Shown: one piece after another, positions 1 through 64,000 of the stretch
How the letters are laid out: the number at the start of each line of letters is the position of its first letter
Position numbering within the stretch: position 1 is the stretch's first letter
The notes under the pieces: model-generated
The model's database searches: none
What the model was told of the DNA's origin: nothing
The model's input: the letters and a program-made list of their open reading frames with translations, nothing else
Translations under genes and position numbers: made by a program
DNA from: Sphingomonas sp. PAMC26645
Lineage (GTDB): Bacteria; Pseudomonadota; Alphaproteobacteria; Sphingomonadales; Sphingomonadaceae
Assembly: GCF_004795835.1 (NCBI RefSeq)
Contig: NZ_CP039249.1
Coordinates: 2,951,001 to 3,015,000, forward strand
DNA: 64,000 bases
Reading direction: 5' to 3'

Positions 1-42
1 ACAAGCCCTTGAGCTAAGCCCTCCGAACGCCTAGATTGGCTG

Positions 43-201
43 TGGCGGGTTCTGCCCGGTACGAGCCTTTATTATCCCTGAGGCTATTCATCATCCATAG
101 GGGGCTGTCCCTGTTAGGATCCTGGTCCGAAGCACATGGTCCCCACCTGACGTACCGTGCGTCAGTGGATAACCCGGCACACGGCCATGGTGGGCCCGCC
201 A
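43..201 (+). ncRNA. ssrS: 6S RNA (ssrS)
   Basis: About 159 nt that can close on itself: TGGCGGG at 43-49 pairs with CCCGCCA at 195-201, leaving a long, mostly paired rod with a large central bulge, which is the 6S architecture. The 5' strand carries TCCCTGAGGCTATTCAT, similar to the corresponding stretch of E. coli 6S RNA, and the 3' strand carries TGGTCCGAAGCAC. The gene ends 25 nt before a 5-formyltetrahydrofolate cyclo-ligase gene. The ssrS-ygfA pairing is widely conserved in proteobacteria and is the strongest support. The known role is to bind sigma-70 RNA polymerase in stationary phase. The ends are inferred from the closing stem and could be off by several bases. Confidence 0.7.
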
Positions 202-226
202 CACCACCATCTTCCAAGGTCGCCGC

Positions 227-760
227 ATGACCGACAAGAGCGCGCTGAGAGCCTCGCTCCGCGCCGCGCGGGAAGCGCGCCCGCCGGTCGAGCTTCCTGT
301 GCCGTCGGCGTTTCTGGCACGGCTGAAACCCGGATTGACGGTCGCCTCCTATGTCCCGTTCGGCGGCGAGGCCGATCCTTCGCCCTTCGCGCGCGCCGCC
401 GTCGATGCCGGGTGCGTCATCGCCCTGCCCCATGTCGTCCGCCGCTCGCTGCCGATGCGCTTCCTGTCCTGGGCAACCGAGGCAGCCCTGATCGCCGGGC
501 CATTCGGACTGCACCAGCCCGCCGAGGACGCGGCCGAACTCGAACCCGACATCATCCTGACACCGCTCGTCGGCTTCGATCGCAGCGGCAACCGGATCGG
601 CCAGGGCGCCGGCTATTATGACCGCGCGTTCGTCGCCCACCCGAACGCGTGGCGCGTGGGGGTTGCGTTGTCGGTGCAGGAGGTCGAAACGCTGACCCCG
701 GACCCGTGGGACGTCCCGCTCCACGCCATCGCCACCGAATCAGACTGGATCACGCCATGA
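227..760 (+). CDS. fau: 5-formyltetrahydrofolate cyclo-ligase
   Basis: 177 residues, normal for the family. The enzyme (5,10-methenyltetrahydrofolate synthetase) uses ATP to convert 5-formyl-THF into 5,10-methenyl-THF in the cytosol and so recycles a storage or inhibitory folate. The diagnostic C-terminal motif GFDRSGNRIGQGAGYYDRAF is present around residues 115-134, corresponding to the family phosphate-binding loop. The N-terminus has the usual basic helix beginning TDKSALRASLR. The ATG at 227 directly follows the 6S RNA gene, the classical ssrS-ygfA arrangement. The stop codon overlaps the following small gene by ATGA, so the two are very probably co-translated. Confidence 0.95.
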   Translation: MTDKSALRASLRAAREARPPVELPVPSAFLARLKPGLTVASYVPFGGEADPSPFARAAVDAGCVIALPHVVRRSLPMRFLSWATEAALIAGPFGLHQPAEDAAELEPDIILTPLVGFDRSGNRIGQGAGYYDRAFVAHPNAWRVGVALSVQEVETLTPDPWDVPLHAIATESDWITP

Positions 761-957
761 CGCCAACCTGGCGCAAACCCGTCGGGATGCTGGGCATCCT
801 TCTGCTGATCCTGGTGTGGTGCGTGGCTATCGTTAGCTTGTCGAACATCGTCGGCAGCTGGCACTGGCTGGGGCAGTTGGTGTTCTACCTATTCACTGGC
901 CTGATCTGGATCGCACCGCTGAAGCCGGTCCTGCGCTGGATGGAGCTCGGGCGGTAG
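757..957 (+). CDS. DUF2842 small membrane protein
   Basis: 66 residues with two hydrophobic segments, roughly residues 9-29 and 36-55, separated by GSWHW, and a basic C-terminus (PVLRWMELGR). This matches the alphaproteobacterial DUF2842 family, which has no assigned function. The start codon overlaps the fau stop (ATGA at 757-760), so the gene is translationally coupled to folate metabolism, although no functional link is known. The family assignment comes from size, topology and the WRKP/GQLVFY/W-APL pattern as recognised by eye. Confidence 0.8.
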   Translation: MTPTWRKPVGMLGILLLILVWCVAIVSLSNIVGSWHWLGQLVFYLFTGLIWIAPLKPVLRWMELGR

Positions 958-1005
958 CCCGGCGTTTCCCTAATCCGGTGCGCTGCACCGCCGCCGGCTC
1001 CCTTG

Positions 1006-1154
1006 CCGTTCGTCCTGAGTAGCCATCGAGTAGCCGCGCAGCGGCGTATCGAGAGGGCGTATCGAAGGACAGGTTGGCGGCGGAACCCATGCTTCGATAC
1101 GAGCCCTCGATACGCTCCTAACGGAGCTACTCGGTCTCTACTCAGCACGAACGG
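1006..1154. repeat. Large imperfect inverted repeat (REP-like)
   Basis: Two arms of about 65 bp, 1006-1071 and 1090-1154, are inverted copies of one another with scattered differences; both carry CGTTCGT.CTGAGTAG and CGTATCGA. blocks. The arrangement of nested GTATCGA/TCGATAC words is typical of REP-type palindromes common in Sphingomonas and xanthomonads. It sits between the fau operon and the convergent tRNA-Asp genes and could end transcription from both sides. No gene is visible between 958 and 1239. Confidence 0.75.
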
Positions 1155-1239
1155 AAAGGGGTTGGTGGTTCCGGATGATCTACGGAACGGAATGCTCGCA
1201 GCACCCAAAATCTTTAAGAATCTCGGCCACCCATTAGGG

Positions 1240-1316
<77 letters not shown>

Positions 1317-1414
1317 ATTCCCAATGACGAACCCTAGCGTCCCAAAGGACACGCGGGAAGGCTCGTCAAAACCTCGACACGATCTCGAACCATCTACCCG
1401 GTCAGGGCAAACGA

Positions 1415-1491
<77 letters not shown>

Positions 1492-1545
1492 TGAAACAGC
1501 GTGGAGGCGGCAACTAGGCGAGGGTTCGAATACCGTCAACCCAAA

Positions 1546-2817
1546 TTATCCGCCAGTTTCACGTTGTGCCTCGGGCGGGTCGCCACGACGGCGGTTTCGC
1601 CCGGTCTTGGGCTGCACCAGCGTTCCGTGCTCGAACAGGAACCCGGCGATATCGGGCTTACCAGCGGCCTTTACGATTGTCTGGATGATGATCAGCAGCG
1701 GGACCGCGAGCAGCGCGCCCGACGTGCCCCACACCCATCCCCAGAAGCTCAGCGAGATCAGGATCAGCAACGGACTGATCGTCAGCCGGTGCCCGACCAC
1801 GAACGGCGTGATCGCGTTCGCCTCGACCAGGTGCAGTCCGTACATCAGCGCCGGCGGCAGCATCGCCATCCAGATGTCGGAGAACGTCATAAGCCCGCCG
1901 AGCGCGAGCAGGAACGCACCGATCACCGGCCCGAAATACGGGATGTAATTGAGCAGCGCGACGATCCCGCCCCACATCGCCGGATACGGCATGCCGATGA
2001 ACCACAGCGCCACCCCGGTAATGATCCCGAGCACGATATTGATCAGCGTGATCGTCCCCAGATACGCCGACACGTCGTCGACGATGTCCTGGATCACGCG
2101 AGCTGTCGCCATCGCCCCGTCGAAGCTGGTCCGCCCCGTGATCGTTTGCCGCCGCATCCGCGTCCAGCCCGACAGGAAGAAGAACACAATTAGAATTCCG
2201 AACAGGAACTGGACGATCACGGCCGGCGCCGACGTCGCCGCGAGTTCGAGGATCGAGCCTGGTGCCGCAACCCCCGCGGTCGCCGGCTGCTTGATCGGCG
2301 TCGACGCGACCTGCCGCAGCGTCTTGTTCACGTATTTCTCGAGGCTCGAATACAGATCGAGCAGCGGCGCGAGATTGTTCTGGATCCGATCCAACCGCGT
2401 CGGCAACAACCGGAAGAAGTCGGTCGCCGGTACGAGGATCGCGGCGATCGCAATGTTCGCGGCGATTAAGAAGACGAGAATGCACAGGATCGCGGCAAGC
2501 GGCGAAGGAACATGCCGCCGCTCGAGCCATTCGAGCACCGGCACCAAGGCCACTGAAATCACCAGCGCGATCGTCAGCGGAAGGAAGAACTCCGCTCCGG
2601 ATTTCAACGCGAACGGCGTCGCGAGTATGAGCCCAACGCCCGCGGTCAGCGTCAGCGCCGCCAGCAACCGATCGCGACGCTGCGCGATTCGCATCGCATC
2701 CTCGACCCCGACCGCGATCGGCAGCCCGAACGCACTCTCGGCCGGCGGACCTTCGGTAACGGCGCTGTCCCCGCCTTGCGGCTGGTTCGTTTCGTGGCGA
2801 AGGCCCTCGTCCGTCAT
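1546..2817 (-). CDS. AI-2E family transporter (TqsA/PerM-like)
   Basis: 423 residues. The protein has the AI-2E transporter layout: two N-terminal hydrophobic segments (about residues 50-95), a third near 105-130, a long amphipathic region around 135-200, then a dense C-terminal group of membrane segments containing GMPYPAMWGGIVALLNYIPY and the SFWGWVWG signature. These features are characteristic of the YdgG/PerM/YdiK superfamily, members of which export autoinducer-2 or act in Na+/H+ exchange; the substrate here cannot be told. N-terminal (about 40 residues) and C-terminal extensions are charged and probably cytoplasmic. It is divergent from glycerol kinase across a 49-bp gap. Confidence 0.88.
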   Translation of the reverse strand: MTDEGLRHETNQPQGGDSAVTEGPPAESAFGLPIAVGVEDAMRIAQRRDRLLAALTLTAGVGLILATPFALKSGAEFFLPLTIALVISVALVPVLEWLERRHVPSPLAAILCILVFLIAANIAIAAILVPATDFFRLLPTRLDRIQNNLAPLLDLYSSLEKYVNKTLRQVASTPIKQPATAGVAAPGSILELAATSAPAVIVQFLFGILIVFFFLSGWTRMRRQTITGRTSFDGAMATARVIQDIVDDVSAYLGTITLINIVLGIITGVALWFIGMPYPAMWGGIVALLNYIPYFGPVIGAFLLALGGLMTFSDIWMAMLPPALMYGLHLVEANAITPFVVGHRLTISPLLILISLSFWGWVWGTSGALLAVPLLIIIQTIVKAAGKPDIAGFLFEHGTLVQPKTGRNRRRGDPPEAQRETGG

Positions 2818-2866
2818 GGCATTTTCCTTTGTTCCCCCATCCCGTAATCGTGGCTAGCATTCAAGC

Positions 2867-4351
2867 ATGCCGAACGACGTCACCGATCTAATTCTCGTCA
2901 TTGACGAGGGCACCACCTCCACCCGCGCCATGCTTTTTGCGACCGACGGCCGCTGCATCGCCAGCGAAGCCCGCGCGCTCGACCAGACATACCCGCGCGC
3001 GGGCTGGGTAGAGCATGACGCGGCCGAGATCTGGCGCAAGACACTCCGCGTGACCGCGGCGATGGTCGCGCAGGCAGGCGGCGCGCACCGGATCGCCGGG
3101 GTCGGCATCACCAACCAGCGCGAGACGATCGTCTTCTGGGACCGCGCGACCGGCCAACCGCTCGCGCCCGCAATCGTCTGGCAGGACAGGCGTACCGCCG
3201 CGATCTGCCGGGACTTGCGCGAGAAGGGTCACGAGGAGGAGGTTCAGGCCAAGACCGGCTTGCTCCTCGACCCATATTTTTCCGCCTCGAAGATCGGCTG
3301 GGCCATGCGGGAGTGGCCCCAACTCGCCGACGCGGGAGCGCGCCTTGCGATCGGCACGGTCGACAGCTGGCTGATCTGGAAACTGACCGGCGGGTTGCAC
3401 GTGACGGACGCGACCAACGCCTCGCGCACCGCCTTAATGGACGTGCATACCGGCGACTGGGACGATGGGCTCTGCGCGCTGTTCGGCGTGCCGCGCACGG
3501 CGTTGCCAGAGATCGTCGACTGCGCCGGACGGTTCGGCGAGACGACCGCGTTCGGCGCGGCGATCCAGGTCTGCGGCATCGCTGGCGACCAGCAGGCCGC
3601 GGCGATAGGCCAGGCCTGCCTCGCACCCGGGCAGACCAAGGCGACGTTCGGAACGGGCGCGTTCATCCTCACCCATGCCGGCGCGACGCCGCCGACATCG
3701 GGGCACCGGATGCTCTCGACGGTCGCATGGCAGTTGGGCGGCGAGCGCGCCTATGCGCTGGAGGGATCGGTGTTCGTCGCCGGCAGCCTCGTCCAGTGGC
3801 TTCGCGACACGCTCGGCCTGATCGGCACGGCCGCCGAAACCGAAGCACTCGCCCGCAGCGTGCCCGACACCGGCGGCGTGTATCTCGTGCCCGCGCTCAG
3901 CGGCCTCGGCGCACCGTGGTGGGAGCCGGACGCGCGCGCGAGCATCTCGGGACTGAGCTTCGCCACTGGCAAGGCGCATGTGGCCCGCGCGGCGCTGGAG
4001 GCGATGGCGTACCAGGCGCATGACCTGATGACCGCCTTCGCCGCTGACGGCATCGACTGGCACAGCCTGCGAATCGACGGCGGCATGGTCGCCAACGACT
4101 GGATGGCGCAGGACATGGCGGATTTGCTGGGGATCGAGGTCGAGCGGCCGAAATTTGCGGAGACGACCGCGTTGGGCGCGGCGATGCTGGCTGGGGTAGG
4201 TGCGGGGCTGTTCGGAGGGCTGGAGGAGGCGACGGCTATGCGCGGCGCGGTCGAGACGTTCACGCCGTCGCTGGAAGAGGACGAGCGGCAGGCGCGACTG
4301 GCGGGATGGAAGGCTGCGGTCGATGCGGTCGTCGCAGGGTCTAAGCGCTAG
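2867..4351 (+). CDS. glpK: Glycerol kinase
   Basis: 494 residues, the usual length. FGGY-family carbohydrate kinase that phosphorylates glycerol with ATP to sn-glycerol-3-phosphate in the cytoplasm. Visible signatures are the N-terminal ATP loop DEGTTSTRAMLF (about residues 13-24), the glycerol-binding NQRETIVFWDRATG and WQDRRTA segments, the central GDQQAAAIGQ loop, TKATFGTGAF, and the C-terminal DGGMVANDWMAQ and ETTALGAAMLAG motifs. The start has little upstream space because the divergent AI-2E gene begins at 2817. No glycerol facilitator or glycerol-3-phosphate dehydrogenase is adjacent, so uptake and oxidation must be encoded elsewhere. Confidence 0.96.
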   Translation: MPNDVTDLILVIDEGTTSTRAMLFATDGRCIASEARALDQTYPRAGWVEHDAAEIWRKTLRVTAAMVAQAGGAHRIAGVGITNQRETIVFWDRATGQPLAPAIVWQDRRTAAICRDLREKGHEEEVQAKTGLLLDPYFSASKIGWAMREWPQLADAGARLAIGTVDSWLIWKLTGGLHVTDATNASRTALMDVHTGDWDDGLCALFGVPRTALPEIVDCAGRFGETTAFGAAIQVCGIAGDQQAAAIGQACLAPGQTKATFGTGAFILTHAGATPPTSGHRMLSTVAWQLGGERAYALEGSVFVAGSLVQWLRDTLGLIGTAAETEALARSVPDTGGVYLVPALSGLGAPWWEPDARASISGLSFATGKAHVARAALEAMAYQAHDLMTAFAADGIDWHSLRIDGGMVANDWMAQDMADLLGIEVERPKFAETTALGAAMLAGVGAGLFGGLEEATAMRGAVETFTPSLEEDERQARLAGWKAAVDAVVAGSKR

Positions 4352-4382
4352 AACCGATCGCTCGCCGCAACCCCAACCACCA

Positions 4383-4478
4383 CCCCGGCGGAGGCCGGGG
4401 CCCAGTTGAGGAACGTCGCCAACGTAGGGCAGCGCGTCGTTACCACGACCTTCCCGACTGGACCCCGGCCTCCGCCGG
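4383..4478. repeat. Intergenic palindrome, GGCCGGGG family
   Basis: CCCCGGCGGAGGCCGGGGCC at the left is mirrored by GGACCCCGGCCTCCGCCGG at the right, with about 55 bp between. It lies between two convergent genes (glpK and the acyl-CoA synthetase) and may serve as a bidirectional terminator. The same family recurs at 42020 and 59586. Confidence 0.8.
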
Positions 4479-4507
4479 AGAGGTGCGCCCGGGCAGGCAC
4501 GCTGCGG

Positions 4508-6259
4508 CTAAGCCACCACCCCCACCCGATGCTCGAACAACACCTGCAGATCCTTCTTCAAGATTTTCCCATTGGCATTGCGCGGCAGAGTCTCGTGCAC
4601 GAAGCGCACGGCGACCGGCGTCTTGAACGCTGCTAGATGTTGCCGCACCCAGCTCTGCAATTCCGCCTCGGTTGTCACCGCACCCGGCGCGAGGTGCACC
4701 ACCGCTGCGGGCTCCTCCCCCAAAATACGATGTGGAATACCAATCAGCGCCGCGTCGGTCACTGCGGGGTGAGCGTATAGGACGTTCTCTACTTCGCTGG
4801 AGTAGATGTTCTCGCCGCCGCGGATAATCATGTCCTTGGCGCGGTCGACAATGTAGCAGAATCCTTCGTCGTCGAGGCGGGCGAGGTCGCCGGTCCGGAC
4901 CCAGCCGTCGACGAAGGTCGCGGCGGTTGCGTCGGGCTTGTTCCAATAGCCCTTCACGATCATCGGGCCGCGTGCCCAAAGTTCGCCGACCTCGCCCAGA
5001 GGCATCTCCGTCAGGCCGTCGTCCGCCATGATCTTCAGGTCGGCAGCCGCGACTGGTGGCCCCGCGCTGGTCGGGCGGTTGAGGTAGTCCTCGCCGCCGT
5101 GATGCGTGACGGTCGCCATCGTCTCGGTCATGCCCCAGCCATTGCCGGGCATCGCGCCAAACTCGGCATGGATGCGCTTCACCAGTTCGGGGGCAGCGGG
5201 CGCGCCGCCATAGGCGATCGATTCGAGCGACGAGAGGTCGTAACGGCCACGGTCAGGGTGTTCGAGCAACTGCCAGGCAATGGTCGGCACTCCACCGGTG
5301 ATGTTGACCTTCTCGCGCTCGATGATCTCCATCGCGCGGATCGTGTCCCATTTCCGCATGAAGATCATCGTGCTGCCCGTCGCGATCACCCCCATCATCC
5401 CCGCCGAGCAGGCGGTAACGTGGAACAGCGGAATCACGGTCAAGGTCACGCGAGGCGTTGGCTCGGGCGGCGCCTCGCCACGTCGCAGGAACGAGCGCGC
5501 CGACGAATAGCCGCCCGACAGGATGTTCGACATCATGTTGCGGTGCGTGCCGAGCGCCCCCTTCGGTGCGCCGGTGGTGCCGCTGGTGTAGAAGATCGTC
5601 GCATCGTCGTCGGGTGCGATCGTCGCCTCCGGCAGGCCAACGTCAGGCAACGCAGCCCAGTCATGCGGCGTGCCGATCACGTCCTCCAGCCGCGTGACGA
5701 TCCCGGTCAGCGGCTCCGCGGCGCGCGCGACGAACACGTGCTCCAGCGCCGGCAGCGTCGCGTAGGCCGCCTCCAGCCGGTGATGCCGCTCGTCGTCGGT
5801 GATCAGCACGCGCGCGCCCGAATCGGCGAGGCCGTATTCCATCTCCGCGCCGGTCCACCACGCATTGAGCGGCACCATGATCGCGCCGATGCTCGCGCCT
5901 GCAAAGAACGCGACCGGCCATTCGGGCAGGTTGCGCATCGCCAGCGCGACGCGGTCGCCGGGACCGATACCCATCTCGCGCAACCGGTGCGCCAGCACGG
6001 CGATCGCCCGAAAGTTCGCCTCGTAGGTGACGCGCTCGTCCTCATACGCGGTGAACACCCGCTCGCCATGCGCTCGCGCCGCCTCGGCCAGCCACCTGAG
6101 CGACGGCGGCGCGTTCTTCCAGATGCGCGTCTCGATCCCGTCGATCGTCAAAACCTCCATCTCGAACTTCGCGCCGGGCGCGGTCAGGAGTCGCTCGGCA
6201 TCGGCGAGCGACATCGCCGGCCAGGAGGGATCGAGTGCGATGATCGGTTCGCTTGCCAA
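4508..6259 (-). CDS. Class I adenylate-forming acyl-CoA synthetase
   Basis: 583 residues. It activates a carboxylic acid to acyl-AMP and then acyl-CoA. The P-loop-like A3 motif YTSGTTGAPKG is at about residues 224-234, A5 is GWGMTETMAT, A7/A8 is VRTGDLARLDDEGF followed by DRAKDMIIRGGENIY, and the C-terminal catalytic lysine is in PRNANGKILKKDL. All essential residues are present. The N-terminal extension of about 50 residues before the AMP-binding domain resembles FadD3-type ligases. The substrate is unknown; the lipid-catabolism genes downstream on the other strand suggest a fatty or aromatic acid. It is divergent from the serine hydrolase across 148 bp. Confidence 0.9.
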   Translation of the reverse strand: MASEPIIALDPSWPAMSLADAERLLTAPGAKFEMEVLTIDGIETRIWKNAPPSLRWLAEAARAHGERVFTAYEDERVTYEANFRAIAVLAHRLREMGIGPGDRVALAMRNLPEWPVAFFAGASIGAIMVPLNAWWTGAEMEYGLADSGARVLITDDERHHRLEAAYATLPALEHVFVARAAEPLTGIVTRLEDVIGTPHDWAALPDVGLPEATIAPDDDATIFYTSGTTGAPKGALGTHRNMMSNILSGGYSSARSFLRRGEAPPEPTPRVTLTVIPLFHVTACSAGMMGVIATGSTMIFMRKWDTIRAMEIIEREKVNITGGVPTIAWQLLEHPDRGRYDLSSLESIAYGGAPAAPELVKRIHAEFGAMPGNGWGMTETMATVTHHGGEDYLNRPTSAGPPVAAADLKIMADDGLTEMPLGEVGELWARGPMIVKGYWNKPDATAATFVDGWVRTGDLARLDDEGFCYIVDRAKDMIIRGGENIYSSEVENVLYAHPAVTDAALIGIPHRILGEEPAAVVHLAPGAVTTEAELQSWVRQHLAAFKTPVAVRFVHETLPRNANGKILKKDLQVLFEHRVGVVA

Positions 6260-6407
6260 GACCGGTTGCCTCCAGAGTTGAATTTCGGGTTTGGCTTATC
6301 GCCTGTTCGAAGACAGGTTATAGTTGATTCCTGCCGCACTCAAGGCAATAGAGGCACCAAGTTCGAACTAGGGGTATGGAGCGAGTCATGACACGGACGG
6401 TCGAATC

Positions 6408-7628
6408 GTGAAAATCGCTGAACCTGCCGCGCACGGCTTCGATGCGAGCCGATTGGCGGCGATCGATACGCTGCTCCAGACCCGCTACGTTGATTCGGGC
6501 AAGCTGCCGAATGCGCAGTTGCTGATCGCGCGCGACGGCGAGATCGTCCATTTCTCGAACGCGGGCGCGGCGCGCGAAGGCGGCAAGAGCGTCGACGAAG
6601 GATCGCTGTTCCGGATCGCGTCGATGACCAAACCGATCACCTCGGTCGCGTTCATGATGCTGGTCGAGCAGGGCCTCGTCGCGGTCGATACGCCGGTCCA
6701 CCACGTGCTGCCCGAGTTCAAGGATATCGGCGTCTATGATGGCGGTGGCGGCGGCGTGCCGTTCGTGACCAGGCCGACGGCCGAGCCGATGCGGATGATC
6801 GACCTGCTCCGGCATACCTCGGGGCTGACGTATAGTTTCCAGAACCGGTCGAACGTCGATGCCGCCTACCGCGAGGGCAAGATCGAAGGCTGGCATGGCG
6901 GGTATGACCTCGACGGGTTCATCGGCGCACTGGGGAAGATCCCGCTGGAATTTTCGCCCGGCACCGCGTGGAATTATTCGGTCGCGACCGATGTGCTCGG
7001 CGCGGTCGTGCAGCGCGTGTCGGGCCTGCCGCTCGATCAGTTCTTCAAAGAGCGCATCTTCGCGCCGCTGAAGATGGACGACACCTTCTTCCAGGTCCCT
7101 GCCGACAAGCTCAATCGTCTCACCGATTGCTACACGCTCGCGCCCGGCAAGGGCCGCGTGATGTACGATCGCGGGGCGGAGAGCGCATGGAGCCGGCAGC
7201 CGAAGCTCGTGTCCGGCGGCGGTGGGCTCGTCTCGACCGCGCTCGATTACCACCGTTTCAACACGATGCTGCTCAACGGTGGCGAACTCGACGGCGCGCG
7301 CATCCTCGGACGCAAGACGCTCGACCTGATGACGCAGAATCATCTCCCCGGAAAATCCGATCTCGCGGCGATGTCGAAGTCGCTGTTCAGCGAGGCCTCG
7401 AACGCGGGTACCGGCTTCGGGCTCGGGTTCGCGATCACGGACGACGTCGCGAAGACGATGGTGCCGGGGTCGAAGGGCGAGTTCTACTGGGGCGGAATGT
7501 TCTCGACCGCGTTCTTCGTCGATCCCGTCGAGCGCCTGTCGATGGTGTTCATGACGCAGCTTTCGCCGAGCAGTTTCTATCCCATCCGTCGCGAGCTGAA
7601 GACAATGATCTACGCGGCGATGACCTGA
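6408..7628 (+). CDS. Beta-lactamase-family serine hydrolase (class C / family VIII esterase type)
   Basis: 406 residues, GTG start at 6408. The serine-nucleophile motif is SMTK (S72 to K75) and the second motif Tyr is Y190 in NYSVATD, matching the class C beta-lactamase/EstB fold. The third motif is degenerate, in the region EFYWGGMFSTAFFVDP, as usual for family VIII esterases. No signal peptide is seen, so it is probably a cytoplasmic esterase rather than a secreted beta-lactamase. The other visible landmark is LLRHTSGL around residue 137. It stands alone ahead of the beta-oxidation gene, separated from it by a palindromic repeat. Confidence 0.88.
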   Translation: MKIAEPAAHGFDASRLAAIDTLLQTRYVDSGKLPNAQLLIARDGEIVHFSNAGAAREGGKSVDEGSLFRIASMTKPITSVAFMMLVEQGLVAVDTPVHHVLPEFKDIGVYDGGGGGVPFVTRPTAEPMRMIDLLRHTSGLTYSFQNRSNVDAAYREGKIEGWHGGYDLDGFIGALGKIPLEFSPGTAWNYSVATDVLGAVVQRVSGLPLDQFFKERIFAPLKMDDTFFQVPADKLNRLTDCYTLAPGKGRVMYDRGAESAWSRQPKLVSGGGGLVSTALDYHRFNTMLLNGGELDGARILGRKTLDLMTQNHLPGKSDLAAMSKSLFSEASNAGTGFGLGFAITDDVAKTMVPGSKGEFYWGGMFSTAFFVDPVERLSMVFMTQLSPSSFYPIRRELKTMIYAAMT

Positions 7629-7634
7629 GTTTTC

Positions 7635-7713
7635 GTTCTCCTGCGCACGCAGGAGTCCAGTATCACACAGGGCTGCCGATGTGGCCCTGGGCTCCTGCTT
7701 TCGCAGGAGAACA
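7635..7713. repeat. Intergenic palindrome, CGCGAAGGCG family (diverged)
   Basis: GTTCTCCTGCGCACGCAGGAG at the left is the inverted partner of CTCCTGCTTTCGCAGGAGAAC at the right. It is a diverged member of the commonest palindrome family in this window and lies between two co-directional genes, so it is transcribed and should form a hairpin in the mRNA. The downstream gene has its own AAGGAG immediately after the repeat. Confidence 0.8.
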
Positions 7714-7724
7714 AGGAGAATAGT

Positions 7725-9770
7725 ATGACCCCGTCGACGAACACTGGCCCGATCCGCACCGAACGCCATGACGACGTGCTCGTCATCATCTCGAACAACC
7801 CTCCCGTCAACGCGCTCGGCGCCGCGGTCCGCCAGGGTCTCGAAGCGGCGATCAAGGACGGCGTGAACGACGACAGCATCACCGCGATGGTGATCCGCTG
7901 CGACGGCCGCACGTTCTTCGCGGGTGCCGACATCACCGAGTTCGGCAAGGAGATGGTCGAGCCCGGCTTGCCCACCGTCGTCGACATGATCGAGGCCTCG
8001 TCGAAGCCCGTCGTCGCGGCGATCCACGGCACCGCACTCGGCGGCGGCTGCGAAGTCACGCTCGGCTGCCATTACCGCGTCGCCGTTCCCTCGGCGAAGA
8101 TCGGCACGCCCGAAGTGAAGCTTGGCCTGCTCCCCGGCGCAGGCGGCACGCAGCGTATCCCGCGCATCGCCGGTGTGAAGCTCGCGCTGGAAATGACCGC
8201 GAAGGGCGATCCGATCTCGGCCAAGAAGGCACTCGATGCCGGTCTGATCGACAAGATCGTCGGCGAGGACTCGCTCGAAGCCGATGCCGTTGCGTTCGCG
8301 CGCGAGATCGCGACCAAGCGCCCCCTGCCCCGCGCGTCCGAGAAAACCGCGCAGGCCGATCCCGACGCGGTCGCCGCGTTCAAGAAGGAGAATGCGCGGC
8401 GTTTCCGTAACTTCGACGCGCCGGCCGCGAACATCGCCTGCGTCGAGAAAGCCGCGGATGGCTCCAGCTTCGAGGACGGCATCGCGTTCGAACGCCAGGA
8501 GTTCATGAAGCTCATGATGGGCGTGCAGTCTGCAGCCCAGCGCCACATCTTCTTCGCCGAACGCCAGGCCGCCAAGATCGACGACGTTCCGGCCGACACC
8601 AAGCTTCGCGAGATCAAGCGCGTCGGCGTGATCGGCGCGGGCACGATGGGCGGCGGCATCTCGATGAACTTCCTGTCCGCGGGCATCCCGGTCACGATCG
8701 TCGAGATGCAGCAGGAGGCGCTCGACCGCGGCACCGGCGTCGTACGCAAGAATTACGAAGCGACCGCCGCCAAAGGCCGGATGAAGCCCGAGCAGGTCGA
8801 GCAGGCAATGGGTGCGCTGAAGCCAACGCTCGACTTCGCCGATCTGGCGGAATGCGACCTGATCATCGAGGCGGTGTACGAGACGATGGAGGTGAAGAAG
8901 GAGATTTTCACCAAGCTCGACGCGATCGCCAAGCCGGGCGCGATCCTGGCCTCGAACACGTCGTATCTCGACATCGATGCGATCGCGGCGTGCACCAAGC
9001 GGCCGCAGGACGTGGTCGGCATGCACTTCTTCTCGCCCGCCAACGTGATGAAGTTGCTCGAGGTCGTGCGCGGCGACAAGACCGCGGACGATGTGCTGGC
9101 GACCGTCATGGCGCTCGCGAAGAAGATCAAGAAGGTCGCTGTCGTTGCCGGCGTTACGTACGGGTTCATCGGCAACCGCATGCTGATGCCCCGGCAGGTC
9201 GAGGCGACCAAGCTGCTGCTGGAAGGCGCGAGCCCGGAGCAGATCGACAAGGTCCATGTCGCGTTCGGGATGCCGATGGGGCCGTTCCAGATGAGCGATC
9301 TCGCGGGCGTCGACATCGGCTGGCATCGCGATCCGAGCCGGATCGAGAACATCCGCGATGCGCTGGCGGCGGAGAATCGCTGGGGCCAGAAGACCAAGGC
9401 CGGCTTTTACGATTACGACGAGAAGCGGACGCCGTCGAACTCGGCGCGGGTCACGGAGATCATCGACGATTTCCGCAAGAAATCCGGCGTGACGCCGCGC
9501 GAGATCAGCGACGAGGAGATCGTCGTGCGGACGCTCTACACGATGGTGAACGAAGGCGCGCTGATCCTCGAAGAGGGCAAGGCACAGCGCGCGTCGGACG
9601 TCGATGTGGTGTGGATCTATGGATATGGCTGGCCGGTGTACCGCGGCGGGCCGATGTTCTGGGCGCAGTCCGAGGGCTTGGCCAAGGTTGTCGCGGGGCT
9701 CGAGAAATACGGGTTCCCGGTGGCGAAGTCGCTAAAGGACGCGGCGGCATCGGGCGGTCGGCTGAAGTGA
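7725..9770 (+). CDS. Bifunctional enoyl-CoA hydratase / 3-hydroxyacyl-CoA dehydrogenase
   Basis: 681 residues. Beta-oxidation enzyme fusing a crotonase domain (about residues 10-190) to a 3-hydroxyacyl-CoA dehydrogenase. The crotonase oxyanion-hole segment is GADITEF at 67-73; catalytic glutamates are E110 in GGGCEVTLG and E130 in [14 protein letters not shown]. The NAD-binding Rossmann motif [11 protein letters not shown] starts at residue 301. The substrate-binding [15 protein letters not shown] carries the catalytic histidine. A second helical C-terminal repeat follows. It acts as the hydratase and dehydrogenase of the cycle, turning trans-enoyl-CoA into 3-ketoacyl-CoA; no thiolase is next to it. 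ATG preceded by a good AAGGAG. Confidence 0.95.
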
Positions 9771-9807
9771 TCGGTCGCGGTCGTTTCTTGCCGGTAGTCG
9801 ATCGCTG

Positions 9808-11112
9808 ATGGAACGGTCTGCGCTCCAGACGGCGGCGGCGATCCGTGCGGGCGAGACGACCGCGCTCGCCGAGTGCGACGCCGCGATCGCGCGGATCGAG
9901 GCGCGCGACGGTGCGATCAACGCCGTCGTCATCCGCGATTTTGCGCGGGCGCGAGAGGCGGCGCGGGTACTCGATGCGGAGGCTCCGGACGACCGGCCGC
10001 TGTTCGGCGTACCGATGACGGTCAAGGAATCGTTCGACGTTGCCGGCTTGCCGACCAGCTGGGGCGTCGGGGTCCACCGCGACAACATCGTCGACCGGGA
10101 TGCGGTCGCCGTCACGCGACTGAAGGCGGCGGGCGCGGTGATCCTCGGCAAGACCAACGTGCCGGTGCGGTTGAGCGACTGGCAGGCGGACAACCCAATC
10201 CATGGCCGGACGAATCATCCCATCGATCCGACGCTGACACCCGGCGGATCGTCGGGTGGTGCCGCGGCGGCGCTCGCGTCGGGGATGGTACCGCTCGAGC
10301 TCGGCTCCGACATCGGCGGCTCGATCCGCGTGCCGGCCGCGTTCTGTGGCGTCTGGGGGCACAAGCCGACCTATGGCGCCTTGTCCGATCTCGGCCACCG
10401 CGTGCCCGGCACCGATGGGGCGAGTGCGGCTCTCGGCGTGATCGGACCGCTCGCGCGCAATCCCGAGGATCTGGCCGTTGCGCTGGCCATCCTCGCCGAC
10501 ATCCCCTTGCCGCGCGCGACCGTCGACTTAGCCCGACCACGCATCCTGCTGCTCACCGCGCATCCCTCGGCACGCGTCGATTCGTCGATCGTCGGCGCGA
10601 TCGGGCGCGTCGGCGATGCCCTCGCCGCGGCCGGCGCCATCATTTCAAGCGCACCCCCGCCGATCGACCTCGCTGCTCAGCACGCCGACTATATGCGGAT
10701 GCTCGGCATCGCGATGACCCGCGGCGGACCTGCGCGCGACGGCAAGGTCGCGACGTTGTCGCACTGGTTCGACCTGCTCGATTCGCAGGCGCGGATGCAA
10801 CGCGCCTGGGGTGCGCTGTTCGAGCAGTTCGACGCGGTGATCGCGCCGGCGAGCGGCGTTAACGCCTTCCCGCACATCGCCGAGCGCAACGTCGCGCGGC
10901 GCACGCTGTCGATCGACAGCGAGGATACCCCGTTCGGCGTCCAGTTCGCCTGGGCAGGCCTCGCCACCTTCCCCAATCTCCCCGCGACCAGCGTGCCCGT
11001 CGGGACCGACCCGCGCAGCCTGCCGATCGGCGTGCAGGTCATCACCAACCGTTACCGCGACCACGACGCGATCGCCGTCGCCGCGCTGTGCAATCGACTA
11101 AGCAGGAGCTGA
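9808..11112 (+). CDS. Amidase signature family hydrolase
   Basis: 434 residues. The Ser-cisSer-Lys triad region is present: the lysine lies in PMTVKESFDVAG, the cis-serine in TPGGSSGGAAAALASG, and the nucleophilic serine in GSDIGGSIRVPA. The family hydrolyses amides, and some members are GatA-like or act on fatty-acid amides and nitrile-derived amides. The absence of gatB/gatC here argues against a GatA role. The stop codon is 4 nt before the start of an acyl-CoA dehydrogenase, so it belongs to the lipid/acid catabolism operon; perhaps it releases the carboxylic acid that is then activated, but the substrate is unknown. Confidence 0.9.
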   Translation: MERSALQTAAAIRAGETTALAECDAAIARIEARDGAINAVVIRDFARAREAARVLDAEAPDDRPLFGVPMTVKESFDVAGLPTSWGVGVHRDNIVDRDAVAVTRLKAAGAVILGKTNVPVRLSDWQADNPIHGRTNHPIDPTLTPGGSSGGAAAALASGMVPLELGSDIGGSIRVPAAFCGVWGHKPTYGALSDLGHRVPGTDGASAALGVIGPLARNPEDLAVALAILADIPLPRATVDLARPRILLLTAHPSARVDSSIVGAIGRVGDALAAAGAIISSAPPPIDLAAQHADYMRMLGIAMTRGGPARDGKVATLSHWFDLLDSQARMQRAWGALFEQFDAVIAPASGVNAFPHIAERNVARRTLSIDSEDTPFGVQFAWAGLATFPNLPATSVPVGTDPRSLPIGVQVITNRYRDHDAIAVAALCNRLSRS

Positions 11113-11116
11113 TCCG

Positions 11117-12298
11117 ATGTCCGACCTCGATACTTTCCGGTCCGAAACGCGTGCGTGGCTCGCGGAGAATTGCCCGCCCGAGATGCGCAAACCGGTGCGC
11201 TCGGAGGACGACGTCTGCTGGGGCGGGCGCCAGTTCAAGCCGTCGTCGCCGGCGCAGAAAGATTGGCTCGACAAGATGGCTGCCAAGGGCTGGACCGTGC
11301 CGGATTGGCCCAAGGCGTATGGCGGCGGCGGTTTGTCGCCCGCCGAGACCAAGATCCTGCGTGAAGAGATGGCGGCAATAAAGGCGCGCAACCCGCTCAA
11401 TTCGTTCGGGATTTCGATGCTCGGGCCGGCGTTGCTGAAATACGGTACCGAGGAGCAGAAGCTCGACCACCTCACCAAGATCGCGCGGGGCGAGATCCGC
11501 TGGTGCCAGGGCTATTCGGAGCCGAATGCGGGGTCCGACCTTGCCGGGCTCGCGACCTCGGCGGAGGACAAGGGCGACCATTATCTCGTCAACGGGCAGA
11601 AGGTGTGGACGTCCTATGCCGACAAGGCCGACTGGATCTTCTGCCTCGTCCGGACCGACAAGACGTCGAAGCAGGGCGGGATCAGCTTCGTGCTGTTCGA
11701 CATGGCCTCGCCCGGCGTGTCGACCAAGCCGATCCTGCTGATCAGCGGCAATTCGCCGTTCTGCGAGACGTTCTTCGACAATGTCGAGGTGCCCAAGGTC
11801 AACCGCGTCTACGAGGAGAACAAGGGCTGGGACGTCGCGAAATATCTGCTTGGGCATGAGCGCGAGATGATCTCGGGGATGGGGCTGGGGTTGAGCGGCG
11901 GGAATCCGCTGATCGACGGCGCGATCGCGACCGTCGGGCTTGGGCATGACGGGCGTCTTGCCGATCCCTTGTTGCGCGCGTCGATCGCTCTGTTCGAGGT
12001 TCGGGCTAAGGCGTTCGGGGCGATGTCCGAGCGGTTCATCGACGAGTTGAAGGCGGGCAAGGCGCACCCTGCCCAGCCGAGCATGATGAAATATTACGGC
12101 ACCGAGCTGAACAAGGGCCGGTACGAATTGATGATGGCGGCGGGCGGATCGGATGCGCTCGAATGGGACAGCGATCGGTCGCGTGGCGGTGCGATCCCGC
12201 GGTCGTGGCTGCGCACCAAGGCGAACTCGATCGAGGGCGGGACGAGCGAGATCCAGCTCAACATCATTGCCAAGCGGATCTTGGAATTGCCTGCCTGA
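11117..12298 (+). CDS. Acyl-CoA dehydrogenase (first of two)
   Basis: 393 residues, FAD flavoenzyme introducing the 2,3-double bond in an acyl-CoA. The FAD/substrate loop appears as WCQGYSEPNAGSDLAGLATS, the family SEP.AGSD motif, at about residues 133-152. The C-terminal segment SIEGGTSEIQLNIIAKRIL is the usual FAD-contacting end. The N-terminal WPKAYGGGGLSPAE block is typical of the FadE-like members that occur as pairs. The start follows a GGAGCTGATCCG leader. The second acyl-CoA dehydrogenase follows after a repeat; paired genes of this type often make heteromeric enzymes acting on bulky (steroid-side-chain-like) substrates. Confidence 0.93.
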   Translation: MSDLDTFRSETRAWLAENCPPEMRKPVRSEDDVCWGGRQFKPSSPAQKDWLDKMAAKGWTVPDWPKAYGGGGLSPAETKILREEMAAIKARNPLNSFGISMLGPALLKYGTEEQKLDHLTKIARGEIRWCQGYSEPNAGSDLAGLATSAEDKGDHYLVNGQKVWTSYADKADWIFCLVRTDKTSKQGGISFVLFDMASPGVSTKPILLISGNSPFCETFFDNVEVPKVNRVYEENKGWDVAKYLLGHEREMISGMGLGLSGGNPLIDGAIATVGLGHDGRLADPLLRASIALFEVRAKAFGAMSERFIDELKAGKAHPAQPSMMKYYGTELNKGRYELMMAAGGSDALEWDSDRSRGGAIPRSWLRTKANSIEGGTSEIQLNIIAKRILELPA

Positions 12299-12306
12299 CC
12301 TTGACC

Positions 12307-12384
12307 GTTCTCCCGCGAAAGCGGGAGCCCAGAATCACGAACGCTGCGCGTGGGGCTCCTGGGCCCCCGCCTCCGCGGGGGAAC
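12307..12384. repeat. Intergenic palindrome, CGCGAAGGCG family
   Basis: GTTCTCCCGCGAAAGCGGGAG is mirrored by CCCCCGCCTCCGCGGGGGAAC. It lies between the two acyl-CoA dehydrogenase genes, and its right end is 4 bases before the next start codon, so the repeat itself appears to supply the purine-rich GGGGGAA ahead of the ATG. Confidence 0.85.
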
Positions 12385-12388
12385 CAGA

Positions 12389-13516
12389 ATGCCACTGTAT
12401 CTAGACGACGACCAGACCGTCCTTCAGGACACCATTCGCGATTTCGTCGCGGAGCACGCGCCCGTGAGCCACATGCGCGCGTTGCGCGATGCCGACGACA
12501 AGACCGGTTTTTCGCGCGACCTGTGGAAGCAGTTCGCGGAGATGGGCTTTAACGGCATCCTGATCGGTGAGGACCAGGGCGGGCTCGGGCTCGGGCATGT
12601 CGAGGCGGGCGTGGTGCTGGAGGAAATCGGCCGCAACCTGTCCCCCTCCCCGTTCCTCTCCACCGCGGTCGCGGCGGTCGAGGCTTTGAAGGGCACGGCT
12701 CAGGCCGAACGCTGGTTCCCCGGTATCATCGCCGGCGAGACCGTGGCGGCACTCGCGATCGACGAGGGCGCCAAGCACCGCGACACCGTCGCGATGACCG
12801 CCGAACGCTCGGGCAACGGGTTCAAGCTGACCGGCGCCAAGCGGTTCGTCACGCACGGCCACACCGCCGACCTGATCATCGTCGCCGCGCGCACCGGTGG
12901 CAGCGCCGACGACACGGACGGCATCACGCTGTTCGCCGTACCGAAGGATGCCGCAGGACTGACGGCAAACGCCGAACGCCTCGCGGATTCGAGCTTGGCC
13001 GCGCGGCTCGAGTTCGAGGGCGTCGAGGTCGATGCGGATGCGGTCATCGGTGAGGTCGACGCTGGGCGTACACCGCTCGATCGCCTTCTGCGCGCAGGGC
13101 GGACCGGGGCGTCGGCGGAACTGCTCGGTGTGGGCGGCGGCGCAATGGACATGACGATCGGCTACATGAAGGAGCGCAAGCAGTTCGGGACGCTGATCGG
13201 CAGTTTTCAGGCGCTCCAGCACCGTGCCGCTCATCTGTATTCGGAGATGGAGGTGGCGCGGGCCGCCGTCCTCAAGGCGCAGCAACTGCTCGATCTAGGC
13301 AGCGACCGCGCGGACGAGGCGGTGTCGGTGGCGAAGGCGATGACCGCGCTGGCGACGACGCTTAGCGTGCAGGAGGGCGTGCAGATGCATGGCGGCATCG
13401 GCATGACCGACGAATACGACATCGGCTTCTATATGAAGCGCGCGCGGGTGCTGGCCGAGATGTTCGGGGATGCGAACTTCCATGCAGACCGGCTGGCGGT
13501 AGCGGCGGGGTATTGA
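12389..13516 (+). CDS. Acyl-CoA dehydrogenase (second of two)
   Basis: 375 residues from the ATG at 12389 (protein begins MPLYLDDDQTVLQDTIRDF). The family N-terminal helical domain, central beta domain and C-terminal helical bundle are all represented; QMHGGIGMTDEYDIGFYMKR near the C-terminus is the conserved FAD-binding end. The central SEP.AGSD loop seen in the neighbouring dehydrogenase is not obvious here (the region reads LAIDEGAKHRDTVAM), consistent with the more divergent subunit of a heteromeric acyl-CoA dehydrogenase. A start upstream at 12350 would run through the palindrome and is less likely. It is co-directional with the preceding dehydrogenase and following thioesterase. Confidence 0.9.
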   Translation: MPLYLDDDQTVLQDTIRDFVAEHAPVSHMRALRDADDKTGFSRDLWKQFAEMGFNGILIGEDQGGLGLGHVEAGVVLEEIGRNLSPSPFLSTAVAAVEALKGTAQAERWFPGIIAGETVAALAIDEGAKHRDTVAMTAERSGNGFKLTGAKRFVTHGHTADLIIVAARTGGSADDTDGITLFAVPKDAAGLTANAERLADSSLAARLEFEGVEVDADAVIGEVDAGRTPLDRLLRAGRTGASAELLGVGGGAMDMTIGYMKERKQFGTLIGSFQALQHRAAHLYSEMEVARAAVLKAQQLLDLGSDRADEAVSVAKAMTALATTLSVQEGVQMHGGIGMTDEYDIGFYMKRARVLAEMFGDANFHADRLAVAAGY

Positions 13517-13526
13517 CCGTAGGGTG

Positions 13527-13638
13527 CGCCCCCGCGAAGGCGGGGCCCCAGTCTGGGAGTGCTGGGTCGGATCGTCCGCCGGACGATCCTTGCGCATGCG
13601 GGGCATGCGCATCCCAGCACTCGCCTTCGCGGGTGAAC
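13527..13638. repeat. Intergenic palindrome, CGCGAAGGCG family, expanded
   Basis: Outer arms CCCCCGCGAAGGCGGGGCCCC and CTCGCCTTCGCGGGTGAAC enclose an inner palindrome (GGATCGTCCGCCGGACGATCC). The double palindrome sits between the second acyl-CoA dehydrogenase and the thioesterase; its right end is followed by GGAGG and the thioesterase ATG. Confidence 0.8.
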
Positions 13639-13649
13639 ACGGAGGTCAG

Positions 13650-14537
13650 ATGAGCTTGGATACTGTCGATACGTCGCCCGAAGCACTCGCGCAGGGGCTC
13701 GTCGACCTGCTCGAGATCGAGGAGGTCGATACCGATCTCTACGTCGGCAAGCGCCAGCCGGGCGGGGTTGGTCGCGTGTTCGGCGGGCAGGTCATCGCGC
13801 AGGCGTTGCAGGCCGCGCAACGCTCGACCGAAAGCCCCAAGGCCGCGCATTCTTTGCACGCGTATTTCATGCGGCCGGGGAACGAGGATTATCCGATCGT
13901 CTTCCGCGTGGTCCGTGACTTCGAGGGGCGCAGTTTCGCGACGCGGCGCGTGATCGCGATGCAGAAGGGGCAGCCGATCCTCAACATGGCGGCGTCGTTC
14001 CAGACGCCCGAGGACGGACTCCATCATCAGGATGCAATGCCCGATGTCGCACCGCCCGAATACCTGCGCACCGATCGCGAACTGCGGCTGGAGAGCATCG
14101 ACGGCATCCCCGAGAAGTTCCGCGCGCACATGCTGCGCCAGCGGCCGATCGAGATCCGTCCGGTCAATCCGCGCAGCTGGATCGAGCCCGTTCCGCAACC
14201 CGCGGCGCATGCCAACTGGTTCCGCCTGGTCGCACCGATCGGCGACGACCCGGCGATGCACCGCGCGATCCTGTCCTATGCTTCGGACATGGCGTTGCTC
14301 GGTACCGCGCTGCTGCCGCACGGCGTCAACTGGATCACGCCGGGGCTGCAGACCGCAAGCCTCGATCATTCGCTGTGGCTGCACGAGGATTTCCGCGCGG
14401 ACGACTGGCTGCTCTACGCCTGCGACGCACCGTGGTCCGGACATGCCCGCGGGTTCAACCGCGGGCGCATCTTCTCGCGCGACGGCCGGCTCGTCGCCAG
14501 CGTCGCGCAGGAGGGGTTGATCAGGATGCGCCAGTAA
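13650..14537 (+). CDS. tesB: Acyl-CoA thioesterase II
   Basis: 295 residues from ATG 13650, preceded by GGAGGTCAG. TesB-type double hot-dog thioesterase, which hydrolyses medium- and long-chain acyl-CoA to free acid and CoA. The first hot-dog domain includes GRVFGGQVIAQALQAA and LHAYFMRPG; the second includes HRAILSYASDMALLGTALLP and DHSLWLHEDFRADDWLLY, with the expected catalytic Asp/Thr/Gln region. Length and motif order fit the family. It ends the co-directional lipid catabolism block and probably relieves CoA sequestration during growth on acyl substrates. Confidence 0.93.
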   Translation: MSLDTVDTSPEALAQGLVDLLEIEEVDTDLYVGKRQPGGVGRVFGGQVIAQALQAAQRSTESPKAAHSLHAYFMRPGNEDYPIVFRVVRDFEGRSFATRRVIAMQKGQPILNMAASFQTPEDGLHHQDAMPDVAPPEYLRTDRELRLESIDGIPEKFRAHMLRQRPIEIRPVNPRSWIEPVPQPAAHANWFRLVAPIGDDPAMHRAILSYASDMALLGTALLPHGVNWITPGLQTASLDHSLWLHEDFRADDWLLYACDAPWSGHARGFNRGRIFSRDGRLVASVAQEGLIRMRQ

Positions 14538-14546
14538 CCCTCGCGG

Positions 14547-16217
14547 TTACTTGCGCACCCAGACCTTCTCCCCGCCGATCCACGTCTCGCTGACCTTCGT
14601 CGCGCGCAGGTCGGTCGGCGAGGCCATCGTCGGGTCACGATCGACGACGATGAAGTCCGCGCGCTGACCGGGCGCGAGGGCACCGAACTGCTTCTCGGCG
14701 AACCCGGCATAGGCGGCCGCACCGGTCATCGCCCACCACGCCTGTTCGCGGGTGACGAGTTCTTGTGGCTGCCAGCCACCCTGAGGTTGGCCATCGGCAT
14801 CCTGCCGCGTGAACGCCGCCGCCCAGGTCGCGAACGGATCGGGCTTCTCGACCGGGAAGTCGGTCCCGAACGCAAGCTTGGCGCCGTTGGTCAGCATCGA
14901 TTTCCACGCATAGGCACCGGCCAACCGGTTCGGCCCCAGCCGAGCCTCCGCCATCGTCCGGTCGCTGGTTTCGTGCGTGGGCTGCATCGAGGCGATCGTG
15001 CCGAACTTGCCGAAGCGCGGCAGGTCGGTCGGGTCCACAATTTGCGCATGTTCGATCCGCCAGCGGCGATCGCCAGTGTACGTCTCGCTTTCGACCTGGA
15101 TCGCGTCGAGCACTTCCCGATTGGCCTTGTCGCCGATCGCATGGACCGCGACCTGGAACCCGTCCATCGCCGCGCGGCTCATTTGGTTCTGAAGCTGGTC
15201 GTCGGTCAGGAAGCCGAGCCCCGACTGGCCGGGCGCATCGGCATAGGGCTTCAGCAACCATGCGCCGCGCGACCCCAGCGCGCCGTCGGCATAGAGCTTC
15301 ACGCCGCCCATCCGCAGGTGGTCGTTGTACAGCCACGGCGTCGGCCCCTTGCCGCCGATCCGGCTCGCGGTCTCGACGCCCATCGCATAGCTCATGATGC
15401 GGACGCGAAGCCCGCCGATGTCCGCCATCCGGCGATAGGTCAGCCAGTCGTCGAGCGTCGTGCCCATGTCGGCGACCGCGGTGACGCCGTAGCCAAGCAG
15501 GATGCGTTGCGCGGTCAGGAACGCGGCATCGCGCTCCTTGGGAAGCGGTTGCGGCACGACCTTCTCGATCAGTCCTTGCGCGCCGTCGACGAATACGCCC
15601 GCGGGGGCGCCGCCGGTCTTCTCGATCCGCCCGCCCGCCGGAGATACGGTCGCGCCGGTGACTCCTGCCTCGCGCATCGCCTCGCGGTTCGCCCAGCCGG
15701 CATGCCCGTCGGCGCGCGACAGCCAGATCGGGTGGCCGCCGGAGACGGGCTCCAGATCGGCGGCGGTCGGGAAGCGGCCCAGCCCCCACGCCTCCTGGTT
15801 CCAGCCGCGGCCCAGGACCCATTTGCGATCGGGATTCCCGGCAATGTAGGCGGCAATCCGCGACTTCGCCTCGTCGAGCGACTTGGTCATCGACAGATCG
15901 AGCGACAGCGCGCCGAAGCCCATTTCGAGGACATGGCCGTGCGCGTCGATAAAGCCCGGCAACACCGTCTTGCCACCCATGTCGACGCGCCAGTCGTACA
16001 GCGGCTTGCCGGCGTTCTTCTTCAATTCCTTGCGGCTGAGCTTCGGTGCTTCCTCGCCGGGGGGCACGAGCCGCGTGACGCGACCGTCCTTGTCGACCAG
16101 GATCGCCTTGAAGTGGATCACGCGTCCGCCGTCAGCAATGGTGACACCGTTGACGTTGTCGACGATCCCGTCGGCAAGCGCTGGGGTCGGGAGGAGTAGC
16201 GCCGAAAGCGCCAACAT
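14547..16217 (-). CDS. Exported amidohydrolase family 3 (YtcJ-like) metal-dependent hydrolase
   Basis: 556 residues when started at the ATG on the complement of 16217. The metal-binding HxH occurs as DAHGHVLEMG, followed by LGRGWNQEAW, HAIGDKANREVLD, RIEHAQIV and FGTDFPVEKPDPF with the conserved late aspartate, all typical of YtcJ-type amidohydrolases of unknown substrate. A short hydrophobic leader ending in TPALA suggests export. The leader is unusually short and lacks the normal basic start, and the reading frame stays open upstream through a palindromic repeat. The true start is therefore uncertain: the repeat begins one base upstream of the chosen start and provides GGGGAG as ribosome-binding site. 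Confidence 0.82.
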   Translation of the reverse strand: MLALSALLLPTPALADGIVDNVNGVTIADGGRVIHFKAILVDKDGRVTRLVPPGEEAPKLSRKELKKNAGKPLYDWRVDMGGKTVLPGFIDAHGHVLEMGFGALSLDLSMTKSLDEAKSRIAAYIAGNPDRKWVLGRGWNQEAWGLGRFPTAADLEPVSGGHPIWLSRADGHAGWANREAMREAGVTGATVSPAGGRIEKTGGAPAGVFVDGAQGLIEKVVPQPLPKERDAAFLTAQRILLGYGVTAVADMGTTLDDWLTYRRMADIGGLRVRIMSYAMGVETASRIGGKGPTPWLYNDHLRMGGVKLYADGALGSRGAWLLKPYADAPGQSGLGFLTDDQLQNQMSRAAMDGFQVAVHAIGDKANREVLDAIQVESETYTGDRRWRIEHAQIVDPTDLPRFGKFGTIASMQPTHETSDRTMAEARLGPNRLAGAYAWKSMLTNGAKLAFGTDFPVEKPDPFATWAAAFTRQDADGQPQGGWQPQELVTREQAWWAMTGAAAYAGFAEKQFGALAPGQRADFIVVDRDPTMASPTDLRATKVSETWIGGEKVWVRK

Positions 16218-16218
16218 T

Positions 16219-16330
16219 GCTCCCCTACCTGAAAGGGAGGGGTTGGGGGTGGGTGGGCTGGTTGGGGCAACGTGCCGCCTGAACGACGGCCCAACCCACC
16301 CCCGGCCCCTCCCTTCCAGGGAGGGGAGCA
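16219..16330. repeat. Long intergenic inverted repeat, CCCTCCC family
   Basis: TGCTCCCCTACCTGAAAGGG at the left end and the complement of GGAAGGGAGGGGAGCA at the right end are near-perfect inverted copies (arms of about 45-50 bp, CCACCCCC core). The element fills the gap between the amidohydrolase and the oxidoreductase gene on the same strand and abuts the amidohydrolase start codon. This arm sequence differs from the other palindromes in the window. Confidence 0.85.
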
Positions 16331-16390
16331 GTGTTGCAGTGACGGAGGCATTCTCGACGAAGGGGAGCAGTGCTGTGGTGTTGCGCTTGA

Positions 16391-17245
16391 TCACTTCGGC
16401 AATCTCCGTACCAGCGCGCTCGTATCCTGGCGGGCGCCGCCCATCGCCTGAACATCGGCGTAGAATTGATCGACCAGCGCCGCGACCGGCAGCACCGCGC
16501 CGTTGCGTCGTGCTTCGTCGAGCGCGAGGCCAAGGTCCTTGCGCATCCAGTCGACTGCGAAACCGAAGTCGAACTCGTCCTTCGCCATCGTCGGCCAGCG
16601 ATTGACCATCTGCCAGCTCTGCGCCGCACCGCCCGAGATCGCCTCGAACACCTTGTCGAGATCGAGCCCCGATACTTGCGCAAACCGCAGCGATTCGGCG
16701 ACGCCCTGGATGACGCCGGCGATCGCGATCTGGTTGCACATCTTGGTGGTCTGGCCCGCCCCCGCCTCGCCGACGTGGACGATGCGCGCGGCATAGGCCT
16801 GCATGAACGGTTCGGCCTTCGCCATCGCTTCGGCAGAGCCGCCGCACATGATCGATAGCTTGCCGTTCTCCGCGCCAGCCTGTCCGCCCGATACGGGGGC
16901 GTCGACGACGAGCGTGCGCTCGCCCGCGAGGCGTCGCGCGATCGAGGCCGAAACCGTCGTGTGATCGACGAACACCGCGTCGTCGCGCATCCCCGCGAAC
17001 GCACCGTCCTCACCTAGAGTGACCGAGGCCAGATCATCGTCGTTGCCGACGCAGGCGAACACGGCCTCGGCGTCCTTCACCGCTGCCGCGGGCGTGTCCG
17101 CGACCTTGCCGCCATATTTATCGGCCCATGCCAACGCCTTGGCCTGAGTCCGATTGTAGACGGTGACGCCGTGCCCTGCCGTGGCGAGGTGCCCCGCCAT
17201 CGGCGCGCCCATGACGCCGGTTCCGATGAATGCCAGTTTTGCCAT
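16391..17245 (-). CDS. 3-hydroxyisobutyrate dehydrogenase family NAD(P)-dependent oxidoreductase
   Basis: 284 residues from the ATG opposite 17245. The N-terminal Rossmann motif is FIGTGVMGAPMAGHL, then FVDHTTVS, the DAPVSGGQAGAENGKLSIM substrate loop, and the catalytic lysine in TTKMCNQIAIAG. These define the beta-hydroxyacid dehydrogenase family (3-hydroxyisobutyrate, tartronate semialdehyde or glyoxylate reductases). Valine catabolism is possible, but no mmsA or other valine genes are adjacent. The divergent threonine ammonia-lyase starts 57 bp away. Confidence 0.9.
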   Translation of the reverse strand: MAKLAFIGTGVMGAPMAGHLATAGHGVTVYNRTQAKALAWADKYGGKVADTPAAAVKDAEAVFACVGNDDDLASVTLGEDGAFAGMRDDAVFVDHTTVSASIARRLAGERTLVVDAPVSGGQAGAENGKLSIMCGGSAEAMAKAEPFMQAYAARIVHVGEAGAGQTTKMCNQIAIAGVIQGVAESLRFAQVSGLDLDKVFEAISGGAAQSWQMVNRWPTMAKDEFDFGFAVDWMRKDLGLALDEARRNGAVLPVAALVDQFYADVQAMGGARQDTSALVRRLPK

Positions 17246-17302
17246 AGCGTCCGCGCATAAGCGGTGTTTCCCATGCGCGCCAGATGGTCTAGCGGGTCGG
17301 GC

Positions 17303-18562
17303 ATGGCTACCCACGCTGCCGTAGCGGCACCCACCCTCCCCGTCTCGATCGACGACGTCCGCGTCGCGCATGACCGGATCCGCGACTCGATCGTCCGCAC
17401 GCCGACGCTGATCAGTAAGACGCTGAGCAAGATGACCGGCGCGACGGTGTATCTGAAGTTCGAGAACCTCCAGTTCACCGCGGCGTACAAGGAGCGCGGT
17501 GCGCTCAACACGCTGTTGCAGCTGTCGGCGGAGGCGCGCGCGAAGGGCGTCATCGCTGCGTCGGCGGGCAATCACGCGCAGGGCCTCGCCTATCACGCCA
17601 ACCGGCTAGGCATTCCGACGACGATCGTGATGCCGACCAACACGCCGACCGTGAAGGTCATGCAGACCGAAGGGCACGGCGCCAACGTCGTGCTCCACGG
17701 CGAGACGTTCGACGCGGCCTATGCGCACGCGCGTATCCTGGAGGGCGAGTGCGGCTTTACCTTCGTCCACCCGTTCGACGATCCGCGCGTCATCGCAGGG
17801 CAAGGCACCGTCGCGATCGAGATGCTGGAGGACGTGCCGCAACTCGATACGCTGGTCATCCCAATCGGTGGCGGCGGGCTGATCTCGGGCATGTCGACGG
17901 TCGCGCGGGCGTTGAGCAAAGCGCCGGGCGGTCACCCGATCGAGGTCGTCGGCGTGCAGGCCGAGCTGTTCCCGTCGATGTACAACCGCATCAACGGCAC
18001 CGACATGGCGTGCGCGGGCGACACGCTGGCCGAGGGTATCGCGGTCAAGGAGCCGGGTGCGATCACCTCGAAGATCGTCGCCGAGCTGGTCGACGACATC
18101 GTTCTTGTCAGCGAGCGCAGTCTGGAAGAGTCCGTCAGCCTGCTGCTGCAGATCGAGAAGACAGTGGTCGAGGGTGCGGGTGCCGCCGGGCTCGCCGCGC
18201 TGCTGTCGCATCCCGAGCGGTTCGCTGGGAAGACCGTCGGGATCGTGCTGTGCGGCGGCAATATCGATACGCGGTTGCTCGCCAACGTTCTGTTGCGCGA
18301 TCTGGCGCGGTCGGGGCGGCTGGCGCGGTTGCGGATTCGGTTGCAGGACAAGCCGGGTGCGCTGTTCCATGTCGCGCGGATCTTCGACCAGGAACGCGTC
18401 AACATCATCGAGATCTATCACCAGCGGGTCTTCACGACATTGCCGGCGAAGGGGCTCATCACCGACATCGAATGCGAGCTTCGCGACCGCGCGCATCTCG
18501 ATCGGCTGGTGGGGGCATTGCGGGCTGGCGGGTACGAGACGTCGACCGTCGAGCTGGCATAA
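17303..18562 (+). CDS. ilvA: Threonine ammonia-lyase with ACT domain
   Basis: 419 residues from ATG 17303; an in-frame ATG at 17264 would add 13 residues of weak sequence. PLP enzyme deaminating L-threonine to 2-oxobutyrate, the first step toward isoleucine. The PLP lysine is K63 in FTAAYKERGALNTL, the phosphate-binding glycine loop is PIGGGGLISGMS, and a single ACT domain follows in the last 80 residues (LQDKPGALFHVARIF). One ACT domain and this length fit the shorter form rather than the double-ACT E. coli IlvA, so isoleucine control may be weak or different. Monocistronic by appearance. Confidence 0.93.
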   Translation: MATHAAVAAPTLPVSIDDVRVAHDRIRDSIVRTPTLISKTLSKMTGATVYLKFENLQFTAAYKERGALNTLLQLSAEARAKGVIAASAGNHAQGLAYHANRLGIPTTIVMPTNTPTVKVMQTEGHGANVVLHGETFDAAYAHARILEGECGFTFVHPFDDPRVIAGQGTVAIEMLEDVPQLDTLVIPIGGGGLISGMSTVARALSKAPGGHPIEVVGVQAELFPSMYNRINGTDMACAGDTLAEGIAVKEPGAITSKIVAELVDDIVLVSERSLEESVSLLLQIEKTVVEGAGAAGLAALLSHPERFAGKTVGIVLCGGNIDTRLLANVLLRDLARSGRLARLRIRLQDKPGALFHVARIFDQERVNIIEIYHQRVFTTLPAKGLITDIECELRDRAHLDRLVGALRAGGYETSTVELA

Positions 18563-18689
18563 TCCCATTCTGATACGGTGATTTACCGCGTTAACCGCCA
18601 TTCGTGGTAAACCGATTGCACGTTGCCGCAGGGCGGCCATATACGGGGCGACGCGGCTGATCGCGCCTGCCTGAAGGACTTTTCGCTCG

Positions 18690-19466
18690 GTGACCGCGCC
18701 TTTCCGTTTCCCGCGCTTCTTCGTCACCAGCCCTGCGCCGTGCCCGTATCTGCCGGATCGGCAGGAGCGAAAGGTGTTCACCGAGCTGACCGGTCCGCAT
18801 GCGAACGAACTGAACGATGCGCTGGGGCGGATCGGCTTTCGTCGCAGCCAGGGGGTGGCATATCGGCCGTCCTGTGCGGGGTGTACAGCATGCGTCTCGG
18901 TCCGCGTGGTGACCGATGAGTTCGTGCCCAACGCGACCCAGCGCAAACTGCTGAAGCGGCTCGGCGATATCGAGATTACCGCGTGCAAGGCTTGGGCAAC
19001 CGACGAACAGTTCCAGTTGCTGCGGCGCTATCTAAGTACGCGTCACCCCGGTGGCGGCATGGCGGGGATGGACGAGGACGACTATGCCGATATGATCGAG
19101 CATTCGCCGGTCAATTCGGTGATCGTCGAGTATCGCGAGCCGTCGGTCGATGGGGTGCAGGGCGCGCTGATCGGCGCGTGCCTGACCGATCGCCAGACTG
19201 ACGGGTTGTCGATGGTCTACAGCTTTTTCGCGGCCGACGACGCGGCACGGCCGGGGTTCGGTAATTTCATCATCATGGACCACATCCTCCGCGCGCGCGA
19301 TGCCGGGCTGCCGTACGTGTATCTTGGATACTGGGTGAAGGGCTCGCCGCGGATGGAGTACAAGACGCGGTACCGGCCGCTGGAAGTGCTGGGGCCGGCG
19401 GGGTGGCGGCGGCTGGAGGATGCTGATCTGGTGACGCCGCCGGCGCGGGTTGCGGCGCTGGTTTAA
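18690..19466 (+). CDS. Aminoacyl-tRNA-protein transferase (Bpt/ATE type)
   Basis: 258 residues, GTG start at 18690. Conserved N-terminal motifs are [16 protein letters not shown] and [17 protein letters not shown] with the CxxC needed for function, then SVRVVTDEF, and C-terminal [16 protein letters not shown] and [18 protein letters not shown]. The family transfers leucine or arginine from aminoacyl-tRNA to N-terminal acidic residues, creating N-degrons for the ClpS/ClpAP pathway. Whether the product adds Leu (Bpt) or Arg (ATE) cannot be decided by eye. 127 bp after ilvA; likely its own promoter. Confidence 0.92.
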
Positions 19467-19473
19467 CCTTCTT

Positions 19474-19528
19474 GTTCTCCCGCGAAGGCGGGAGCCCAGT
19501 CTGGGTCCTCGCCTTCGCGGTGAAACAC
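19474..19528. repeat. Intergenic palindrome, CGCGAAGGCG family
   Basis: GTTCTCCCGCGAAGGCGGGAG paired with CTCGCCTTCGCGGTGAAAC. Located between convergent genes, just before the transglutaminase stop. Confidence 0.85.
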
Positions 19529-19531
19529 ATC

Positions 19532-20341
19532 TTAGTCCTCGCGCTGCACCACGACGTCGACGTCGAGTTCCTCGCCACCCTCGCCCAGTCGCGAGCCCGC
19601 CACCGGCGCCGCGCCCGCCGCATCAAGCGCCATCGCAACGCGCACGTAATGCTCCTCGGGCGACATCCCCGTGCACGGATCGAAGCCGACCCAGCCGAGC
19701 CCGTCGACGAACGCCTCCGCCCAGCCGTGCGGCGTCGGGAGATGCACGACCTCGTGGTCGTTATGATGATACCCCGACACATACCGCGCCGGCGCCCCGA
19801 GCGACCGCGCGGCGACGGCGAACATCTGCGCCATGTCGCGCGGCGTGGCGCTGTCCATGCGGAACGCTGCGGCGGCCGTGCGACCCGGTTCGGGGCGTCC
19901 GGCATCGAACGCGAACCGCTTGTGGAATGCCCGGTTCAGCCGGTGCAATGCGCCGATCCGGTCGCGTGCGCCCTCGGCCGCATTGGCCGCGAACTTCGCG
20001 ATCGCCGTATCGAGGACGGTCGCCTCAGTGGAGCGGAGGAACAGCGCGGGCGGGAGCGTTTCGTGGACGCCGTGCAGGACGCCGTCGGAATGGCTGGTCA
20101 GCACCTCGCCCTTGACGGTGATCTCGATCCCGTCGACCGGCCCTTCGGCGTACAGCATCGTCACCGCGTTGCCGAAGCCGTCACGCCCCGGCCGCAGCCG
20201 CGCATCGCAATCGACGTCGATCCGCCACGACGCCACGGTCTGGTCATGCGTGTTCTCGGGCGTGAGGCGGAGCATCTGCACCAAGCGACCCTGCGGCTGC
20301 GCGAACCGGTAGATCGTGTGATGGTCGATCGAGAGCCGCAT
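19532..20341 (-). CDS. Transglutaminase-like protein lacking the catalytic cysteine
   Basis: 269 residues. N-terminal Bact_transglu_N beta domain (RLSIDHHTIYRFAQPQGRL, about residues 2-80) followed by a transglutaminase-like papain-fold core. The histidine (H205 in PHGWAEAF) and aspartate (D221 in VGFDPCTG) of the triad are present, but the segment that is normally G-V-C-R-D-F-A-H reads A-T-P-R-D-M-A-Q (residues 165-172), so proline replaces the nucleophilic cysteine. The codon is CCG, confirmed in the DNA. It is the third gene of the circularly permuted ATP-grasp / alpha-E / transglutaminase operon, with the TGATG overlap to the gene before it. Probably not an active peptidase; perhaps a binding or scaffold subunit. 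Confidence 0.87.
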   Translation of the reverse strand: MRLSIDHHTIYRFAQPQGRLVQMLRLTPENTHDQTVASWRIDVDCDARLRPGRDGFGNAVTMLYAEGPVDGIEITVKGEVLTSHSDGVLHGVHETLPPALFLRSTEATVLDTAIAKFAANAAEGARDRIGALHRLNRAFHKRFAFDAGRPEPGRTAAAAFRMDSATPRDMAQMFAVAARSLGAPARYVSGYHHNDHEVVHLPTPHGWAEAFVDGLGWVGFDPCTGMSPEEHYVRVAMALDAAGAAPVAGSRLGEGGEELDVDVVVQRED

Positions 20342-21276
20342 CAGAGGAACTTGAACTGACGGCCGATCGCGCCATGCAGCAGCGCGTTCTCGGCGATGAA
20401 CGCCTGCAGATACTGGTGCAGCCCGGAGGCGATGACCTCGCCCGATCGCGTCTTCGCCATCCGCGATGCACGCATCCGGGCCATGCGGTCGGCCTCGCCG
20501 TGGTTGCCGGTGCGCTTGGCAAGCAGGTTGAGCACGTCCACCGTCTCCTCGACCGAGGCGGCGAGACTGCGCGGCAGTTCGGACCGGGCGAGCAGCAGGT
20601 CGATGACGTCGGCGGGACGCAAGCCGTCATTGTAGAGCCAACGATAGGCCGTGACGGCGGACACGGTCTGGAGGATCGTCGTCCACTGGTCACGGTCGAT
20701 CGCGCCGCCGAGCCGTTCGCCCTCGGGCAGCAGGATGTGGTATTTGACGTCGAGCAGACGCGCGGTGTTGTCCGCGCGCTCGACCGCCTGGCCGAGACGG
20801 ATGAACCAGGTCGTCTGGTTGCGGAGCATGCGGTGGACCGCGCCTTCGAAGCCGCGGGTCTCGTTCTTGACCGCCTCGACCAGGTTCAGCTGCGAGGTCG
20901 TGCTGCCCGGCGTCGCGCGGTTCTCGAACAGCAGCCATGCGCGATTGATCGCGGTCCACGCTTCGCGGGTCAGCGCGGTGCGGACCGCCTTGGCGTTGTT
21001 GCGCGCCATGTCGAGGCAGCGGACGATCGATCCCGGATGGCTCGAATCGAGCGTCAGGAACCGGACGACGTCGCGTTGACCGATCTCGACGCCGGTCGCT
21101 GCGAAGGCCTCGTCGGTTTCGGTGACGGCCAACGCGGACGCCCAAGCGGCGTCGCCAGAGGGTTGCGACGAGAGCACATCGAGCCGGACGGTGGCTTCGA
21201 CCAGCCGGGCGATGAAGTCGGCGCGCTCGAAATAGCGGCCGAGCCAGTAAAGCGAGGATGCGGTGCGCGAGAGCAT
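20341..21276 (-). CDS. Alpha-E domain protein
   Basis: 311 residues, mostly predicted helical, beginning MLSRTASSLYWLGRYFERAD, the conserved opening of the alpha-E family. Other hallmarks are RNNAKAVRTAL and the C-terminal ARMRASRMAKTRSGEVIASG. Families of this type occur in operons with circularly permuted ATP-grasp ligases and transglutaminase-like proteins, and are proposed to take part in synthesis of a small peptide or peptide tag (prediction from comparative genomics). One-base TGATG overlaps on both sides show tight translational coupling with the ATP-grasp and transglutaminase genes. Confidence 0.9.
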   Translation of the reverse strand: MLSRTASSLYWLGRYFERADFIARLVEATVRLDVLSSQPSGDAAWASALAVTETDEAFAATGVEIGQRDVVRFLTLDSSHPGSIVRCLDMARNNAKAVRTALTREAWTAINRAWLLFENRATPGSTTSQLNLVEAVKNETRGFEGAVHRMLRNQTTWFIRLGQAVERADNTARLLDVKYHILLPEGERLGGAIDRDQWTTILQTVSAVTAYRWLYNDGLRPADVIDLLLARSELPRSLAASVEETVDVLNLLAKRTGNHGEADRMARMRASRMAKTRSGEVIASGLHQYLQAFIAENALLHGAIGRQFKFL

Positions 21277-22811
21277 CAGGAATTCCCGCCGGACGTCTGC
21301 GCGCCCGATGTCTGTGCACCTAGGGTCTGCGTCATGCCGCCCGTGGTCTGCGTCATCCCGCCGGCGTTCATCCGCTGCGACTGGTCGGCCATGAGCACGA
21401 AGCTGTCCTTGGTACCGCCGCCCTGGCTGGAATTGACCACGAGCGATCCTTCCTTAAGCGCGACGCGGGTGAGGCCGCCGGGGACGACCTGCACGCCCTT
21501 CGCGCCGCTCAGCACGAAGGGGCGGAAGTCGACGTGGCGGGGGCTGAGACCGCCTTGTGCCATCGTCGGGACGGTGGAGAGGGCTAGCGTGGGCTGCGCG
21601 ATGTAGCGATGCGGTTCGGCGATAAGCGCGGCGCGGAAGTCCTCGATCTCTTTTCTCGATGCGGTCGGGCCGACAAGCATACCGTAGCCGCCCGAGCCGT
21701 CGACCAGCTTGACGACGACGTCTTTAAGGTTGTCGAGGACGAACTTGAGCGCCTGGGGTTCGCGACAGCGCCAGGTCTCGACGTTGCGCAGCTTGCACTC
21801 GCCGCCGGAGTAGAACTTCACGATGTCGGGCATGTAGCTGTAAATCGCCTTGTCGTCGGCGATGCCGTTGCCTGGCGCGTTCATGATCGCGACGTTGCCG
21901 GCGGCGTAGGCTGCGATCAGCCCGGGCACACCGAGCGCGGAGTCCGGACGGAACACGAGCGGATCGAGATAATCATCGTCGATCCGGCGGTAGATCACGT
22001 CGACCTTCACCCGCCCCGCGATCGTCCGCATCCAGACGATGTCGTCGTCGACCACCAGATCGGCCGCTTCAACAAGCTCGATGCCCATCGAATCCGCGAG
22101 GAAGCTGTGCTCGTAATAGGCGGAGTTGTAGTGGCCAGGGGTCAGCAGCACGCAGGTCGGGTTGGAGCCAGTTCCATGCGGCGCGACCGACTTCATCGTC
22201 TCGAGCAGCAGGTCGGGATAGCTGTCGACCGCGGCAACGCGGAACTCGCGGAACAGTTCGGGACAGAGCCGGAGCATCGCCTCGCGGTTTTCCAGCATGT
22301 AGCTCACGCCGGACGGCGTGCGCGCATTGTCCTCCAGCACGAAGAAATCGTCGGGGCCTGTGCGGACAAGATCGATCCCGCAGATATGCGCCCATACGCC
22401 GTGCGGTGGGCGGATGCCGGCGATCTCGGGACGGAACTGCGCGTTGCCGAGCACAAGGTCCTCGGGGAGGATGCCCTCCTTCAGGATACGACGTTCGCCG
22501 TAAATGTCGTCGAGGAACGCGTTGATCGCCTCGACGCGCTGAACGAGGCCTTCGGAGAGGCGCGTCCATTCGTCATGCAGAAACACGCGCGGGACGATGT
22601 CGAACGGGATGATCCGCTCGGCCGCTTCGTTCTCGCCGTAGACCGCGAAGGTTATGCCGAGTTGCCGGAACGTCGTTTCGGCAGCTTCCTGCCGGCGTCG
22701 CAGTTCGGCGTCGGGCGTATCCTCGATCCACTTGCCGAGAGCCGCCAGTTCGGGCCGGGCGGTCGTGTCGCCCGGTGTGCCCATGATCTCGTCGAACGCT
22801 TGTTTCCCCAT
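21276..22811 (-). CDS. Circularly permuted type 2 ATP-grasp protein
   Basis: 511 residues from the ATG opposite 22811 (MGKQAFDEIM). Visible family blocks: FGITFAVYGE-like LGITFAVYGENEAAERIIPF, RRILKEGILPEDLVLGN, FFVLEDNARTPSGVSYMLEN, LLTPGHYNSAYYEHSFLADS, DDDYLDPLVF, and VKLVDGSGGYGMLVGP carrying the glycine-rich ATP loop. The family is a predicted amidoligase/ATP-dependent carboxylate-amine ligase. The last 35 residues form a short low-complexity tail with repeats GGMTQT and AQTSG that is unlike the folded core and may be flexible or variable. First gene of the operon; a palindromic repeat separates it from dsbD upstream. Confidence 0.9.
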   Translation of the reverse strand: MGKQAFDEIMGTPGDTTARPELAALGKWIEDTPDAELRRRQEAAETTFRQLGITFAVYGENEAAERIIPFDIVPRVFLHDEWTRLSEGLVQRVEAINAFLDDIYGERRILKEGILPEDLVLGNAQFRPEIAGIRPPHGVWAHICGIDLVRTGPDDFFVLEDNARTPSGVSYMLENREAMLRLCPELFREFRVAAVDSYPDLLLETMKSVAPHGTGSNPTCVLLTPGHYNSAYYEHSFLADSMGIELVEAADLVVDDDIVWMRTIAGRVKVDVIYRRIDDDYLDPLVFRPDSALGVPGLIAAYAAGNVAIMNAPGNGIADDKAIYSYMPDIVKFYSGGECKLRNVETWRCREPQALKFVLDNLKDVVVKLVDGSGGYGMLVGPTASRKEIEDFRAALIAEPHRYIAQPTLALSTVPTMAQGGLSPRHVDFRPFVLSGAKGVQVVPGGLTRVALKEGSLVVNSSQGGGTKDSFVLMADQSQRMNAGGMTQTTGGMTQTLGAQTSGAQTSGGNS

Positions 22812-22914
22812 CGAAACGGTCAATTCCCCATCAAGCGTTGCGGTTCCATGCTGCAACGCATCGCTGCGCTGCACAAGTCACTCTGTGTAAGCATTAGTAG
22901 GCTGGCTGCGGTAT

Positions 22915-23039
22915 TCCTCCCCCGCAAGGGGGAGGTGGCACCGCAGGTGACGGAGGGGGAGGACACGGACCAGCGGTTTCGCTTTCCTCCCCCTCCGTCT
23001 GGCAAGTGCCAGCCACCTCCCCCTGGCGGGGGAGGATCG
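22915..23039. repeat. Intergenic palindrome, CCTCCCCCGC family
   Basis: TCCTCCCCCGCAAGGGGGAGG at the left and CCTCCCCCTGGCGGGGGAGGA at the right bound an internal pair of CCCCCTCCGTC / GACGGAGGGGG blocks. About 125 bp. Occurs between dsbD and the ATP-grasp operon on one strand; its location just after the dsbD stop suggests a terminator role. The family recurs at 29338, 34228 and 40207. Confidence 0.85.
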
Positions 23040-23043
23040 TGGG

Positions 23044-25092
23044 TTAAGCTCCCAACCCTTCGAGCAGGCCCGGCGTGAGAACCTGCGGGAGGACTGTCGG
23101 TTCGGCTGCGCCTGGTGCGTAGTACAGATACAGCGGCACGCCGGCGCGGTTGTGGGCCTGGATGAAGCGGCCCATTGCCGGGTCGCCGTCGGTCCAGTCG
23201 CCGATCAAGGCTGCCACCTTGTGCTTGGCGAAGGCGTCGCGGACGCCGGTGGTGTCGATCGCCGCCTTCTCGTTGACCTTGCATGTCAGGCACCAGTCGG
23301 CGGTGAAGTAGACGAACACCGGGCGATTCTCGGCACGCAGCGACGCGAGCTTGGCCTCGGTGAACGCTTCGTCGCCTGCGGTCGCAGTCTTGGCGGCCAC
23401 CGCCGGCGCGCGCGAGATTAGCACCGCGCTGCCGACGAACACGACGAGCAAGAGGACCTGCGCGACGATGCCGAACGACTTGCCCTTGCGCTGGCGCGAG
23501 CCGCCGATCCACAGCACTGCGCCGACTGCCAGCACCGCGACCAGCGCGAGCGTGAGCGTGTCCACGCCGGCCTGACGCCCGAGCACCCAGCCGAGCGCGA
23601 TCGCGGTCAGGAACATCGGCACCGACAGGATGTGGCGGAACGTCTCCATCCATGCCCCGGGCTTCGGCAACCAGCGCCGCCACGCAGGGATAAACCCGAT
23701 CGCGAGGAACGGCAGCGACAGTCCGATCCCGAGCCCGCCGAACACGGCGAGCGCCGCCGGCCACGGCAGCACCAGCGCCGCGCCGAGCGCCGCACCCATG
23801 AACGGCCCGGTGCACGGCGTCGCGATGAACGCCGCCAGCGCACCGGTCGCGAACGCGCCGCTCGCGCCACTCTCGCCGGCAAAACGCGGGGTCGGGACCT
23901 CGAACAGCCCGGCGAGGTTGAACGCGATCGCGGTGCTCAGCAAGAGCAGCGCGACGATCGCGCCGGGATGCTGCAACTGGAACGCCCAGCCGACCGCGGA
24001 ACCGCCTGCGCGCAAGGCCAGGATCGCGCCACCGAGGCCGAGGCACACCAGAACGACACCCGCGGTGTAGGCCAAGGCCTCGCCGCGCGCGTCCTTCTCG
24101 CTCGCGCCGCCGCGGGCGAGGCTGAGTGCCTTGAGGCTGAGGATCGGGAATACGCACGGCATGATGTTGAGGATCAGGCCGCCGAGCACCGCGCCGGCGA
24201 ATGCGATCAGCGCGGTCAGCCAGAGGCTTTCGCCGCTGGTGCTGGTCGCGTCGCCGCCGGCCGCTTCGGCCACCGTGCCGGGCGTCGCCTTGACGCCTAG
24301 CCCCTGCCCGTCGCCGAGACGCAGAACGCCCTCGATCGGGCCACCGGTTTTCGCGTTCGCCGCGACCTTCGTCGTTATCGTCAGACGGTCGCCGTCGCGC
24401 GTGACCGTCTGCGCCGCGCCGTTCTCGATCGCGCCGGTGGTGATCGGGAAGAAATACGCCTTGTCGATCTTCGCGCTTGCCGGGAACGGCACCGCGATCC
24501 GCATCGTCCCGTTGCTCGCCGCATAGGTCGCGCCGGCATCGAGCGGCTTGGGGATCGCCTGACGCCAGCCGGCGAACGCGGCGGCCTGCGATGGCGCGCC
24601 GTCGCCGATCGTGAGGTCGAGCGACAGCGCCTTTTCCTCGGGCACGCAGATCGTCGCCGAGCAGACGAGATAGCTCGTCTTCAGGCGGATCGGGAATTTG
24701 GTCCCCGGCGCCAGCCCTGCCGGAACCTGGATCGTCACGAGCGGCGCATAGGGCGCCTCGTAGACATAGTTCATCAGGCCAGCGATCAGCAGCGTCGTCG
24801 GCACCGGCCATTCGGGCTCACCCGCCTTCGCGCCCGTCGGCAAGGTCCAGTCGAACGTCGCCGGAAAGCCCGCATCGCCCGGGTTGCGCCAATAGCCGTG
24901 CCAGCCGGTTTCGGGCGTCGTCGCGAGCGCGATCGTCAGCGGCGCGCCGGCTTTGGGGTGATCGCTTTCGGCGACCAGCTTCATCATTAGATGCTGGCTG
25001 GAGCCGTTCAGCGATTCCGCAAGCGCGGGCGCACTCGCCAGCCCGCAGACAGCCAGCAAGACCGTCATGAGGACGCAACGTAATCCGCGCAT
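23044..25092 (-). CDS. dsbD: Protein-disulfide reductase DsbD
   Basis: 682 residues from the ATG opposite 25092, with AAGGA five bases upstream. It carries electrons from cytoplasmic thioredoxin across the inner membrane to periplasmic substrates. Domains: signal peptide ending in APALA, the periplasmic alpha domain with the C-x5-C pair in YLVCSATICVPEE, a membrane beta domain of about eight helices containing MPCVFPILSLK and TPCTGPFMGAAL with its reactive cysteines, and a C-terminal thioredoxin domain with FTADWCLTCKVNEK (about residue 600). All key cysteines are present. Alternative starts at 25098 and 25113 only add a few residues. Divergent from the phosphatase gene. Confidence 0.93.
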   Translation of the reverse strand: MRGLRCVLMTVLLAVCGLASAPALAESLNGSSQHLMMKLVAESDHPKAGAPLTIALATTPETGWHGYWRNPGDAGFPATFDWTLPTGAKAGEPEWPVPTTLLIAGLMNYVYEAPYAPLVTIQVPAGLAPGTKFPIRLKTSYLVCSATICVPEEKALSLDLTIGDGAPSQAAAFAGWRQAIPKPLDAGATYAASNGTMRIAVPFPASAKIDKAYFFPITTGAIENGAAQTVTRDGDRLTITTKVAANAKTGGPIEGVLRLGDGQGLGVKATPGTVAEAAGGDATSTSGESLWLTALIAFAGAVLGGLILNIMPCVFPILSLKALSLARGGASEKDARGEALAYTAGVVLVCLGLGGAILALRAGGSAVGWAFQLQHPGAIVALLLLSTAIAFNLAGLFEVPTPRFAGESGASGAFATGALAAFIATPCTGPFMGAALGAALVLPWPAALAVFGGLGIGLSLPFLAIGFIPAWRRWLPKPGAWMETFRHILSVPMFLTAIALGWVLGRQAGVDTLTLALVAVLAVGAVLWIGGSRQRKGKSFGIVAQVLLLVVFVGSAVLISRAPAVAAKTATAGDEAFTEAKLASLRAENRPVFVYFTADWCLTCKVNEKAAIDTTGVRDAFAKHKVAALIGDWTDGDPAMGRFIQAHNRAGVPLYLYYAPGAAEPTVLPQVLTPGLLEGLGA

Positions 25093-25200
25093 GGCCATCC
25101 TTGTTTCGTTCATCGCGCAAAGCCATAGCGGTGACCTTGTCGTATTGCACTTCAAAGCGACGGCCTCGCTCGAGGGACGTTGCTGGCTAAAGGACTGTTC

Positions 25201-26829
25201 GTGAAAGCATTTATCGCCGCGCTCCTGCTGACCTCGGCCGTTTCGGTCTCTGCCCAGACGGCGGCGCCCCCCGCGGCGACCCCCACGACTCCACCGAAAC
25301 TGATCGTCGCGATCTCGGTCGACCAGTTCGCCGCCGACCTGTTCCAGCAATATCGCAACCATTATACCGGCGGCTTCACCCGACTGCTGAACGGCGCGGT
25401 GTTCCCTAGCGGGTATCAGAGCCATGCCGCGACCGAGACGTGCCCGGGCCACTCGACGATCCTGACCGGCATGCGGCCCGCGCATACCGGGATCATCGCC
25501 AACAACTGGATCGACCAACGCGCCGGACGGCCCGACAAGGTCGTCTACTGCTCGGAGGACGAGCGCGTCACCGGCAGCACGCACGACAGCTATACCGTGT
25601 CGGACATGCACCTGAAGGTCCCGACGCTCGGCGAGATGATGAAGGCGCGCGATCCACGGACGCGCTCGGTCTCGGTCGCGGGGAAGGATCGCGCGGCGGT
25701 GATGATGGGCGGCCACAAGGTCGACGAGCTTTGGTGGTGGGACGGCAAGACGTACGTTTCGTACGCGGCGCGCGCGGTGCCGCCGGCAGTGCAGCGGACG
25801 CGCGACGCGGTCGCCGCGCTGATCGCCAAGCCGCAGGCGGCGCTGCCGCTGCCCGGTTATTGCGCGGGCGTGAACCATCCGATCGTGATCGCGGGCAAGA
25901 CGTATGGCCAGGGTCGATTCGAGCGCGATGCGGGCGACGCGAAGGGCTTCCGCGTGTCGCCGGCTTCGGACGCAGCGGTGTTCGCGATGGCGGCGGCGCT
26001 GGTGCAGGGCATGAAGCTCGGCAAAGGTCCGCAGACCGACATCATCGATATCGGCGCGTCGGCGACCGATTACATCGGGCATACCTACGGGACGCAGGGC
26101 TCGGAGATGTGCATCCAGATGGCGCAGCTCGACAAGACGCTCGGCGATTTCTTCGCAGTGATGGACGAGACCGGGGTCGACTACGAGGTCGTGCTGACCG
26201 CGGATCACGGCGCGCATGACGCGACCGAGCGCCAGCAGCAGCGTGCGATGCCGATGGAGGCGCACATGGACGAGAACGTGCTCGCCAAGCAGGTCGGGAC
26301 TGCGATCGCCAAGGACATGGGGCTGCCGGGGAGCGTGCTGCTCGGGACGGAGGGCGACGTTTATATCGACGACACGCTGCCGGCGAAGACGCAGGCGAAG
26401 GTGCTGGCCGAGGCACTGCGCCGGTATCGCGCGATGCCGCAGATCGCGGGCGCCTACTCGGCAGCGGAGATCATGGCGACGCCGATGGCGAAGTCACCGC
26501 CCGAGACCTGGACGCTGATCGAGCGGGCGCGGGCGTCGTTCTATCCGGAGCGGTCGGGGCAGATGGTGGTGCTGCTCAAGCCGCGCGTGACGACGATCGT
26601 GTCGCCGGCAGGAGGGTATGTGGAGACGCACGGGTCGCCGTGGGATTACGATCGCCGCGTGCCGATCCTGTTCTGGCGCAAGGGGATGACCGCGTTCGAG
26701 CAGCCGCTGTCGGTGGAAACGGTGGATATCGTGCCGACCTTGGCGGCGACGATCGGGTTGCCGGTGAGTGGGCTTGACGGGCGGTGTCTGGATCTCGATC
26801 CGGGGGCTGCGAGCACGTGCGCTAATTAG
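25201..26829 (+). CDS. PhoK-type alkaline phosphatase
   Basis: 542 residues from GTG 25201, chosen because AAAGGA lies six bases upstream and it gives a standard signal peptide (VKAFIAALLLTSAVSVSA); a TTG at 25180 is possible. The nucleophile region ATETCPGHSTILTG puts a threonine rather than serine at the active site, as in the Sphingomonas PhoK/SPAP enzymes. Metal-binding residues are in DIIDIGASATDYIGHTYG and VVLTADHGAHDA. Secreted or periplasmic phosphomonoesterase; the exact substrate cannot be set by sequence. Divergent from dsbD across a 108-bp gap that holds both promoters. No phoB box was recognised. Confidence 0.92.
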   Translation: MKAFIAALLLTSAVSVSAQTAAPPAATPTTPPKLIVAISVDQFAADLFQQYRNHYTGGFTRLLNGAVFPSGYQSHAATETCPGHSTILTGMRPAHTGIIANNWIDQRAGRPDKVVYCSEDERVTGSTHDSYTVSDMHLKVPTLGEMMKARDPRTRSVSVAGKDRAAVMMGGHKVDELWWWDGKTYVSYAARAVPPAVQRTRDAVAALIAKPQAALPLPGYCAGVNHPIVIAGKTYGQGRFERDAGDAKGFRVSPASDAAVFAMAAALVQGMKLGKGPQTDIIDIGASATDYIGHTYGTQGSEMCIQMAQLDKTLGDFFAVMDETGVDYEVVLTADHGAHDATERQQQRAMPMEAHMDENVLAKQVGTAIAKDMGLPGSVLLGTEGDVYIDDTLPAKTQAKVLAEALRRYRAMPQIAGAYSAAEIMATPMAKSPPETWTLIERARASFYPERSGQMVVLLKPRVTTIVSPAGGYVETHGSPWDYDRRVPILFWRKGMTAFEQPLSVETVDIVPTLAATIGLPVSGLDGRCLDLDPGAASTCAN

Positions 26830-26848
26830 GCTCGCTTGCTGAAAACAT

Positions 26849-26901
26849 GTTCTCCCGCGAAGGCGGGAGTCCAGTCTGGGCTCCCGCCTTCGCGGGAGAA
26901 C
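26849..26901. repeat. Intergenic palindrome, CGCGAAGGCG family
   Basis: GTTCTCCCGCGAAGGCGGGAG mirrored by CTCCCGCCTTCGCGGGAGAAC, nearly perfect, with only CCAG/CTGG and a few bases between. Lies between the convergent phosphatase and beta-helix genes; probably ends both transcripts. Confidence 0.9.
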
Positions 26902-26948
26902 AAGCTTTTAGGGAAATGCCGTCTCGAACGCTCGCTTCGACCAGCGTG

Positions 26949-27869
26949 CTACCGCGTCTCGAACGCCCGTAACCCGGTGCCCAGCCGGTTCGCCCCCAGC
27001 GCGAGCTTGTCGTGGCTATAGTCCGCGAGGAACGCTGGGCTGCTGCCGTCCCCCGGCGACAGTCTCGCGTCGTTCCCCTCGACCCGCAACCCGGTCGAGC
27101 GGTACGTCTTCGCCTCTGCCGCAACCACAATCAGACCGGTGTGGTTCTCCTTGTTGCGCCCCTGCACGAAGGTGTTGCGCGCGATCAGGCCGGTCGCGCC
27201 TTCGGGGAGGTCGATCATGTAGTTGGTCTTCTTCCCCGCGGTATCGTCGAAGCTGTTGTCGGTGATCGACACGGTCGGCACGCGGAGCTTGACGTAATGC
27301 CCGCCCGTCCCGCGCTCGAACCGCGAGTTGGTGATCGTCACGCTGCCCTTGTTGGCGAGGTAGACCGCATGCGAACAGCCCGGCGATTCGTCGCACTGGC
27401 CGAGCCCAGCGAAGGTGGAATGGTCGATCAGGATCTTCTGACCGATCGGCTCGCCGCCGAGGATGCCCTCCTGGCTGTCGAGGAACATCGCGTTGGTGAC
27501 GGTCAGGTCGCCCATCTCGGTGCGGATGCCCGCGCCGTTGCCGTCCGACACGCGGTACCCGCGGAAGACGAGACCGTCAACGACCGAGCCCTGCCCGCGC
27601 AGGACCAGCGCCGCCTTGTCCTCGCACGCCACTTTTTCGAAGATCGCGGTGCCGGGTTTGACCGCCTTGAAGGTGATGTGGCCGCCGGCCTGGACCGCGC
27701 ATTGCCGGTAGGTGCCGGGCGCGATCAGGATCGTCGCGGTGCCGAGCCGGATCGACGAGACCGCCTCCTGCAACGTCGCGAACCCCTGCCCGTTGATCGT
27801 GAACGGCGCCGAGCTTTGCGCGAACGCGGGAGCGGCGAACAGCGCGAGGGCGTGCAACGATCGTTTCAT
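26949..27869 (-). CDS. Secreted right-handed parallel beta-helix protein
   Basis: 306 residues with a signal peptide (KRSLHALALFAAPAFA). The rest has the repeated short-strand pattern of right-handed beta-helix (pectate lyase/NosD-like) proteins: the start ATLQEAVSSIRLGTATILIA resembles the 'aldiq.A' opening, followed by blocks such as TVTNAMFLD, ILIDHSTFAG, TVTIT-like SVTITNSRFE, and VSITDNSFD. Such domains often bind or cleave polysaccharide. No catalytic set was recognised, so the function is open. Convergent with the phosphatase gene; 248 bp separate its start from the antiporter. Confidence 0.75.
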   Translation of the reverse strand: MKRSLHALALFAAPAFAQSSAPFTINGQGFATLQEAVSSIRLGTATILIAPGTYRQCAVQAGGHITFKAVKPGTAIFEKVACEDKAALVLRGQGSVVDGLVFRGYRVSDGNGAGIRTEMGDLTVTNAMFLDSQEGILGGEPIGQKILIDHSTFAGLGQCDESPGCSHAVYLANKGSVTITNSRFERGTGGHYVKLRVPTVSITDNSFDDTAGKKTNYMIDLPEGATGLIARNTFVQGRNKENHTGLIVVAAEAKTYRSTGLRVEGNDARLSPGDGSSPAFLADYSHDKLALGANRLGTGLRAFETR

Positions 27870-28117
27870 CCGAGATCCTCTTCGTTTCGCGGCGGTGGCC
27901 CGCCGACGATATGGGCTGCGTGATCGCACGGAACGTCGCGCTTCGACCAGTCCGTCCGCCGCGCTTTGACGACGCCTGTCCCGTTATGAACCACTGGAAA
28001 GAATGAACCGGGCTGGGTCGATCCCGGCGTCCGCATATTGCCGTGCCTGCGTCGACCGCATAATACCGCTACCGTAACAAAGCCGGCGGGGGGAACCGAC
28101 CGGCGCGGGGGATCCAG

Positions 28118-29326
28118 ATGCACGCCATGACGCCGACGGAGGTTTTCCTCCTCGCGATACTCATCATCTTCACCGTGCCGTATCTGGTGTGGCGGCTCGG
28201 GCGGACCGATTACTGGGCGCCGCTGGTGGTGGTGCAGATCTTTGGCGGGATCCTGCTCGGACCGGGCGTGCTGGGGGCGGCGTATCCCGACTATTACGCG
28301 ACGGTCTTCACACCCGCGACCTTGGGCTCGCTGAACGGCATCGCGTGGTGGGCGGTGATGATGTTCGTGTGGGTCGCCGGTATCGAACTCGATCTCGGCG
28401 AGGCCTGGAAACGGCGCGGCGAGACTGGCGTAACGGCGGGCCTCGCGCTCGCGGTGCCGCTCATTACCGGCAGCATCGCAGCGGTGCTGATGTTGCGCTA
28501 CCCAGGCTGGCGTGGGCCGGACGGTGCGACGTGGCAGGTCGTGCTCGGCATCGGCATGGCATGCGCAGTTACGGCGCTGCCGATCCTGGTGCTGTTCCTG
28601 GAAAAGCTCGACGTGCTGCGCGAGCCGATCGGGCAGCGGATCCTGCGCTATGCCAGCCTCGACGACATCGCGATCTGGGGCGTGCTGGCGCTGATCCTGC
28701 TCGATTGGGAGCGGGTCGGGCGGCAGGGTGGCTTCCTGGTCGGGTTCGCAGTGGCAACGCTGATCGTGCGCAAACTGATGGCGCGGATTGAGGAGCGCGA
28801 TCGCTGGTATGTCAGCCTGATCTGGCTCGCGGGCTGCGGGTTCGCGGCGGACTGGGCGGGGCTGCACTTCATGGTCGGCGCGTTCCTGTCGGGCGCGGTG
28901 CTCGATTCGAAGTGGTTCACGATCGCCAAGATGGACCAGTTCCGCCATTTCGTGCTCCTTGCGGTGATGCCGGTGTTCTTCTTGTCGACCGGGTTGAAGA
29001 CGCAGTGGGCGGTCGGCGGCTATGCGGTGTTCGGCGCCGCGGCGTTGCTGCTGGTCGCGTCGGTCGGCGGCAAGCTGGCGGGGGTCCACGCGGCCGGGCG
29101 GATCCTGAAGTGGCGGCCGGGAGAGGCGTCGGCGATCGGCTGGCTGCTCCAGACCAAGGCGCTGATCATGATTATCTTCGTCAACATCCTGCTGGATAAG
29201 AAGATCATTACGAATGAGACGTTCACGGCGCTGCTGCTGATGGCGCTGGCGAGCACGATGCTGACCGTGCCTGTGGTCGCGCCGAAGTTGAAGAAGCTGG
29301 TGGGGTTGGTGGGGAAGAGCGGGTGA
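28118..29326 (+). CDS. CPA2-family monovalent cation:proton antiporter
   Basis: 402 residues with about 11-13 membrane segments. The N-terminal half contains IFGGILLGPGVLG, the conserved early loop of the family, and WVAGIELDLGEAWKR. A central SLDDIAIWGVLALILLDWE carries paired acidic residues likely to be the ion site. The C-terminal VMPVFFLSTGLKT and GWLLQTKALIMIIF blocks also match Kef/CPA2 proteins. No cytoplasmic KTN domain is attached, so it is not a full Kef efflux system. It is probably a K+/H+ or Na+/H+ exchanger at the inner membrane. Monocistronic, ending in a palindrome. Confidence 0.88.
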   Translation: MHAMTPTEVFLLAILIIFTVPYLVWRLGRTDYWAPLVVVQIFGGILLGPGVLGAAYPDYYATVFTPATLGSLNGIAWWAVMMFVWVAGIELDLGEAWKRRGETGVTAGLALAVPLITGSIAAVLMLRYPGWRGPDGATWQVVLGIGMACAVTALPILVLFLEKLDVLREPIGQRILRYASLDDIAIWGVLALILLDWERVGRQGGFLVGFAVATLIVRKLMARIEERDRWYVSLIWLAGCGFAADWAGLHFMVGAFLSGAVLDSKWFTIAKMDQFRHFVLLAVMPVFFLSTGLKTQWAVGGYAVFGAAALLLVASVGGKLAGVHAAGRILKWRPGEASAIGWLLQTKALIMIIFVNILLDKKIITNETFTALLLMALASTMLTVPVVAPKLKKLVGLVGKSG

Positions 29327-29337
29327 CGGATTGTGAT

Positions 29338-29459
29338 CCTCCCCCGCCAGGGGGAGGTGGCTGGCACTTGCCAGACGGAGGGGGAGGACACGGAGCAGAG
29401 GTTTCGCATGCCTCCCCCTCCGTCACCTTCGGCGCCACCTCCCCCTTGCGGGGGAGGAA
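29338..29459. repeat. Intergenic palindrome, CCTCCCCCGC family
   Basis: TCCTCCCCCGCCAGGGGGAGG and CCTCCCCCTTGCGGGGGAGGA arms enclose an internal CAGACGGAGGGGGAGG / CCTCCCCCTCCGTC pair. Lies between convergent antiporter and pspF; likely bidirectional terminator. Confidence 0.88.
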
Positions 29460-29477
29460 TAGCTTTTAGGACGCTCC

Positions 29478-30515
29478 TCAGCTTCCTGCGTTAAGCAGGT
29501 CGTGGCGTTTCAGGGCGTGGCGGAGTTGGTCGTAGCTCAGGCCGAGTGCCTCGGCGGTGGCGCGTTGGTTGAAGCGGTGTTCCGAGAGGGCGCGCGAGAG
29601 CAGGTCGCGCTCGAAGCGGGATACGCGGGACTTGAAGTCCGAGGGGCCTTCTTCGCACGCGACGACCGGGTCCTCGCCTTCGTCCGGTTCGGTCGCGCGC
29701 GGAGCCGCAACCATAGGTTTAGGCGCAGTCGAAGCCCCCGGCCTATGCGGCGACTGGAACGGGTCGATCTCGATCGCGTCGATCGGCCCGGCCTGCTCCC
29801 AACGATATACCGCGCGCTCGACGACGTTGCGGAGTTCGCGGACGTTCCCCGGCCAGCGATAGGCTATCAGCGCGTCCATCGCCGCCGGGCCGAAGCCTTC
29901 CCAGCGTTCGCGCCCCAGTTCCGATGCCATGCGCCGCCCAAAATACTCTGCCAGCACCACCACGTCGCCGGTGCGCGCGCGCAGAGGCGGTAAGGTGACG
30001 ACCTCGAACGACAACCGGTCGAGCAGATCGGCGCGGAACTCGTGGCGATCGACCTTGTCGGGGAGATGCTCGTTGGTCGCGGCCACGATCCGCACGTCGA
30101 CACGCATGGGTCGCGACGAGCCGATCCGCGTGATCTCGCCATATTCGACCGCGCGCAACAGCCGGTCCTGCGCCGCCATCGATAACGTGCCGAGTTCGTC
30201 GAGGAACAGCGTCCCCCCATCCGCCTCCTCGAACCGCCCTACCCGCGCCTTGGTCGCGCCGGTGAACGCGCCCGCCTCATGCCCAAACAGTTCCGCCTCG
30301 ATCAGCGTCTCGGGCAACGCCGCGCAATTCATGATGACCAACGGCTGATCCCACCGCGGCGACAAGCGGTGAAGGCGTTCGGCGACCAGTTCCTTGCCCG
30401 TGCCACGCTCGCCGATCACCAGTACCGGACGGTCAAGCGCCGCCGCCCGCGATGCGCGTTCGAGCGCCGCCATGAACGTGCCGGACTCGCCGATGACCTG
30501 GGTTGTTCGCTCCAT
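29478..30515 (-). CDS. pspF: Sigma-54-dependent activator of the phage shock operon (PspF)
   Basis: 345 residues from the ATG opposite 30515. AAA+ domain with Walker A GERGTGKE, the sigma-54 contact motif GAFTGATKAR, Walker B GTLFLDELG, then arginine-finger/sensor region RADLLDRLSFEVVTLPPLR. A Fis-type helix-turn-helix closes the protein (QRATAEALGLSYDQLRHALK). There is no N-terminal receiver or sensor domain, as in PspF, whose ATPase is held off by direct PspA binding. Divergent from a sigma-54 promoter that precedes pspA, and the spacing fits direct control. The linker between AAA+ and HTH is longer than in E. coli PspF and acidic. Confidence 0.93.
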   Translation of the reverse strand: MERTTQVIGESGTFMAALERASRAAALDRPVLVIGERGTGKELVAERLHRLSPRWDQPLVIMNCAALPETLIEAELFGHEAGAFTGATKARVGRFEEADGGTLFLDELGTLSMAAQDRLLRAVEYGEITRIGSSRPMRVDVRIVAATNEHLPDKVDRHEFRADLLDRLSFEVVTLPPLRARTGDVVVLAEYFGRRMASELGRERWEGFGPAAMDALIAYRWPGNVRELRNVVERAVYRWEQAGPIDAIEIDPFQSPHRPGASTAPKPMVAAPRATEPDEGEDPVVACEEGPSDFKSRVSRFERDLLSRALSEHRFNQRATAEALGLSYDQLRHALKRHDLLNAGS

Positions 30516-30547
30516 GGCGAAGATGTGGCGCGAATTCCCAACTCTTG

Positions 30548-30557
30548 GCAAGCTTGC
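30548..30557. promoter_or_regulatory. Possible PspF binding palindrome
   Basis: GCAAGCTTGC is a perfect 10-bp palindrome about 85-95 bases upstream of the predicted sigma-54 start. It also falls just upstream of pspF, so binding could repress pspF. Position fits an activator site, but the sequence was not compared with known PspF sites. Confidence 0.3.
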
Positions 30558-30615
30558 GGTGCCAGCCCGATAGTCGAAATCGCGCAAACCCCTGCAATTC
30601 CGCCATTTTCGAAAC

Positions 30616-30632
30616 TGGCACGACAGATGCAA
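30616..30632 (+). promoter_or_regulatory. Sigma-54 promoter of the psp operon
   Basis: TGGCACGACAGATGCAA carries the -24 GG (30617-30618) and -12 GC (30629-30630) with exactly 10 bases between, the required sigma-54 spacing, and six of the seven TGGCACG bases match. Transcription should start near 30642. It lies between divergent pspF and the psp genes; PspF with the AAA+ GAFTGA motif is the natural activator. Confidence 0.85.
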
Positions 30633-30687
30633 TGCTTCAGGCAACCCGCCGAATAGCGGAAACGACCATCCTCAAAGGGGACCCACC

Positions 30688-30831
30688 ATGTTCAACACCA
30701 CCATCGCCCGCACCGTCGTCGCCGCCCTCTGCACCATCGTCGCCAGCGCAACCTGCGTCATCGGCGCGGTAGGACCTGCGACCGCAACCAACATGACGCC
30801 TATCGCGGCAACCACCGCAATCGTGGCATAA
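30688..30831 (+). CDS. 47-residue secreted or membrane peptide of the psp operon
   Basis: Starts 46 bases after the predicted sigma-54 transcription start with AAAGGGG eight bases before the ATG. The peptide has a basic start (FNTTIART), a hydrophobic core (VVAALCTIVASATCVIGAVG) and a possible signal-peptidase site at ATA before TNMTP. The mature part would be only a dozen residues rich in Thr and Ala. No family is recognised. Being the first cistron of a PspF-controlled operon and followed by a strong hairpin at 30835-30860, it should be expressed strongly under envelope stress. Whether it is a membrane peptide that signals or is toxic is unknown. Confidence 0.7.
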   Translation: MFNTTIARTVVAALCTIVASATCVIGAVGPATATNMTPIAATTAIVA

Positions 30832-30834
30832 GAC

Positions 30835-30860
30835 CCCGACGGCTCGCCAAGAGCCTCGGG
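30835..30860 (+). other. Intercistronic hairpin before pspA
   Basis: CCCGA-C-GGCTC, loop GCCAA, GAGCC-TCGGG: ten base pairs with a single bulged C. It lies between the small peptide and pspA and is not followed by a T-run, so it is more likely an mRNA end protector or partial terminator than a full terminator. It would set a higher level for the small peptide than for pspA. Confidence 0.6.
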
Positions 30861-30883
30861 CCGACCCCTGGAGTAGGATTTAC

Positions 30884-31549
30884 ATGGGCATCTTTTCCCG
30901 CACCCGCGACATCGTCGCCGCCAACTTCGCCGATCTCATCGAGAAGGCCGAAGACCCGTCGAAGATGATCCGCATGATCATCCTCGAGATGGAGGAAACG
31001 CTGGTCGAGGTTCGCGCCTCCGCTGCGCGCACCATCGCCGACCAGAAGGAGATGCGCCGCCATATCTCGAAGCTGGAGCAGCTCCAGGACAACTGGACCG
31101 AGAAGGCCGAGCTGGCGCTGAGCAAGGACCGCGAGGACCTCGCTAAGGCTGCCTTGGTCGAGCGCCAGAAAGCGTTCGACATGGCCGAGCAGTTGAAGGC
31201 CGAGGTTGGCGTGCTCGACGACGCACTTCGGGCGTCGGAAGAGGACATCGCCAAACTCCAGACCAAGCTCCGCGAGGCACGCACCAAGCAGAACGCGGTG
31301 CAGACCCGGCTGGAGAGCGCGAACAACCGGACGCGACTTCGGGAAATGTACAACGGCCCGAAGACGCACGAGGCGTTCAGCCGCTTCGACATCCTCGACC
31401 GCCGCGTCGACGAGGCCGAGGGCCGCGCGGATGCGATGGGGCTCGGGGTCGTCAAGACGCTCGAAGAGGAAATCGCCGAGCTGCGCAGCGACGACAAGGT
31501 CAACGCCCAGCTCGCCGCGCTCAAGGCGCGCATGAAGAAGGACGATTGA
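30884..31549 (+). CDS. pspA: Phage shock protein A
   Basis: 221 residues, almost wholly helical coiled coil, the ESCRT-III-like PspA/IM30 family. Conserved opening MGIFSRTRDIVAANFADLIE (amphipathic helix and first coil), MIRMIILEMEETLVEVR, and AARTIADQKEMRR. It binds stressed inner membrane and also inhibits PspF. The ATG is preceded by GGAGTAGGA. The gene follows the small peptide and hairpin and is directly ahead of pspB (1 base apart), so it is expressed from the same sigma-54 promoter. Confidence 0.97.
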   Translation: MGIFSRTRDIVAANFADLIEKAEDPSKMIRMIILEMEETLVEVRASAARTIADQKEMRRHISKLEQLQDNWTEKAELALSKDREDLAKAALVERQKAFDMAEQLKAEVGVLDDALRASEEDIAKLQTKLREARTKQNAVQTRLESANNRTRLREMYNGPKTHEAFSRFDILDRRVDEAEGRADAMGLGVVKTLEEEIAELRSDDKVNAQLAALKARMKKDD

Positions 31550-31550
31550 G

Positions 31551-31847
31551 ATGAATATCACTGCCGTTCTGGTTTGCGCTGTCCTCTTCATCGGGCTGCC
31601 GTGGGTGATCCTGCACTACATTACCAAGTGGAAGCAGGCGCCGCGGATCACCGAGGAGGACGAACGCCTGCTCGACGAGATGCAGGCGCTCGCCCGCCGC
31701 CTTGAGGACCGCGTGATGACCGTCGAACGGATCATCGCCGCCGACAATCCCGACTGGAAGCCGGGCCTCGGCACGACGCAATCGCCGTATCTGTCGGACC
31801 ATCAGTCCGACCGCACCATTGATCGCAACTCGGATCGGAGGAACTGA
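31551..31847 (+). CDS. pspB: Phage shock protein B
   Basis: 98 residues. Single N-terminal membrane helix (VLVCAVLFIGLPWVILHYI) followed by a short coiled coil with LARRLEDRVMTVERIIAADN and PDW, matching E. coli PspB (RMRERIQALESILDAEHPNW). The C-terminal 30 residues are an added Ser/Asp-rich tail. With PspC it forms the inner-membrane sensor that draws PspA away from PspF. One base after pspA stop; 1 base before pspC. Confidence 0.93.
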   Translation: MNITAVLVCAVLFIGLPWVILHYITKWKQAPRITEEDERLLDEMQALARRLEDRVMTVERIIAADNPDWKPGLGTTQSPYLSDHQSDRTIDRNSDRRN

Positions 31848-31848
31848 A

Positions 31849-32232
31849 ATGTCCGGCAGCCGCACCCAGTTTTACCTCGATAAGCAGAACGCCAAGTGGA
31901 AGGGCGTCTGCGCCGGGATCGCCGACTATACCGGCGTCGACGCGCTCTTCGTCCGTGTCGGCATGGTCGTCCTGACGCTTGCCGGGGGCTTTCCCTGGAC
32001 GCTGCTGGCCTATTGGATGGTCGCCTGGATGGGCCATGCCAAGCCTATCGGCCTGTACGAGACGCCCGACGACGCGAAGTTCTGGCAGGGCGTCCGATCG
32101 AACCCGAAGCGGTCGACTGCCGAGGTCCGCAGCAAGTTCCGCGACATCGACCGCCGCCTCGCCGACATCGAGACGCACTATACCAGCCGCTCAAGCAACA
32201 GCCTCGCGGCAGAGATCGACAGCCTGCGCTGA
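31849..32232 (+). CDS. pspC: Phage shock protein C
   Basis: 127 residues from ATG 31849, with GGAGGAACTGAA upstream; the ATG at 31819 lies inside pspB and is not used here. PspC domain (about residues 5-65): YLDKQNAKWKGVCAGIADYT, VDALFVRVGMVVLTLAGGFP, then a membrane helix ending YWMVAWMGH. The C-terminal half is predicted cytoplasmic coiled coil (RSKFRDIDRRLADIETHY). Partner of PspB in envelope-stress sensing. Confidence 0.95.
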   Translation: MSGSRTQFYLDKQNAKWKGVCAGIADYTGVDALFVRVGMVVLTLAGGFPWTLLAYWMVAWMGHAKPIGLYETPDDAKFWQGVRSNPKRSTAEVRSKFRDIDRRLADIETHYTSRSSNSLAAEIDSLR

Positions 32233-32264
32233 GACGCGGCGTCGATCGAAAAGGGGGAAATACC

Positions 32265-32540
32265 ATGCCACCAGAAGCAGCACTGATACTGGGTATCATA
32301 CTCGGCACGCTGGCAACGCTGACGATCCAGGCATTTGGTCGCCGCAAGGCGCGGATCGCGGTCAAGGCCGCGAACCGGGATGCGGAACGCAGCATCGCGC
32401 TGCTCGACAGCGAGAATATGCGCCGCACCGGCCAGATCGACCGCCTGCAGGAGCGGATCCAGGTCCTCGAGCGGATCACCACCGATCCCGCCGAGCGCAC
32501 CGCCCGCGAAATCGAGGCGCTTCGCCTCCAGCCGAACTGA
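32265..32540 (+). CDS. PspB-like single-pass coiled-coil protein, paralogue 1
   Basis: 91 residues from ATG 32265, with AAGGGGGAAA upstream. One membrane helix near residues 6-24, basic linker (FGRRKARIAV), then a coiled coil with LQERIQVLERITTDPAERT and EIEALR. The ERIxVLERI-TD core resembles that of PspB. It is nearly identical in its coil to the next gene (shared TGQ..RL.ERI.VLERI.TDPAERTAREIEALR pattern), showing recent duplication. No known family beyond PspB-like. 32 bases after pspC; same strand. Confidence 0.85.
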   Translation: MPPEAALILGIILGTLATLTIQAFGRRKARIAVKAANRDAERSIALLDSENMRRTGQIDRLQERIQVLERITTDPAERTAREIEALRLQPN

Positions 32541-32552
32541 AGGGATACTGCA

Positions 32553-32846
32553 ATGGATTGGGGTTTGATCATACCGGTCGTGGCAATTTCAATAGGACCG
32601 GTTGCCTGGGTTGCGAACAACTGGGTCCGCGCAAAGCATGGCTTCGAGCCAGAAGCGCGCCGCCGCAGGCGCGGGCGGGACGGCGATGTCGACGGTGAGC
32701 GCCAGGTATTGCTGCTCAGCAACGAGAACGAGCGCCTGACCGGGCAGGTCTCCCGCCTCGAGGAACGGATCGCGGTCCTCGAGCGCATCGCCACCGATCC
32801 CGCCGAGCGTACCGCTCGCGAGATCGAAGCACTCCGCGATCGCTGA
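32553..32846 (+). CDS. PspB-like single-pass coiled-coil protein, paralogue 2
   Basis: 97 residues with AAGGGATACTGCA before ATG. One membrane helix (LIIPVVAISIGPVAWVANNW), an arginine-rich linker (EARRRRRGRDGD), then NERLTGQVSRLEERIAVLER, closely matching the preceding protein. The Arg-rich linker is not in the first copy, so topology (positive-inside) puts the coil in the cytoplasm in both. Twelve bases between the two genes. Confidence 0.85.
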   Translation: MDWGLIIPVVAISIGPVAWVANNWVRAKHGFEPEARRRRRGRDGDVDGERQVLLLSNENERLTGQVSRLEERIAVLERIATDPAERTAREIEALRDR

Positions 32847-32857
32847 GGACATCGATC

Positions 32858-33211
32858 ATGGACGGATTTACGGTTTTCATGCTCGCGATCGTCTGCGTCG
32901 GCGCTCCCGTCACGCTCGGGATCGGCAGCGAGATGTTCAAGAGCTGGTTGCGACACAAGGAGACGATGGCCACCGCGCTGAACGCGCAGACCGCGGAGAA
33001 GGCGGCGCAATATGCAGCCCACACCGAACGTCTCGAACAGCGCGTCCGCGTGCTGGAACGGATCGCCACCGATCGCGGCACCGGCGTCGCCGACGAGATT
33101 GAACGGCTCCGGGTCGAACCAACCCCATCCCAGGCGGTACTGTCACCCGCATCCCCACCGATCGCGCTGACGGCCCGCCACCCGAGCCTCGTTGAAGGAG
33201 AAACACGATGA
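32858..33211 (+). CDS. PspB-like single-pass coiled-coil protein, paralogue 3
   Basis: 117 residues; GAGGACATCGATC before ATG. One membrane helix (FMLAIVCVGAPVTLGIG), then a coil with LEQRVRVLERIATDR and EIERLR, followed by a Pro-rich tail (PTPSQAVLSPASPP) that neither other copy has. The gene overlaps the next by ATGA (33208-33211), proving an operon. Confidence 0.83.
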   Translation: MDGFTVFMLAIVCVGAPVTLGIGSEMFKSWLRHKETMATALNAQTAEKAAQYAAHTERLEQRVRVLERIATDRGTGVADEIERLRVEPTPSQAVLSPASPPIALTARHPSLVEGETR

Positions 33212-33450
33212 ACCCCTTTTCGATGGTCGTCTGCATCGTGCTGATCGTGATGGCCGCCAAGGTGCTGACCGCGCGCTACCGCGCGATGGGCGACGCCCCG
33301 GCCAAGCCGGCCGACAGCATCGATACGCTGCGGCTGCGCGACGAGGTGCAGCAGATGAAGGAGCGTATCCAGGTTCTGGAGCGCGTGATCACCGACAACC
33401 ACAAGAGCGTCGATCTCGACCGAGAGATCGAACGGCTCCGCGACCGCTAG
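33208..33450 (+). CDS. PspB-like single-pass coiled-coil protein, paralogue 4
   Basis: 80 residues; GAAGGAGAAACACG upstream. Membrane helix MVVCIVLIVMAAKVL, a Pro-rich link (APAKPADS) and the coil LRDEVQQMKERIQVLERVIT, the closest match in this set to true PspB (MRERIQALESIL). A second candidate for a functional PspB. Nine bases before the next gene. Confidence 0.85.
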   Translation: MNPFSMVVCIVLIVMAAKVLTARYRAMGDAPAKPADSIDTLRLRDEVQQMKERIQVLERVITDNHKSVDLDREIERLRDR

Positions 33451-33459
33451 GAGGCGGAC

Positions 33460-33699
33460 ATGATCGAACCGAACGTCTATATCACCCTGGCGCTGGCGAG
33501 CCTTGCAGGGTTGGCAATGATCGTCGCCGGTGGATTGGCCGGATGGCGCGGATGGCTCTCGCTGCGGCGGATGGAGCTGGATCACATGCAGGACGGCCGC
33601 ATGCCGGTCGCGGTGTCGACCGGGTCGCGGATCGAGATCGCGGACTTGAAGGAGCGGATCAAGAAGCTGGAGGCGATCGCTGCCGGGGTGGATCTTTAA
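33460..33699 (+). CDS. PspB-like single-pass protein, most diverged paralogue
   Basis: 79 residues with a very strong TAGGAGGCGGAC upstream. Membrane helix ITLALASLAGLAMIVAGGLA, then WRGWLSLRRMELDHMQDGRM and a short coil ADLKERIKKLEAIAAGV, which keeps KERI..LE but is otherwise unlike the other copies. Last gene of the psp operon, followed by a palindrome. Confidence 0.8.
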   Translation: MIEPNVYITLALASLAGLAMIVAGGLAGWRGWLSLRRMELDHMQDGRMPVAVSTGSRIEIADLKERIKKLEAIAAGVDL

Positions 33700-33717
33700 G
33701 TCTCGCCCCGCAAGCAT

Positions 33718-33770
33718 GTTCCCCCGCGAAGGCGGGGGTCCAGACTGGGCCCCCGCCTTCGCGGGGGAAC
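33718..33770. repeat. Intergenic palindrome, CGCGAAGGCG family
   Basis: GTTCCCCCGCGAAGGCGGGGG and CCCCCGCCTTCGCGGGGGAAC form an almost perfect 21-bp inverted repeat around GTCCAGACTGGGC. It directly follows the psp operon and could terminate it. Confidence 0.9.
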
Positions 33771-33812
33771 ATGGTGTTGAAGCGCTAAGGCCGACCCGCT
33801 ACCGCCCACGGC

Positions 33813-34220
33813 ATGGCCACTCTCACCGACATTCGCGAGGAATACGACTTCCTCGAACCCGACGATCGTTATCGACTGCTGATCGACCTTGGCAAAGAGC
33901 TTGAACCGATGCCGGATGCGCTGAAGACCGACGCGACTTTGGTGCGCGGGTGTTCGGCCTCGGTCTGGGTCTATCCGACTACGACCGACGATGGCCGGCT
34001 CCACTTTCTCGCGGATTCGAATGCGGCGATCACCAAGGGGATCATCGCGCTGGTGTTGCTGACGGTGCAGGATCAGGCGCCGGGTGCGATCGTCGCGACA
34101 GATATCAAGGCGGAACTGGCGCCGTTCGACCTGAGCAAGCAGCTGAGCTCGAACCGGACGCAGGGGATTCCGAATATGATCGCTTTGATTCGCGAGACGG
34201 CGGAGCGGTACGCCGGCTGA
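33813..34220 (+). CDS. sufE: SufE-like cysteine desulfurase activator
   Basis: 135 residues, a normal SufE length. The sulfur-accepting cysteine is C47 in LVRGCSASVW. SufE receives persulfide sulfur from SufS and passes it to SufBCD for Fe-S assembly. The suf cluster is not in view; isolated sufE is common in alphaproteobacteria. Convergent with the following [2Fe-2S] protein across a palindrome. Confidence 0.92.
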   Translation: MATLTDIREEYDFLEPDDRYRLLIDLGKELEPMPDALKTDATLVRGCSASVWVYPTTTDDGRLHFLADSNAAITKGIIALVLLTVQDQAPGAIVATDIKAELAPFDLSKQLSSNRTQGIPNMIALIRETAERYAG

Positions 34221-34227
34221 ACCTTTC

Positions 34228-34355
34228 GATCCTCCCCCGCCAGGGGGAGGTGTCGCCGAAGGTGAAGGAGGGGGAGGAACACGCAACGGAGGTTACCCCT
34301 TCCTCCCCCTCCGTCTGGCAAGGGCCAGCCACCTCCCCCTGGCGGGGGAGGATCG
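34228..34355. repeat. Intergenic palindrome, CCTCCCCCGC family
   Basis: GATCCTCCCCCGCCAGGGGG mirrored by CCCCCTGGCGGGGGAGGATC, perfect over the outer 20 bases, with an internal GAGGGGGAGG / CCTCCCCCTC pair. Between convergent genes; its right end abuts the stop of the [2Fe-2S] gene. Confidence 0.9.
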
Positions 34356-34664
34356 TCAGATTGCTGCGTATTCGGTGAGGTTCGCAACGACCTCGGTCAC
34401 GTCCGCACCAGCCGGGACGAGCATCCACCGATCCGGCCGAGCGCCGTCGACCATCACCACCGCGTTCTTCGGGCAGACCCCGAGGCACTTAACCTCGACC
34501 ACCCCGCGATCCGCCTTGCGGCCCTTCTTCAAGCCGAGTGCCTGACGCAGCAACTTCACCAGCGGTGTCCGGCCCTTTGCGCCAAACCCACCATCGAGCT
34601 TCTTCGAACACTTGCCGCAGACCAGAACGCTGCCTTGCCAGCGACTGGCGAGGACCCGGATCAC
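34356..34664 (-). CDS. (2Fe-2S) thioredoxin-like ferredoxin
   Basis: 102 residues from a GTG start opposite 34664, chosen because GTGA overlaps the stop of the preceding J-domain gene by four bases. Four cysteines are spaced as in thioredoxin-like [2Fe-2S] ferredoxins: CGKCSKKL in the N-terminal half and CLGVCPKNA in the C-terminal half. Electron carrier, partner unknown. Overlap with the J-domain gene suggests a joint role in Fe-S or protein maturation. Confidence 0.85.
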   Translation of the reverse strand: MIRVLASRWQGSVLVCGKCSKKLDGGFGAKGRTPLVKLLRQALGLKKGRKADRGVVEVKCLGVCPKNAVVMVDGARPDRWMLVPAGADVTEVVANLTEYAAI

Positions 34665-35200
34665 GCCGGTTTCCAGGTCCGCTGGTCTTCGGCCACCTTC
34701 AGAACCTCGTACGCTGCCTGCACGCCCTGGAACCGCTTCGCCGCGTCCTTGTCGTTCGGGCGCACATCCGGATGATTCGCCTTCGCCATCCGCCGCCATG
34801 CCGCGCGGACGTCCTCGAACGTCGCGTCGGGCTCAAGGTCCAGCACCTCCAGCGCGCGCATCTCGTCACGCGAGCGGCTGCCGTCGCCTGAGCCGGCCCA
34901 CGCATAATGCTTGGGATCGGCGTACCCGTCCGCGGTGCGCGTTTCCGCCGCCTCGCGCTCGGCCGCTTCCTCCGCGCTCAGGCCTTCGAAATAATTCCAG
35001 CCGCGATTATATTCGCCGGCGTGGTTCATGCAGAAATACCAGCGGTCGGGGCTGTTCGGCGATTTCGGCGCCGGGCAGTTGCCGGGCTCGTTGCAGCCAT
35101 GCCGATCGCACAGCCGGACGGTCACCGCCTCGGTGCTCGCGCCATACTCGCGCCAGCGCGGAAAACCCCAGTCTGAAGATCGTGTCGTGCTTCGAGCCAT
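34661..35200 (-). CDS. DnaJ-domain protein with N-terminal Cys/His motif
   Basis: 179 residues from the ATG opposite 35200. The C-terminal 65 residues are a J domain with AWRRMAKANHPDVRP containing the HPD tripeptide that stimulates DnaK. The N-terminal half has RLCDRHGCNEPGNCPAP and WYFCMNHAGEYNRGWNYFEG, four Cys and two His that look like a zinc-binding module. Not DnaJ itself; no G/F or central zinc-finger region. Likely a co-chaperone with a dedicated client, possibly the overlapping ferredoxin. Confidence 0.87.
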   Translation of the reverse strand: MARSTTRSSDWGFPRWREYGASTEAVTVRLCDRHGCNEPGNCPAPKSPNSPDRWYFCMNHAGEYNRGWNYFEGLSAEEAAEREAAETRTADGYADPKHYAWAGSGDGSRSRDEMRALEVLDLEPDATFEDVRAAWRRMAKANHPDVRPNDKDAAKRFQGVQAAYEVLKVAEDQRTWKPA

Positions 35201-35415
35201 AGCGGTCCGAGATAGGCGTCCCCACGGACAACGCAACCGCACGCAGCGATCGCGACGTAAACTTGCCCGATCCGACAATCTTCCGCGCCGCAACATTCCG
35301 CCTTGAGTCAGACACCGTTCATCGATTACTAAACATGAACTATTTGTCATGTGGCATGGATAGATGCGTCCGGTGCGGACGTATCCCGGCCGACACCTTA
35401 TGGACAGGAGCCCTG

Positions 35416-36996
35416 GTGCCGACTCTCATTCCAAAGCTTACCACATGGCGCGCGGATCTTCCCGCCTCCATCGTCGTCGCGCTCGTCGCGCTGCCCCTCT
35501 GTCTCGGCGTCGCGCTCGCGTCGGGTGCGCCGCTGTTCGCCGGCATCATCTCGGGGATCGTCGGCGGTATCGCGGTCGGCCTGTTCTCGAAGTCGCCGCT
35601 GTCGGTCAGCGGCCCTGCCGCGGGCCTGACCGTGATCGTGCTCACTGCGATCGAGAGCATGCCGAGCTACCAGATGTTCCTGATGGCGGTCGTTCTCGCG
35701 GGCGTTCTGCAGATCTGTTTCTCGCTGACCCGCGCGGGTATCCTCAGCGAGTTCGTGCCGTCGTCGGTCATCACCGGCATGCTCGCGGCGATCGGCCTGA
35801 TCCTGATCCTCAAGCAGATCCCGCATGCCGTCGGTTTCGACCGCGAGGCCGAGGGCATCTTCGAATTCACCACCGCGAACGGCATCAATACCTTCTCGCG
35901 AATCCTCGACAGCCTCAGCGCCGCGGTGACGCCAGGTGCGATCCTGATCGCGTCGGTCAGCCTAGCCTTCCTGTTCTGGTGGGATGGCGCCAAGCCGAAG
36001 GACGGCCCGCTGCGCTTCGTCCCCGGCCCGCTGGTGGTCGTGTTGATCGGTATTTTCGGCAACATGCTGCTTGGTGCCGTGAAGCCCGATTGGCAGCTCC
36101 AGGCGACGCATCTCGTTCAGGTGCCGATCACGCAGACCCTGTCGCAATTTCCGTCGCTGTTCACCTTCCCCGACTTCTCCGGGATCACGATGGGCATCGT
36201 CTGGAGCAGCGCCGTGACGCTCGCGATCGTCGCCAGCCTCGAATCGCTGCTGAGCGTCAAGGCGGTCGACGAGATCGATCCGCGCCGCCGCTCGACCGAC
36301 AAGAACTGGGAGCTGATGGCGCAGGGCGGCGGTAACATCCTGTCGGGCCTGATCGGTGGCCTGCCCGTAACCTCGGTGATCGTGCGTTCGTCCGCCAACG
36401 TCGATGCCAAGGCCGAGAGCAAGCTGTCGACGATCCTGCACGGCTTCTGGCTGCTGGTCAGCGTGGCGCTGATCCCGGCGGTGCTGAACCTGATCCCGCT
36501 GTCGGCGCTCGCCGCGGTGCTGATCGCGACCGGCTATAAATTGACCAAGCCCAAGCTCTACACCGAACGCTTCAAGCAGGGTTGGACGCAGTTCATTCCG
36601 TTCGTCGTCACGGTGGCTGCGATCCTGTTCACCGACTTGCTCGAAGGCATCGTCATCGGCCTCGCGGTCGGCTTCGTGTTCGTCGTCGCACGCAACTTCC
36701 GTACCGCGATCACCTTTGCCTGCGACGACGAGGACTGCCTCGTCCGCGCCCGTCGCAACCTGTACTTCATCCACAAATACGAGTTGCAGAAGTCGCTCGC
36801 CAAGGTGCCCGACAATGCGAACCTGCTAATCGACCTGTCGTCGACCAGCTATGTCGATCTCGATAACGTCGACATCATCAACGCGTTCATCAAGGGCGCC
36901 GCTTATCGCGGCATCACCGTGCTCATCCGCGGCGATCTCGCGCTGCGTACGGTCAAGCTTATCAACGCCCCCCAGACCGAGGTCCGTTTCGCATGA
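35416..36996 (+). CDS. SulP family anion transporter (probable bicarbonate uptake)
   Basis: 526 residues from GTG 35416, preceded by AGGAG at six bases; upstream in-frame ATGs are not supported. Membrane domain of about 12-14 helices with the SulP signature ALVALPLCLGVALASGAPLF and SGIVGGIAVGLFS near the N-terminus, AAGLTVIVLTAI, and GLPVTSVIVRSSANVDA. A short STAS-like C-terminal domain (ANLLIDLSSTSYVDLDNVDI) follows. ATGA overlap with beta-carbonic anhydrase implies that the transported anion is bicarbonate (inference; sulfate cannot be ruled out). Confidence 0.9.
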   Translation: MPTLIPKLTTWRADLPASIVVALVALPLCLGVALASGAPLFAGIISGIVGGIAVGLFSKSPLSVSGPAAGLTVIVLTAIESMPSYQMFLMAVVLAGVLQICFSLTRAGILSEFVPSSVITGMLAAIGLILILKQIPHAVGFDREAEGIFEFTTANGINTFSRILDSLSAAVTPGAILIASVSLAFLFWWDGAKPKDGPLRFVPGPLVVVLIGIFGNMLLGAVKPDWQLQATHLVQVPITQTLSQFPSLFTFPDFSGITMGIVWSSAVTLAIVASLESLLSVKAVDEIDPRRRSTDKNWELMAQGGGNILSGLIGGLPVTSVIVRSSANVDAKAESKLSTILHGFWLLVSVALIPAVLNLIPLSALAAVLIATGYKLTKPKLYTERFKQGWTQFIPFVVTVAAILFTDLLEGIVIGLAVGFVFVVARNFRTAITFACDDEDCLVRARRNLYFIHKYELQKSLAKVPDNANLLIDLSSTSYVDLDNVDIINAFIKGAAYRGITVLIRGDLALRTVKLINAPQTEVRFA

Positions 36997-37631
36997 GGCA
37001 GTACAAGCAGCTCCTGCTCGCCAACAAGGCGTGGGCGGCCGAGATCATCGAGGAGAGCGCCGACTTCTTCCAGCGCCAGCTGGTCGGCCAGAACCCGGAG
37101 TTCCTGTGGATCGGCTGTTCGGACAGCCGCGTCGGCCCCGAGCAGATGACCATGACGCCGCCCGGCAACATGTTCATCCACCGCAACATCGCCAACCTCG
37201 TCAACGACGACGATATGAACCTGATGTCGGTGCTGCAATATGCGATCGACGTGCTCGGCGTGCGGCACATCATCATCTGCGGTCATTATGCGTGCGGCGG
37301 GATCCGCGCGACGCTGGACGGCGGCACCACCGGCCCCGTCGACGACTGGCTGAAGACCGCGCGCTGCGTGCTGCACGACCATGCCGACGAGATCGACGCG
37401 CAGCCCGACCGCGAGCAGAAGGTCAACCGGCTGGTGGAGGTCAACGTCCGGGACCAGCTCGTCAGGCTCGCGCGCACCAAGACGATCCAGGGTGCGTTTG
37501 CGCGCGGCCAGGAAGTGCTGCTCCACGGCTGGGTCTACGACATCCGCGACGGGCTGATCAAACCGATGATGGAGATTGATTCGACGACCGTGCTCGAAGA
37601 GGTCGGTCGGCCGGACAAGGTGCTGGTTTAG
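36993..37631 (+). CDS. can: Beta-class carbonic anhydrase
   Basis: 212 residues. Zinc ligands C42, D44 (CSDSR), H98 and C101 (GHYACGG) are all visible. Interconverts CO2 and bicarbonate, supplying carboxylases. Start overlaps the SulP stop (ATGA at 36993-36996), so the pair is co-translated. Length and the GNMFIHRNIANLV dimer motif fit the class. Confidence 0.95.
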   Translation: MRQYKQLLLANKAWAAEIIEESADFFQRQLVGQNPEFLWIGCSDSRVGPEQMTMTPPGNMFIHRNIANLVNDDDMNLMSVLQYAIDVLGVRHIIICGHYACGGIRATLDGGTTGPVDDWLKTARCVLHDHADEIDAQPDREQKVNRLVEVNVRDQLVRLARTKTIQGAFARGQEVLLHGWVYDIRDGLIKPMMEIDSTTVLEEVGRPDKVLV

Positions 37632-37654
37632 GCGAGCGCCACCTGCCTTCGCTT

Positions 37655-37707
37655 GGTTCCCCGCGAGGGTGGGGAACCAGCCTGGGCTCCCGCCTTCGCG
37701 AGAGAAC
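37655..37707. repeat. Intergenic palindrome, CGCGAAGGCG family (diverged)
   Basis: GGTTCCCCGCGAGGGTGGGGAACC is itself palindromic; the right-hand CTCCCGCCTTCGCGAGAGAAC is a partial partner. Lies between convergent can and the TPR/TonB_C protein gene. Confidence 0.75.
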
Positions 37708-37739
37708 AAGAACGGCAACCCGACGCTGCCGATCCGCCC

Positions 37740-39716
37740 CTACCCCGGTAGCTTGAACCGGACCTGTTGCGACAGGCCGCCGCAGCCGAGGCCGCCATCT
37801 GGGCGAAACGTCTTGCTGTACCGTGCGCCGGCCATCGTTTCGGTACCCGCCTTGGTAAACACGAACGGCGGATAGCTCAGCACGGCGCGCTGATGTATTA
37901 CCCGACCGTCGGCGCCGACATCGAACTGCGTTTTGGTCCACCCCTCGAAGCCCCACGCCATCGCTTCATTGGGGAACGTCCCGCCCGCTGACAGGAACCG
38001 TGGCGGCGCATCCAGGATCGCGCACTGGTTCGCCGCCAGTCCCGACCGATCGAACGTCGCACGCGCGGTGGCGGTGTCGCCCGCCTGCTGCTGTAGCGAG
38101 GCGAGACGAATCAGCGCTCCGACGCGCAACGGATCATTCGCGGCGAGCGCCTTGTCGTCCGCGACCTGCTGCAACAACACCCCGCGGCGCGTGCGCGAAC
38201 TGGTCCGCTCCGCCATCAGCAACAGGATTGCCGACCGCGCCTTCGGATCGTTCGCGTAGACCGGCATCGACAGCAGCGGCGTGACCGCGCGCGCGTAGGT
38301 GCCATCCTTCCAACTGTCCGTGCTGCCGGTCTCACGGACGCTTATGTCCAGCGACAGCCGAGCCGTCGGCGGCGCGCCCTGCGCCTCGGCGATCGCAAGC
38401 GCCCGCCGCGCGAGGACGTTGCTCTCCTCGCGTCCGACGACCGCGTTGTTCACGAGTTGATAGAGCGGGGGCAGCGCGGCGATCGATGTGGGTCCGGACT
38501 TCGCCTCCGCCGCGGCCAGCGCGGCACGCTGGCGCACGACCGAAACTGCGTCTGCGCCGCGCTCCTCGCTCGGCAGCGAGAGACCCTTCGACTCGAGCCA
38601 AGTCGCCATGTCGGAATCGAGGAACTTGGTGATCGACGGGCGTTCGAACAACGTCGAACACCGCATCTCGACCCGGACGTTGTAGCGGAAGAACGCGGGC
38701 AGCGCCTTGACCTGTTCGGGCGTCCACGACCAGTCGCGGACCGCCCGAGCAAACTCCAGCGCGACCGCACCACCGCCCGCTGCGTAGATCGGCGCGACGT
38801 TTCTCACCACGCCGTCGTCGCCGATCGTGAATTCGACCACCGCCATGTCCGCCGGCCGTAGATCCGCCTCGCCGCCACACGGCGGCACGTCCATCTGCAC
38901 CGCCGGATCGAACTCGCCCTTGGTCAACCGTCCCGCCCCGGTCATCGCCATATAGCGTCGCGCCTCGTCCGGTTTCCCTGCCAGGAGCGACGCGATCGCT
39001 GCATCGGAACGGGCGGAGACATCGTTCACGTCGGTCTGCGAGGTCAGGCCACCGAGTTGCTTGACCGCGTCGATCGCGTAAACGCGTGCCGGATCATAGG
39101 CGCCGCGATTGAGCAGCAGAATGGCGTGGCGGCGCGCGACCAGCGCCTTCAGCTTGCCATCGGCCTTGAGCGGCTTCAGCAGCGCATCGGCACGAGCGAG
39201 CGCGGCATCCGCAGCAGCGGGGTCAGTGAACGTCTTCGTGTTGGCCAGCGCCAGGATCGAGGCGGCCTTCAGGGCAGGCGTATCCGCAGCCGTCTCGGCG
39301 CTCGCATAGGAATCGCTTGCGCCGGCATAGTCGAGCGCGTCCTCCGCAATGATGCCAAGATTGTAATAGGCGCGCCAGCGGTCCTCTGCGAGCGTGGGAT
39401 CGCTAGCCGGCAGCAGGGCAAGTCCGGCGCGTGCGGCGATTACCGCATCGTCGGAGCGGTCGAGCTTGAACAAAGCCGCGCTCTTGCGGGTAAGTGCGAC
39501 GCCGCGGCTGCGTGACCCAGGTTTGGTACGGGCCTCGAGCCTTTCCCAGGCGGCAAGTGCCGCGGTTTTGTCACCTTTCGTATCGAGCGCGGCTGCTGCG
39601 TCGAAATCCTGTTGTACCGTGGTGGACGCTGGAGCCTGAGCCACCACCTGAACCGCCCCCGCGACGAGCGCCGTCATGCCCGCACCGAACAGACCAACAT
39701 TGCCGAAACGCATCAC
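37740..39716 (-). CDS. Periplasmic TPR protein with two TonB_C-like domains
   Basis: 658 residues. An N-terminal hydrophobic leader (VGLFGAGMTALVAGAVQVVA) precedes TPR-like helical repeats (about residues 35-270). A first beta-rich segment around 285-355 (MAVVEFTIGDDGVVRNVAPI) resembles the C-terminal domain of TonB proteins; more helical repeat follows, and the last 70 residues (TKTQFDVGADGRVIHQRAVL) are a second TonB_C-like unit. There is no TonB-type Pro-rich linker. It may be a Sphingomonas-specific periplasmic adaptor. Function not known; start at 39716 is a guess between two adjacent ATGs. Confidence 0.7.
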   Translation of the reverse strand: MMRFGNVGLFGAGMTALVAGAVQVVAQAPASTTVQQDFDAAAALDTKGDKTAALAAWERLEARTKPGSRSRGVALTRKSAALFKLDRSDDAVIAARAGLALLPASDPTLAEDRWRAYYNLGIIAEDALDYAGASDSYASAETAADTPALKAASILALANTKTFTDPAAADAALARADALLKPLKADGKLKALVARRHAILLLNRGAYDPARVYAIDAVKQLGGLTSQTDVNDVSARSDAAIASLLAGKPDEARRYMAMTGAGRLTKGEFDPAVQMDVPPCGGEADLRPADMAVVEFTIGDDGVVRNVAPIYAAGGGAVALEFARAVRDWSWTPEQVKALPAFFRYNVRVEMRCSTLFERPSITKFLDSDMATWLESKGLSLPSEERGADAVSVVRQRAALAAAEAKSGPTSIAALPPLYQLVNNAVVGREESNVLARRALAIAEAQGAPPTARLSLDISVRETGSTDSWKDGTYARAVTPLLSMPVYANDPKARSAILLLMAERTSSRTRRGVLLQQVADDKALAANDPLRVGALIRLASLQQQAGDTATARATFDRSGLAANQCAILDAPPRFLSAGGTFPNEAMAWGFEGWTKTQFDVGADGRVIHQRAVLSYPPFVFTKAGTETMAGARYSKTFRPDGGLGCGGLSQQVRFKLPG

Positions 39717-39766
39717 TTTCCCCCAAGCGTAGTTCCGCCGCAGTCTGCAATGGTTCGGGAAAGGAT

Positions 39767-40149
39767 GCCAGAGGGTCTGTAAGCCGGGTTCTGTCCATTT
39801 CCGATCCTTCGATACGGAAGTTAGGCGACCATTCCTCTAGGACGACGGTTGCCCGCCGCCTCAAGCAATCAACCCGGGTGACGAGCTGAAACGAAGCCCA
39901 TGTGCCACCCCTATTCGATCTTGCTCCCGGTGGGGTTTGCCGTGCCGCCCCTGTTACCAGGCGCGCGGTGCGCTCTTACCGCACCCTTTCACTCTGACCG
40001 CCCCGACCGAAGCCGAGGGTTGGCCGTCTGCTCTCTGTGGCACTTTCCCTGAGGTCACCCTCGCCGGGCGTTACCCGGCACCGTCGTTTCGCGGAGCCCG
40101 GACTTTCCTCGCGTGTCCAAAGACACCCGCGGCCGCCCGACCCTCTGGC
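39767..40149 (-). ncRNA. rnpB: RNase P RNA (rnpB, class A)
   Basis: 383 nt on the minus strand. Ends pair: GCCAGAGGGTC at the 5' side with GACCCTCTGGC at the 3' side. The 5' core GAGGAAAGTCCGGGCT and the 3' core ACAGAACCCGGCTTACAG are diagnostic of bacterial RNase P RNA, as is the GGTAACGCCCGGCGAGGGTG stretch. Catalytic RNA that matures tRNA 5' ends. No protein-coding ORF is real in this span. Confidence 0.97.
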
Positions 40150-40206
40150 GAGGCGAGCCCTAGCGCGGGTGCGGGCGATGCACCACCGTTTTTAGCGGGG
40201 GCGCCA

Positions 40207-40330
40207 ATCCTCCCCCGCCAGGGGGAGGTGGCTGGCGCTTGCCAGTCGGAGGGGGAGGAAAGGGACAACCTCTGTTCCGTGTCCTCCCCCTCCGTTACCT
40301 TCGGTGCCACCTCCCCCTGCGGGGGAGGAT
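40207..40330. repeat. Intergenic palindrome, CCTCCCCCGC family
   Basis: ATCCTCCCCCGCCAGGGGGA pairs with TCCCCCTGCGGGGGAGGAT; internal GGAGGGGGAGGA / TCCTCCCCCTCC pair. Lies between rnpB and the amidase, on the upstream side of rnpB, so its terminator role would be for the amidase transcript (minus strand). Confidence 0.85.
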
Positions 40331-40335
40331 GAGGA

Positions 40336-41025
40336 TTAGTCGTCGCCCATTGGTTTCGGCAACAGCAACGCCAGCAAGATGCACCGGCACTCCGCATCGA
40401 CCTCACCGTCGATCAGTTCCGGTCGAAATCGCCGCTGGAACGCCATCGTCGCCGCCATCCGGTTTTCGACGTCGTAGCCAAAGCGTTCGAGTGCGAGGCA
40501 GAAGCCGCCCTCGGTCCAGCCCGGGTCCATCAGATTCTTGGTCGGCCGCGGCAGCGCCAGCCGGCGCCGCGCCAGTTCGTGCCACGGAAACAGCTCGCCC
40601 GGATCGCGCTTGCGCACCGGGGCGATGTCGGAATGGCCGACGATGTTGCCGCGCGTGATCTCGTGACGATCCTTGATCTCGGCGACCAGCGCCACGACCG
40701 ATGCGATCTGCTCGGGCGGGAACGGGCGATAGCCGAACTCGTGGCCGGGATTGACGATCTCGATGCCGATGCTGGCCGAGTTGACGTCGTCGACGTCGCG
40801 CCAGTGCGACTTGCCCGCGTGCCAGGCGCGCTTGTCCTCCGCGACCATGCGCAGGACCGTGCCGTCCTCCTCCACCAGGTAATGCGACGACACCTTCGCC
40901 TCGGGATCGCGCAACCGGGCGATCGCCGACGCGCCGTCCTGCATCCCGGTATAATGCAGCACGATCATGGTGATGGGCAGCGAACGATCGTCGAAATTAG
41001 GTGACGGGGTCTCGATGAACTTCAA
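40336..41025 (-). CDS. N-acetylmuramoyl-L-alanine amidase (amidase_2)
   Basis: 229 residues. Zinc and catalytic elements in order: IVLHYTGM, SSHYLVEEDGTV, WHAGKSHWRD, IGIEIVNPG and GHSDIAPVRKRDPGELFPW. The C-terminal 50 residues look like a peptidoglycan-binding helical unit (FGYDVENRMAATMAFQRRF). No signal peptide, so it may be cytosolic, AmpD-type, recycling anhydromuropeptides, or be exported by another route. AmpD proteins are shorter and lack a PG-binding domain; AmiD has one. Confidence 0.88.
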   Translation of the reverse strand: MKFIETPSPNFDDRSLPITMIVLHYTGMQDGASAIARLRDPEAKVSSHYLVEEDGTVLRMVAEDKRAWHAGKSHWRDVDDVNSASIGIEIVNPGHEFGYRPFPPEQIASVVALVAEIKDRHEITRGNIVGHSDIAPVRKRDPGELFPWHELARRRLALPRPTKNLMDPGWTEGGFCLALERFGYDVENRMAATMAFQRRFRPELIDGEVDAECRCILLALLLPKPMGDD

Positions 41026-41248
41026 GCCAGCTTCCCTTCTAGCCGTCGGGCCAGCACCGATGGCGCAGTCTCGATCGCGGCGATCGTGACGCTACATTGT
41101 GACGCCACCGCTCGACCGCATCAATAGCCTACGCGCATAAGCAGACGCTTCGTGAAGGAGTCGTGGTCGGGGCTACACGTGATTCGGCGGGTCCCTCTTG
41201 CCGTCCGCCCGCATCCGGGCGAAAGCCGCTCGCGAAAAGGGAGTTGCC

Positions 41249-41803
41249 ATGTCCGTGATGTCCGACCGCTGGATCCGCGAGCGCGCGCTGGGCGATGCGA
41301 TGATCGAACCGTTCCACGAAGCGCAGCGCAGCGACGGCTGCATCTCGTACGGGCTGTCGTCCTACGGCTACGACGCGCGCGTTGCCGACGAGTTCAAGAT
41401 CTTCACCAACGTCGACAGCGCGATCGTCGACCCTAAGGACTTTGCCGCAAACAGCTTCGTCGATCGCAAGACCGACGTCTGCATCATCCCGCCCAACAGC
41501 TTCGCGCTCGCCCGCACCGTCGAATATTTTCGCGTGCCGCGCGATGTGCTGGTGATCTGTCTGGGCAAATCGACCTATGCGCGGTGCGGGATCATCGTCA
41601 ACGTGACGCCGCTGGAGCCGGAATGGGAGGGGCATGTGACGCTGGAATTCTCCAACACCACACCGCTGCCTGCCAAAATCTATGCGAACGAGGGTGCGTG
41701 CCAGTTCCTGTTCCTCAAGGGGAACGAGCCTTGCGAGGTGAGTTATGCGGACCGGGCGGGGAAATATATGGGGCAGCGGGGGGTGACGCTGCCGCGGCTT
41801 TAG
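41249..41803 (+). CDS. dcd: dCTP deaminase
   Basis: 184 residues from ATG 41249, with AAAAGGGAG ten bases before; this matches the family start MS-MSD-WIRE. Homotrimeric enzyme turning dCTP into dUTP, the main source of dUMP for thymidylate. [20 protein letters not shown] contains the active-site Ser/Arg, and [13 protein letters not shown] the glutamate. The stop is followed immediately by the long TTGGGC repeat. Confidence 0.95.
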
Positions 41804-41805
41804 GG

Positions 41806-41949
41806 CTTGGGCTAGGCTTGGGCTTGGACTTGGGCTTGGGCTTGGGCTTGGGCTTGGGCTTGGGCTTGGGCTTGGGCTTGGGCTTGGGCTTGGGCTTGGG
41901 CTTGGGCTTGGGCTTGGGCTTGGGCTTGGGCTTGGGCTTGGGCTTGGGC
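41806..41949. repeat. Telomere-like TTGGGC hexanucleotide tract
   Basis: 20 perfect TTGGGC units at 41830-41949, preceded by several degenerate units (41806-41829). On the plus strand GGG occurs every six bases, the pattern of a G-quadruplex. It starts 2-3 bases after the dcd stop codon and would be in the dcd mRNA 3' end. Slippage should make the unit number differ between isolates. Confidence 0.95.
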
Positions 41950-42019
41950 GGAACTGAGTCAGGCGGCTACCGCGAACCTCGAGGCAACAAGCGGATCACA
42001 CGTCCCCCGCACTCGACCT

Positions 42020-42116
42020 CCCCAGCGGAGGCCTGGGCCTCAGTAGCAATGTCTCGGTTACGGCGCTCACCGTTCAATTGACAGCGTCCCCAATTGGGCC
42101 CCGGCCTTCGCCGGGG
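42020..42116. repeat. Intergenic palindrome, GGCCGGGG family (diverged)
   Basis: CCCCAGCGGAGGCCTGGGCC on the left and GGGCCCCGGCCTTCGCCGGGG on the right are the same elements seen at 4383 and 59586, with changes in the left arm. Confidence 0.75.
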
Positions 42117-42343
42117 TAGCGCCGTGCTTTTGTTGGTCGACGATGTTTACGGGTATCGACAACGGTACGATCGCTTAGGAAGCGCGCACCCGCGGACAAA
42201 AAATGACAAATCGTCGTCTGTATGCAACCCAACAGCGGACGGCTCACCTGCTGCCAAGACGGCACGTCCATATGGCGTAATGCTTTACAGCAGATGATAG
42301 CTCGCCGCCCGACAGACACAGATCCGATCTACCTGTTTAGCTT

Positions 42344-42397
42344 GTTTCCCCGCGAAGGCGGGGACCCAGACTGGGCTCCCGCCTTCGCGGAAGAACA
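42344..42397. repeat. Intergenic palindrome, CGCGAAGGCG family
   Basis: GTTTCCCCGCGAAGGCGGGG and CTCCCGCCTTCGCGGAAGAAC bracket ACCCAGACTGGG. Follows no gene directly on its left and lies downstream of the TPR gene (which is on the minus strand). Confidence 0.85.
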
Positions 42398-42463
42398 AGG
42401 TAGCAAGCCGGCTTTCAAATGACCCACCCCAACGATTACCGAGTGGTGATCGTTGGGAGGTAG

Positions 42464-42826
42464 TTAGCGAGTCGCGATCTGCTGCGATTGCCGCGCCAAC
42501 GCACGGCTGGCCAGATCGTGCGAGGACGCCACTGCGCCCGATGGCAGGTCCATCGCGACCGCTGGGCGGTCGAGCACCGCCGCATACAGCGCGCGTGCCT
42601 CCGACTCGCGACCGGTACGGTGATAGACCGATGCGAGATTGAGCATGAGCTCGGGACGCTGCGGGAAAATCCTCCGCTCGGCGACGATGCGCTGTTCCGC
42701 CGTCGACAGGTCGCCCGCCGCTATCGCGACGTACCCAGTGCGATCCGTCGACGCGGACTGGTCCGCCAACGCCGGCGTGGCTGCACCCAAGGTTGCTAGA
42801 ACGAACAGGACGGTCTTGCGCATCAT
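42464..42826 (-). CDS. Small secreted TPR-like protein
   Basis: 120 residues. Signal peptide (RKTVLFVLATLGAATPALA) and a single TPR-like helical pair (LMLNLASVYHRTGRESEARA). No family beyond TPR. Alone between the dcd region and the exbD gene. Confidence 0.75.
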   Translation of the reverse strand: MMRKTVLFVLATLGAATPALADQSASTDRTGYVAIAAGDLSTAEQRIVAERRIFPQRPELMLNLASVYHRTGRESEARALYAAVLDRPAVAMDLPSGAVASSHDLASRALARQSQQIATR

Positions 42827-43007
42827 CCATCTCCACTGACCTTCGCGTATCGGAAGGTTTCATTTTTATGACAACGGTGTGTCACTTCGATGACTGTCAT
42901 ACAAGCACATTGATCAAGTTCGCTCCCGCGAGGGGATTATCTCCTTTCGATGCACCACGACGCGTTCCGCCGCTGCGGTTCGTCCGCCGTCCGGTGACGA
43001 CCGCACG

Positions 43008-43041
43008 ACAAAAAAAGGGCGGCCCCGGAGGACCGCCCTTT
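43008..43041 (-). terminator. Rho-independent terminator of the tonB-exbB-exbD-exbD operon
   Basis: On the minus strand AAAGGGCGG, loop about 10 bases, CCGCCCTTT followed by a seven-T run (A-run on the plus strand at 43010-43016). About 30 bases after the last exbD stop. Confidence 0.9.
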
Positions 43042-43069
43042 GGACGTTCGATACTGCACGCAGCAGGAC

Positions 43070-43498
43070 CTAGAAGGCGTTGCGATACTGCTCGTTGCCG
43101 ATGAAGCCGAGCTTGGTGATCGCGGACCGCTTGATGACGGCCAGCGTGCGATCGACCACTTCATACTTCGATTCGGGATCGGGCTGGAAGTGGAGTTCGG
43201 GCTCTGGCGTCATGCCGGCGGACTGGTCCAGATACTGGCGCAGCGTCACCTCGTCGACCGGCGAACCGTTCCATGCGACCGTACCGGCGGGATCGATCGA
43301 GATCTTGTTCTTCTGCGGATCGACCGGGTTCTGCGGCTGGTTCTTGCTGTTGACCGGAAGGTCGACCTTCACCGCATGCGTCTGAATGGGGATCGTGATG
43401 ATGAACATGATGAGGAGAACGAGCAGGACGTCGATCAACGGCGTCATGTTCATTTCCATCATCGGCGCGCCATCTTCTTTGCCGCCGCTCATTGCCAT
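43070..43498 (-). CDS. exbD: Biopolymer transport protein ExbD (second copy)
   Basis: 142 residues. Short cytoplasmic N-terminus, MTPLIDVLLVLLIMFIITIP with the essential membrane aspartate, then a periplasmic domain. With ExbB it forms the proton channel energising TonB. Last of the four-gene operon. Differs markedly from the other ExbD in its periplasmic part (long Asn/Pro segment), so the two may work on different TonB partners. Confidence 0.92.
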   Translation of the reverse strand: MAMSGGKEDGAPMMEMNMTPLIDVLLVLLIMFIITIPIQTHAVKVDLPVNSKNQPQNPVDPQKNKISIDPAGTVAWNGSPVDEVTLRQYLDQSAGMTPEPELHFQPDPESKYEVVDRTLAVIKRSAITKLGFIGNEQYRNAF

Positions 43499-43557
43499 CT
43501 TATACTACTCCTAAATACGTCCGAGCGATCATCAGCGTTCGGCATCAGCGTTCGCCA

Positions 43558-44034
43558 TCAACGTTCGGTGGTGCCGCCGGGAGGCGGTTCGGAGATGAAG
43601 CCGACGCGGGCGAACCCAGCCTGCTGCATCGTGTAGATCGTCGCGCCGATGCAGCGATACGGTGCATTCACGTCGCCGCGGATGTGAGCCTCGGGCAATT
43701 CGAGACCAGCCGCGTTGACACCGCCCTGACGTGCGATCTCAGCCTTCAGCTTGTCGACGGCACGCTGCAGCAGCTCCTCGTGGGTCACCGGCGAAAGCCC
43801 CCAGTACACCTGGCACTGTCCGCCAGCCGACGTTACCGACAGCGAGACGTTCTCAGGCTTGGTCATCGTCGGATCGAAACGAACATCCGGCAGCTTCAGC
43901 TGCACAGCCTGAACCGCGACGGTCGTCGTCACCAGGAAGATGATCAGGAGCACGAGCATGACGTCGACCAGCGGCGTCGTATTGATGTCCGATATCGAAC
44001 TCTCGGTGGAATCGCCACCAACACTCATCGCCAT
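43558..44034 (-). CDS. exbD: Biopolymer transport protein ExbD (first copy)
   Basis: 158 residues. NTTPLVDVMLVLLIIFLVTT with the conserved membrane aspartate; periplasmic domain includes CQVYWGLSPVTHEELLQRAV. Middle gene between exbB and the other exbD. About 90 bases separate it from exbB, with a hairpin in the gap. Confidence 0.93.
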   Translation of the reverse strand: MAMSVGGDSTESSISDINTTPLVDVMLVLLIIFLVTTTVAVQAVQLKLPDVRFDPTMTKPENVSLSVTSAGGQCQVYWGLSPVTHEELLQRAVDKLKAEIARQGGVNAAGLELPEAHIRGDVNAPYRCIGATIYTMQQAGFARVGFISEPPPGGTTER

Positions 44035-44087
44035 GTGCGAACTATCCTATCCATTTGATCGCCACCGGAACCGCCGGCGGCAATGAA

Positions 44088-44115
44088 GCGGGGCCGCTGC
44101 TGGCAGCAGCCCCGC
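44088..44115 (-). other. Intercistronic hairpin between exbB and exbD
   Basis: GCGGGGC-C-GCTGC, loop TG, GCAGC-A-GCCCCGC: twelve base pairs with one mismatch. No T-run follows on the minus strand, so it is likely an mRNA stabiliser or partial attenuator giving more exbB/tonB than exbD. Confidence 0.55.
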
Positions 44116-44125
44116 CTTTCGCGTC

Positions 44126-44920
44126 TTAGTTGGCGCGCGGTACGCCACCGGTCTGGCCGGCAGTCGTGGTCGTCGTGGCAGGCTTGGCCGAAACCGGCTT
44201 GGCAGCCGTTGCGATCGACGGACGCACTGCGCCGTTCGAAGCCAGGAAGCCGAGCACGTCGTTCGAGAAGGCCGACAGGTCCTCTGCGATCGACTTGTTG
44301 CGGCGCTGCAGCCAGTTGTACGACAGCACGGCAGGAACCGCGACGACCAGACCAAGGGCGGTCATGATCAGTGCTTCACCGACCGGCCCTGCGACCTTGT
44401 CGATCGATGCCTGACCCGATGCACCGATCTTCACGAGTGCGCGGTAGATGCCGATAACCGTACCGAACAGACCGATGAACGGCGAAACCGAACCGACCGT
44501 TGCGAGGAAGGCGAGACCGCCACCGAGCTTCGAGTTGATCGCGGCTTCCGAGCGAGCCAGCGAACCGTGCAGCCAGTCATGCGCCTCGACCGGATCGGTC
44601 AGCTTCGAATGCTGATCCTGAGCGGCCAGACCGTCGTCGACGATCTGCTTGTAGGCCGAGTTCTTCTCGAGCTTGGCCGAACCCTCGCGAAGGCTGTTCG
44701 ACGACCAGAAGGCCTGACGGACGCGCTTGCCCTGGCCGATGATCTTCTGCTGCTCGAACAGCTTCGAGAACAGGATGTAGAACGACACGACCGACATCAG
44801 CACGAGAATGCCGAACACGGTCTGCGAAATCAGGCCGCCTTCGCGAAGTGCGGCTTGCAGGCCGTACGGGTTGGCGTCGGCTGCGGCGGGCGCTGCCGCT
44901 GCAAGAATGGTGGTGATCAT
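44126..44920 (-). CDS. exbB: MotA/TolQ/ExbB proton channel protein
   Basis: 264 residues. Hydrophobic leader, then a helix FGILVLMSVVSFYILFSKLF, cytoplasmic loop and two further helices with FLATVGSVSPFIGLFGTVIG (the ExbB signature) and ALIMTALGLVVAVPAVLSYN. Inner-membrane pentamer around ExbD. In a TonB operon, so ExbB rather than TolQ. A flexible C-terminal tail (TTTTAGQTGG) is present. Confidence 0.95.
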   Translation of the reverse strand: MITTILAAAAPAAADANPYGLQAALREGGLISQTVFGILVLMSVVSFYILFSKLFEQQKIIGQGKRVRQAFWSSNSLREGSAKLEKNSAYKQIVDDGLAAQDQHSKLTDPVEAHDWLHGSLARSEAAINSKLGGGLAFLATVGSVSPFIGLFGTVIGIYRALVKIGASGQASIDKVAGPVGEALIMTALGLVVAVPAVLSYNWLQRRNKSIAEDLSAFSNDVLGFLASNGAVRPSIATAAKPVSAKPATTTTTAGQTGGVPRAN

Positions 44921-44973
44921 GTTCGCTTAGTCCTCTGACTGAATTTTATCTGGTGCGGTTGACGTAGGATGGA

Positions 44974-45654
44974 TCATTCCTGAGGCAGGACCCACCTGAT
45001 GTTCAGCTGGTACGACGACCCTACGGCATTGCCGTTCTCGTCCTTGGCAGGCGTGAAACGCACCCTCGCCTTGGAGATCCGGCAGGTCGCATCATCCAGC
45101 GTCGTGTTGCCGCTGGACGACGTCACCGAACAGTCGGTCACGCGACCATCCGTACCGATCGTCAGCTTCGCGGAAACGCGACCCTGAGCACCCTCACGCT
45201 GAGCCGACGGCGGATAATTGTCCGCGCCGAAATACTGCCCTGGGTTACCCTTGAGACCAGCAGCCTGCGAGACACGTGGCGTCGGCGGCGGTGCCGGCGG
45301 TGCTGGTGGTGCGGGCGGCGACGGCGGTGCCGTCGGCTGGAACCGAGGAATGATGCTCGACGTCGTCAGCGCGGGCGCTGGCTGCGGCGTTACCACGACT
45401 GGCGGCGGCGTCACGACCGTGGTCGGTGGCGGCGGCAGGTTTGGCTGGTCGGGTGGCGGCGGCGGGGGCTCGTCGGGCGGAGGCGGCGGCGGTGGCGGCT
45501 CCACGTCGAACGTCGTCATCTTTTCCTGGGCCTTTTTCACGTACTGGTACGCGAGGCCAGTGACGAAAGCATAGCCCAAGGCCGCATGAATCAGCGCGAC
45601 GATCACGATCGCGACGATTTTGCCTCCGGACATCTTTTGGTCAGTATAGGCCAT
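44974..45654 (-). CDS. tonB: Energy transducer TonB
   Basis: 226 residues. N-terminal membrane helix (IVAIVIVALIHAALGYAFVT), a long Pro-rich periplasmic linker beginning DVEPPPPPPPP, and the C-terminal TonB domain YPPSAQREGAQGRVSAKLTI ending SSYQLNIRWVLPQE. It transfers proton-motive force to outer-membrane receptors. First gene of the operon; the upstream 224 bp gap holds its promoter and that of a divergent gene. Confidence 0.95.
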   Translation of the reverse strand: MAYTDQKMSGGKIVAIVIVALIHAALGYAFVTGLAYQYVKKAQEKMTTFDVEPPPPPPPPDEPPPPPPDQPNLPPPPTTVVTPPPVVVTPQPAPALTTSSIIPRFQPTAPPSPPAPPAPPAPPPTPRVSQAAGLKGNPGQYFGADNYPPSAQREGAQGRVSAKLTIGTDGRVTDCSVTSSSGNTTLDDATCRISKARVRFTPAKDENGNAVGSSYQLNIRWVLPQE

Positions 45655-45878
45655 TCAGAAACGACACTCCCTTAATCTGCCTGCTCCGTACGCACGTGCC
45701 CGCAATGGGTACGCGGCACATGCGTCTGCCGTTGGCCGGAATAACCACGGGGCAGTGAGCAAGTCCTATCGCCACGTTCTGCGACACGCAAACGCTTTGT
45801 CGGACGCAACAAACGTACAACCATAGGATGGCAGAATTATTTCTGTATCGTTCAGCTTGCGTAGCGTAGCCTGAAGAC

Positions 45879-46775
45879 ATGAATCTTCTCTTTCACGTTA
45901 CGGCTTCGGCCCTCTCCGTCATCATCGTGGCAACTCCTATCGGCGCTCAGGAAACCCCGGCTACACCCCGGGTTTTCACCGGCGACGCCGGTGTGGCGCA
46001 GGGTGCGGTGCAGCGCGAAGCGGCTGGCGGCATTGGATATTCCGACATCGCCGACCTGGTGCTTTCCGCCCCCGTGATCGCCGACGCGACCGTCCGGTCG
46101 ACGACGAAGATCAAGCCGGCCGAGGCACCGAATCTCGCGGCGGGTCATGTCAGACTATATGTCGAGGTCGACGTCACCGCATTGATCCGCGGCGCCAACG
46201 GGCTGCCGCCGCGAATCGGGTATCTGCTCGACGTAATGCCCGACGCAGCCGGCCGGGTGCCGAAATTCAAGAAGGCGCGCGTGCTGATCTTCGCCAGACC
46301 AGTGTCCGGCGCGGTGAATCAGGTCCAACTGGTCGCGCCCGACGCGCAGCTGGATTGGACGCCGATCGCAGATGCACGCGCACGGAAGATCGCCCGCGAT
46401 GCACTGGCGAGCGATGCGCCGCCGGTCATCACCGGCATCGGCAACGCGTTTCACGTTCCCGGCGCGCTACCCGGTGAAGGCGAGACCCAGATCTTCCTGA
46501 CGACCGCGGACCAACGTCCGGTTTCGCTGTCGGTGCTGCGGCGTCCCGGCGAACAGCCACGCTGGGCGGTTGCGCTTAGCGAGATCGTCGACGAGTCGGC
46601 CGCACCGCCTGCGGCGGAGACGCTGCTGTGGTACCGGCTGAGCTGCGCCTTGCCGCAGGCCTTGCCGGACCGCAGCACGGGATCGCTGGAGGCCGCCGAT
46701 GCGGCGATCGCGCGGGAGGATTACGCATTCGTCCTGGCCGCGCTGGGGCCGTGCGGACGGACTCGGAAAAGCTGA
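45879..46775 (+). CDS. Conserved secreted protein, unknown function
   Basis: 298 residues with signal peptide (SALSVIIVATPIGA). Body rich in short strands (LYVEVDVTALIRGANGLPPR) and a C-terminal Cys pair (LSCALPQAL, ALGPCGRT). No known family; resembles conserved sphingomonad periplasmic proteins. Divergent from tonB; may take its regulation from the same region. Confidence 0.65.
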   Translation: MNLLFHVTASALSVIIVATPIGAQETPATPRVFTGDAGVAQGAVQREAAGGIGYSDIADLVLSAPVIADATVRSTTKIKPAEAPNLAAGHVRLYVEVDVTALIRGANGLPPRIGYLLDVMPDAAGRVPKFKKARVLIFARPVSGAVNQVQLVAPDAQLDWTPIADARARKIARDALASDAPPVITGIGNAFHVPGALPGEGETQIFLTTADQRPVSLSVLRRPGEQPRWAVALSEIVDESAAPPAAETLLWYRLSCALPQALPDRSTGSLEAADAAIAREDYAFVLAALGPCGRTRKS

Positions 46776-46797
46776 ACTACCCTCGGAAGCGCGCAGG

Positions 46798-47073
46798 CTA
46801 GCCGACGACCAGCAATTGTCCGGTGGTGGAGCGCGCCTGCTCAAGAAACGCGACCGCGGCCTCAACATCGGCGTGTCGAGCCGCCTCGGCCGGTGCCACC
46901 GCATTCACGCGGACCGCTGGCGCCAATTCGATCGCGAGGGGGCCGATCGCCGCCCTCGCCTGCGCCATCGTCAGCGGATCGAGGTTCGCGGGGATCAACA
47001 CGATCCGCGATTCGCCGACTGCGCCACGGACGAGCGCCGCGATGTCCCCGCCCGGCTCTAGCCTCAGCAGCAT
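46798..47073 (-). CDS. Short Rossmann-fold protein, SDR-derived
   Basis: 91 residues. The C-terminal VRVNAVAPAEAARHADVEAA and LEQARSTTGQLLVVG match the C-terminal half of short-chain dehydrogenases (VRVNAIAPG ... TGQ...VDGG). The N-terminal nucleotide-binding glycines and the catalytic YxxxK are absent. Four bases after folB on the same strand. A dihydropteridine or dihydromonapterin reductase (FolM type) is often next to folB, so this may be its shrunken remnant kept as a separate gene, or decayed. Confidence 0.6.
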   Translation of the reverse strand: MLLRLEPGGDIAALVRGAVGESRIVLIPANLDPLTMAQARAAIGPLAIELAPAVRVNAVAPAEAARHADVEAAVAFLEQARSTTGQLLVVG

Positions 47074-47077
47074 GCGA

Positions 47078-47449
47078 TCAGCGGCGATGTCGGACGAGGG
47101 TCACGCCGATCGCCTCGTCGGCTTCGGCGATCGCGAGCTTCACGATCTTGACCATCACGCGCAGGACGCGGGCATCCTGCAGGAACAACGTCTCGCAGAT
47201 ATGATCCGCAACGCCCTCGATCAGCGTGAAATGCACGCCGGCCGGCAGCGCGGTGGTCGCGGCGTTCTTCAAATCGAGATAGTTCTTGGATGCCGACAAC
47301 GGCGTATCCGGCGCGAAGTGTCTCGGGCAGACCATGTCCACGGTCAGAGAAATCCGCAGCGGCTGCGGCAGGTGCGTCTCCTCCGAATAGATGCCGGTCA
47401 GGACCTGCACTTCGAGATCGTGGACTTCGAGTTGAAGACTGTCTTCCAT
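47078..47449 (-). CDS. folB: Dihydroneopterin aldolase
   Basis: 123 residues, standard for the family. GIYSEETHLPQPLRISLTVD holds the substrate-side Glu; HFTLIEGVADHICETLF and VKIVKLAIAEADEAIGVTLV are further conserved stretches, with the catalytic lysine in the KIVKL block. Folate biosynthesis step from dihydroneopterin to 6-hydroxymethyl-dihydropterin and glycolaldehyde. No other folate gene is adjacent except the SDR remnant. Confidence 0.88.
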   Translation of the reverse strand: MEDSLQLEVHDLEVQVLTGIYSEETHLPQPLRISLTVDMVCPRHFAPDTPLSASKNYLDLKNAATTALPAGVHFTLIEGVADHICETLFLQDARVLRVMVKIVKLAIAEADEAIGVTLVRHRR

Positions 47450-47603
47450 CTGCGCGCCTCTAGCAGACGCACCGCGAGATGAAAGTCACACCGTTCGCGC
47501 GCCGGGTCGTCCGAACGTCGATCCGGTTATCCTTGCGTTCAGCGTCGCCACGGCTAAAGCGCGCTGCCCTTCCCGCGTGTACGCGGCGCAGTCCGGGCCG
47601 GAG

Positions 47604-48137
47604 ATGCCGTTGATCACTCTCGTTCCCCTGGCCAGCATCAACCCGACAGCGGTCGAGATGCTGCTCGATGCCGCTTTCGGCCCGGATCGGTTCACGCGGA
47701 CCGCGTACACGATCCGCGGTGGGACGAAGCCGGTCGCCGCACTCAGCTTCGCCGCGGTCGAGGATGGCGTGCTGGTTGGCTCGATCCAGTGCTGGCCGAT
47801 TGCGCTGGTCGACGACGACAGACCATTTCCGCTGATCATGGTCGGCCCGGTCGCCGTGGTACCCGACCATCAAGGAGATGGCATCGGTCGTCGCCTGATG
47901 ACGCAGGCGCTCGACGCGGCCGCCGTCACGGGGCTCGACGATGCGCTCATGCTGATCGGCGACCCCGACTATTACGGCCGGTTCTTCGGCTTCTCCGCCG
48001 AGCGCACCGCATTCTGGGCCGCCCCCGGCCCGGTCGAGCGCCACCGCCTGCTCGCCCGCGGCGATGCGGTGCCGGACAGCACCGGCATGCTCGGTCCCCG
48101 CGTTGCCGAGGCCATGCCGGTCACCGCATCCGCATAA
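47604..48137 (+). CDS. GNAT family N-acetyltransferase
   Basis: 177 residues from ATG 47604; a GTG at 47577 is possible. Acetyl-CoA loop in VGPVAVVPDHQGDGIGRRLM (V.P..QG.GIG..L). C-terminal part has LMLIGDPDYYGRFFGF, a sequence seen in putative acetyltransferases of the YhbS type. Substrate unknown. 44 bases before the DUF1285 gene. Confidence 0.88.
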   Translation: MPLITLVPLASINPTAVEMLLDAAFGPDRFTRTAYTIRGGTKPVAALSFAAVEDGVLVGSIQCWPIALVDDDRPFPLIMVGPVAVVPDHQGDGIGRRLMTQALDAAAVTGLDDALMLIGDPDYYGRFFGFSAERTAFWAAPGPVERHRLLARGDAVPDSTGMLGPRVAEAMPVTASA

Positions 48138-48180
48138 GCCACCGCTTTACCTCCGCCCCCTGCCCGCCTAGTCCGCCGCC

Positions 48181-48759
48181 ATGCCCATGGATGCCATCCC
48201 CGATATCGCCTCGCTCAGTCTCGCCGAAATCGCCAAGCTCGTCGAAGAGGCGAAGCTCCCGCCGGTCGAGAAATGGAACCCGACGCATTGCGGCGACAGC
48301 GAGATGCGGATCGCGCGCGACGGCACCTGGTATCACCAGGGCTCGCCGATCGGCCGCCCGGCGATGGTTCGGCTGTTCTCGACGATCCTGCGCCGTGAGC
48401 CCGATGGCAGCCACGTCCTCGTCACGCCGGTCGAAAAGCTCGATATCGAGGTCGAGGATGCGCCGTTCATCGCGGTCGAGATGAAGGCCGAGGGCAGCGG
48501 TCGCGATGCGAAGCTCGCTTTCCGGCTCAACACCGGCGACCTCGTTACGGCAGGTCCGGAGCATCCGCTGCGCTTCGTCGAGGACACGACCGACGGAGAT
48601 GGCGGTCCGCGCCCCTACCTCGCCGTCCGCGGCGGGATGGAGGCGCTGGTGGTCCGCTCGGTCTATTACGAACTCGCCGAGCGCGCGATTGCCGACGACG
48701 CGACGCCCGCCGGGCTGTGGAGCGACGGCGCGTTCTTCCCGCTGGAGCCCGCTGCATGA
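48181..48759 (+). CDS. DUF1285 protein
   Basis: 192 residues. The conserved pattern of DUF1285 is visible: W-P-CG-S-MRI-RDGTWYHQGSPIGRP, LVTPVEKLDIEVEDAPF and LNTGDLVTAGPEHPLRF. Structure of a homologue is known to be two similar beta domains, but function is not. Overlap with the following CoA pyrophosphatase (ATGA at 48756-48759) shows coupling to nucleotide metabolism. Confidence 0.85.
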   Translation: MPMDAIPDIASLSLAEIAKLVEEAKLPPVEKWNPTHCGDSEMRIARDGTWYHQGSPIGRPAMVRLFSTILRREPDGSHVLVTPVEKLDIEVEDAPFIAVEMKAEGSGRDAKLAFRLNTGDLVTAGPEHPLRFVEDTTDGDGGPRPYLAVRGGMEALVVRSVYYELAERAIADDATPAGLWSDGAFFPLEPAA

Positions 48760-49352
48760 GCCTGACGGAACGGATGACCGCGGCGCTGGCGAAGGGCGCC
48801 GGGTCGCACATGATCCTGCTCACCGGCGACCAGCATGACGGCGATCTAACCGCCGCCGACACGCTGCTTCCTGCCGCGGTGCTGATCGCGGTGACCGACC
48901 GCGCTGATCCCGGCGTGATCCTGACTCAGCGTACCGACACGATGAGCCGCCACCCCGGCCAGATCGCGTTTCCCGGCGGCCGGATCGACCCCGGCGAGGA
49001 CGTCGTGACCGCCGCGCTGCGCGAGGCCGAGGAGGAGATCGCCCTCCCCCGCGACAAGGTCCAGGTGATCGGCGAGGCCGACAGTTATCGCACCGTCACC
49101 GGGTTCCAGGTGACGCCGGTGATCGGCATAATTCCGCCCGACTTGGTCTTCACACCGAGCGAGGCGGAAGTCGCCAGCGTTTTCGAAGTCCCGCTCGCGT
49201 TCCTGCTCGACGAGGCGAACCATGTCGAGGCGACGCTCGAATGGCAGGGCCACGACCGGCATTATTACGAGATCATGTGGAACGAGCGCCGTATCTGGGG
49301 TGCGACCGCGGCGATGATCGTCAACCTTGCCCGCCGCCTGAGGTGGTCTTGA
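48756..49352 (+). CDS. Nudix CoA pyrophosphatase
   Basis: 198 residues from ATG 48756 (ATGA overlap). Nudix box GGRIDPGEDVVTAALREA followed by EEEIAL; the consensus glycine near its end is isoleucine. LTQRTDTMSRHPGQIAFPGG is the CoA-hydrolase (NUDT7/YeaB) signature. Hydrolyses CoA and derivatives to 4'-phosphopantetheine and 3',5'-ADP. TTGA overlap with the CCA transferase follows. Confidence 0.9.
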   Translation: MSLTERMTAALAKGAGSHMILLTGDQHDGDLTAADTLLPAAVLIAVTDRADPGVILTQRTDTMSRHPGQIAFPGGRIDPGEDVVTAALREAEEEIALPRDKVQVIGEADSYRTVTGFQVTPVIGIIPPDLVFTPSEAEVASVFEVPLAFLLDEANHVEATLEWQGHDRHYYEIMWNERRIWGATAAMIVNLARRLRWS

Positions 49353-50521
49353 TACTCCCGGCGGCGCCGTGGCGCGACCGTGACGGCCTCGCAGCACTGA
49401 CCAAGGTTCTTGGCGCGGCAGAGGGCGAGTCGCGCTTCGTCGGTGGCGCGGTGCGCGACACGCTGCTCGGGATCGACGTCGCCGATGTCGACATTGCCAC
49501 GCGCTTGCCCCCGCAGGAGGTGATCGAGCGACTCCAGGATGCGCGGATCAAGGCGGTTCCGACCGGCCTCGCGCACGGCACGATTACTGCCGTCACCCCC
49601 GCAGGTCCGGTCGAGGTGACGACGCTGCGCCGCGACGTCTCGACCGACGGCCGCCACGCGATCATCGCCTATACCGACGACTGGCGCGAAGACGCGACGC
49701 GCCGCGATTTCACGATGAACGCGCTTTACGCCGATCCCGCGACGGGCGAGATCTTCGATTATTTCGGCGGCCTCGACGACCTCGCGGCGCGGCGCGTCCG
49801 CTTCATCGGCGACCCGTTGCAGCGGATCGCCGAGGATCATCTGCGCATCCTCCGCTTCTTTCGCTTCCACGCGCGGTTCGGCACCGCGATCGACCAAGCC
49901 GGTCTCGACGCCTGCACCGCGCGCGCGAACGACCTGATGGCGCTGTCCCGTGAACGCGTGGCGAGCGAAGTCCTGAAACTGCTGGTCGCCGGCAACGCCG
50001 TGCCCGTCGTCACGCTGATGGTCGAGCGCGGCATCTTCCGCGCGGTATTGCCAGAGATCGACGCCCAGGGAGCGGCGCGTTTGGGCGTGCTGGCCGAGCG
50101 CGAGACGAACGCTGGCATCGCACCGGACCCGATCCGCCGCCTCGCCGTGTCGATCGCGCCTGCCGCCGCGGAGGCCGTTGGAGCGAGGCTGAAGCTGTCC
50201 AACGTCGACCGCAAGCGCCTGATGGCTGCCACTGCGGGATCCGGTGAGGAAGGCCCCCTCGCCTTGGCCTATCGTGTCGGTGTGGCCGGTGCAGTCGACC
50301 GTCTGCTCATCGCTGGCGAAGACGTGTCCCAAATCAAGGACTGGACGCCGCCTGCGTTCCCGTTCTCCGGCGGGGCTCTGGTCGAACGTGGACTCCGGAA
50401 AGGACCCGACGTGGCTGCGATGCTGCGCCGGGTCGAGACGCAGTGGATCTCGGAAGGGTTTCCGCGCGCCGAGCGCGTGGCGGCCATCGCCGACGGACTG
50501 GTGGCGGAGGTTTCCGCCTAA
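49349..50521 (+). CDS. cca: CCA tRNA nucleotidyltransferase
   Basis: 390 residues from TTG 49349, which overlaps the stop of the Nudix gene (TTGA) and has GAGG five bases before; GTG 49343 is an alternative. Class II nucleotidyltransferase motif FVGGAVRDTLLG and DVDIAT; EDATRRDFTMNALYADP; RIAEDHLRILRFFRFHARFG. Adds or repairs the CCA end of tRNA. The tRNA genes here encode CCA, so in this organism it is for repair. DUF1285-Nudix-cca is a recurrent alphaproteobacterial order. Confidence 0.93.
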   Translation: MILPAAPWRDRDGLAALTKVLGAAEGESRFVGGAVRDTLLGIDVADVDIATRLPPQEVIERLQDARIKAVPTGLAHGTITAVTPAGPVEVTTLRRDVSTDGRHAIIAYTDDWREDATRRDFTMNALYADPATGEIFDYFGGLDDLAARRVRFIGDPLQRIAEDHLRILRFFRFHARFGTAIDQAGLDACTARANDLMALSRERVASEVLKLLVAGNAVPVVTLMVERGIFRAVLPEIDAQGAARLGVLAERETNAGIAPDPIRRLAVSIAPAAAEAVGARLKLSNVDRKRLMAATAGSGEEGPLALAYRVGVAGAVDRLLIAGEDVSQIKDWTPPAFPFSGGALVERGLRKGPDVAAMLRRVETQWISEGFPRAERVAAIADGLVAEVSA

Positions 50522-50548
50522 CTCGTTTTGAGCCGGCGTGGGCGCCAG

Positions 50549-52288
50549 TCAGTTCGTAGCAGTTATAGAGTTGATCATCGCATACGCCGCATCCGGCTCC
50601 AGCGGTCGTGCGTAGAAATAGCCCTGCCCGTACGTGCACCCCAACGCCGCGAGCGTCTGGGACAATTCATGCGTTTCGACCCCCTCGGCCGTCGTCCGCA
50701 TCCCCAGTGCCTGCGCAAGACTGAGGATAGCGCGGACGATCGACACCTTGTCGCGGTCCGCCAGCATGCCCGTCACGAAGCTGCGGTCGATCTTGAGAAT
50801 GTCGATCGGCAGCTTCTGGAGATAGGCGAGGTTCGAATACCCGGTGCCGAAATCGTCCATCGCCAGGTTCGTCCCGAGCGCCTTCAGCGCGTGCATCGTC
50901 CCGGCGATCCGGTCGGGATCCGAGACGATCGCGCTCTCGGTCAGTTCGAGCGTGAACCGATCTCCCGACAACCCCGTCGAGTCCAGCGCCGCCTGCAGCA
51001 CCGGGGCGATCGCATCGCGCTGCAACTGGATCGCCGACAGGTTGACGGCCAGCCTCACCCCACACGGTCCGCCGTTCGCCGCGTCCCAGCGCGCCAGCGT
51101 CTGCGCAGCTTCCTCGATCGCCCATCGCCCCAGCGGCACGATCAATCCCGATTCCTCGGCGACCGCGATGAATTCGGTGGGCGAATGTTCGCGGCCATCC
51201 TTATCGGTCCAGCGCGCCAGCGCTTCGAACGACACGATCCGGCCGGTCGCCAAGTCGCAAATCGGCTGATACGCCAGCCGCAGGTCGCGGTGCTCGATTG
51301 CGCGACGTAGCGCGGTCTCCATGCCGAATTGGGCGCGGGCGATCGCGAAATCCTGGACCTGGTAGAACTCGGCGCGACCACTCACCTTAGCGCGTTTTAC
51401 CGCAAACTGCGCATGGCGGACCAAGTCGACATTGTCGCCGGACTCATCGGCCCCGAAGGCGATCCCGACCGAGCATTCGACGTTGATCTCGTAATCGGTC
51501 AACCGGAACGGCGTTTGCAACGTCCGGTGGATCCGCTCGGCCAGCGCCTGCGCCTCCTCACGATCCTGGTCGATCGATATCAGGATACCGAATTGATTCC
51601 CTCCGATCCGCGCCAGCGTGTCGCGCGCGCGCAAAGCGCCCTTGATCCGACGCGCCACCGTGATGAGCAATTCGTCTCCCGCCAGCGAGCCAAGGCACGA
51701 GTTCAGCCGGCCGAACCGATCGAGATCGATCGCGAGTACGGCCCTGACCGTATGGTCTTCGAGCTCCTCGATCAGGTCCGCGAACCCTTCCCGGTTCAAC
51801 AGTCCCGTCAGGCTGTCGGTCGTCATCTCGCGACGCAGACTGCGCTCGGTCTGGACCTGCGACGTCAGGTCGATGAAACTGATCGTACACCGTTCGCGGA
51901 ATATGGGATCGGAACGTGCGATCGTGACGCGGTAATGGCGGCAGTCAATCTCGTCGCCCAGGACCCAGTCGAAGTCGGACCTGATCTGCTCCGACCCGAG
52001 AAACGCCCGGATCCGGTCGCCGAGCTCGGCGATCATCGGCGAACGTTCCGCAACGACGCCGAACCCCGCCAGACGATACGCGCGATTCATCGCGAACAGC
52101 TCGAGTTGCCCCGCGTTCAGGACGATATGAACCGCGGGGATCGGCACGAGTTCAAGCCCGCGTGCGACCATATCACTCGTCACGATCGGCTTTGCAGTCT
52201 GTTCGAGGGCGGTCGATGGCATGCTCCCCGGTACCGCGGGTTCGTTAAGAGGCTCTGAAGGACCCTGAATGGGGCCTTTCTCATCCAT
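50549..52288 (-). CDS. PAS-GGDEF(degenerate)-EAL cyclic-di-GMP phosphodiesterase
   Basis: 579 residues. Sensory PAS-like region about 40-145, a GGDEF domain (about 150-305) whose signature is GGNQF (229-233) and so is likely catalytically inactive, then an EAL domain with intact EAL (355-357), NLSAIQLQ, ELTESAI, MDDFGTGYSNL (D478, D479) and KIDRSFV. Expected net activity: hydrolysis of c-di-GMP, with the GGDEF possibly binding GTP as a regulator. Cytosolic. Start overlaps parC stop by one base (TAATG), an unusual pairing. Confidence 0.92.
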   Translation of the reverse strand: MDEKGPIQGPSEPLNEPAVPGSMPSTALEQTAKPIVTSDMVARGLELVPIPAVHIVLNAGQLELFAMNRAYRLAGFGVVAERSPMIAELGDRIRAFLGSEQIRSDFDWVLGDEIDCRHYRVTIARSDPIFRERCTISFIDLTSQVQTERSLRREMTTDSLTGLLNREGFADLIEELEDHTVRAVLAIDLDRFGRLNSCLGSLAGDELLITVARRIKGALRARDTLARIGGNQFGILISIDQDREEAQALAERIHRTLQTPFRLTDYEINVECSVGIAFGADESGDNVDLVRHAQFAVKRAKVSGRAEFYQVQDFAIARAQFGMETALRRAIEHRDLRLAYQPICDLATGRIVSFEALARWTDKDGREHSPTEFIAVAEESGLIVPLGRWAIEEAAQTLARWDAANGGPCGVRLAVNLSAIQLQRDAIAPVLQAALDSTGLSGDRFTLELTESAIVSDPDRIAGTMHALKALGTNLAMDDFGTGYSNLAYLQKLPIDILKIDRSFVTGMLADRDKVSIVRAILSLAQALGMRTTAEGVETHELSQTLAALGCTYGQGYFYARPLEPDAAYAMINSITATN

Positions 52289-54537
52289 TATCCGAACCGA
52301 TTATCGCGCGGAAACCCCGTGGGCGGCATCCGCCCGGCGGCTCCGCGGGCAGCGCGCCAAGGGCCAAGGTCCGATTCGGTCCTGGTCCGACCGGTACCGC
52401 CGCCCATCGCCCAGCTGAGGCCCTCGGCGAACGTGAACGTGATCGCATCCGCCAGCCCGCCGTCGCGATAGCGTTGCAGCTGGAGCCCCTGCCCGCGCGT
52501 CATCTCGACCAGTTCGGCGAGCGGGAACACCAGCATCTTCCGATTGTCGCCGATCGCCGCGACGTAATCGTCGTTGGGGCCAATCGGCCGGACGATCTTC
52601 AACTGCGCACCCGGCCGCGGCGTCATCACCGTCTTGCCCTTGCGGGTCTCGGCAACGACCTCCGCCGAACTGACCGAGAAGCCGCGGCCATCGGTCGCCA
52701 CCACCAGCAATTTGGGATGCTTGCTCGCGGGCAGCAGCGCGACGATCCCGACGCTCCCGTCGAGGTCGATCATCGCGCGCACCGGCTCGCCGAACCCGCG
52801 CCCGCCCGGCAGCTTGTCCGCCGCAAGCGTGTAGAACCGCCCGTTCTCCGCCGCGAGCAACAGCTTGTCGGTGGTCTGCGCATGGAATGCATAGGCCGGG
52901 CCGTCGCCCTCCTTGAACTTCAGCGCTTCCGGGCTCGCCAGATCGTTGTGCCCCTTCATCGCGCGGATCCAGCCGCGCTGCGACAGGATCACGGTGATGG
53001 GCTCGCGCTCGATCATCGCCTCCAGCGGGATGTCGCGGGTCGGCGCATGCTCCTCTATCGTCGTGCGTCGTTTGCCGAGTGGGGTCTCAAGCCCGTATCG
53101 ATCGCGGATCTTCGCCATGTCGCGCTTCATCCGCGCGCGCTGCTTCTTCGGATCGGCCAGCAACGCGGCCAGCGTCGCCTGCTCCTTGTCGAGCTTGTCG
53201 CGCTCGGTCTTGATCTCGAACTCTTCCAGCCGCCGCAAGCTGCGCAGCCGCATGTTGAGGATCGCCTCCGCCTGGCGATCGGTCAGCGCGAACTCGGCGA
53301 TCATCACCTTCTTCGGCTCGTCCTCGGTGCGGATGATCTCGATCACGCGGTCGAGATTGAGGTACGCGATCAGATAGCCGTCGAGCAGTTCGACCCGGTC
53401 GGCGATCTTCGCCAGCCGGTGCTCGGTCCGCCTGCGCAACACGACGAACTGGTGATCGACCCACGCCGCCAGCGCCTCGCGCAACGACATCACCCGCGGC
53501 GTGCGATCCTTGTCGAGCACGTTGAGGTTGAGGCTGATCCGCGTCTCGAGATCGGTAAGCCGGAACAGCCCGTCCATCAGGATCTGCGGATCGACCGTGC
53601 GGCTGCGCGGCTCGAGCACGATGCGGATCTCGGTATCTGATTCGTCGCGCACATCGGCGAGGATCGGCAGGCGCTTGGCGTTGATCAGATCGGCGATTTG
53701 CTCGATCAGCTTGCCTTTCTGCACGCCGTACGGAATCTCGGTGACGATCAGCTGCCAGCCGCCACCCTTCTCCCGCTCGGTCTCCCAGCGCGCGCGGACG
53801 CGGAACCCGCCGCGTCCGGTCGCATAGGATTCGCGGATCACGGCCGGCGGATCGACGACCAAGCCACCGGTAGGGAAATCGGGCCCCTTCACATGCTCCA
53901 GGATCGCGGCATCGTCCGCGTCGGGCGTGTCGATCAGGACGATCGCCGCCTCCAGCAACTCGGCGGCGTTGTGCGGCGGGATGCTCGTCGCCATGCCGAC
54001 CGCGATCCCGCTCGCGCCGTTCGCCAACAGGTTCGGGAACAGTCCGGGAAACAGCTCGGGCTCGTGATCCTCGCCGTTATAGGTCGGGCGATACGCGACC
54101 GCGTCCTCGTCGAGCCCGTCCATCAGGTCGATCGCGACCTGCGTCAGCCGCGCCTCGGTGTAGCGGTAGGCGGCGGCGTTATCGCCGTCGATGTTGCCGA
54201 AATTACCCTGCCCGTCGACCAGCGGATAGCGCATCGCGAACGACTGCGCCAAGCGCACCATCGCGTCATAGACCGACTGGTCGCCGTGCGGATGATATTT
54301 GCCGATGACGTCGCCGACGACACGCGCACACTTCTTGTAGCCCTGCGCCGGATCGAGCTTGAGCAGCCGCATCGCCCAGAGCAGGCGCCGATGCACCGGC
54401 TTCATCCCGTCGCGCACGTCGGGCAGCGACCGCGCGGTGATCGTCGACAAGGCATAGACGAGATACCGCTCGGACAGCGCGCTGTCGAAGGGGGCGTCGA
54501 CGATGGAGTCGAACGGATCTTTGAAATCGGTGGCCAT
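52288..54537 (-). CDS. parC: DNA topoisomerase IV subunit A
   Basis: 749 residues. Catalytic tyrosine Y126 in AAAYRYTEARL; the quinolone-resistance region reads KYHPHGDQSVYDAMVR, where Q87 aligns with E. coli Ser80 and D91 with Glu84. C-terminal beta-pinwheel repeats are shorter and more diverged than GyrA, and lack the GyrA box, supporting ParC. Last ~40 residues are a Gly/Arg-rich tail (WAMGGGTGRTRTES). Decatenates chromosomes with ParE, which is not in view. Confidence 0.93.
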   Translation of the reverse strand: MATDFKDPFDSIVDAPFDSALSERYLVYALSTITARSLPDVRDGMKPVHRRLLWAMRLLKLDPAQGYKKCARVVGDVIGKYHPHGDQSVYDAMVRLAQSFAMRYPLVDGQGNFGNIDGDNAAAYRYTEARLTQVAIDLMDGLDEDAVAYRPTYNGEDHEPELFPGLFPNLLANGASGIAVGMATSIPPHNAAELLEAAIVLIDTPDADDAAILEHVKGPDFPTGGLVVDPPAVIRESYATGRGGFRVRARWETEREKGGGWQLIVTEIPYGVQKGKLIEQIADLINAKRLPILADVRDESDTEIRIVLEPRSRTVDPQILMDGLFRLTDLETRISLNLNVLDKDRTPRVMSLREALAAWVDHQFVVLRRRTEHRLAKIADRVELLDGYLIAYLNLDRVIEIIRTEDEPKKVMIAEFALTDRQAEAILNMRLRSLRRLEEFEIKTERDKLDKEQATLAALLADPKKQRARMKRDMAKIRDRYGLETPLGKRRTTIEEHAPTRDIPLEAMIEREPITVILSQRGWIRAMKGHNDLASPEALKFKEGDGPAYAFHAQTTDKLLLAAENGRFYTLAADKLPGGRGFGEPVRAMIDLDGSVGIVALLPASKHPKLLVVATDGRGFSVSSAEVVAETRKGKTVMTPRPGAQLKIVRPIGPNDDYVAAIGDNRKMLVFPLAELVEMTRGQGLQLQRYRDGGLADAITFTFAEGLSWAMGGGTGRTRTESDLGPWRAARGAAGRMPPTGFPRDNRFG

Positions 54538-54659
54538 TGCGCGCAGCGATAGCAGCCGGGAACGAAACGATCAAAGCATGAACGTACGTCGCGTATCACG
54601 TGCTCATCACGACGATATGTCCGCATGACGCGGTCGATCGAGGCCGCTACACCAACCCC

Positions 54660-55580
54660 ATGATCCGCCTTGCCTTTCTCGCGCTCGCCGCGATGTCCAC
54701 GCCCGTTTTGGCTCAAACGCCTGCTTCTCCACCGCCTAAGTTGTTGACGTGGCCCGACCTGACCAAGCGGCCGAAACCGATGCCCGATGCGACCGTCGAC
54801 TATGGCACCGACCAGATGCAGAAGGTCGACGTCTGGCTTCCTAAGGGCAAGACCAGAGGGCCGTTCCCCGTGGTCGTGATGGTCCATGGCGGCTGCTGGA
54901 CGACGAGCATCGCCGACCGCAGCCTGATGAACTGGATCGCCGACGACCTCCGCAACGCCGGCGTCGCGGTCTGGAACATCGACTATCGCGGCGTCGACCG
55001 GAGCGGCGGCGGCTATCCCGGTACGTTCGCGGATGCTGCGAAGGCTACCGACCAACTCAAGGTCAGCGCCAAGACGTTCAACCTGGACACGCGCCGCGTG
55101 CTCGCGATCGGTCACTCCGCCGGCGGTCATCTCGCACTCTGGCTCGCCGCCCGCACCAAGCTTCCGACGACGAGCGCGGTCCATACCGCGCATCCGCTCC
55201 GTATCCGCCACGTCATCAGCCTCGGCGGTCTGCCCGATCTCGAAGCCACCGCGACCAACGCCGACAATGGCTGCGGTACCGAAGTCGTTGCGAAACTGGT
55301 CGGTGTCCCCACGCCGCAGCATCCGGACGTCTATGCCGACACATCGGTCCCGCGCCTGCTGCCGCTCAGCGTGAAGCAGGATCTCGTCAACGGCCGCGAA
55401 GACCGGATCATCCCCTTCGTCATGGCCACCGACTATATCGCCAAGGCCAAGGCAACCGGCGACACCGCGACGCTCCACACCATCCCGGCGACCGGCCATG
55501 TCGAACTGATCGCGCCGGAAACGCCTGCCTGGGCCGAGGCCAAACGCCTGATCCTGTCCTATTTTGGAAAGCCCCAGTGA
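54660..55580 (+). CDS. Secreted alpha/beta hydrolase, kynurenine formamidase-like
   Basis: 306 residues from ATG 54660. Signal peptide (IRLAFLALAAMSTPVLA). Motifs: VMVHGGCWTTSIADRSLM with the HGGxW of kynurenine formamidases, nucleophile GHSAGGHLAL, and the histidine in TGHVELIAPE. GTGA overlap with kynureninase supports a kynurenine pathway role (N-formylkynurenine to kynurenine), but the signal peptide would put it outside the cytoplasm, where no substrate is expected; other ester or peptide substrates are possible. Confidence 0.8.
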   Translation: MIRLAFLALAAMSTPVLAQTPASPPPKLLTWPDLTKRPKPMPDATVDYGTDQMQKVDVWLPKGKTRGPFPVVVMVHGGCWTTSIADRSLMNWIADDLRNAGVAVWNIDYRGVDRSGGGYPGTFADAAKATDQLKVSAKTFNLDTRRVLAIGHSAGGHLALWLAARTKLPTTSAVHTAHPLRIRHVISLGGLPDLEATATNADNGCGTEVVAKLVGVPTPQHPDVYADTSVPRLLPLSVKQDLVNGREDRIIPFVMATDYIAKAKATGDTATLHTIPATGHVELIAPETPAWAEAKRLILSYFGKPQ

Positions 55581-56790
55581 CTCTCGAAGACGCCCGCGCG
55601 CTCGACGCGACCGATCCGCTCGCCGCGTACCGCGACCAGTTCGCGCTCCCCGAGGGCGTTATCTACCTCGACGGCAACTCGCTCGGCGCGCTGCCTAAGG
55701 CCACGCCCGCCGCACTCGCCGACGTCGCGACGCGCCAATGGGGCGACCGCCTCATTAGAAGCTGGAACGAAGGTTGGATCGAGGCCCCCAGCGGATCGGC
55801 GCTAAGATCGCTCCCCTGATCGGCGCGGCTACGGATGAAGTGATCATCGGCGACACGACCTCGACGCACCTTTTCAAGGCGTTGGTCGCCGGACTGCGCA
55901 GCAACCCGGAGCGTCACACGATCTTGAGCGAGGCCGGCAACTTCCCCACCGACCTGCACATCGCGGAAGGCGCCGTCGCCTGCGTCCCCGGCGCGCGGTT
56001 GAAGGTCGTCGCCCGCCAGGACCTTGCCGCGGCGCTCGACGACGACACCGCGGTCCTGCTGCTCACGCACGTCCACTACAAGACCAGCGACCGCTTCGAC
56101 ATGGCCGCCTGGACCGCGCGCGCGCACGATGCCGGCGCGCTCATGCTCTGGGACCTGAGCCACAGCGTCGGCGCGGTCCCGATCGACCTCAACGGCGCGA
56201 ACGCCGATCTCGCGGTGGGCTGCACCTATAAATACCTCAACGGCGGCCCCGGCGCGCCCGCGTTCCTCTACGTCGCCAAGCGCTGGCAGGATACGCTCGC
56301 CAGCCCGCTCTCCGGCTGGATGGGCCACGTCGCGCCCTTCGCGTTCGAGGATGCCTACCGCCCCGCCCCCGGCATGAAACGCTGGCTCGCCGGCACCCCC
56401 GCGATGCTCTCGACCGCAGCACTGGAAACCGCGCTCGACCTCTGGGCCCACATCGACCAGCACGCCGTCGCCACCAAGAGCGCGCAACTGTTCGACATCC
56501 TCGCCGCAGCCGGCGACGCGCTGGGCCTCGACTGCGTCAGCCCCCGTGACCCAGCCAAACGCGGCAGCCACATCAGCTTCCGCCACCCGCACGCGTACGA
56601 ACTCACCCAAGCCCTCATAGCCCGCGGCGTCATCGGCGACTTCCGGGACCCCGACATCCTGCGCCTTGGGCTCACACCTTTGTATCTCAGCCACGAAGAC
56701 GTCTGGCGCGCAGGCGAGATAGTGCGGGACACAGTAGAGACCGAGAGCTGGCGCGATCCGGCATATTCGCAACGGCTCGTCGTGACCTGA
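55577..56790 (+). pseudogene. kynU: Kynureninase with a one-base deletion in a C-run
   Basis: Starts GTG 55577 overlapping the hydrolase stop. The first 71 or so codons (through WIEAP) and the rest from RIGAKIAPLIGAATDEV onward both match kynureninase, but they are in different frames. The break is at a CCCCC run (55785-55789); six Cs would restore WIEAPQRIGAK and a 404-residue protein. The PLP lysine region GCTYKYLNGGPGAPAF is intact. Either a real inactivation, a phase-variable homopolymer, or a sequencing error. Would cleave kynurenine to anthranilate and alanine. Confidence 0.88.
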
Positions 56791-56852
56791 GCACGCTTGA
56801 CGGCATATCCCATTCAATCGATAGTGTTTCAATCGATCACGGGAGACTGTCC

Positions 56853-57710
56853 ATGAAATGGGTTGTTAGTAGCGCCATCGCGTTGTCCCTCGCCGGATGC
56901 AGCAAGGCTCCCGAAAGTAGCGCCGGAGAGCCCGACATCGCCGGCAACTCTGTCGCCGGGGTGGCATTCGACTATAGCTATGACCTGACGCTACCTTCGT
57001 CCCGGATCTCGGATCTTCAGGAGGAGCATGCGCGCGCCTGTGAACGGCTCGGGGCAACACGCTGCCGTATGACGGGATTGCGGTACACGGTCGGCCAGCA
57101 GGGAGACGTCAGCGCGAACCTTTCGGTCAAGATCGTCGCCCCCCTGGCGCGTGCCTTTGGCCGGGCCGGGGTGAAGCAAGCGGAGAGCGTCGGCGCGACG
57201 TTAACGGGGGCGGATATCAGCGAAACCGATGTCGCCACGGCTGCCGCGGCGACCGCGACCGAACGGACCGACGTCGCTGCCGAACGCGCTCGGATCGACC
57301 GCGAACTGGCCCGTGTCGATCTGTCCCCGCGCGAACGTGCCGAGCTCCGCCAGCAACAGGCGGTCGCGCAAGGCCAAGCCACGGCGGCGGCCGCGACGGC
57401 ATCCGAACAGCGCGAAAGTCTCGCCAATACGCCGATGTCGTTCGACTATACGACCGGCCGCGGGACCGGCCTGGTCGACCGTCTGCAAGATGCTGGCGAC
57501 ACCGCGCTCGGCTCGATCGGATTGACGGTCACGGCGCTGCTATGGGTATTGGCGGCACTCGGCCCGCCGCTGCTGGTGATCTTGTTGGCGTTCCTGGTCT
57601 GGCGACGCTGGATCCAGCGTTGGTGGACCGAATTGATGGTCCGCATCGATCGTCGAACCGGCCTGCCGCTCGCGCCTGTCCAAGACACATCGTCTCCGCC
57701 CTCGCGATGA
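56853..57710 (+). CDS. DUF4349-like lipoprotein
   Basis: 285 residues. Lipobox LAGC at about residues 13-16, periplasmic domain with FDYSYDLTLPSSRISDLQEE, long coiled-coil section (about 125-185, AAERARIDRELARVDLSPRE), and a C-terminal membrane helix (LGPPLLVILLAFLVWRRW). This layout matches DUF4349 proteins (function unknown). It sits 62 bases after kynU on the same strand. Confidence 0.8.
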   Translation: MKWVVSSAIALSLAGCSKAPESSAGEPDIAGNSVAGVAFDYSYDLTLPSSRISDLQEEHARACERLGATRCRMTGLRYTVGQQGDVSANLSVKIVAPLARAFGRAGVKQAESVGATLTGADISETDVATAAAATATERTDVAAERARIDRELARVDLSPRERAELRQQQAVAQGQATAAAATASEQRESLANTPMSFDYTTGRGTGLVDRLQDAGDTALGSIGLTVTALLWVLAALGPPLLVILLAFLVWRRWIQRWWTELMVRIDRRTGLPLAPVQDTSSPPSR

Positions 57711-57865
57711 CGTCGGGCAGTATTCCGAGGGCAGTCATGCGCCGCGATTGCACCCCCCGCACCCTTCGCCTATAGGCGCGGCCTATTCCGGCCTCGGCTT
57801 CGCGGTACATAGCGCGTAGGCTGGGGCCGCTCGATTTTCACCGCTCGATTTCCAGGGGACCGCGC

Positions 57866-58645
57866 ATGGCTCGCCGCCGCCAGATCTACGAAGGCAAGGC
57901 CAAGATCCTCTACGAGGGTCCCGAGCCGGGCACGCTGATCCAGTATTTCAAGGACGACGCGACCGCGTTCAATGCCCAGAAAAAGGGCACGATCAACGGC
58001 AAGGGCGTGCTCAACAACCGGATTTCCGAGCACATCTTTACGCTGCTCGATCATATCGGCGTGCCGACGCACTTCATCCGCCGGCTCAACATGCGCGAGC
58101 AACTGATCCGCCAGGTCGAGATCGTCCCGATCGAAGTCGTCGTGCGCAACGTCGCCGCGGGCTCGATCTCGACGCGCCTCGGGATCGAGGAGGGCACCAA
58201 GCTGCCCCGCACGATCATCGAATATTACTACAAGGACGATGCGCTCGGCGATCCGATGATCTCCGACGAACACATCGCCGCGTTCGGCTGGGCGAGCCAG
58301 GAGGAGATGCACGACATCGCCGACCTCGCGATCCGGGTGAACGATTTCCTGTGCGGGCTGTTCGCTGGTGTCGGCATCCGCCTGGTCGACTTCAAGCTCG
58401 AATTCGGCCGCATCTTCGACAACGACTTCGGTCGGATCATCCTCGCCGACGAGATCAGCCCCGATGGCTGCCGTCTGTGGGACATGGAAACCAACGAGAA
58501 GATGGACAAGGATCGCTTCCGTCGCGATCTCGGTGGCGAAGTCGAAGCGTATCAAGAGGTTGCACGCCGTCTCGGCCTGCTGCCCGAGGGTGCCGACAAC
58601 GCCGTCCTCGACCTCGAAAAGCATCGCAAGAACCGGGGCAAGTAA
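57866..58645 (+). CDS. purC: Phosphoribosylaminoimidazole-succinocarboxamide synthase
   Basis: 259 residues. [12 protein letters not shown] with the catalytic lysine, [41 protein letters not shown] and [12 protein letters not shown] are all present. De novo purine step adding aspartate to CAIR. purS follows without a gap and then purQ; one operon. Confidence 0.97.
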
Positions 58646-58876
58646 ATGAAACTCAAGGTTTTCGTGACATTGAAGCCCGGCGTGCTCGATCCGCAGGGCC
58701 GAGCGATCCACCACGCGCTCGGCAGCCTCGGCTTCGACGGCGTGCAGGACGTCCGCCAGGGCAAGCTGATCGAACTGGAGGTCGCCGACGATACCGACGA
58801 CGCGACGATCGACGGCATGTGCCACAAGCTGCTCGCCAACACGGTGATCGAAAACTACCGGGTCGAGCGCGCATGA
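58646..58876 (+). CDS. purS: Phosphoribosylformylglycinamidine synthase subunit PurS
   Basis: 76 residues. [20 protein letters not shown] is the PurS signature, followed by [16 protein letters not shown]. Forms the FGAM synthase complex with PurL and PurQ. Follows purC with no gap and overlaps purQ by ATGA. Confidence 0.97.
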
Positions 58877-59541
58877 AAACGGCGGTCATCGTCTTCCCCG
58901 GCTCCAACTGCGACCGCGACATCGCCGTCGCGCTGGAGGCGGTGACCGGCGTCAAGCCGCTCATGGTCTGGCACGGTGATGCGGACTTGCCGGCGGATGT
59001 CGGCCTGGTCGCGGTACCGGGTGGCTTCTCGTATGGCGACTACCTCCGCTCGGGCGCGATTGCCGCACGGTCGCCGATCATGCGCGCGGTTGTCGAGCAG
59101 GCGGGCAAGGGCTTGCCTGTGCTTGGTGTCTGCAACGGCTTCCAGGTGTTGACTGAGGCGGGACTCCTGCCCGGTGCGCTGATGCGCAACGAGGGGCTGA
59201 ACTTCGTTTGCCGCGACGTCGCGCTGACCGTCGAGACGGCAAGCTCGACGTTCACATCGGGCTACACGGCGGGTGAGCGCGTATCCTTCCCGGTCGCACA
59301 TCACGATGGCAATTACTTTGCTGACGCCGAGACGCTCGACCGTCTCGAAGGCGAAGGCCGCGTCGCGTTCCGTTATGCGGAGCGCGTCAACGGTTCCGCG
59401 CGGAATATCGCTGGGTTGTTGAACGACAAGGGCAACGTGCTTGGCATGATGCCGCACCCGGAGCGTCGTATCGAAGCGGCACACGGTGGCACCGATGGCC
59501 GGCGTTTGTTTGAAGGCCTGCTGGAAGCCGTCAGCGCGTAA
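58873..59541 (+). CDS. purQ: Phosphoribosylformylglycinamidine synthase glutaminase subunit PurQ
   Basis: 222 residues from ATG 58873 (ATGA overlap). Class I glutaminase: [22 protein letters not shown], nucleophile [11 protein letters not shown], and catalytic H-E in MMPHPERR. Supplies ammonia to PurL. purL must be elsewhere; the operon ends here at a palindrome. Confidence 0.97.
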
Positions 59542-59585
59542 CCTCCGTTACCTGAACCCGTTTGTTATTGAACGCTGAAAACACG

Positions 59586-59689
59586 CCCCCCCCCCGGCGA
59601 AGGCCGGGGTCCAGTTGGGAGACGTTGCTGGCGACGGTCGCGCTCCATTATTGCAACCTTGCCAACTGGACCCCGGCCTTCGCCGGGGA
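59586..59689. repeat. Intergenic palindrome, GGCCGGGG family, with C10 tract
   Basis: CCCCGGCGAAGGCCGGGGTCC and GGACCCCGGCCTTCGCCGGGG are a perfect inverted pair; the left arm begins with ten Cs (59586-59595), a run prone to length errors. Between convergent purQ and the transporter. Confidence 0.9.
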
Positions 59690-59713
59690 GGGGGAATGTT
59701 TAGATTGCAGGTC

Positions 59714-60469
59714 TCAGACCCGCGTCCGGAACGGCGAGAAGTCCGTCCCCCGGTCGTACACATCGACACCCTCGCGCCGCTTCAACCAACCGACCGCGAC
59801 ATAGGTCAGCGGCGTAAGCAGCACTTCCCACGATACCTTGAGCAAGAACTGGCTGACCATCACCATCAGCATCGCCTCCACCGGCCAGTCGGGTGCGCCG
59901 TAGAAGGCGAGCGGGTAGAAGATCAGGCTGTCGAACGCCTGCCCCACCACGGTGCTGCCGATCGTCCGCGTCCATAGCATCCGCCCCTGCGTCCAGATCT
60001 TCATCCGCGCGAGCACGAAGCTGTTGGCGAACTCGCCCACCCAGAACGCGCAGATCGACGCGAACACGATCCGGGGCACTTGGCCGAACACGGACTCGTA
60101 TGCGGCCTGCCCCGTCCACCCCGCATCGGGCGGCAGCGCGACGACGACCGCCGACATGAACACCATGAATAGCATCGCGCCGAACCCTGCCCAGATGCAG
60201 CGCCGCGCATACGCATAGCCGTAGACCTCGGTCAGGACGTCGCCGATCACATAGCTGACCGGAAAGAACAGGATGCCCGCGCCGAACGGCCACGCGCCGA
60301 TGAACGGCAGGTCGATCACCGCGCGCTTGCCCGCCCCAATCACGTTCGACAGCAGCAGGATCGTGACGAACGCCGCCATCACGAAATCGAAATAGCGAAA
60401 CTGCGCGCCGCCGACCGCGCTCGCGTCCACCGGTTCGAGCCCGGGCGCCTGATCCGTTCCAATTTCCAT
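59714..60469 (-). CDS. Queuosine precursor transporter (YhhQ family)
   Basis: 251 residues from the ATG opposite 60469 (MEIGTDQAPGL). About six membrane segments; FVTILLLSNVIGAGKRAVID and FPVSYVIGDVLTEVYGYAYA are the YhhQ signature, and SWEVLLTPLTYVAVGWLKRR closes it. Imports 7-cyano-7-deazaguanine or preQ1. No preQ1 riboswitch was seen upstream. The adjacent tRNA gene is incidental. Confidence 0.9.
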   Translation of the reverse strand: MEIGTDQAPGLEPVDASAVGGAQFRYFDFVMAAFVTILLLSNVIGAGKRAVIDLPFIGAWPFGAGILFFPVSYVIGDVLTEVYGYAYARRCIWAGFGAMLFMVFMSAVVVALPPDAGWTGQAAYESVFGQVPRIVFASICAFWVGEFANSFVLARMKIWTQGRMLWTRTIGSTVVGQAFDSLIFYPLAFYGAPDWPVEAMLMVMVSQFLLKVSWEVLLTPLTYVAVGWLKRREGVDVYDRGTDFSPFRTRV

Positions 60470-60530
60470 GCCCGGCGTTATGATCGAGGTTCCAAGCCCG
60501 CACAATCCGCGCTAGTCGTCGCGGCAGCGC

Positions 60531-60607
60531 GCGCCCGTAGCTCAGCTGGATAGAGCAAGGAGCTTCTACCTCCTCGGTCGGGGGTTCGAACCCCTCCGGG
60601 CGCGCCA
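60531..60607 (+). tRNA. tRNA-Arg (TCT)
   Basis: 77 nt with encoded CCA. Acceptor GCGCCCG/CGGGCGC; anticodon loop CTTCTAC with TCT; T-loop GTTCGAAC. It marks the last feature of ordinary chromosomal order before a disrupted accessory region, and tRNA 3' ends are usual integration sites. Confidence 0.97.
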
Positions 60608-60971
60608 ACTCGCAAGTCGCTCTCGTGTTGGGACACGCTGACCGTGACCCTATGCCAACCTTGGGGTGCCTTTCGTGTGGGCGCTACCTAACCCTGCCCT
60701 TCTGTTAGGCTTATGGTGACCCTAGCCGCATCCTCGCGGGGGCAGACTGATCGCCGCGGCAAGCGCCGCGTCAACTCGCTACTCGGTACCTCCCGACTCG
60801 CGCACGACGGTCGGCTGCTTTAAAGAATTGCGAAGTCAGGCCGGCTTAGAGGAATCTTCCCAATTAATGCCCCTCGCGCGTTGGCCCAGACGAAGCTGGG
60901 CCTCCAACGCCGGATGGGAAGGACATCAAACCAGCATGCGTAACAGGCACTCTGCTGGACCGCCCAGAACG
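60608..60971. other. Gene-poor segment after tRNA-Arg
   Basis: 364 bases with no supportable gene. It contains a hairpin at about 60889-60919 (CGTTGGCCCAG, loop, CTGGGCCTCCAACG). On the minus strand an open frame continues after the pseudogene at 60972 but is out of frame with it and unrecognisable. No repeat of the tRNA 3' end was found downstream within the window. Confidence 0.5.
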
Positions 60972-61385
60972 TTAGTTCGTTTTCCGAGATAAAGGTTCCC
61001 GATGGGCGTTCCACGCCCGCCAAGAGGATCTGGCGAGAGGGGGAAGGTCCACTTCACGGAAGTCCAAGTCGGGAGCAGTGAACCGCCCACGCTCCCATAG
61101 CGAAAGCGCATATGTGACGTAGATGTCCGGCCGGTCGTGAATGAGACAGCACAGAAAAGCGGCAGGCCCGCAGTAGGAGGTCTCCAGCTGGTCGGGTAAC
61201 ATCCCCTTGAGACGGTCCTGAACCTGACAGGCCAGTTCGTCGCGCGTGACCGGCCAGCCTGCGGGACTCCGTTGCAGCGCCGCCGTTCGCTTTTCGTCGG
61301 CCTTGGGACCCGCGCGTCCGATCTAAATGAACCGGAGCAGCAGCGACTGTGCGGCCTTCAGCCGCTCGGCGTTCGCCGTGATCAT
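60972..61385 (-). pseudogene. Papain-like-fold (Cys-Gly-Pro) protein, broken
   Basis: A continuous frame from ATG (opposite 61385) MITANAERLKAAQSLLLRFI runs into TAG at 61323-61325, then continues in the same frame through KADEKRTAALQRSPAGWPVT to TSYCGPAAFLCCLIHDRPDI and YVTYALSLWERGRF before ending at 60972. The TSYCGPAAF..L block is a conserved cysteine-peptidase-like motif in uncharacterised proteobacterial proteins of larger size. One stop codon and an early end make it a remnant. Overlaps the upstream membrane gene by ATGA, so it was the second gene of a two-gene unit. Confidence 0.7.
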
Positions 61386-62092
61386 CGCGCATTTCCTTCG
61401 TTGAGCAGGCTGTCGATCTGCGTCGACAGGGCAGCATTGTCGTCGCGGAGCGCTTCACGCCCACTGCCGGTCGCGTCATGCTCCTTGTCCATCGATACGT
61501 CGTCACCCTTCGCCTGTTTCGCCGTCGGTTCCGGCGCGGGCGGCGCGGTGGCACGCATGCGTGCATCCCGCTCGTGGATCAGCGCCTTCTGCCAGCTGAT
61601 CACCGCGCCGCCCGCGCCGATCCCGACCATCAGCAGCAGCGTCGCGACCACCAGACCCGCCTGCCCATCGGCAGGTCCGCTCGATGTCCAGGCCGAGGGC
61701 GGGACGCCATGGTCATTGGTGCCGCGCTCGCCTGGGCGCAGGCCTAACGCCGCTGTCGCAATTGCTGCAAGCGCCAACGTCAGACAGGCTACCGCGTCGG
61801 CGCCGTGGCCTAGCCAGCGCAGGATGGCAGTCACCACTAGCCCGACCACGCCGATGGCGAACGCCGGCACCCACCAGCCGCTCTGCCCGCCGTCATGAAC
61901 GCGGCGGACCGTCTCAGTGCCGATCTTGGCTGCCAGTATCCCGAGCGTCGCAAACACGCTCATCAACACGACACCTTCCGCCCGAGCCAGCGCTTCGACG
62001 CTCAGCCGACCCAGCCCCAGTACCAGCATCAGCCAAGCCAGCCACCGCAGCGGCGCCGTCCGCGCACGGTATGAAAAGAACCGGACCAGCAT
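61382..62092 (-). CDS. Membrane protein with cytoplasmic C-terminus, unknown function
   Basis: 236 residues. About five hydrophobic segments: near 17-33, 39-57, 70-92, 98-117 and 150-170, followed by an acidic/coiled C-terminal region (KQAKGDDVSMDKEHDATG). No known family. ATGA overlap with the broken cysteine-peptidase-like gene. Base composition is like the core, so age of arrival is unclear. Confidence 0.6.
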   Translation of the reverse strand: MLVRFFSYRARTAPLRWLAWLMLVLGLGRLSVEALARAEGVVLMSVFATLGILAAKIGTETVRRVHDGGQSGWWVPAFAIGVVGLVVTAILRWLGHGADAVACLTLALAAIATAALGLRPGERGTNDHGVPPSAWTSSGPADGQAGLVVATLLLMVGIGAGGAVISWQKALIHERDARMRATAPPAPEPTAKQAKGDDVSMDKEHDATGSGREALRDDNAALSTQIDSLLNEGNAR

Positions 62093-62311
62093 CTCTCTAC
62101 GCTCCCGGCGCTACGCTCGTGAGGCACTTCTACACCGTCGACCACGATGGGACAGCGTCATCTTACAGGCGTGGTGTCGCCGCGGGCTCTCGTCCTGCAG
62201 GACGAAAGGACCTCTGGCTGCGATCGGTATCGGCACTGGCGTCGACTCGCCGCGCTTCACGACCGGTTCGTTCCGCAAGAGCGCCACGAACCGCTGTGGA
62301 GATTCTGCCTC

Positions 62312-63190
62312 CTACTCCATGCACGTGGGCAGGTCATCGACGGAAAGTGAACCGAACGCCGTGAAGCTATCCGCGACCGCGTAAGGCAGTAGCAGGTTGC
62401 GACCACCTAAAAGCGCACCGCAGGAGTAGACTACATTGGGTACGTAGCCATCCCGCTCATGCGGACTGGGTGCAAGTACCGGTCGCGGCGTTCGCGCCAG
62501 GAGTTTTGGCGGATCGTGCTTGTCGAGCAGGCAGGCGCCGATGCAGTAGTTGCGCACCGTGCCGACGCCATGGGTCAGCACGAGCCAGCCCTCATCGATC
62601 TCGAGCGGCGAGCCGCAGTTACCCATTTGCACGAACTCCCAGGGATAGCGCGGCTCGATCAGCTTTGAGCCGCTGTCCCAGTGGAGAAGGTCGTCCGAGA
62701 CGTTCAGCCATATGTTCCTGTTGTCCTGTTCCTGTTGTCCTGGCGGCCGAGCGTGACGTAGCGGCCGCCGATCCGACGGGGAAAGAGCGCCATGCCCTTG
62801 GCACCGGCAACTTCGCCCGTGAGCGCCCGCATCTCGAACGACTTGAAGTCGGTCGTCGAGAGCAGCTCGGAGCGAGCCTCAGCACCGCTGAATGCGGTGT
62901 AGGTGCCGTGATAGGTTTCTCGACCATCGTCCTGGACGAAGCGGACGAGACGCATTTCCTCGATGCCTTGCCGCTGGCTCGGCAGCGTCGGGAAAGCACG
63001 GTTTCGGAAATGCTTCTGGATCCGCCGCAGTCGAGATGGACGGCGCCATCGTCATCGTCTCGGGGGGAAATGATCGGCGGCACGGACGTCGAACCCGGAT
63101 CATCGATCGTGAGATCGTTCCCGGGCGTCCAGACGCCCGTCCGGAACGTAACCGCCCAAAAACGGACGTTCAGCTCGCTTCAGAGCTTGC
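62312..63190 (-). pseudogene. GH130 glycoside phosphorylase, multiply broken
   Basis: Three pieces in different frames. The 5' piece has TFRTGVWTPGNDLTIDDPGS; the middle has KHFRNRAFPTLP then RFVQDDGRETYHGTYTAFSG to RYVTLGRQDN; the 3' piece has QMGNCGSPLEIDEGWLVLTH and YCIGACLLDKHDPPKLLART. These are GH130 (beta-mannosyl phosphorylase) hallmarks. A frameshift lies near 63010-63060, and a perfect 14-bp tandem duplication at 62714-62741 makes the second. The N-terminal part of the family is absent before about 63190. Inactive. Confidence 0.85.
62714..62741. repeat. 14-bp tandem duplication inside the GH130 pseudogene
   Basis: GTTCCTGTTGTCCT occurs twice in direct order (62714-62727, 62728-62741). 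Removing one copy restores the reading frame RQDNRNIWLNVS, so this is the mutation that broke this part of the gene. Confidence 0.95.
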
Positions 63191-63237
63191 CCGGAAGCGG
63201 CCCTTGGTTCAGCCGCTATGACGATAAGCATCAATGC

Positions 63238-63561
63238 TTAGTATTGAATCCCGAGATCACGCCGAAGGCTCCTTGCTGCTTGAATCGCCTTTGCACTCAG
63301 CGCACGAGCTTGCGACGTGATTGCCGGATCGTCCTCCCCTCGCTCTCGATCAGAGACTCCCTTGTTCACTGTCGTTAGCAGGTTTGCTCCACTGAGCGCC
63401 TCCTGCGCGTTGCCGCCTAAGGCTCCGTTTCGCATTATTTCTTGGTAGCGGGCGATGGTATCGGCGCTTTCTGGATCGTTATTCGACACCGCAGACAGGA
63501 CTTCCCCCGCTAACAAGTCCACTTCACGGATCAGGTTCATTGAACTCTCAGTGATCGTCAT
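63238..63561 (-). CDS. Small soluble protein, possible immunity or partner protein
   Basis: 107 residues from the ATG opposite 63561, overlapping the upstream gene by ATGA; an ATG at 63573 would lie inside that gene. Predicted all-helical, acidic N-terminal half (REVDLLAGEVLSAVSNNDPE), basic C-terminus (AARSLRRDLG). No family recognised. The overlap and size fit an immunity or partner gene of the larger upstream protein. AT-richer than the core genome. Confidence 0.65.
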   Translation of the reverse strand: MTITESSMNLIREVDLLAGEVLSAVSNNDPESADTIARYQEIMRNGALGGNAQEALSGANLLTTVNKGVSDRERGEDDPAITSQARALSAKAIQAARSLRRDLGIQY

Positions 63562-64000
63562 CTGATACTCCATGGCGTCGGCATCGTCTTACCTGGGTCG
63601 GCACTTGCTGGCGGAAGCCAAATTTGCTCCCCATGGCCGGGCAAGACATTTACTCCGTCACGCGACATTTGCGGTCTTGCCGAACCTATCCAGCCCCGCA
63701 AGCCTTTCGGTGAGCTTCTAACGTAGCCACCATTGCCGTTCCAATCGTTCAACACCGCCGAACCGCCGCGCCATTCGGCCTCGCTCGAAGGGATTTTAGC
63801 TTGCCAGTATCTGCCATTGGCATGTCGGTCGCTGCCAATTACTCTTCGGATCGGCCCTTCATGATCGTCTCCGTTCCACGGCCTGACATCATCCCCGAAG
63901 GTCGCAGCCTTTGCAGCGGGCAGCTCCGGATACTCGTCGGCCGGCGCGGTCAGCTTGGGGTATTCTTCGGCCTTGCGTGCCCTGGCAGTCGCGGCTGCAT
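63558..64000 (-). CDS. C-terminal part of an unrecognised, possibly toxin-like protein (partial)
   Basis: Runs off the window at 64000; 147 residues seen. Repeated EYP.L motifs (EEYPKLTAPADEYPELPAAK) lead into a compact C-terminal domain with GPIRRVIGSDRHANGRYWQA, EWRGGSAVLNDWNGNGGYVR and PGHGEQIWLPPASADPG. Asp/Asn/Gly/Trp-rich pattern resembles end domains of large polymorphic toxins, but no known toxin was matched. Overlaps a small downstream gene. Confidence 0.55.
   Translation of the reverse strand, partial: AAATARARKAEEYPKLTAPADEYPELPAAKAATFGDDVRPWNGDDHEGPIRRVIGSDRHANGRYWQAKIPSSEAEWRGGSAVLNDWNGNGGYVRSSPKGLRGWIGSARPQMSRDGVNVLPGHGEQIWLPPASADPGKTMPTPWSIR

Follow-up and report, generated by a model that had tools for sequence, protein, structure and literature searches.

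In the Psp stress response, which is very widespread, PspA is recruited to damaged membrane, and PspB and PspC switch PspA off PspF. Flores-Kim and Darwin are said to have found in 2015 that the tail of PspC contacts PspB in the off state. In E. coli, PspA interacts with a fragment of PspC (PspC40-119) that comprises the transmembrane (TM) helix and the leucine-zipper domain at the C-terminus; in leucine-zipper mutants this interaction is lost (PMC3068692). According to the available text of the same study, overproduction of this fragment induces psp without PspB, the soluble tail (residues 69–119) is active solely together with PspB, and stress-dependent (pIV) induction is not obtained with PspC fragments but needs the full-length protein.

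The available text of Ravi et al. 2024 (PMC11237479) reports 'PspB duplicates' for a psp operon, with AOL22920.1 as the example, as well as a 'divergent PspB' fused to PspC, that is, a PspC with a PspB-like end. PspB duplicates in psp are therefore already known, and as far as the available text of these sources extends, we found no description of an array spanning the sphingomonads. Likewise, the available text of the literature on psp in Sphingomonas, Novosphingobium and Erythrobacter (including PMC9241875 and PMC11186258, supplementary files aside) does not mention the additional genes of this operon.

Five additional genes in the psp locus

The stretch of DNA analyzed here (the window) comprises 64,000 nt of the Sphingomonas sp. 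PAMC26645 genome. Downstream of pspABC it contains five tightly spaced plus-strand open reading frames (32265–33699), in agreement with the sequence-only reading that preceded this analysis. The features of the locus are as follows:

29478..30515, minus strand: pspF, divergent, encoding the sigma-54 enhancer-binding activator (ATG at 30515; TIGR02974 474.8 bits, cut-off 443.55)
30616..30631, plus strand: sigma-54 -24/-12-like promoter TGGCACGACAGATGCA, the sole exact TGGCACN6TGCW in the 64,000-nt window
30688..30831, plus strand: open reading frame for a 47-aa signal-peptide-like leader, in the interval between promoter and pspA
30884..31549, plus strand: pspA (PF04012 E 1e-38; TIGR02977 271.5 bits, above cut-off)
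31551..31847, plus strand: pspB (PF06667 E 1.3e-23, 83.3 bits)
31849..32232, plus strand: pspC (TIGR02978 109.0 bits, cut-off 104); its C-terminal helix is kin to the additional proteins
32265..32540, plus strand: additional copy 1 (OG1, GRRK subtype); one TM, coil, TD..EIEALR tail; copies-1–4 profile E 2.1e-23
32553..32846, plus strand: additional copy 2 (OG1); one TM, coil, tail; copies-1–4 profile E 5.3e-29
32858..33211, plus strand: additional copy 3 (OG3, EKAAQYAA coil); copies-1–4 profile E 6.6e-24; PF06667 E 0.023, under cut-off
33208..33450, plus strand: additional copy 4 (OG4, MVVxIV type), nearest to PspB; 4-nt overlap with copy 3
33460..33699, plus strand: additional copy 5 (OG5), final gene; RIEIADLKERIxKLEAIAAGVDL
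33718..33773, no strand: palindromic repeat 3' of the final gene, candidate transcript end

The sigma-54-type site and the divergent pspF bear out the earlier proposal of a PspF/sigma-54 promoter; the promoter scan program covers sigma-70 sites only. With up to two mismatches allowed, such a site was present in the 700 nt preceding pspA in 159 of 160 loci, versus 136 of 800 random stretches. The leader frame has tblastn matches (E≤0.1) in 83 loci; it has no Pfam match at E≤1, and NCBIfam gives MerF alone (E 0.37). The additional genes thus share with pspB a place in a psp operon with PspF/sigma-54, and their spacing, from a 4-nt overlap up to a 32-nt gap, suggests that they lie on one transcript with pspABC. 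Ribosome-binding sites had been proposed for all five, and Shine-Dalgarno-like matches of 4, 4, 4, 6 and 6 nt precede copies 1–5, respectively. Third-position GC exceeds second-position GC by 0.25–0.57 in the five frames. The terminator scan called no terminator 3' of the final gene; repeats similar to the palindromic one occur in relatives in both orientations.

Architecture and kinship of the five proteins

In each additional protein, as in the pspB product, a hydrophobic segment lies at the N-terminus, and its basic flanking residues are confined to the C-terminal side. Hydropathy and charge therefore agree with the single N-terminal membrane helix claimed for all five, and the predicted topology is one TM, N-out/C-in, followed by a cytoplasmic amphipathic helix. 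This is also the PspB-type layout of an N-terminal TM and a short cytoplasmic helical domain, seen by hydropathy in all five and in the model of copy 4. In the AlphaFold2 single-chain models, copy 4 consists of helices 3–27 and 37–78 (mean pLDDT 75.7) and PspC ends in helix 86–126, so that the long terminal helix has 42 and 41 residues, respectively. The motif ERIxVLERI-TD, or a variant of it, was indeed found in every copy: copies 1–4 contain [EQ]-R-I/V-x-V-L-E-R-I/V-x-T-D, with copy 3 reading EQRVRVLERIATD, and copy 5 has the variant ERIKKLEAIA.

Comparison with hhalign gave mutual values of 98–100% among groups OG1–OG4, while OG5 gave 90% with OG4, 85% with OG3, 71% with OG1 and 17% with OG2. 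When the copies-1–4 profile was searched against its own genome, copies 1–4 were followed by PspB (E 0.0066), a 379-codon frame elsewhere (0.35) and copy 5 (0.91). By these profile comparisons, copies 1–4 form one homologous family, to which copy 5 is more distantly related; common descent of all five is indicated, more weakly for copy 5. The ranking of the genome's own PspB directly after the family members also speaks for the claimed homology to PspB.

Copies 1 and 2 had been taken for recent duplicates. Their coils share 71 of 84 nt, with 19 of the 28 third positions the same, but the likeness is confined to the coil, as only 38 of 60 nt are identical in the 20 codons 5' of it. Moreover, other Sphingomonas have GRRK-type relatives of copy 1, and in some of these the tail is a different one. 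We therefore rejected recent duplication of these two genes. A tree built quickly from the 80-residue proteins had little resolution, its largest pure clades comprising 4–13 leaves with supports of 0.20–0.77.

Resemblance to PspB

None of the five reaches the curated PspB cut-off of either Pfam (PF06667) or NCBIfam (TIGR02976). Copy 4, correctly singled out before as the closest to PspB, has the top PspB score among the five, with 19.6 of the 25.6 bits required by PF06667 (E 9.6e-4) and 22.4 of the 51.7 bits required by TIGR02976 (E 1.1e-4). The profile check that had been suggested thus detects similarity to PspB for copy 4 and formal membership for no copy. The refuting condition given beforehand, lack of profile similarity together with lack of co-transcription, accordingly does not apply. 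At E≤1, copy 5 matches no PspB or PspC model in Pfam or NCBIfam. Among 44 family members scanned at E≤0.01, 7 match PF06667 and 13 match TIGR02976. Against PspB, hhalign gave 92% for OG1, 73% for OG2, 75% for OG3, 75% for OG4 and 8% for OG5.

These similarities bring up the idea that the additional proteins are PspB paralogs that pair with PspC, different combinations sensing different membrane insults. The alignment of OG1 with PspB spans both TM and coil, copy 4 comes close to the threshold, a precomputed PF06667 label is attached to 6 of 120 copy-4 relatives among the matches listed, and an additional protein from another genome of the family (G041) matches PF06667 at E 1.5e-4, again under the cut-off. 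The TM halves differ strongly from copy to copy, and additional PspB genes proper do occur elsewhere, for example in G321 and, as neighbors, in G793. Yet pspB is the only genome-wide match to PF06667 at E≤0.001, and the 6 labeled relatives notwithstanding, we do not accept the five as formal members of the PspB family. The ends of the proteins also differ. The family's own PspB proteins have the end consensus TVERIiAADNPDw (99 of 159 rows fitting a simple pattern; TVERIIAADNP in this genome), whereas that of the additional proteins is VLERIvTD...eIE.LR (472 of 539 rows). The PspB signature that follows the coil, AADNPDW here, is missing from the additional proteins, which have in its place a TD..EIxxLR end like that of PspC. 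We therefore consider the sensor explanation quite unlikely.

Resemblance to the PspC tail

Against PspC, hhalign gave 94% for OG1, 95% for OG2, 84% for OG3, 94% for OG4 and 0.4% for OG5. The PspC model TIGR02978 is matched at E≤0.01 by 14 of the 44 family members (best E 5.7e-5), and the PspC core domain (PF04024) by none of the five at E≤1. Both profile and consensus show the PspC-type C-terminal helix with a T-S...E-I-x-x-L-R end in copies 1–4 and not in copy 5. Hence the likeness of copies 1–4 to the PspC C-terminal helix appears to equal or exceed their likeness to PspB.

Coiled-coil profiles can match by composition: bZIP and ZapB models also match weakly, as does DivIC for one relative encoded outside psp. 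Single profile hits are not to be over-read, because a reversed-sequence control, OG2 reversed against PspC, reached 61% in hhalign. We therefore also scored 23,045 six-frame segments from 160 loci with the copies-1–4 profile. At least 15 bits were reached by 93 of 159 PspB, 97 of 162 PspC and 99 of 146 copy-5 segments, compared with 2 of 22,039 other segments, both of them copy-5-like by eye. The counts at 18 bits or more were 36, 51, 35 and 0, respectively. Chance coiled-coil likeness as the whole explanation was rejected, since it does not account for this separation.

The suggestion that the shared motif is the core of PspB was thus half right: the coil is PspB-like, but the genome's own PspB reads differently and the end of copies 1–4 matches PspC. 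A count of six PspB-type modules is not supported in that form, with all five copies under the cut-offs, copy 5 unmatched and the PspC tail fitting at least equally well. Judged by sequence, the five are better described as single-helix anchors whose helix is like PspB or the PspC tail than counted toward 'six PspBs'.

Distribution in sphingomonads

At least one additional gene is present in 155 of 156 fully covered sphingomonad psp loci, mostly three to six; the number ranges from zero to seven. Conservation across the family, which had been proposed as a check, is thus nearly complete, and we discarded the notion of a peculiarity of the PAMC26645 genome. In two loci (L056 and L132) the gene caller missed the additional genes, of which a six-frame search found six and five, respectively; the same search found none in L121.

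Could the array simply be the product of tandem duplication and neutral drift, with no specific function? The variable copy number is compatible with this, as is the absence of copy 1 from a close relative (L036) by a clean indel of ~297 bp. However, dN/dS is 0–0.30 for copies 2–5 (13 comparisons) and 0.08–0.12 for copy 2 (three comparisons), values that indicate purifying selection on copies 2–5, and the gene caller finds a copy-5-type gene in 142 of the 156 complete loci. Drift is hardly credible on these grounds.

Relatives outside the psp operon

The profile matched in 48 of 398 genomes of the phylum, family members included, with matches scattered in other proteobacteria. Solo relatives adjoin rpoD in two f165 genomes and coaBC-dut in two f146 genomes (neighbors named by eye from translations). 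In the quick tree, f165 operon copies lie near f165 solo copies, with the low supports given above. A family genome, G079, has a strong match on another contig (C6, E 7.7e-15). Together with the solo relatives, it shows that the module can exist outside psp. In the class-wide search, matches in G155, G336, G388 and G311 sit in open frames of 249–998 aa.

Possible function

Operon position, architecture, homology of copies 1–4, a weaker homology to PspB and PspC and variable copy number can be read from the sequences themselves. We tentatively favor, at close to an even chance, the interpretation that the additional proteins are PspF-induced docks for PspA, akin to E. coli PspC40-119. Stress would free PspF, and the sigma-54 promoter would then yield PspA and the anchor set together. 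The anchors would settle beside PspB and PspC through helix–helix contacts and offer PspA further docking surfaces like the PspC tail. With these added docks, a larger amount of PspA could gather at damaged membrane and stay off PspF longer, and the gain of the response would depend on how many anchors there are and of which kinds.

Two genomes from another family of the class speak for this interpretation: G321 and G416 each have a further PspB match, a weaker one, at a distance of 1.2 kb. In G321, the genome of the two that was read, an 80-aa single-TM protein matches the PspC model at residues 82–121 alone (E 1.1e-6) and is 53% identical to the tail of its own PspC (E 8.7e-10).

The additional genes are absent from nine PspA-less genomes of the family (completeness at least 90%), although the joint absence may reflect one deletion per lineage. 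Two genomes, like the occurrence of the module outside psp and the lack of a PspC match in copy 5, count against docking: G049 has PspA, PspB and PspC and no additional gene, and G065 (97% complete) has three additional genes and only a distant PspA match. In the latter, pspA may have been cut off, as the additional genes begin 463 bp from the contig end.

The same distribution bears on the view that the additional proteins are downstream effectors, membrane-stabilizing or scaffolding helices in the psp regulon, like PspG and PspD of enterobacteria, that would neither dock PspA nor signal, their likeness to PspB and PspC reflecting distant descent. Solo relatives outside psp would suit such a role, as would copy 5, which has no PspC-like tail. 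It fits less well with the near-universal presence of additional genes in complete psp loci, their absence from the nine PspA-less genomes and the tail of copies 1–4, which follows the PspA-binding part of PspC. We regard effectors as rather unlikely.

The additional proteins might instead be competitors that bind the tails of PspB and PspC and keep the system off or end the response, as feedback inhibitors. They are presumably expressed from the promoter that also serves PspA, which is a negative regulator, and their action would follow induction; moreover, according to the available text of PMC5596341, binding of PspA by the PspC tail takes place in the on state. On the other hand, the overproduced one-TM fragment of E. 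coli PspC activates rather than represses in the account given in PMC3068692, and we judge competition improbable.

A further reading extends PspA docking into the past: a once-solitary protein with a PspC-tail-like helix would have been captured by psp and amplified to a lineage-specific array of as many as seven distinct anchors that form a membrane platform for PspA, copy number and swapped TM halves tuning the response; the Psp response of sphingomonads would thereby have become multivalent. We view it as possible, if somewhat doubtful. The natural series of zero to seven anchors, along with genomes that have no set, makes the role of the PspC and PspB tails directly testable in Sphingomonas. 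The families defined here may also aid annotation: the copy-4 relatives listed are mostly 'hypothetical', and some are named 'Phage shock protein B' or 'cell division protein FtsB'.

Comparison with known systems

The operons of Ravi et al. 2024 (PMC11237479) are alike in kind, with more than one PspB-type module per psp operon; nothing in the available text concerns copy number, conservation across a family, sub-families, relatives outside psp or joint loss with PspA. PspD and PspG of Gammaproteobacteria are likewise small, membrane-located members of the PspF regulon, and here the likeness may be one of role only. E. coli PspC40-119 is a laboratory fragment without pIV-dependent induction in the available account, whereas the additional proteins are encoded by natural genes, known from sequence.

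With PspB, the membrane partner of PspC in enterobacteria, the additional proteins share the N-terminal TM, the basic flank on the cytoplasmic side, the ER...xE-R-I-like coil core and the operon; they differ in scoring under the cut-offs, in post-coil residues that are not PspB-like and in copy 5, which has no match. From PspC they differ by the missing PF04024 core and by a single TM, compared with two in PspC as given in the available text of Ravi et al. (PMC11237479). With the C-terminal domain of PspC, the last 40 residues of TIGR02978, OG1–OG4 share a long helix ending in T-S/D-...-L-x-x-E-I-x-x-L-R.

A run of five small genes behind pspABC

The window's genome is a single contig of 4.28 Mb, and its PspA is 99-100% identical to that of Sphingomonas faeni, S. 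aurantiaca and close relatives. Like pspF, the genes pspA, pspB and pspC pass their NCBIfam cut-offs. After pspC come five small ORFs (hereafter extras, copies 1-5), spaced by -4 to 32 nt and ending at 33699. All five have high third-position GC, and a Shine-Dalgarno-like match precedes each, which bears out the claim of the sequence-only reading that five genes with ribosome-binding sites follow pspABC.

Features of the psp region (window coordinates)
29478-30515, divergent: pspF, over the NCBIfam cut-off
30616-30631: sigma-54-type site, exact pattern match
32265-32540, + strand: copy 1
32553-32846, + strand: copy 2
32858-33211, + strand: copy 3
33208-33450, + strand: copy 4
33460-33699, + strand: copy 5
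from 33813, beyond a palindromic repeat: SufE (PF02657)

By itself, the sigma-54 pattern has no significance within the window, where three matches with up to one mismatch were found against six expected by chance. A site of this type with at most two mismatches precedes pspA in 159 of 160 loci, whereas random 700-nt stretches contain one in 136 of 800 cases. Between the site and pspA lies a 47-aa signal-peptide-like ORF (30688-30831), which would be the transcript's first gene. Its start and length are alike in Sphingomonas, and tblastn gave matches at E<=0.1 in 83 loci, some of which overlap, and the weakest matches are perhaps due to chance; in 107/160 loci the same interval holds some ATG ORF, 30-75 aa long, that follows a Shine-Dalgarno match, a count made without a control. 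Behind the operon lies a GC-rich palindromic repeat (33718-33773). Related loci contain comparable copies at other places, in either orientation, and it may be a dispersed repeat serving as transcription end.

Occurrence across Sphingomonadaceae

Checked across relatives, the extras prove to be family-wide. Of 149 sampled family genomes, 139 have PspA, and the genes downstream of pspA were read in 110 of the 139, the window's own included; 30 of these contributed short loci (L002-L031) and 80 contributed longer loci (L112-L191). A further 80 named loci, nearly all Sphingomonas, represent the best 80 of 545 relatives; the two sets possibly share species. The operon was fully covered in 156 loci (76 named, 80 others), four being left out as incomplete.

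Loci by number of extras (gene caller)
Named (76): none, 1; two, 1; three, 7; four, 45; five, 20; six, 2
Others (80): none, 2; one, 5; two, 3; three, 11; four, 20; five, 21; six, 11; seven, 7

Two of the three zero counts are gene-caller misses (L056 has six extras, L132 five), and the sole true zero among the complete loci is L121, whose genome (G049) has no extra match genome-wide either. At least one extra is present in all 29 short loci besides the window's own. A copy-5-type gene was called in 142 of the 156 complete loci, and the median gap between neighbouring genes of the array is 17 nt (920 gaps). Because Shine-Dalgarno matches raise a gene's score in the caller, the numbers it gives for such matches are not independent evidence.

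Relation to PspB and PspC

Cut by similarity and simple patterns, which is not a phylogeny, the extras form five groups: copies 1 and 2 belong to OG1, copy 3 to OG3, copy 4 to OG4 and copy 5 to OG5; OG2 is common elsewhere and missing from the window. In profile-profile comparisons, OG1-OG4 score 98-100% with one another and thus represent one family. Against PspC, OG1 to OG4 score 94, 95, 84 and 94%, and against PspB 92, 73, 75 and 75%; PspB against PspC scores 17%. OG5 reaches 90% with OG4, 85% with OG3, 71% with OG1 and 17% with OG2, and is linked to neither PspB (8%) nor PspC (0.4%). Most reversed-sequence controls stayed under 17%; the exceptions reached 27, 39 and 61%. A profile of 44 sequences (A2; copies 1-4 and relatives, PspB and PspC excluded) retrieved from the window's genome the four copies, PspB (E 0.0066), a 379-codon frame elsewhere (0.35) and copy 5 (0.91). 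On 23,045 six-frame segments from the 160 loci, many of them near-identical and their counts therefore not independent, it set PspB, PspC and OG5 apart from all else.

The extras had initially been taken for PspB modules. In the profile check, none of the window's five passed a PspB cut-off of either Pfam (PF06667) or NCBIfam (TIGR02976), and we regard it as unlikely that they act as combinatorial PspB sensors. The border of the PspB family is nevertheless soft, since six of 120 copy-4 relatives among the matches listed carry a precomputed PF06667 label and one extra of genome G041 matches PF06667 at E 1.5e-4, under the cut-off. At E<=0.01, 14 of the 44 A2 members match the PspC model (TIGR02978) and 13 the PspB model.

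Copies 1-4 have the tail T-D-x(n)-E-I-x-x-L-R. Its counterpart is T-S-x(n)-E-I-x-x-L-R in PspC of Sphingomonadaceae, and not A-A-D-N-P-D-W of their PspB. The PspC consensus comes from just 17 of 162 rows, as the remaining rows misfit the simple pattern; the same end is present in an alignment of 15 PspC (A4). In AlphaFold2 models, used for secondary structure only, copy 4 has a TM helix and a single further helix of 42 residues (mean pLDDT 75.7), and PspC has a final helix of 41 residues (70.2).

Two genomes from another family of the class, G321 and G416, have a second, weaker PspB match 1.2 kb past the first. The psp operon of G321, the one of the pair that was read, continues with two further genes:

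L227 2429-2671: single-TM PspC-tail protein
L227 2696-2917: second PspB

The former (80 aa) matches the PspC model over residues 82-121 of the model alone (E 1.1e-6) and is 53% identical to the tail of its own PspC; the latter is over the Pfam and under the NCBIfam cut-off. This operon is an independent case that supports the PspC-tail reading.

Other arrangements were also seen. By eye, L203 (G391; 1058-2097) holds a tail-less PspC, a 74-aa single-TM coil protein and a full PspC, so that separate genes may encode the PspC tail and the PspC core here. In L267 (G456, family f165), a 79-codon PspC-like frame lies behind the full PspC, just before the operon copy of an extra. In G793, a genome that belongs to the phylum but not to the class, two adjoining PspB matches (C1:1117368-1117807) each exceed the Pfam cut-off by far and are a plain PspB duplication.

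Selection, turnover and linkage to PspA

For copies 2-5, dN/dS was 0-0.30 in 13 comparisons; that the extras merely reflect drift is hardly credible. L036 lacks copy 1 through a clean indel (window 32244-32540 absent, flanks 94.5 and 97.1% identical). L056 has an OG1-type tail on an OG2-type N-terminus, and copy-1-type proteins occur with either tail type, which suggests that halves have been exchanged between copies.

No extra was found in nine of nine family genomes without PspA (PF04012) that are 90-100% complete. A tenth, G082 (66% complete), has extras, and the contig that carries them, judged from locus length, breaks off shortly before the first. In G065 (97% complete), three extras start 463 bp from a contig end and the PspA match is only a distant one; pspA may be cut off there. 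Fisher's test (79/1 vs 0/9) gives p 1.6e-11, with the lineages non-independent and one deletion able to take the whole operon. The family genomes G053, G129, G074, G142, G077 and G145 each have another PspA match elsewhere, at 50-74% identity; that of G142 spans residues 3-191.

Relatives elsewhere and origin

In the class sample, A2 matches 13 of 289 genomes, four from the family and nine others. Five of the nine were read: the match overlaps PspB itself in G246 and G324, lies inside a PspC in G182, and is a 74-aa gene within the psp operon in G391 and a gene pair adjoining coaBC-dut, 80 kb from PspB, in G329. In the order sample, 172 of 196 genomes match. Among 20 matching genomes followed up (19 of the order and G329), 16 (15 and G329) have their relative on another contig or 80 kb or more away from pspA and nowhere else, apart from an additional weak match, by position presumably pspB, in G439, G452 and G465. 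Three f165 genomes have one copy 1.0-1.1 kb behind pspA and one elsewhere, adjoining rpoD in two (by eye), and G483 has a solo copy and, within the operon, a second gene resembling pspB. The phylum sample gave matches in 48 of 398 genomes, family members counted, with solo relatives in other proteobacteria.

Copy-4 solo relatives far from psp (L310 and L311 in family f146; L254 and L256 in f165; L295-L297, L299 and L302 in other proteobacteria) have coaBC-dut, rpoD or other surroundings. The one that was scanned, L295:3033-3272, gave E 4.7e-5 against the PspC model and 8e-5 against that of PspB. Solo relatives are small membrane proteins, possibly with a function unrelated to PspA; that the extras are plain effectors is conceivable, if rather doubtful. 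Within the family, G079 has a strong extras-profile match (C6:209425-209580, E 7.7e-15, 137-codon frame) on a contig different from that of its operon copies. As the simplest history, we infer that the psp operon captured a solo gene, which was then amplified, the tree being too weak to prove this.

Comparison with known systems

Ravi et al. 2024 (PMC11237479) report PspB duplicates in a psp operon (AOL22920.1) and find that a divergent PspB can form the C-terminus of PspC. A search that took in mainly papers free of subscription, and Ravi et al. without supplements and web app, turned up no description of the array across the family, of its sub-families or of its likeness to the PspC tail; the words "alphaproteobacteria" and "sphingomonad" are absent from the main text of PMC9239133.

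In E. coli, PspC40-119 (one TM and a leucine-zipper tail) interacts with PspA, and its overproduction induces psp in the absence of PspB; PspC with a mutated leucine zipper fails to interact with PspA, and pIV-dependent induction at low level is seen with full-length PspC only (PMC3068692). That the extras are competitors seems to us quite improbable. We tentatively favor, at close to an even chance, the reading that they would be additional PspA docks, which would set recruitment strength and the gain of the response, because of how PspC40-119 behaves and because the extras naturally share its one-TM-plus-tail architecture.
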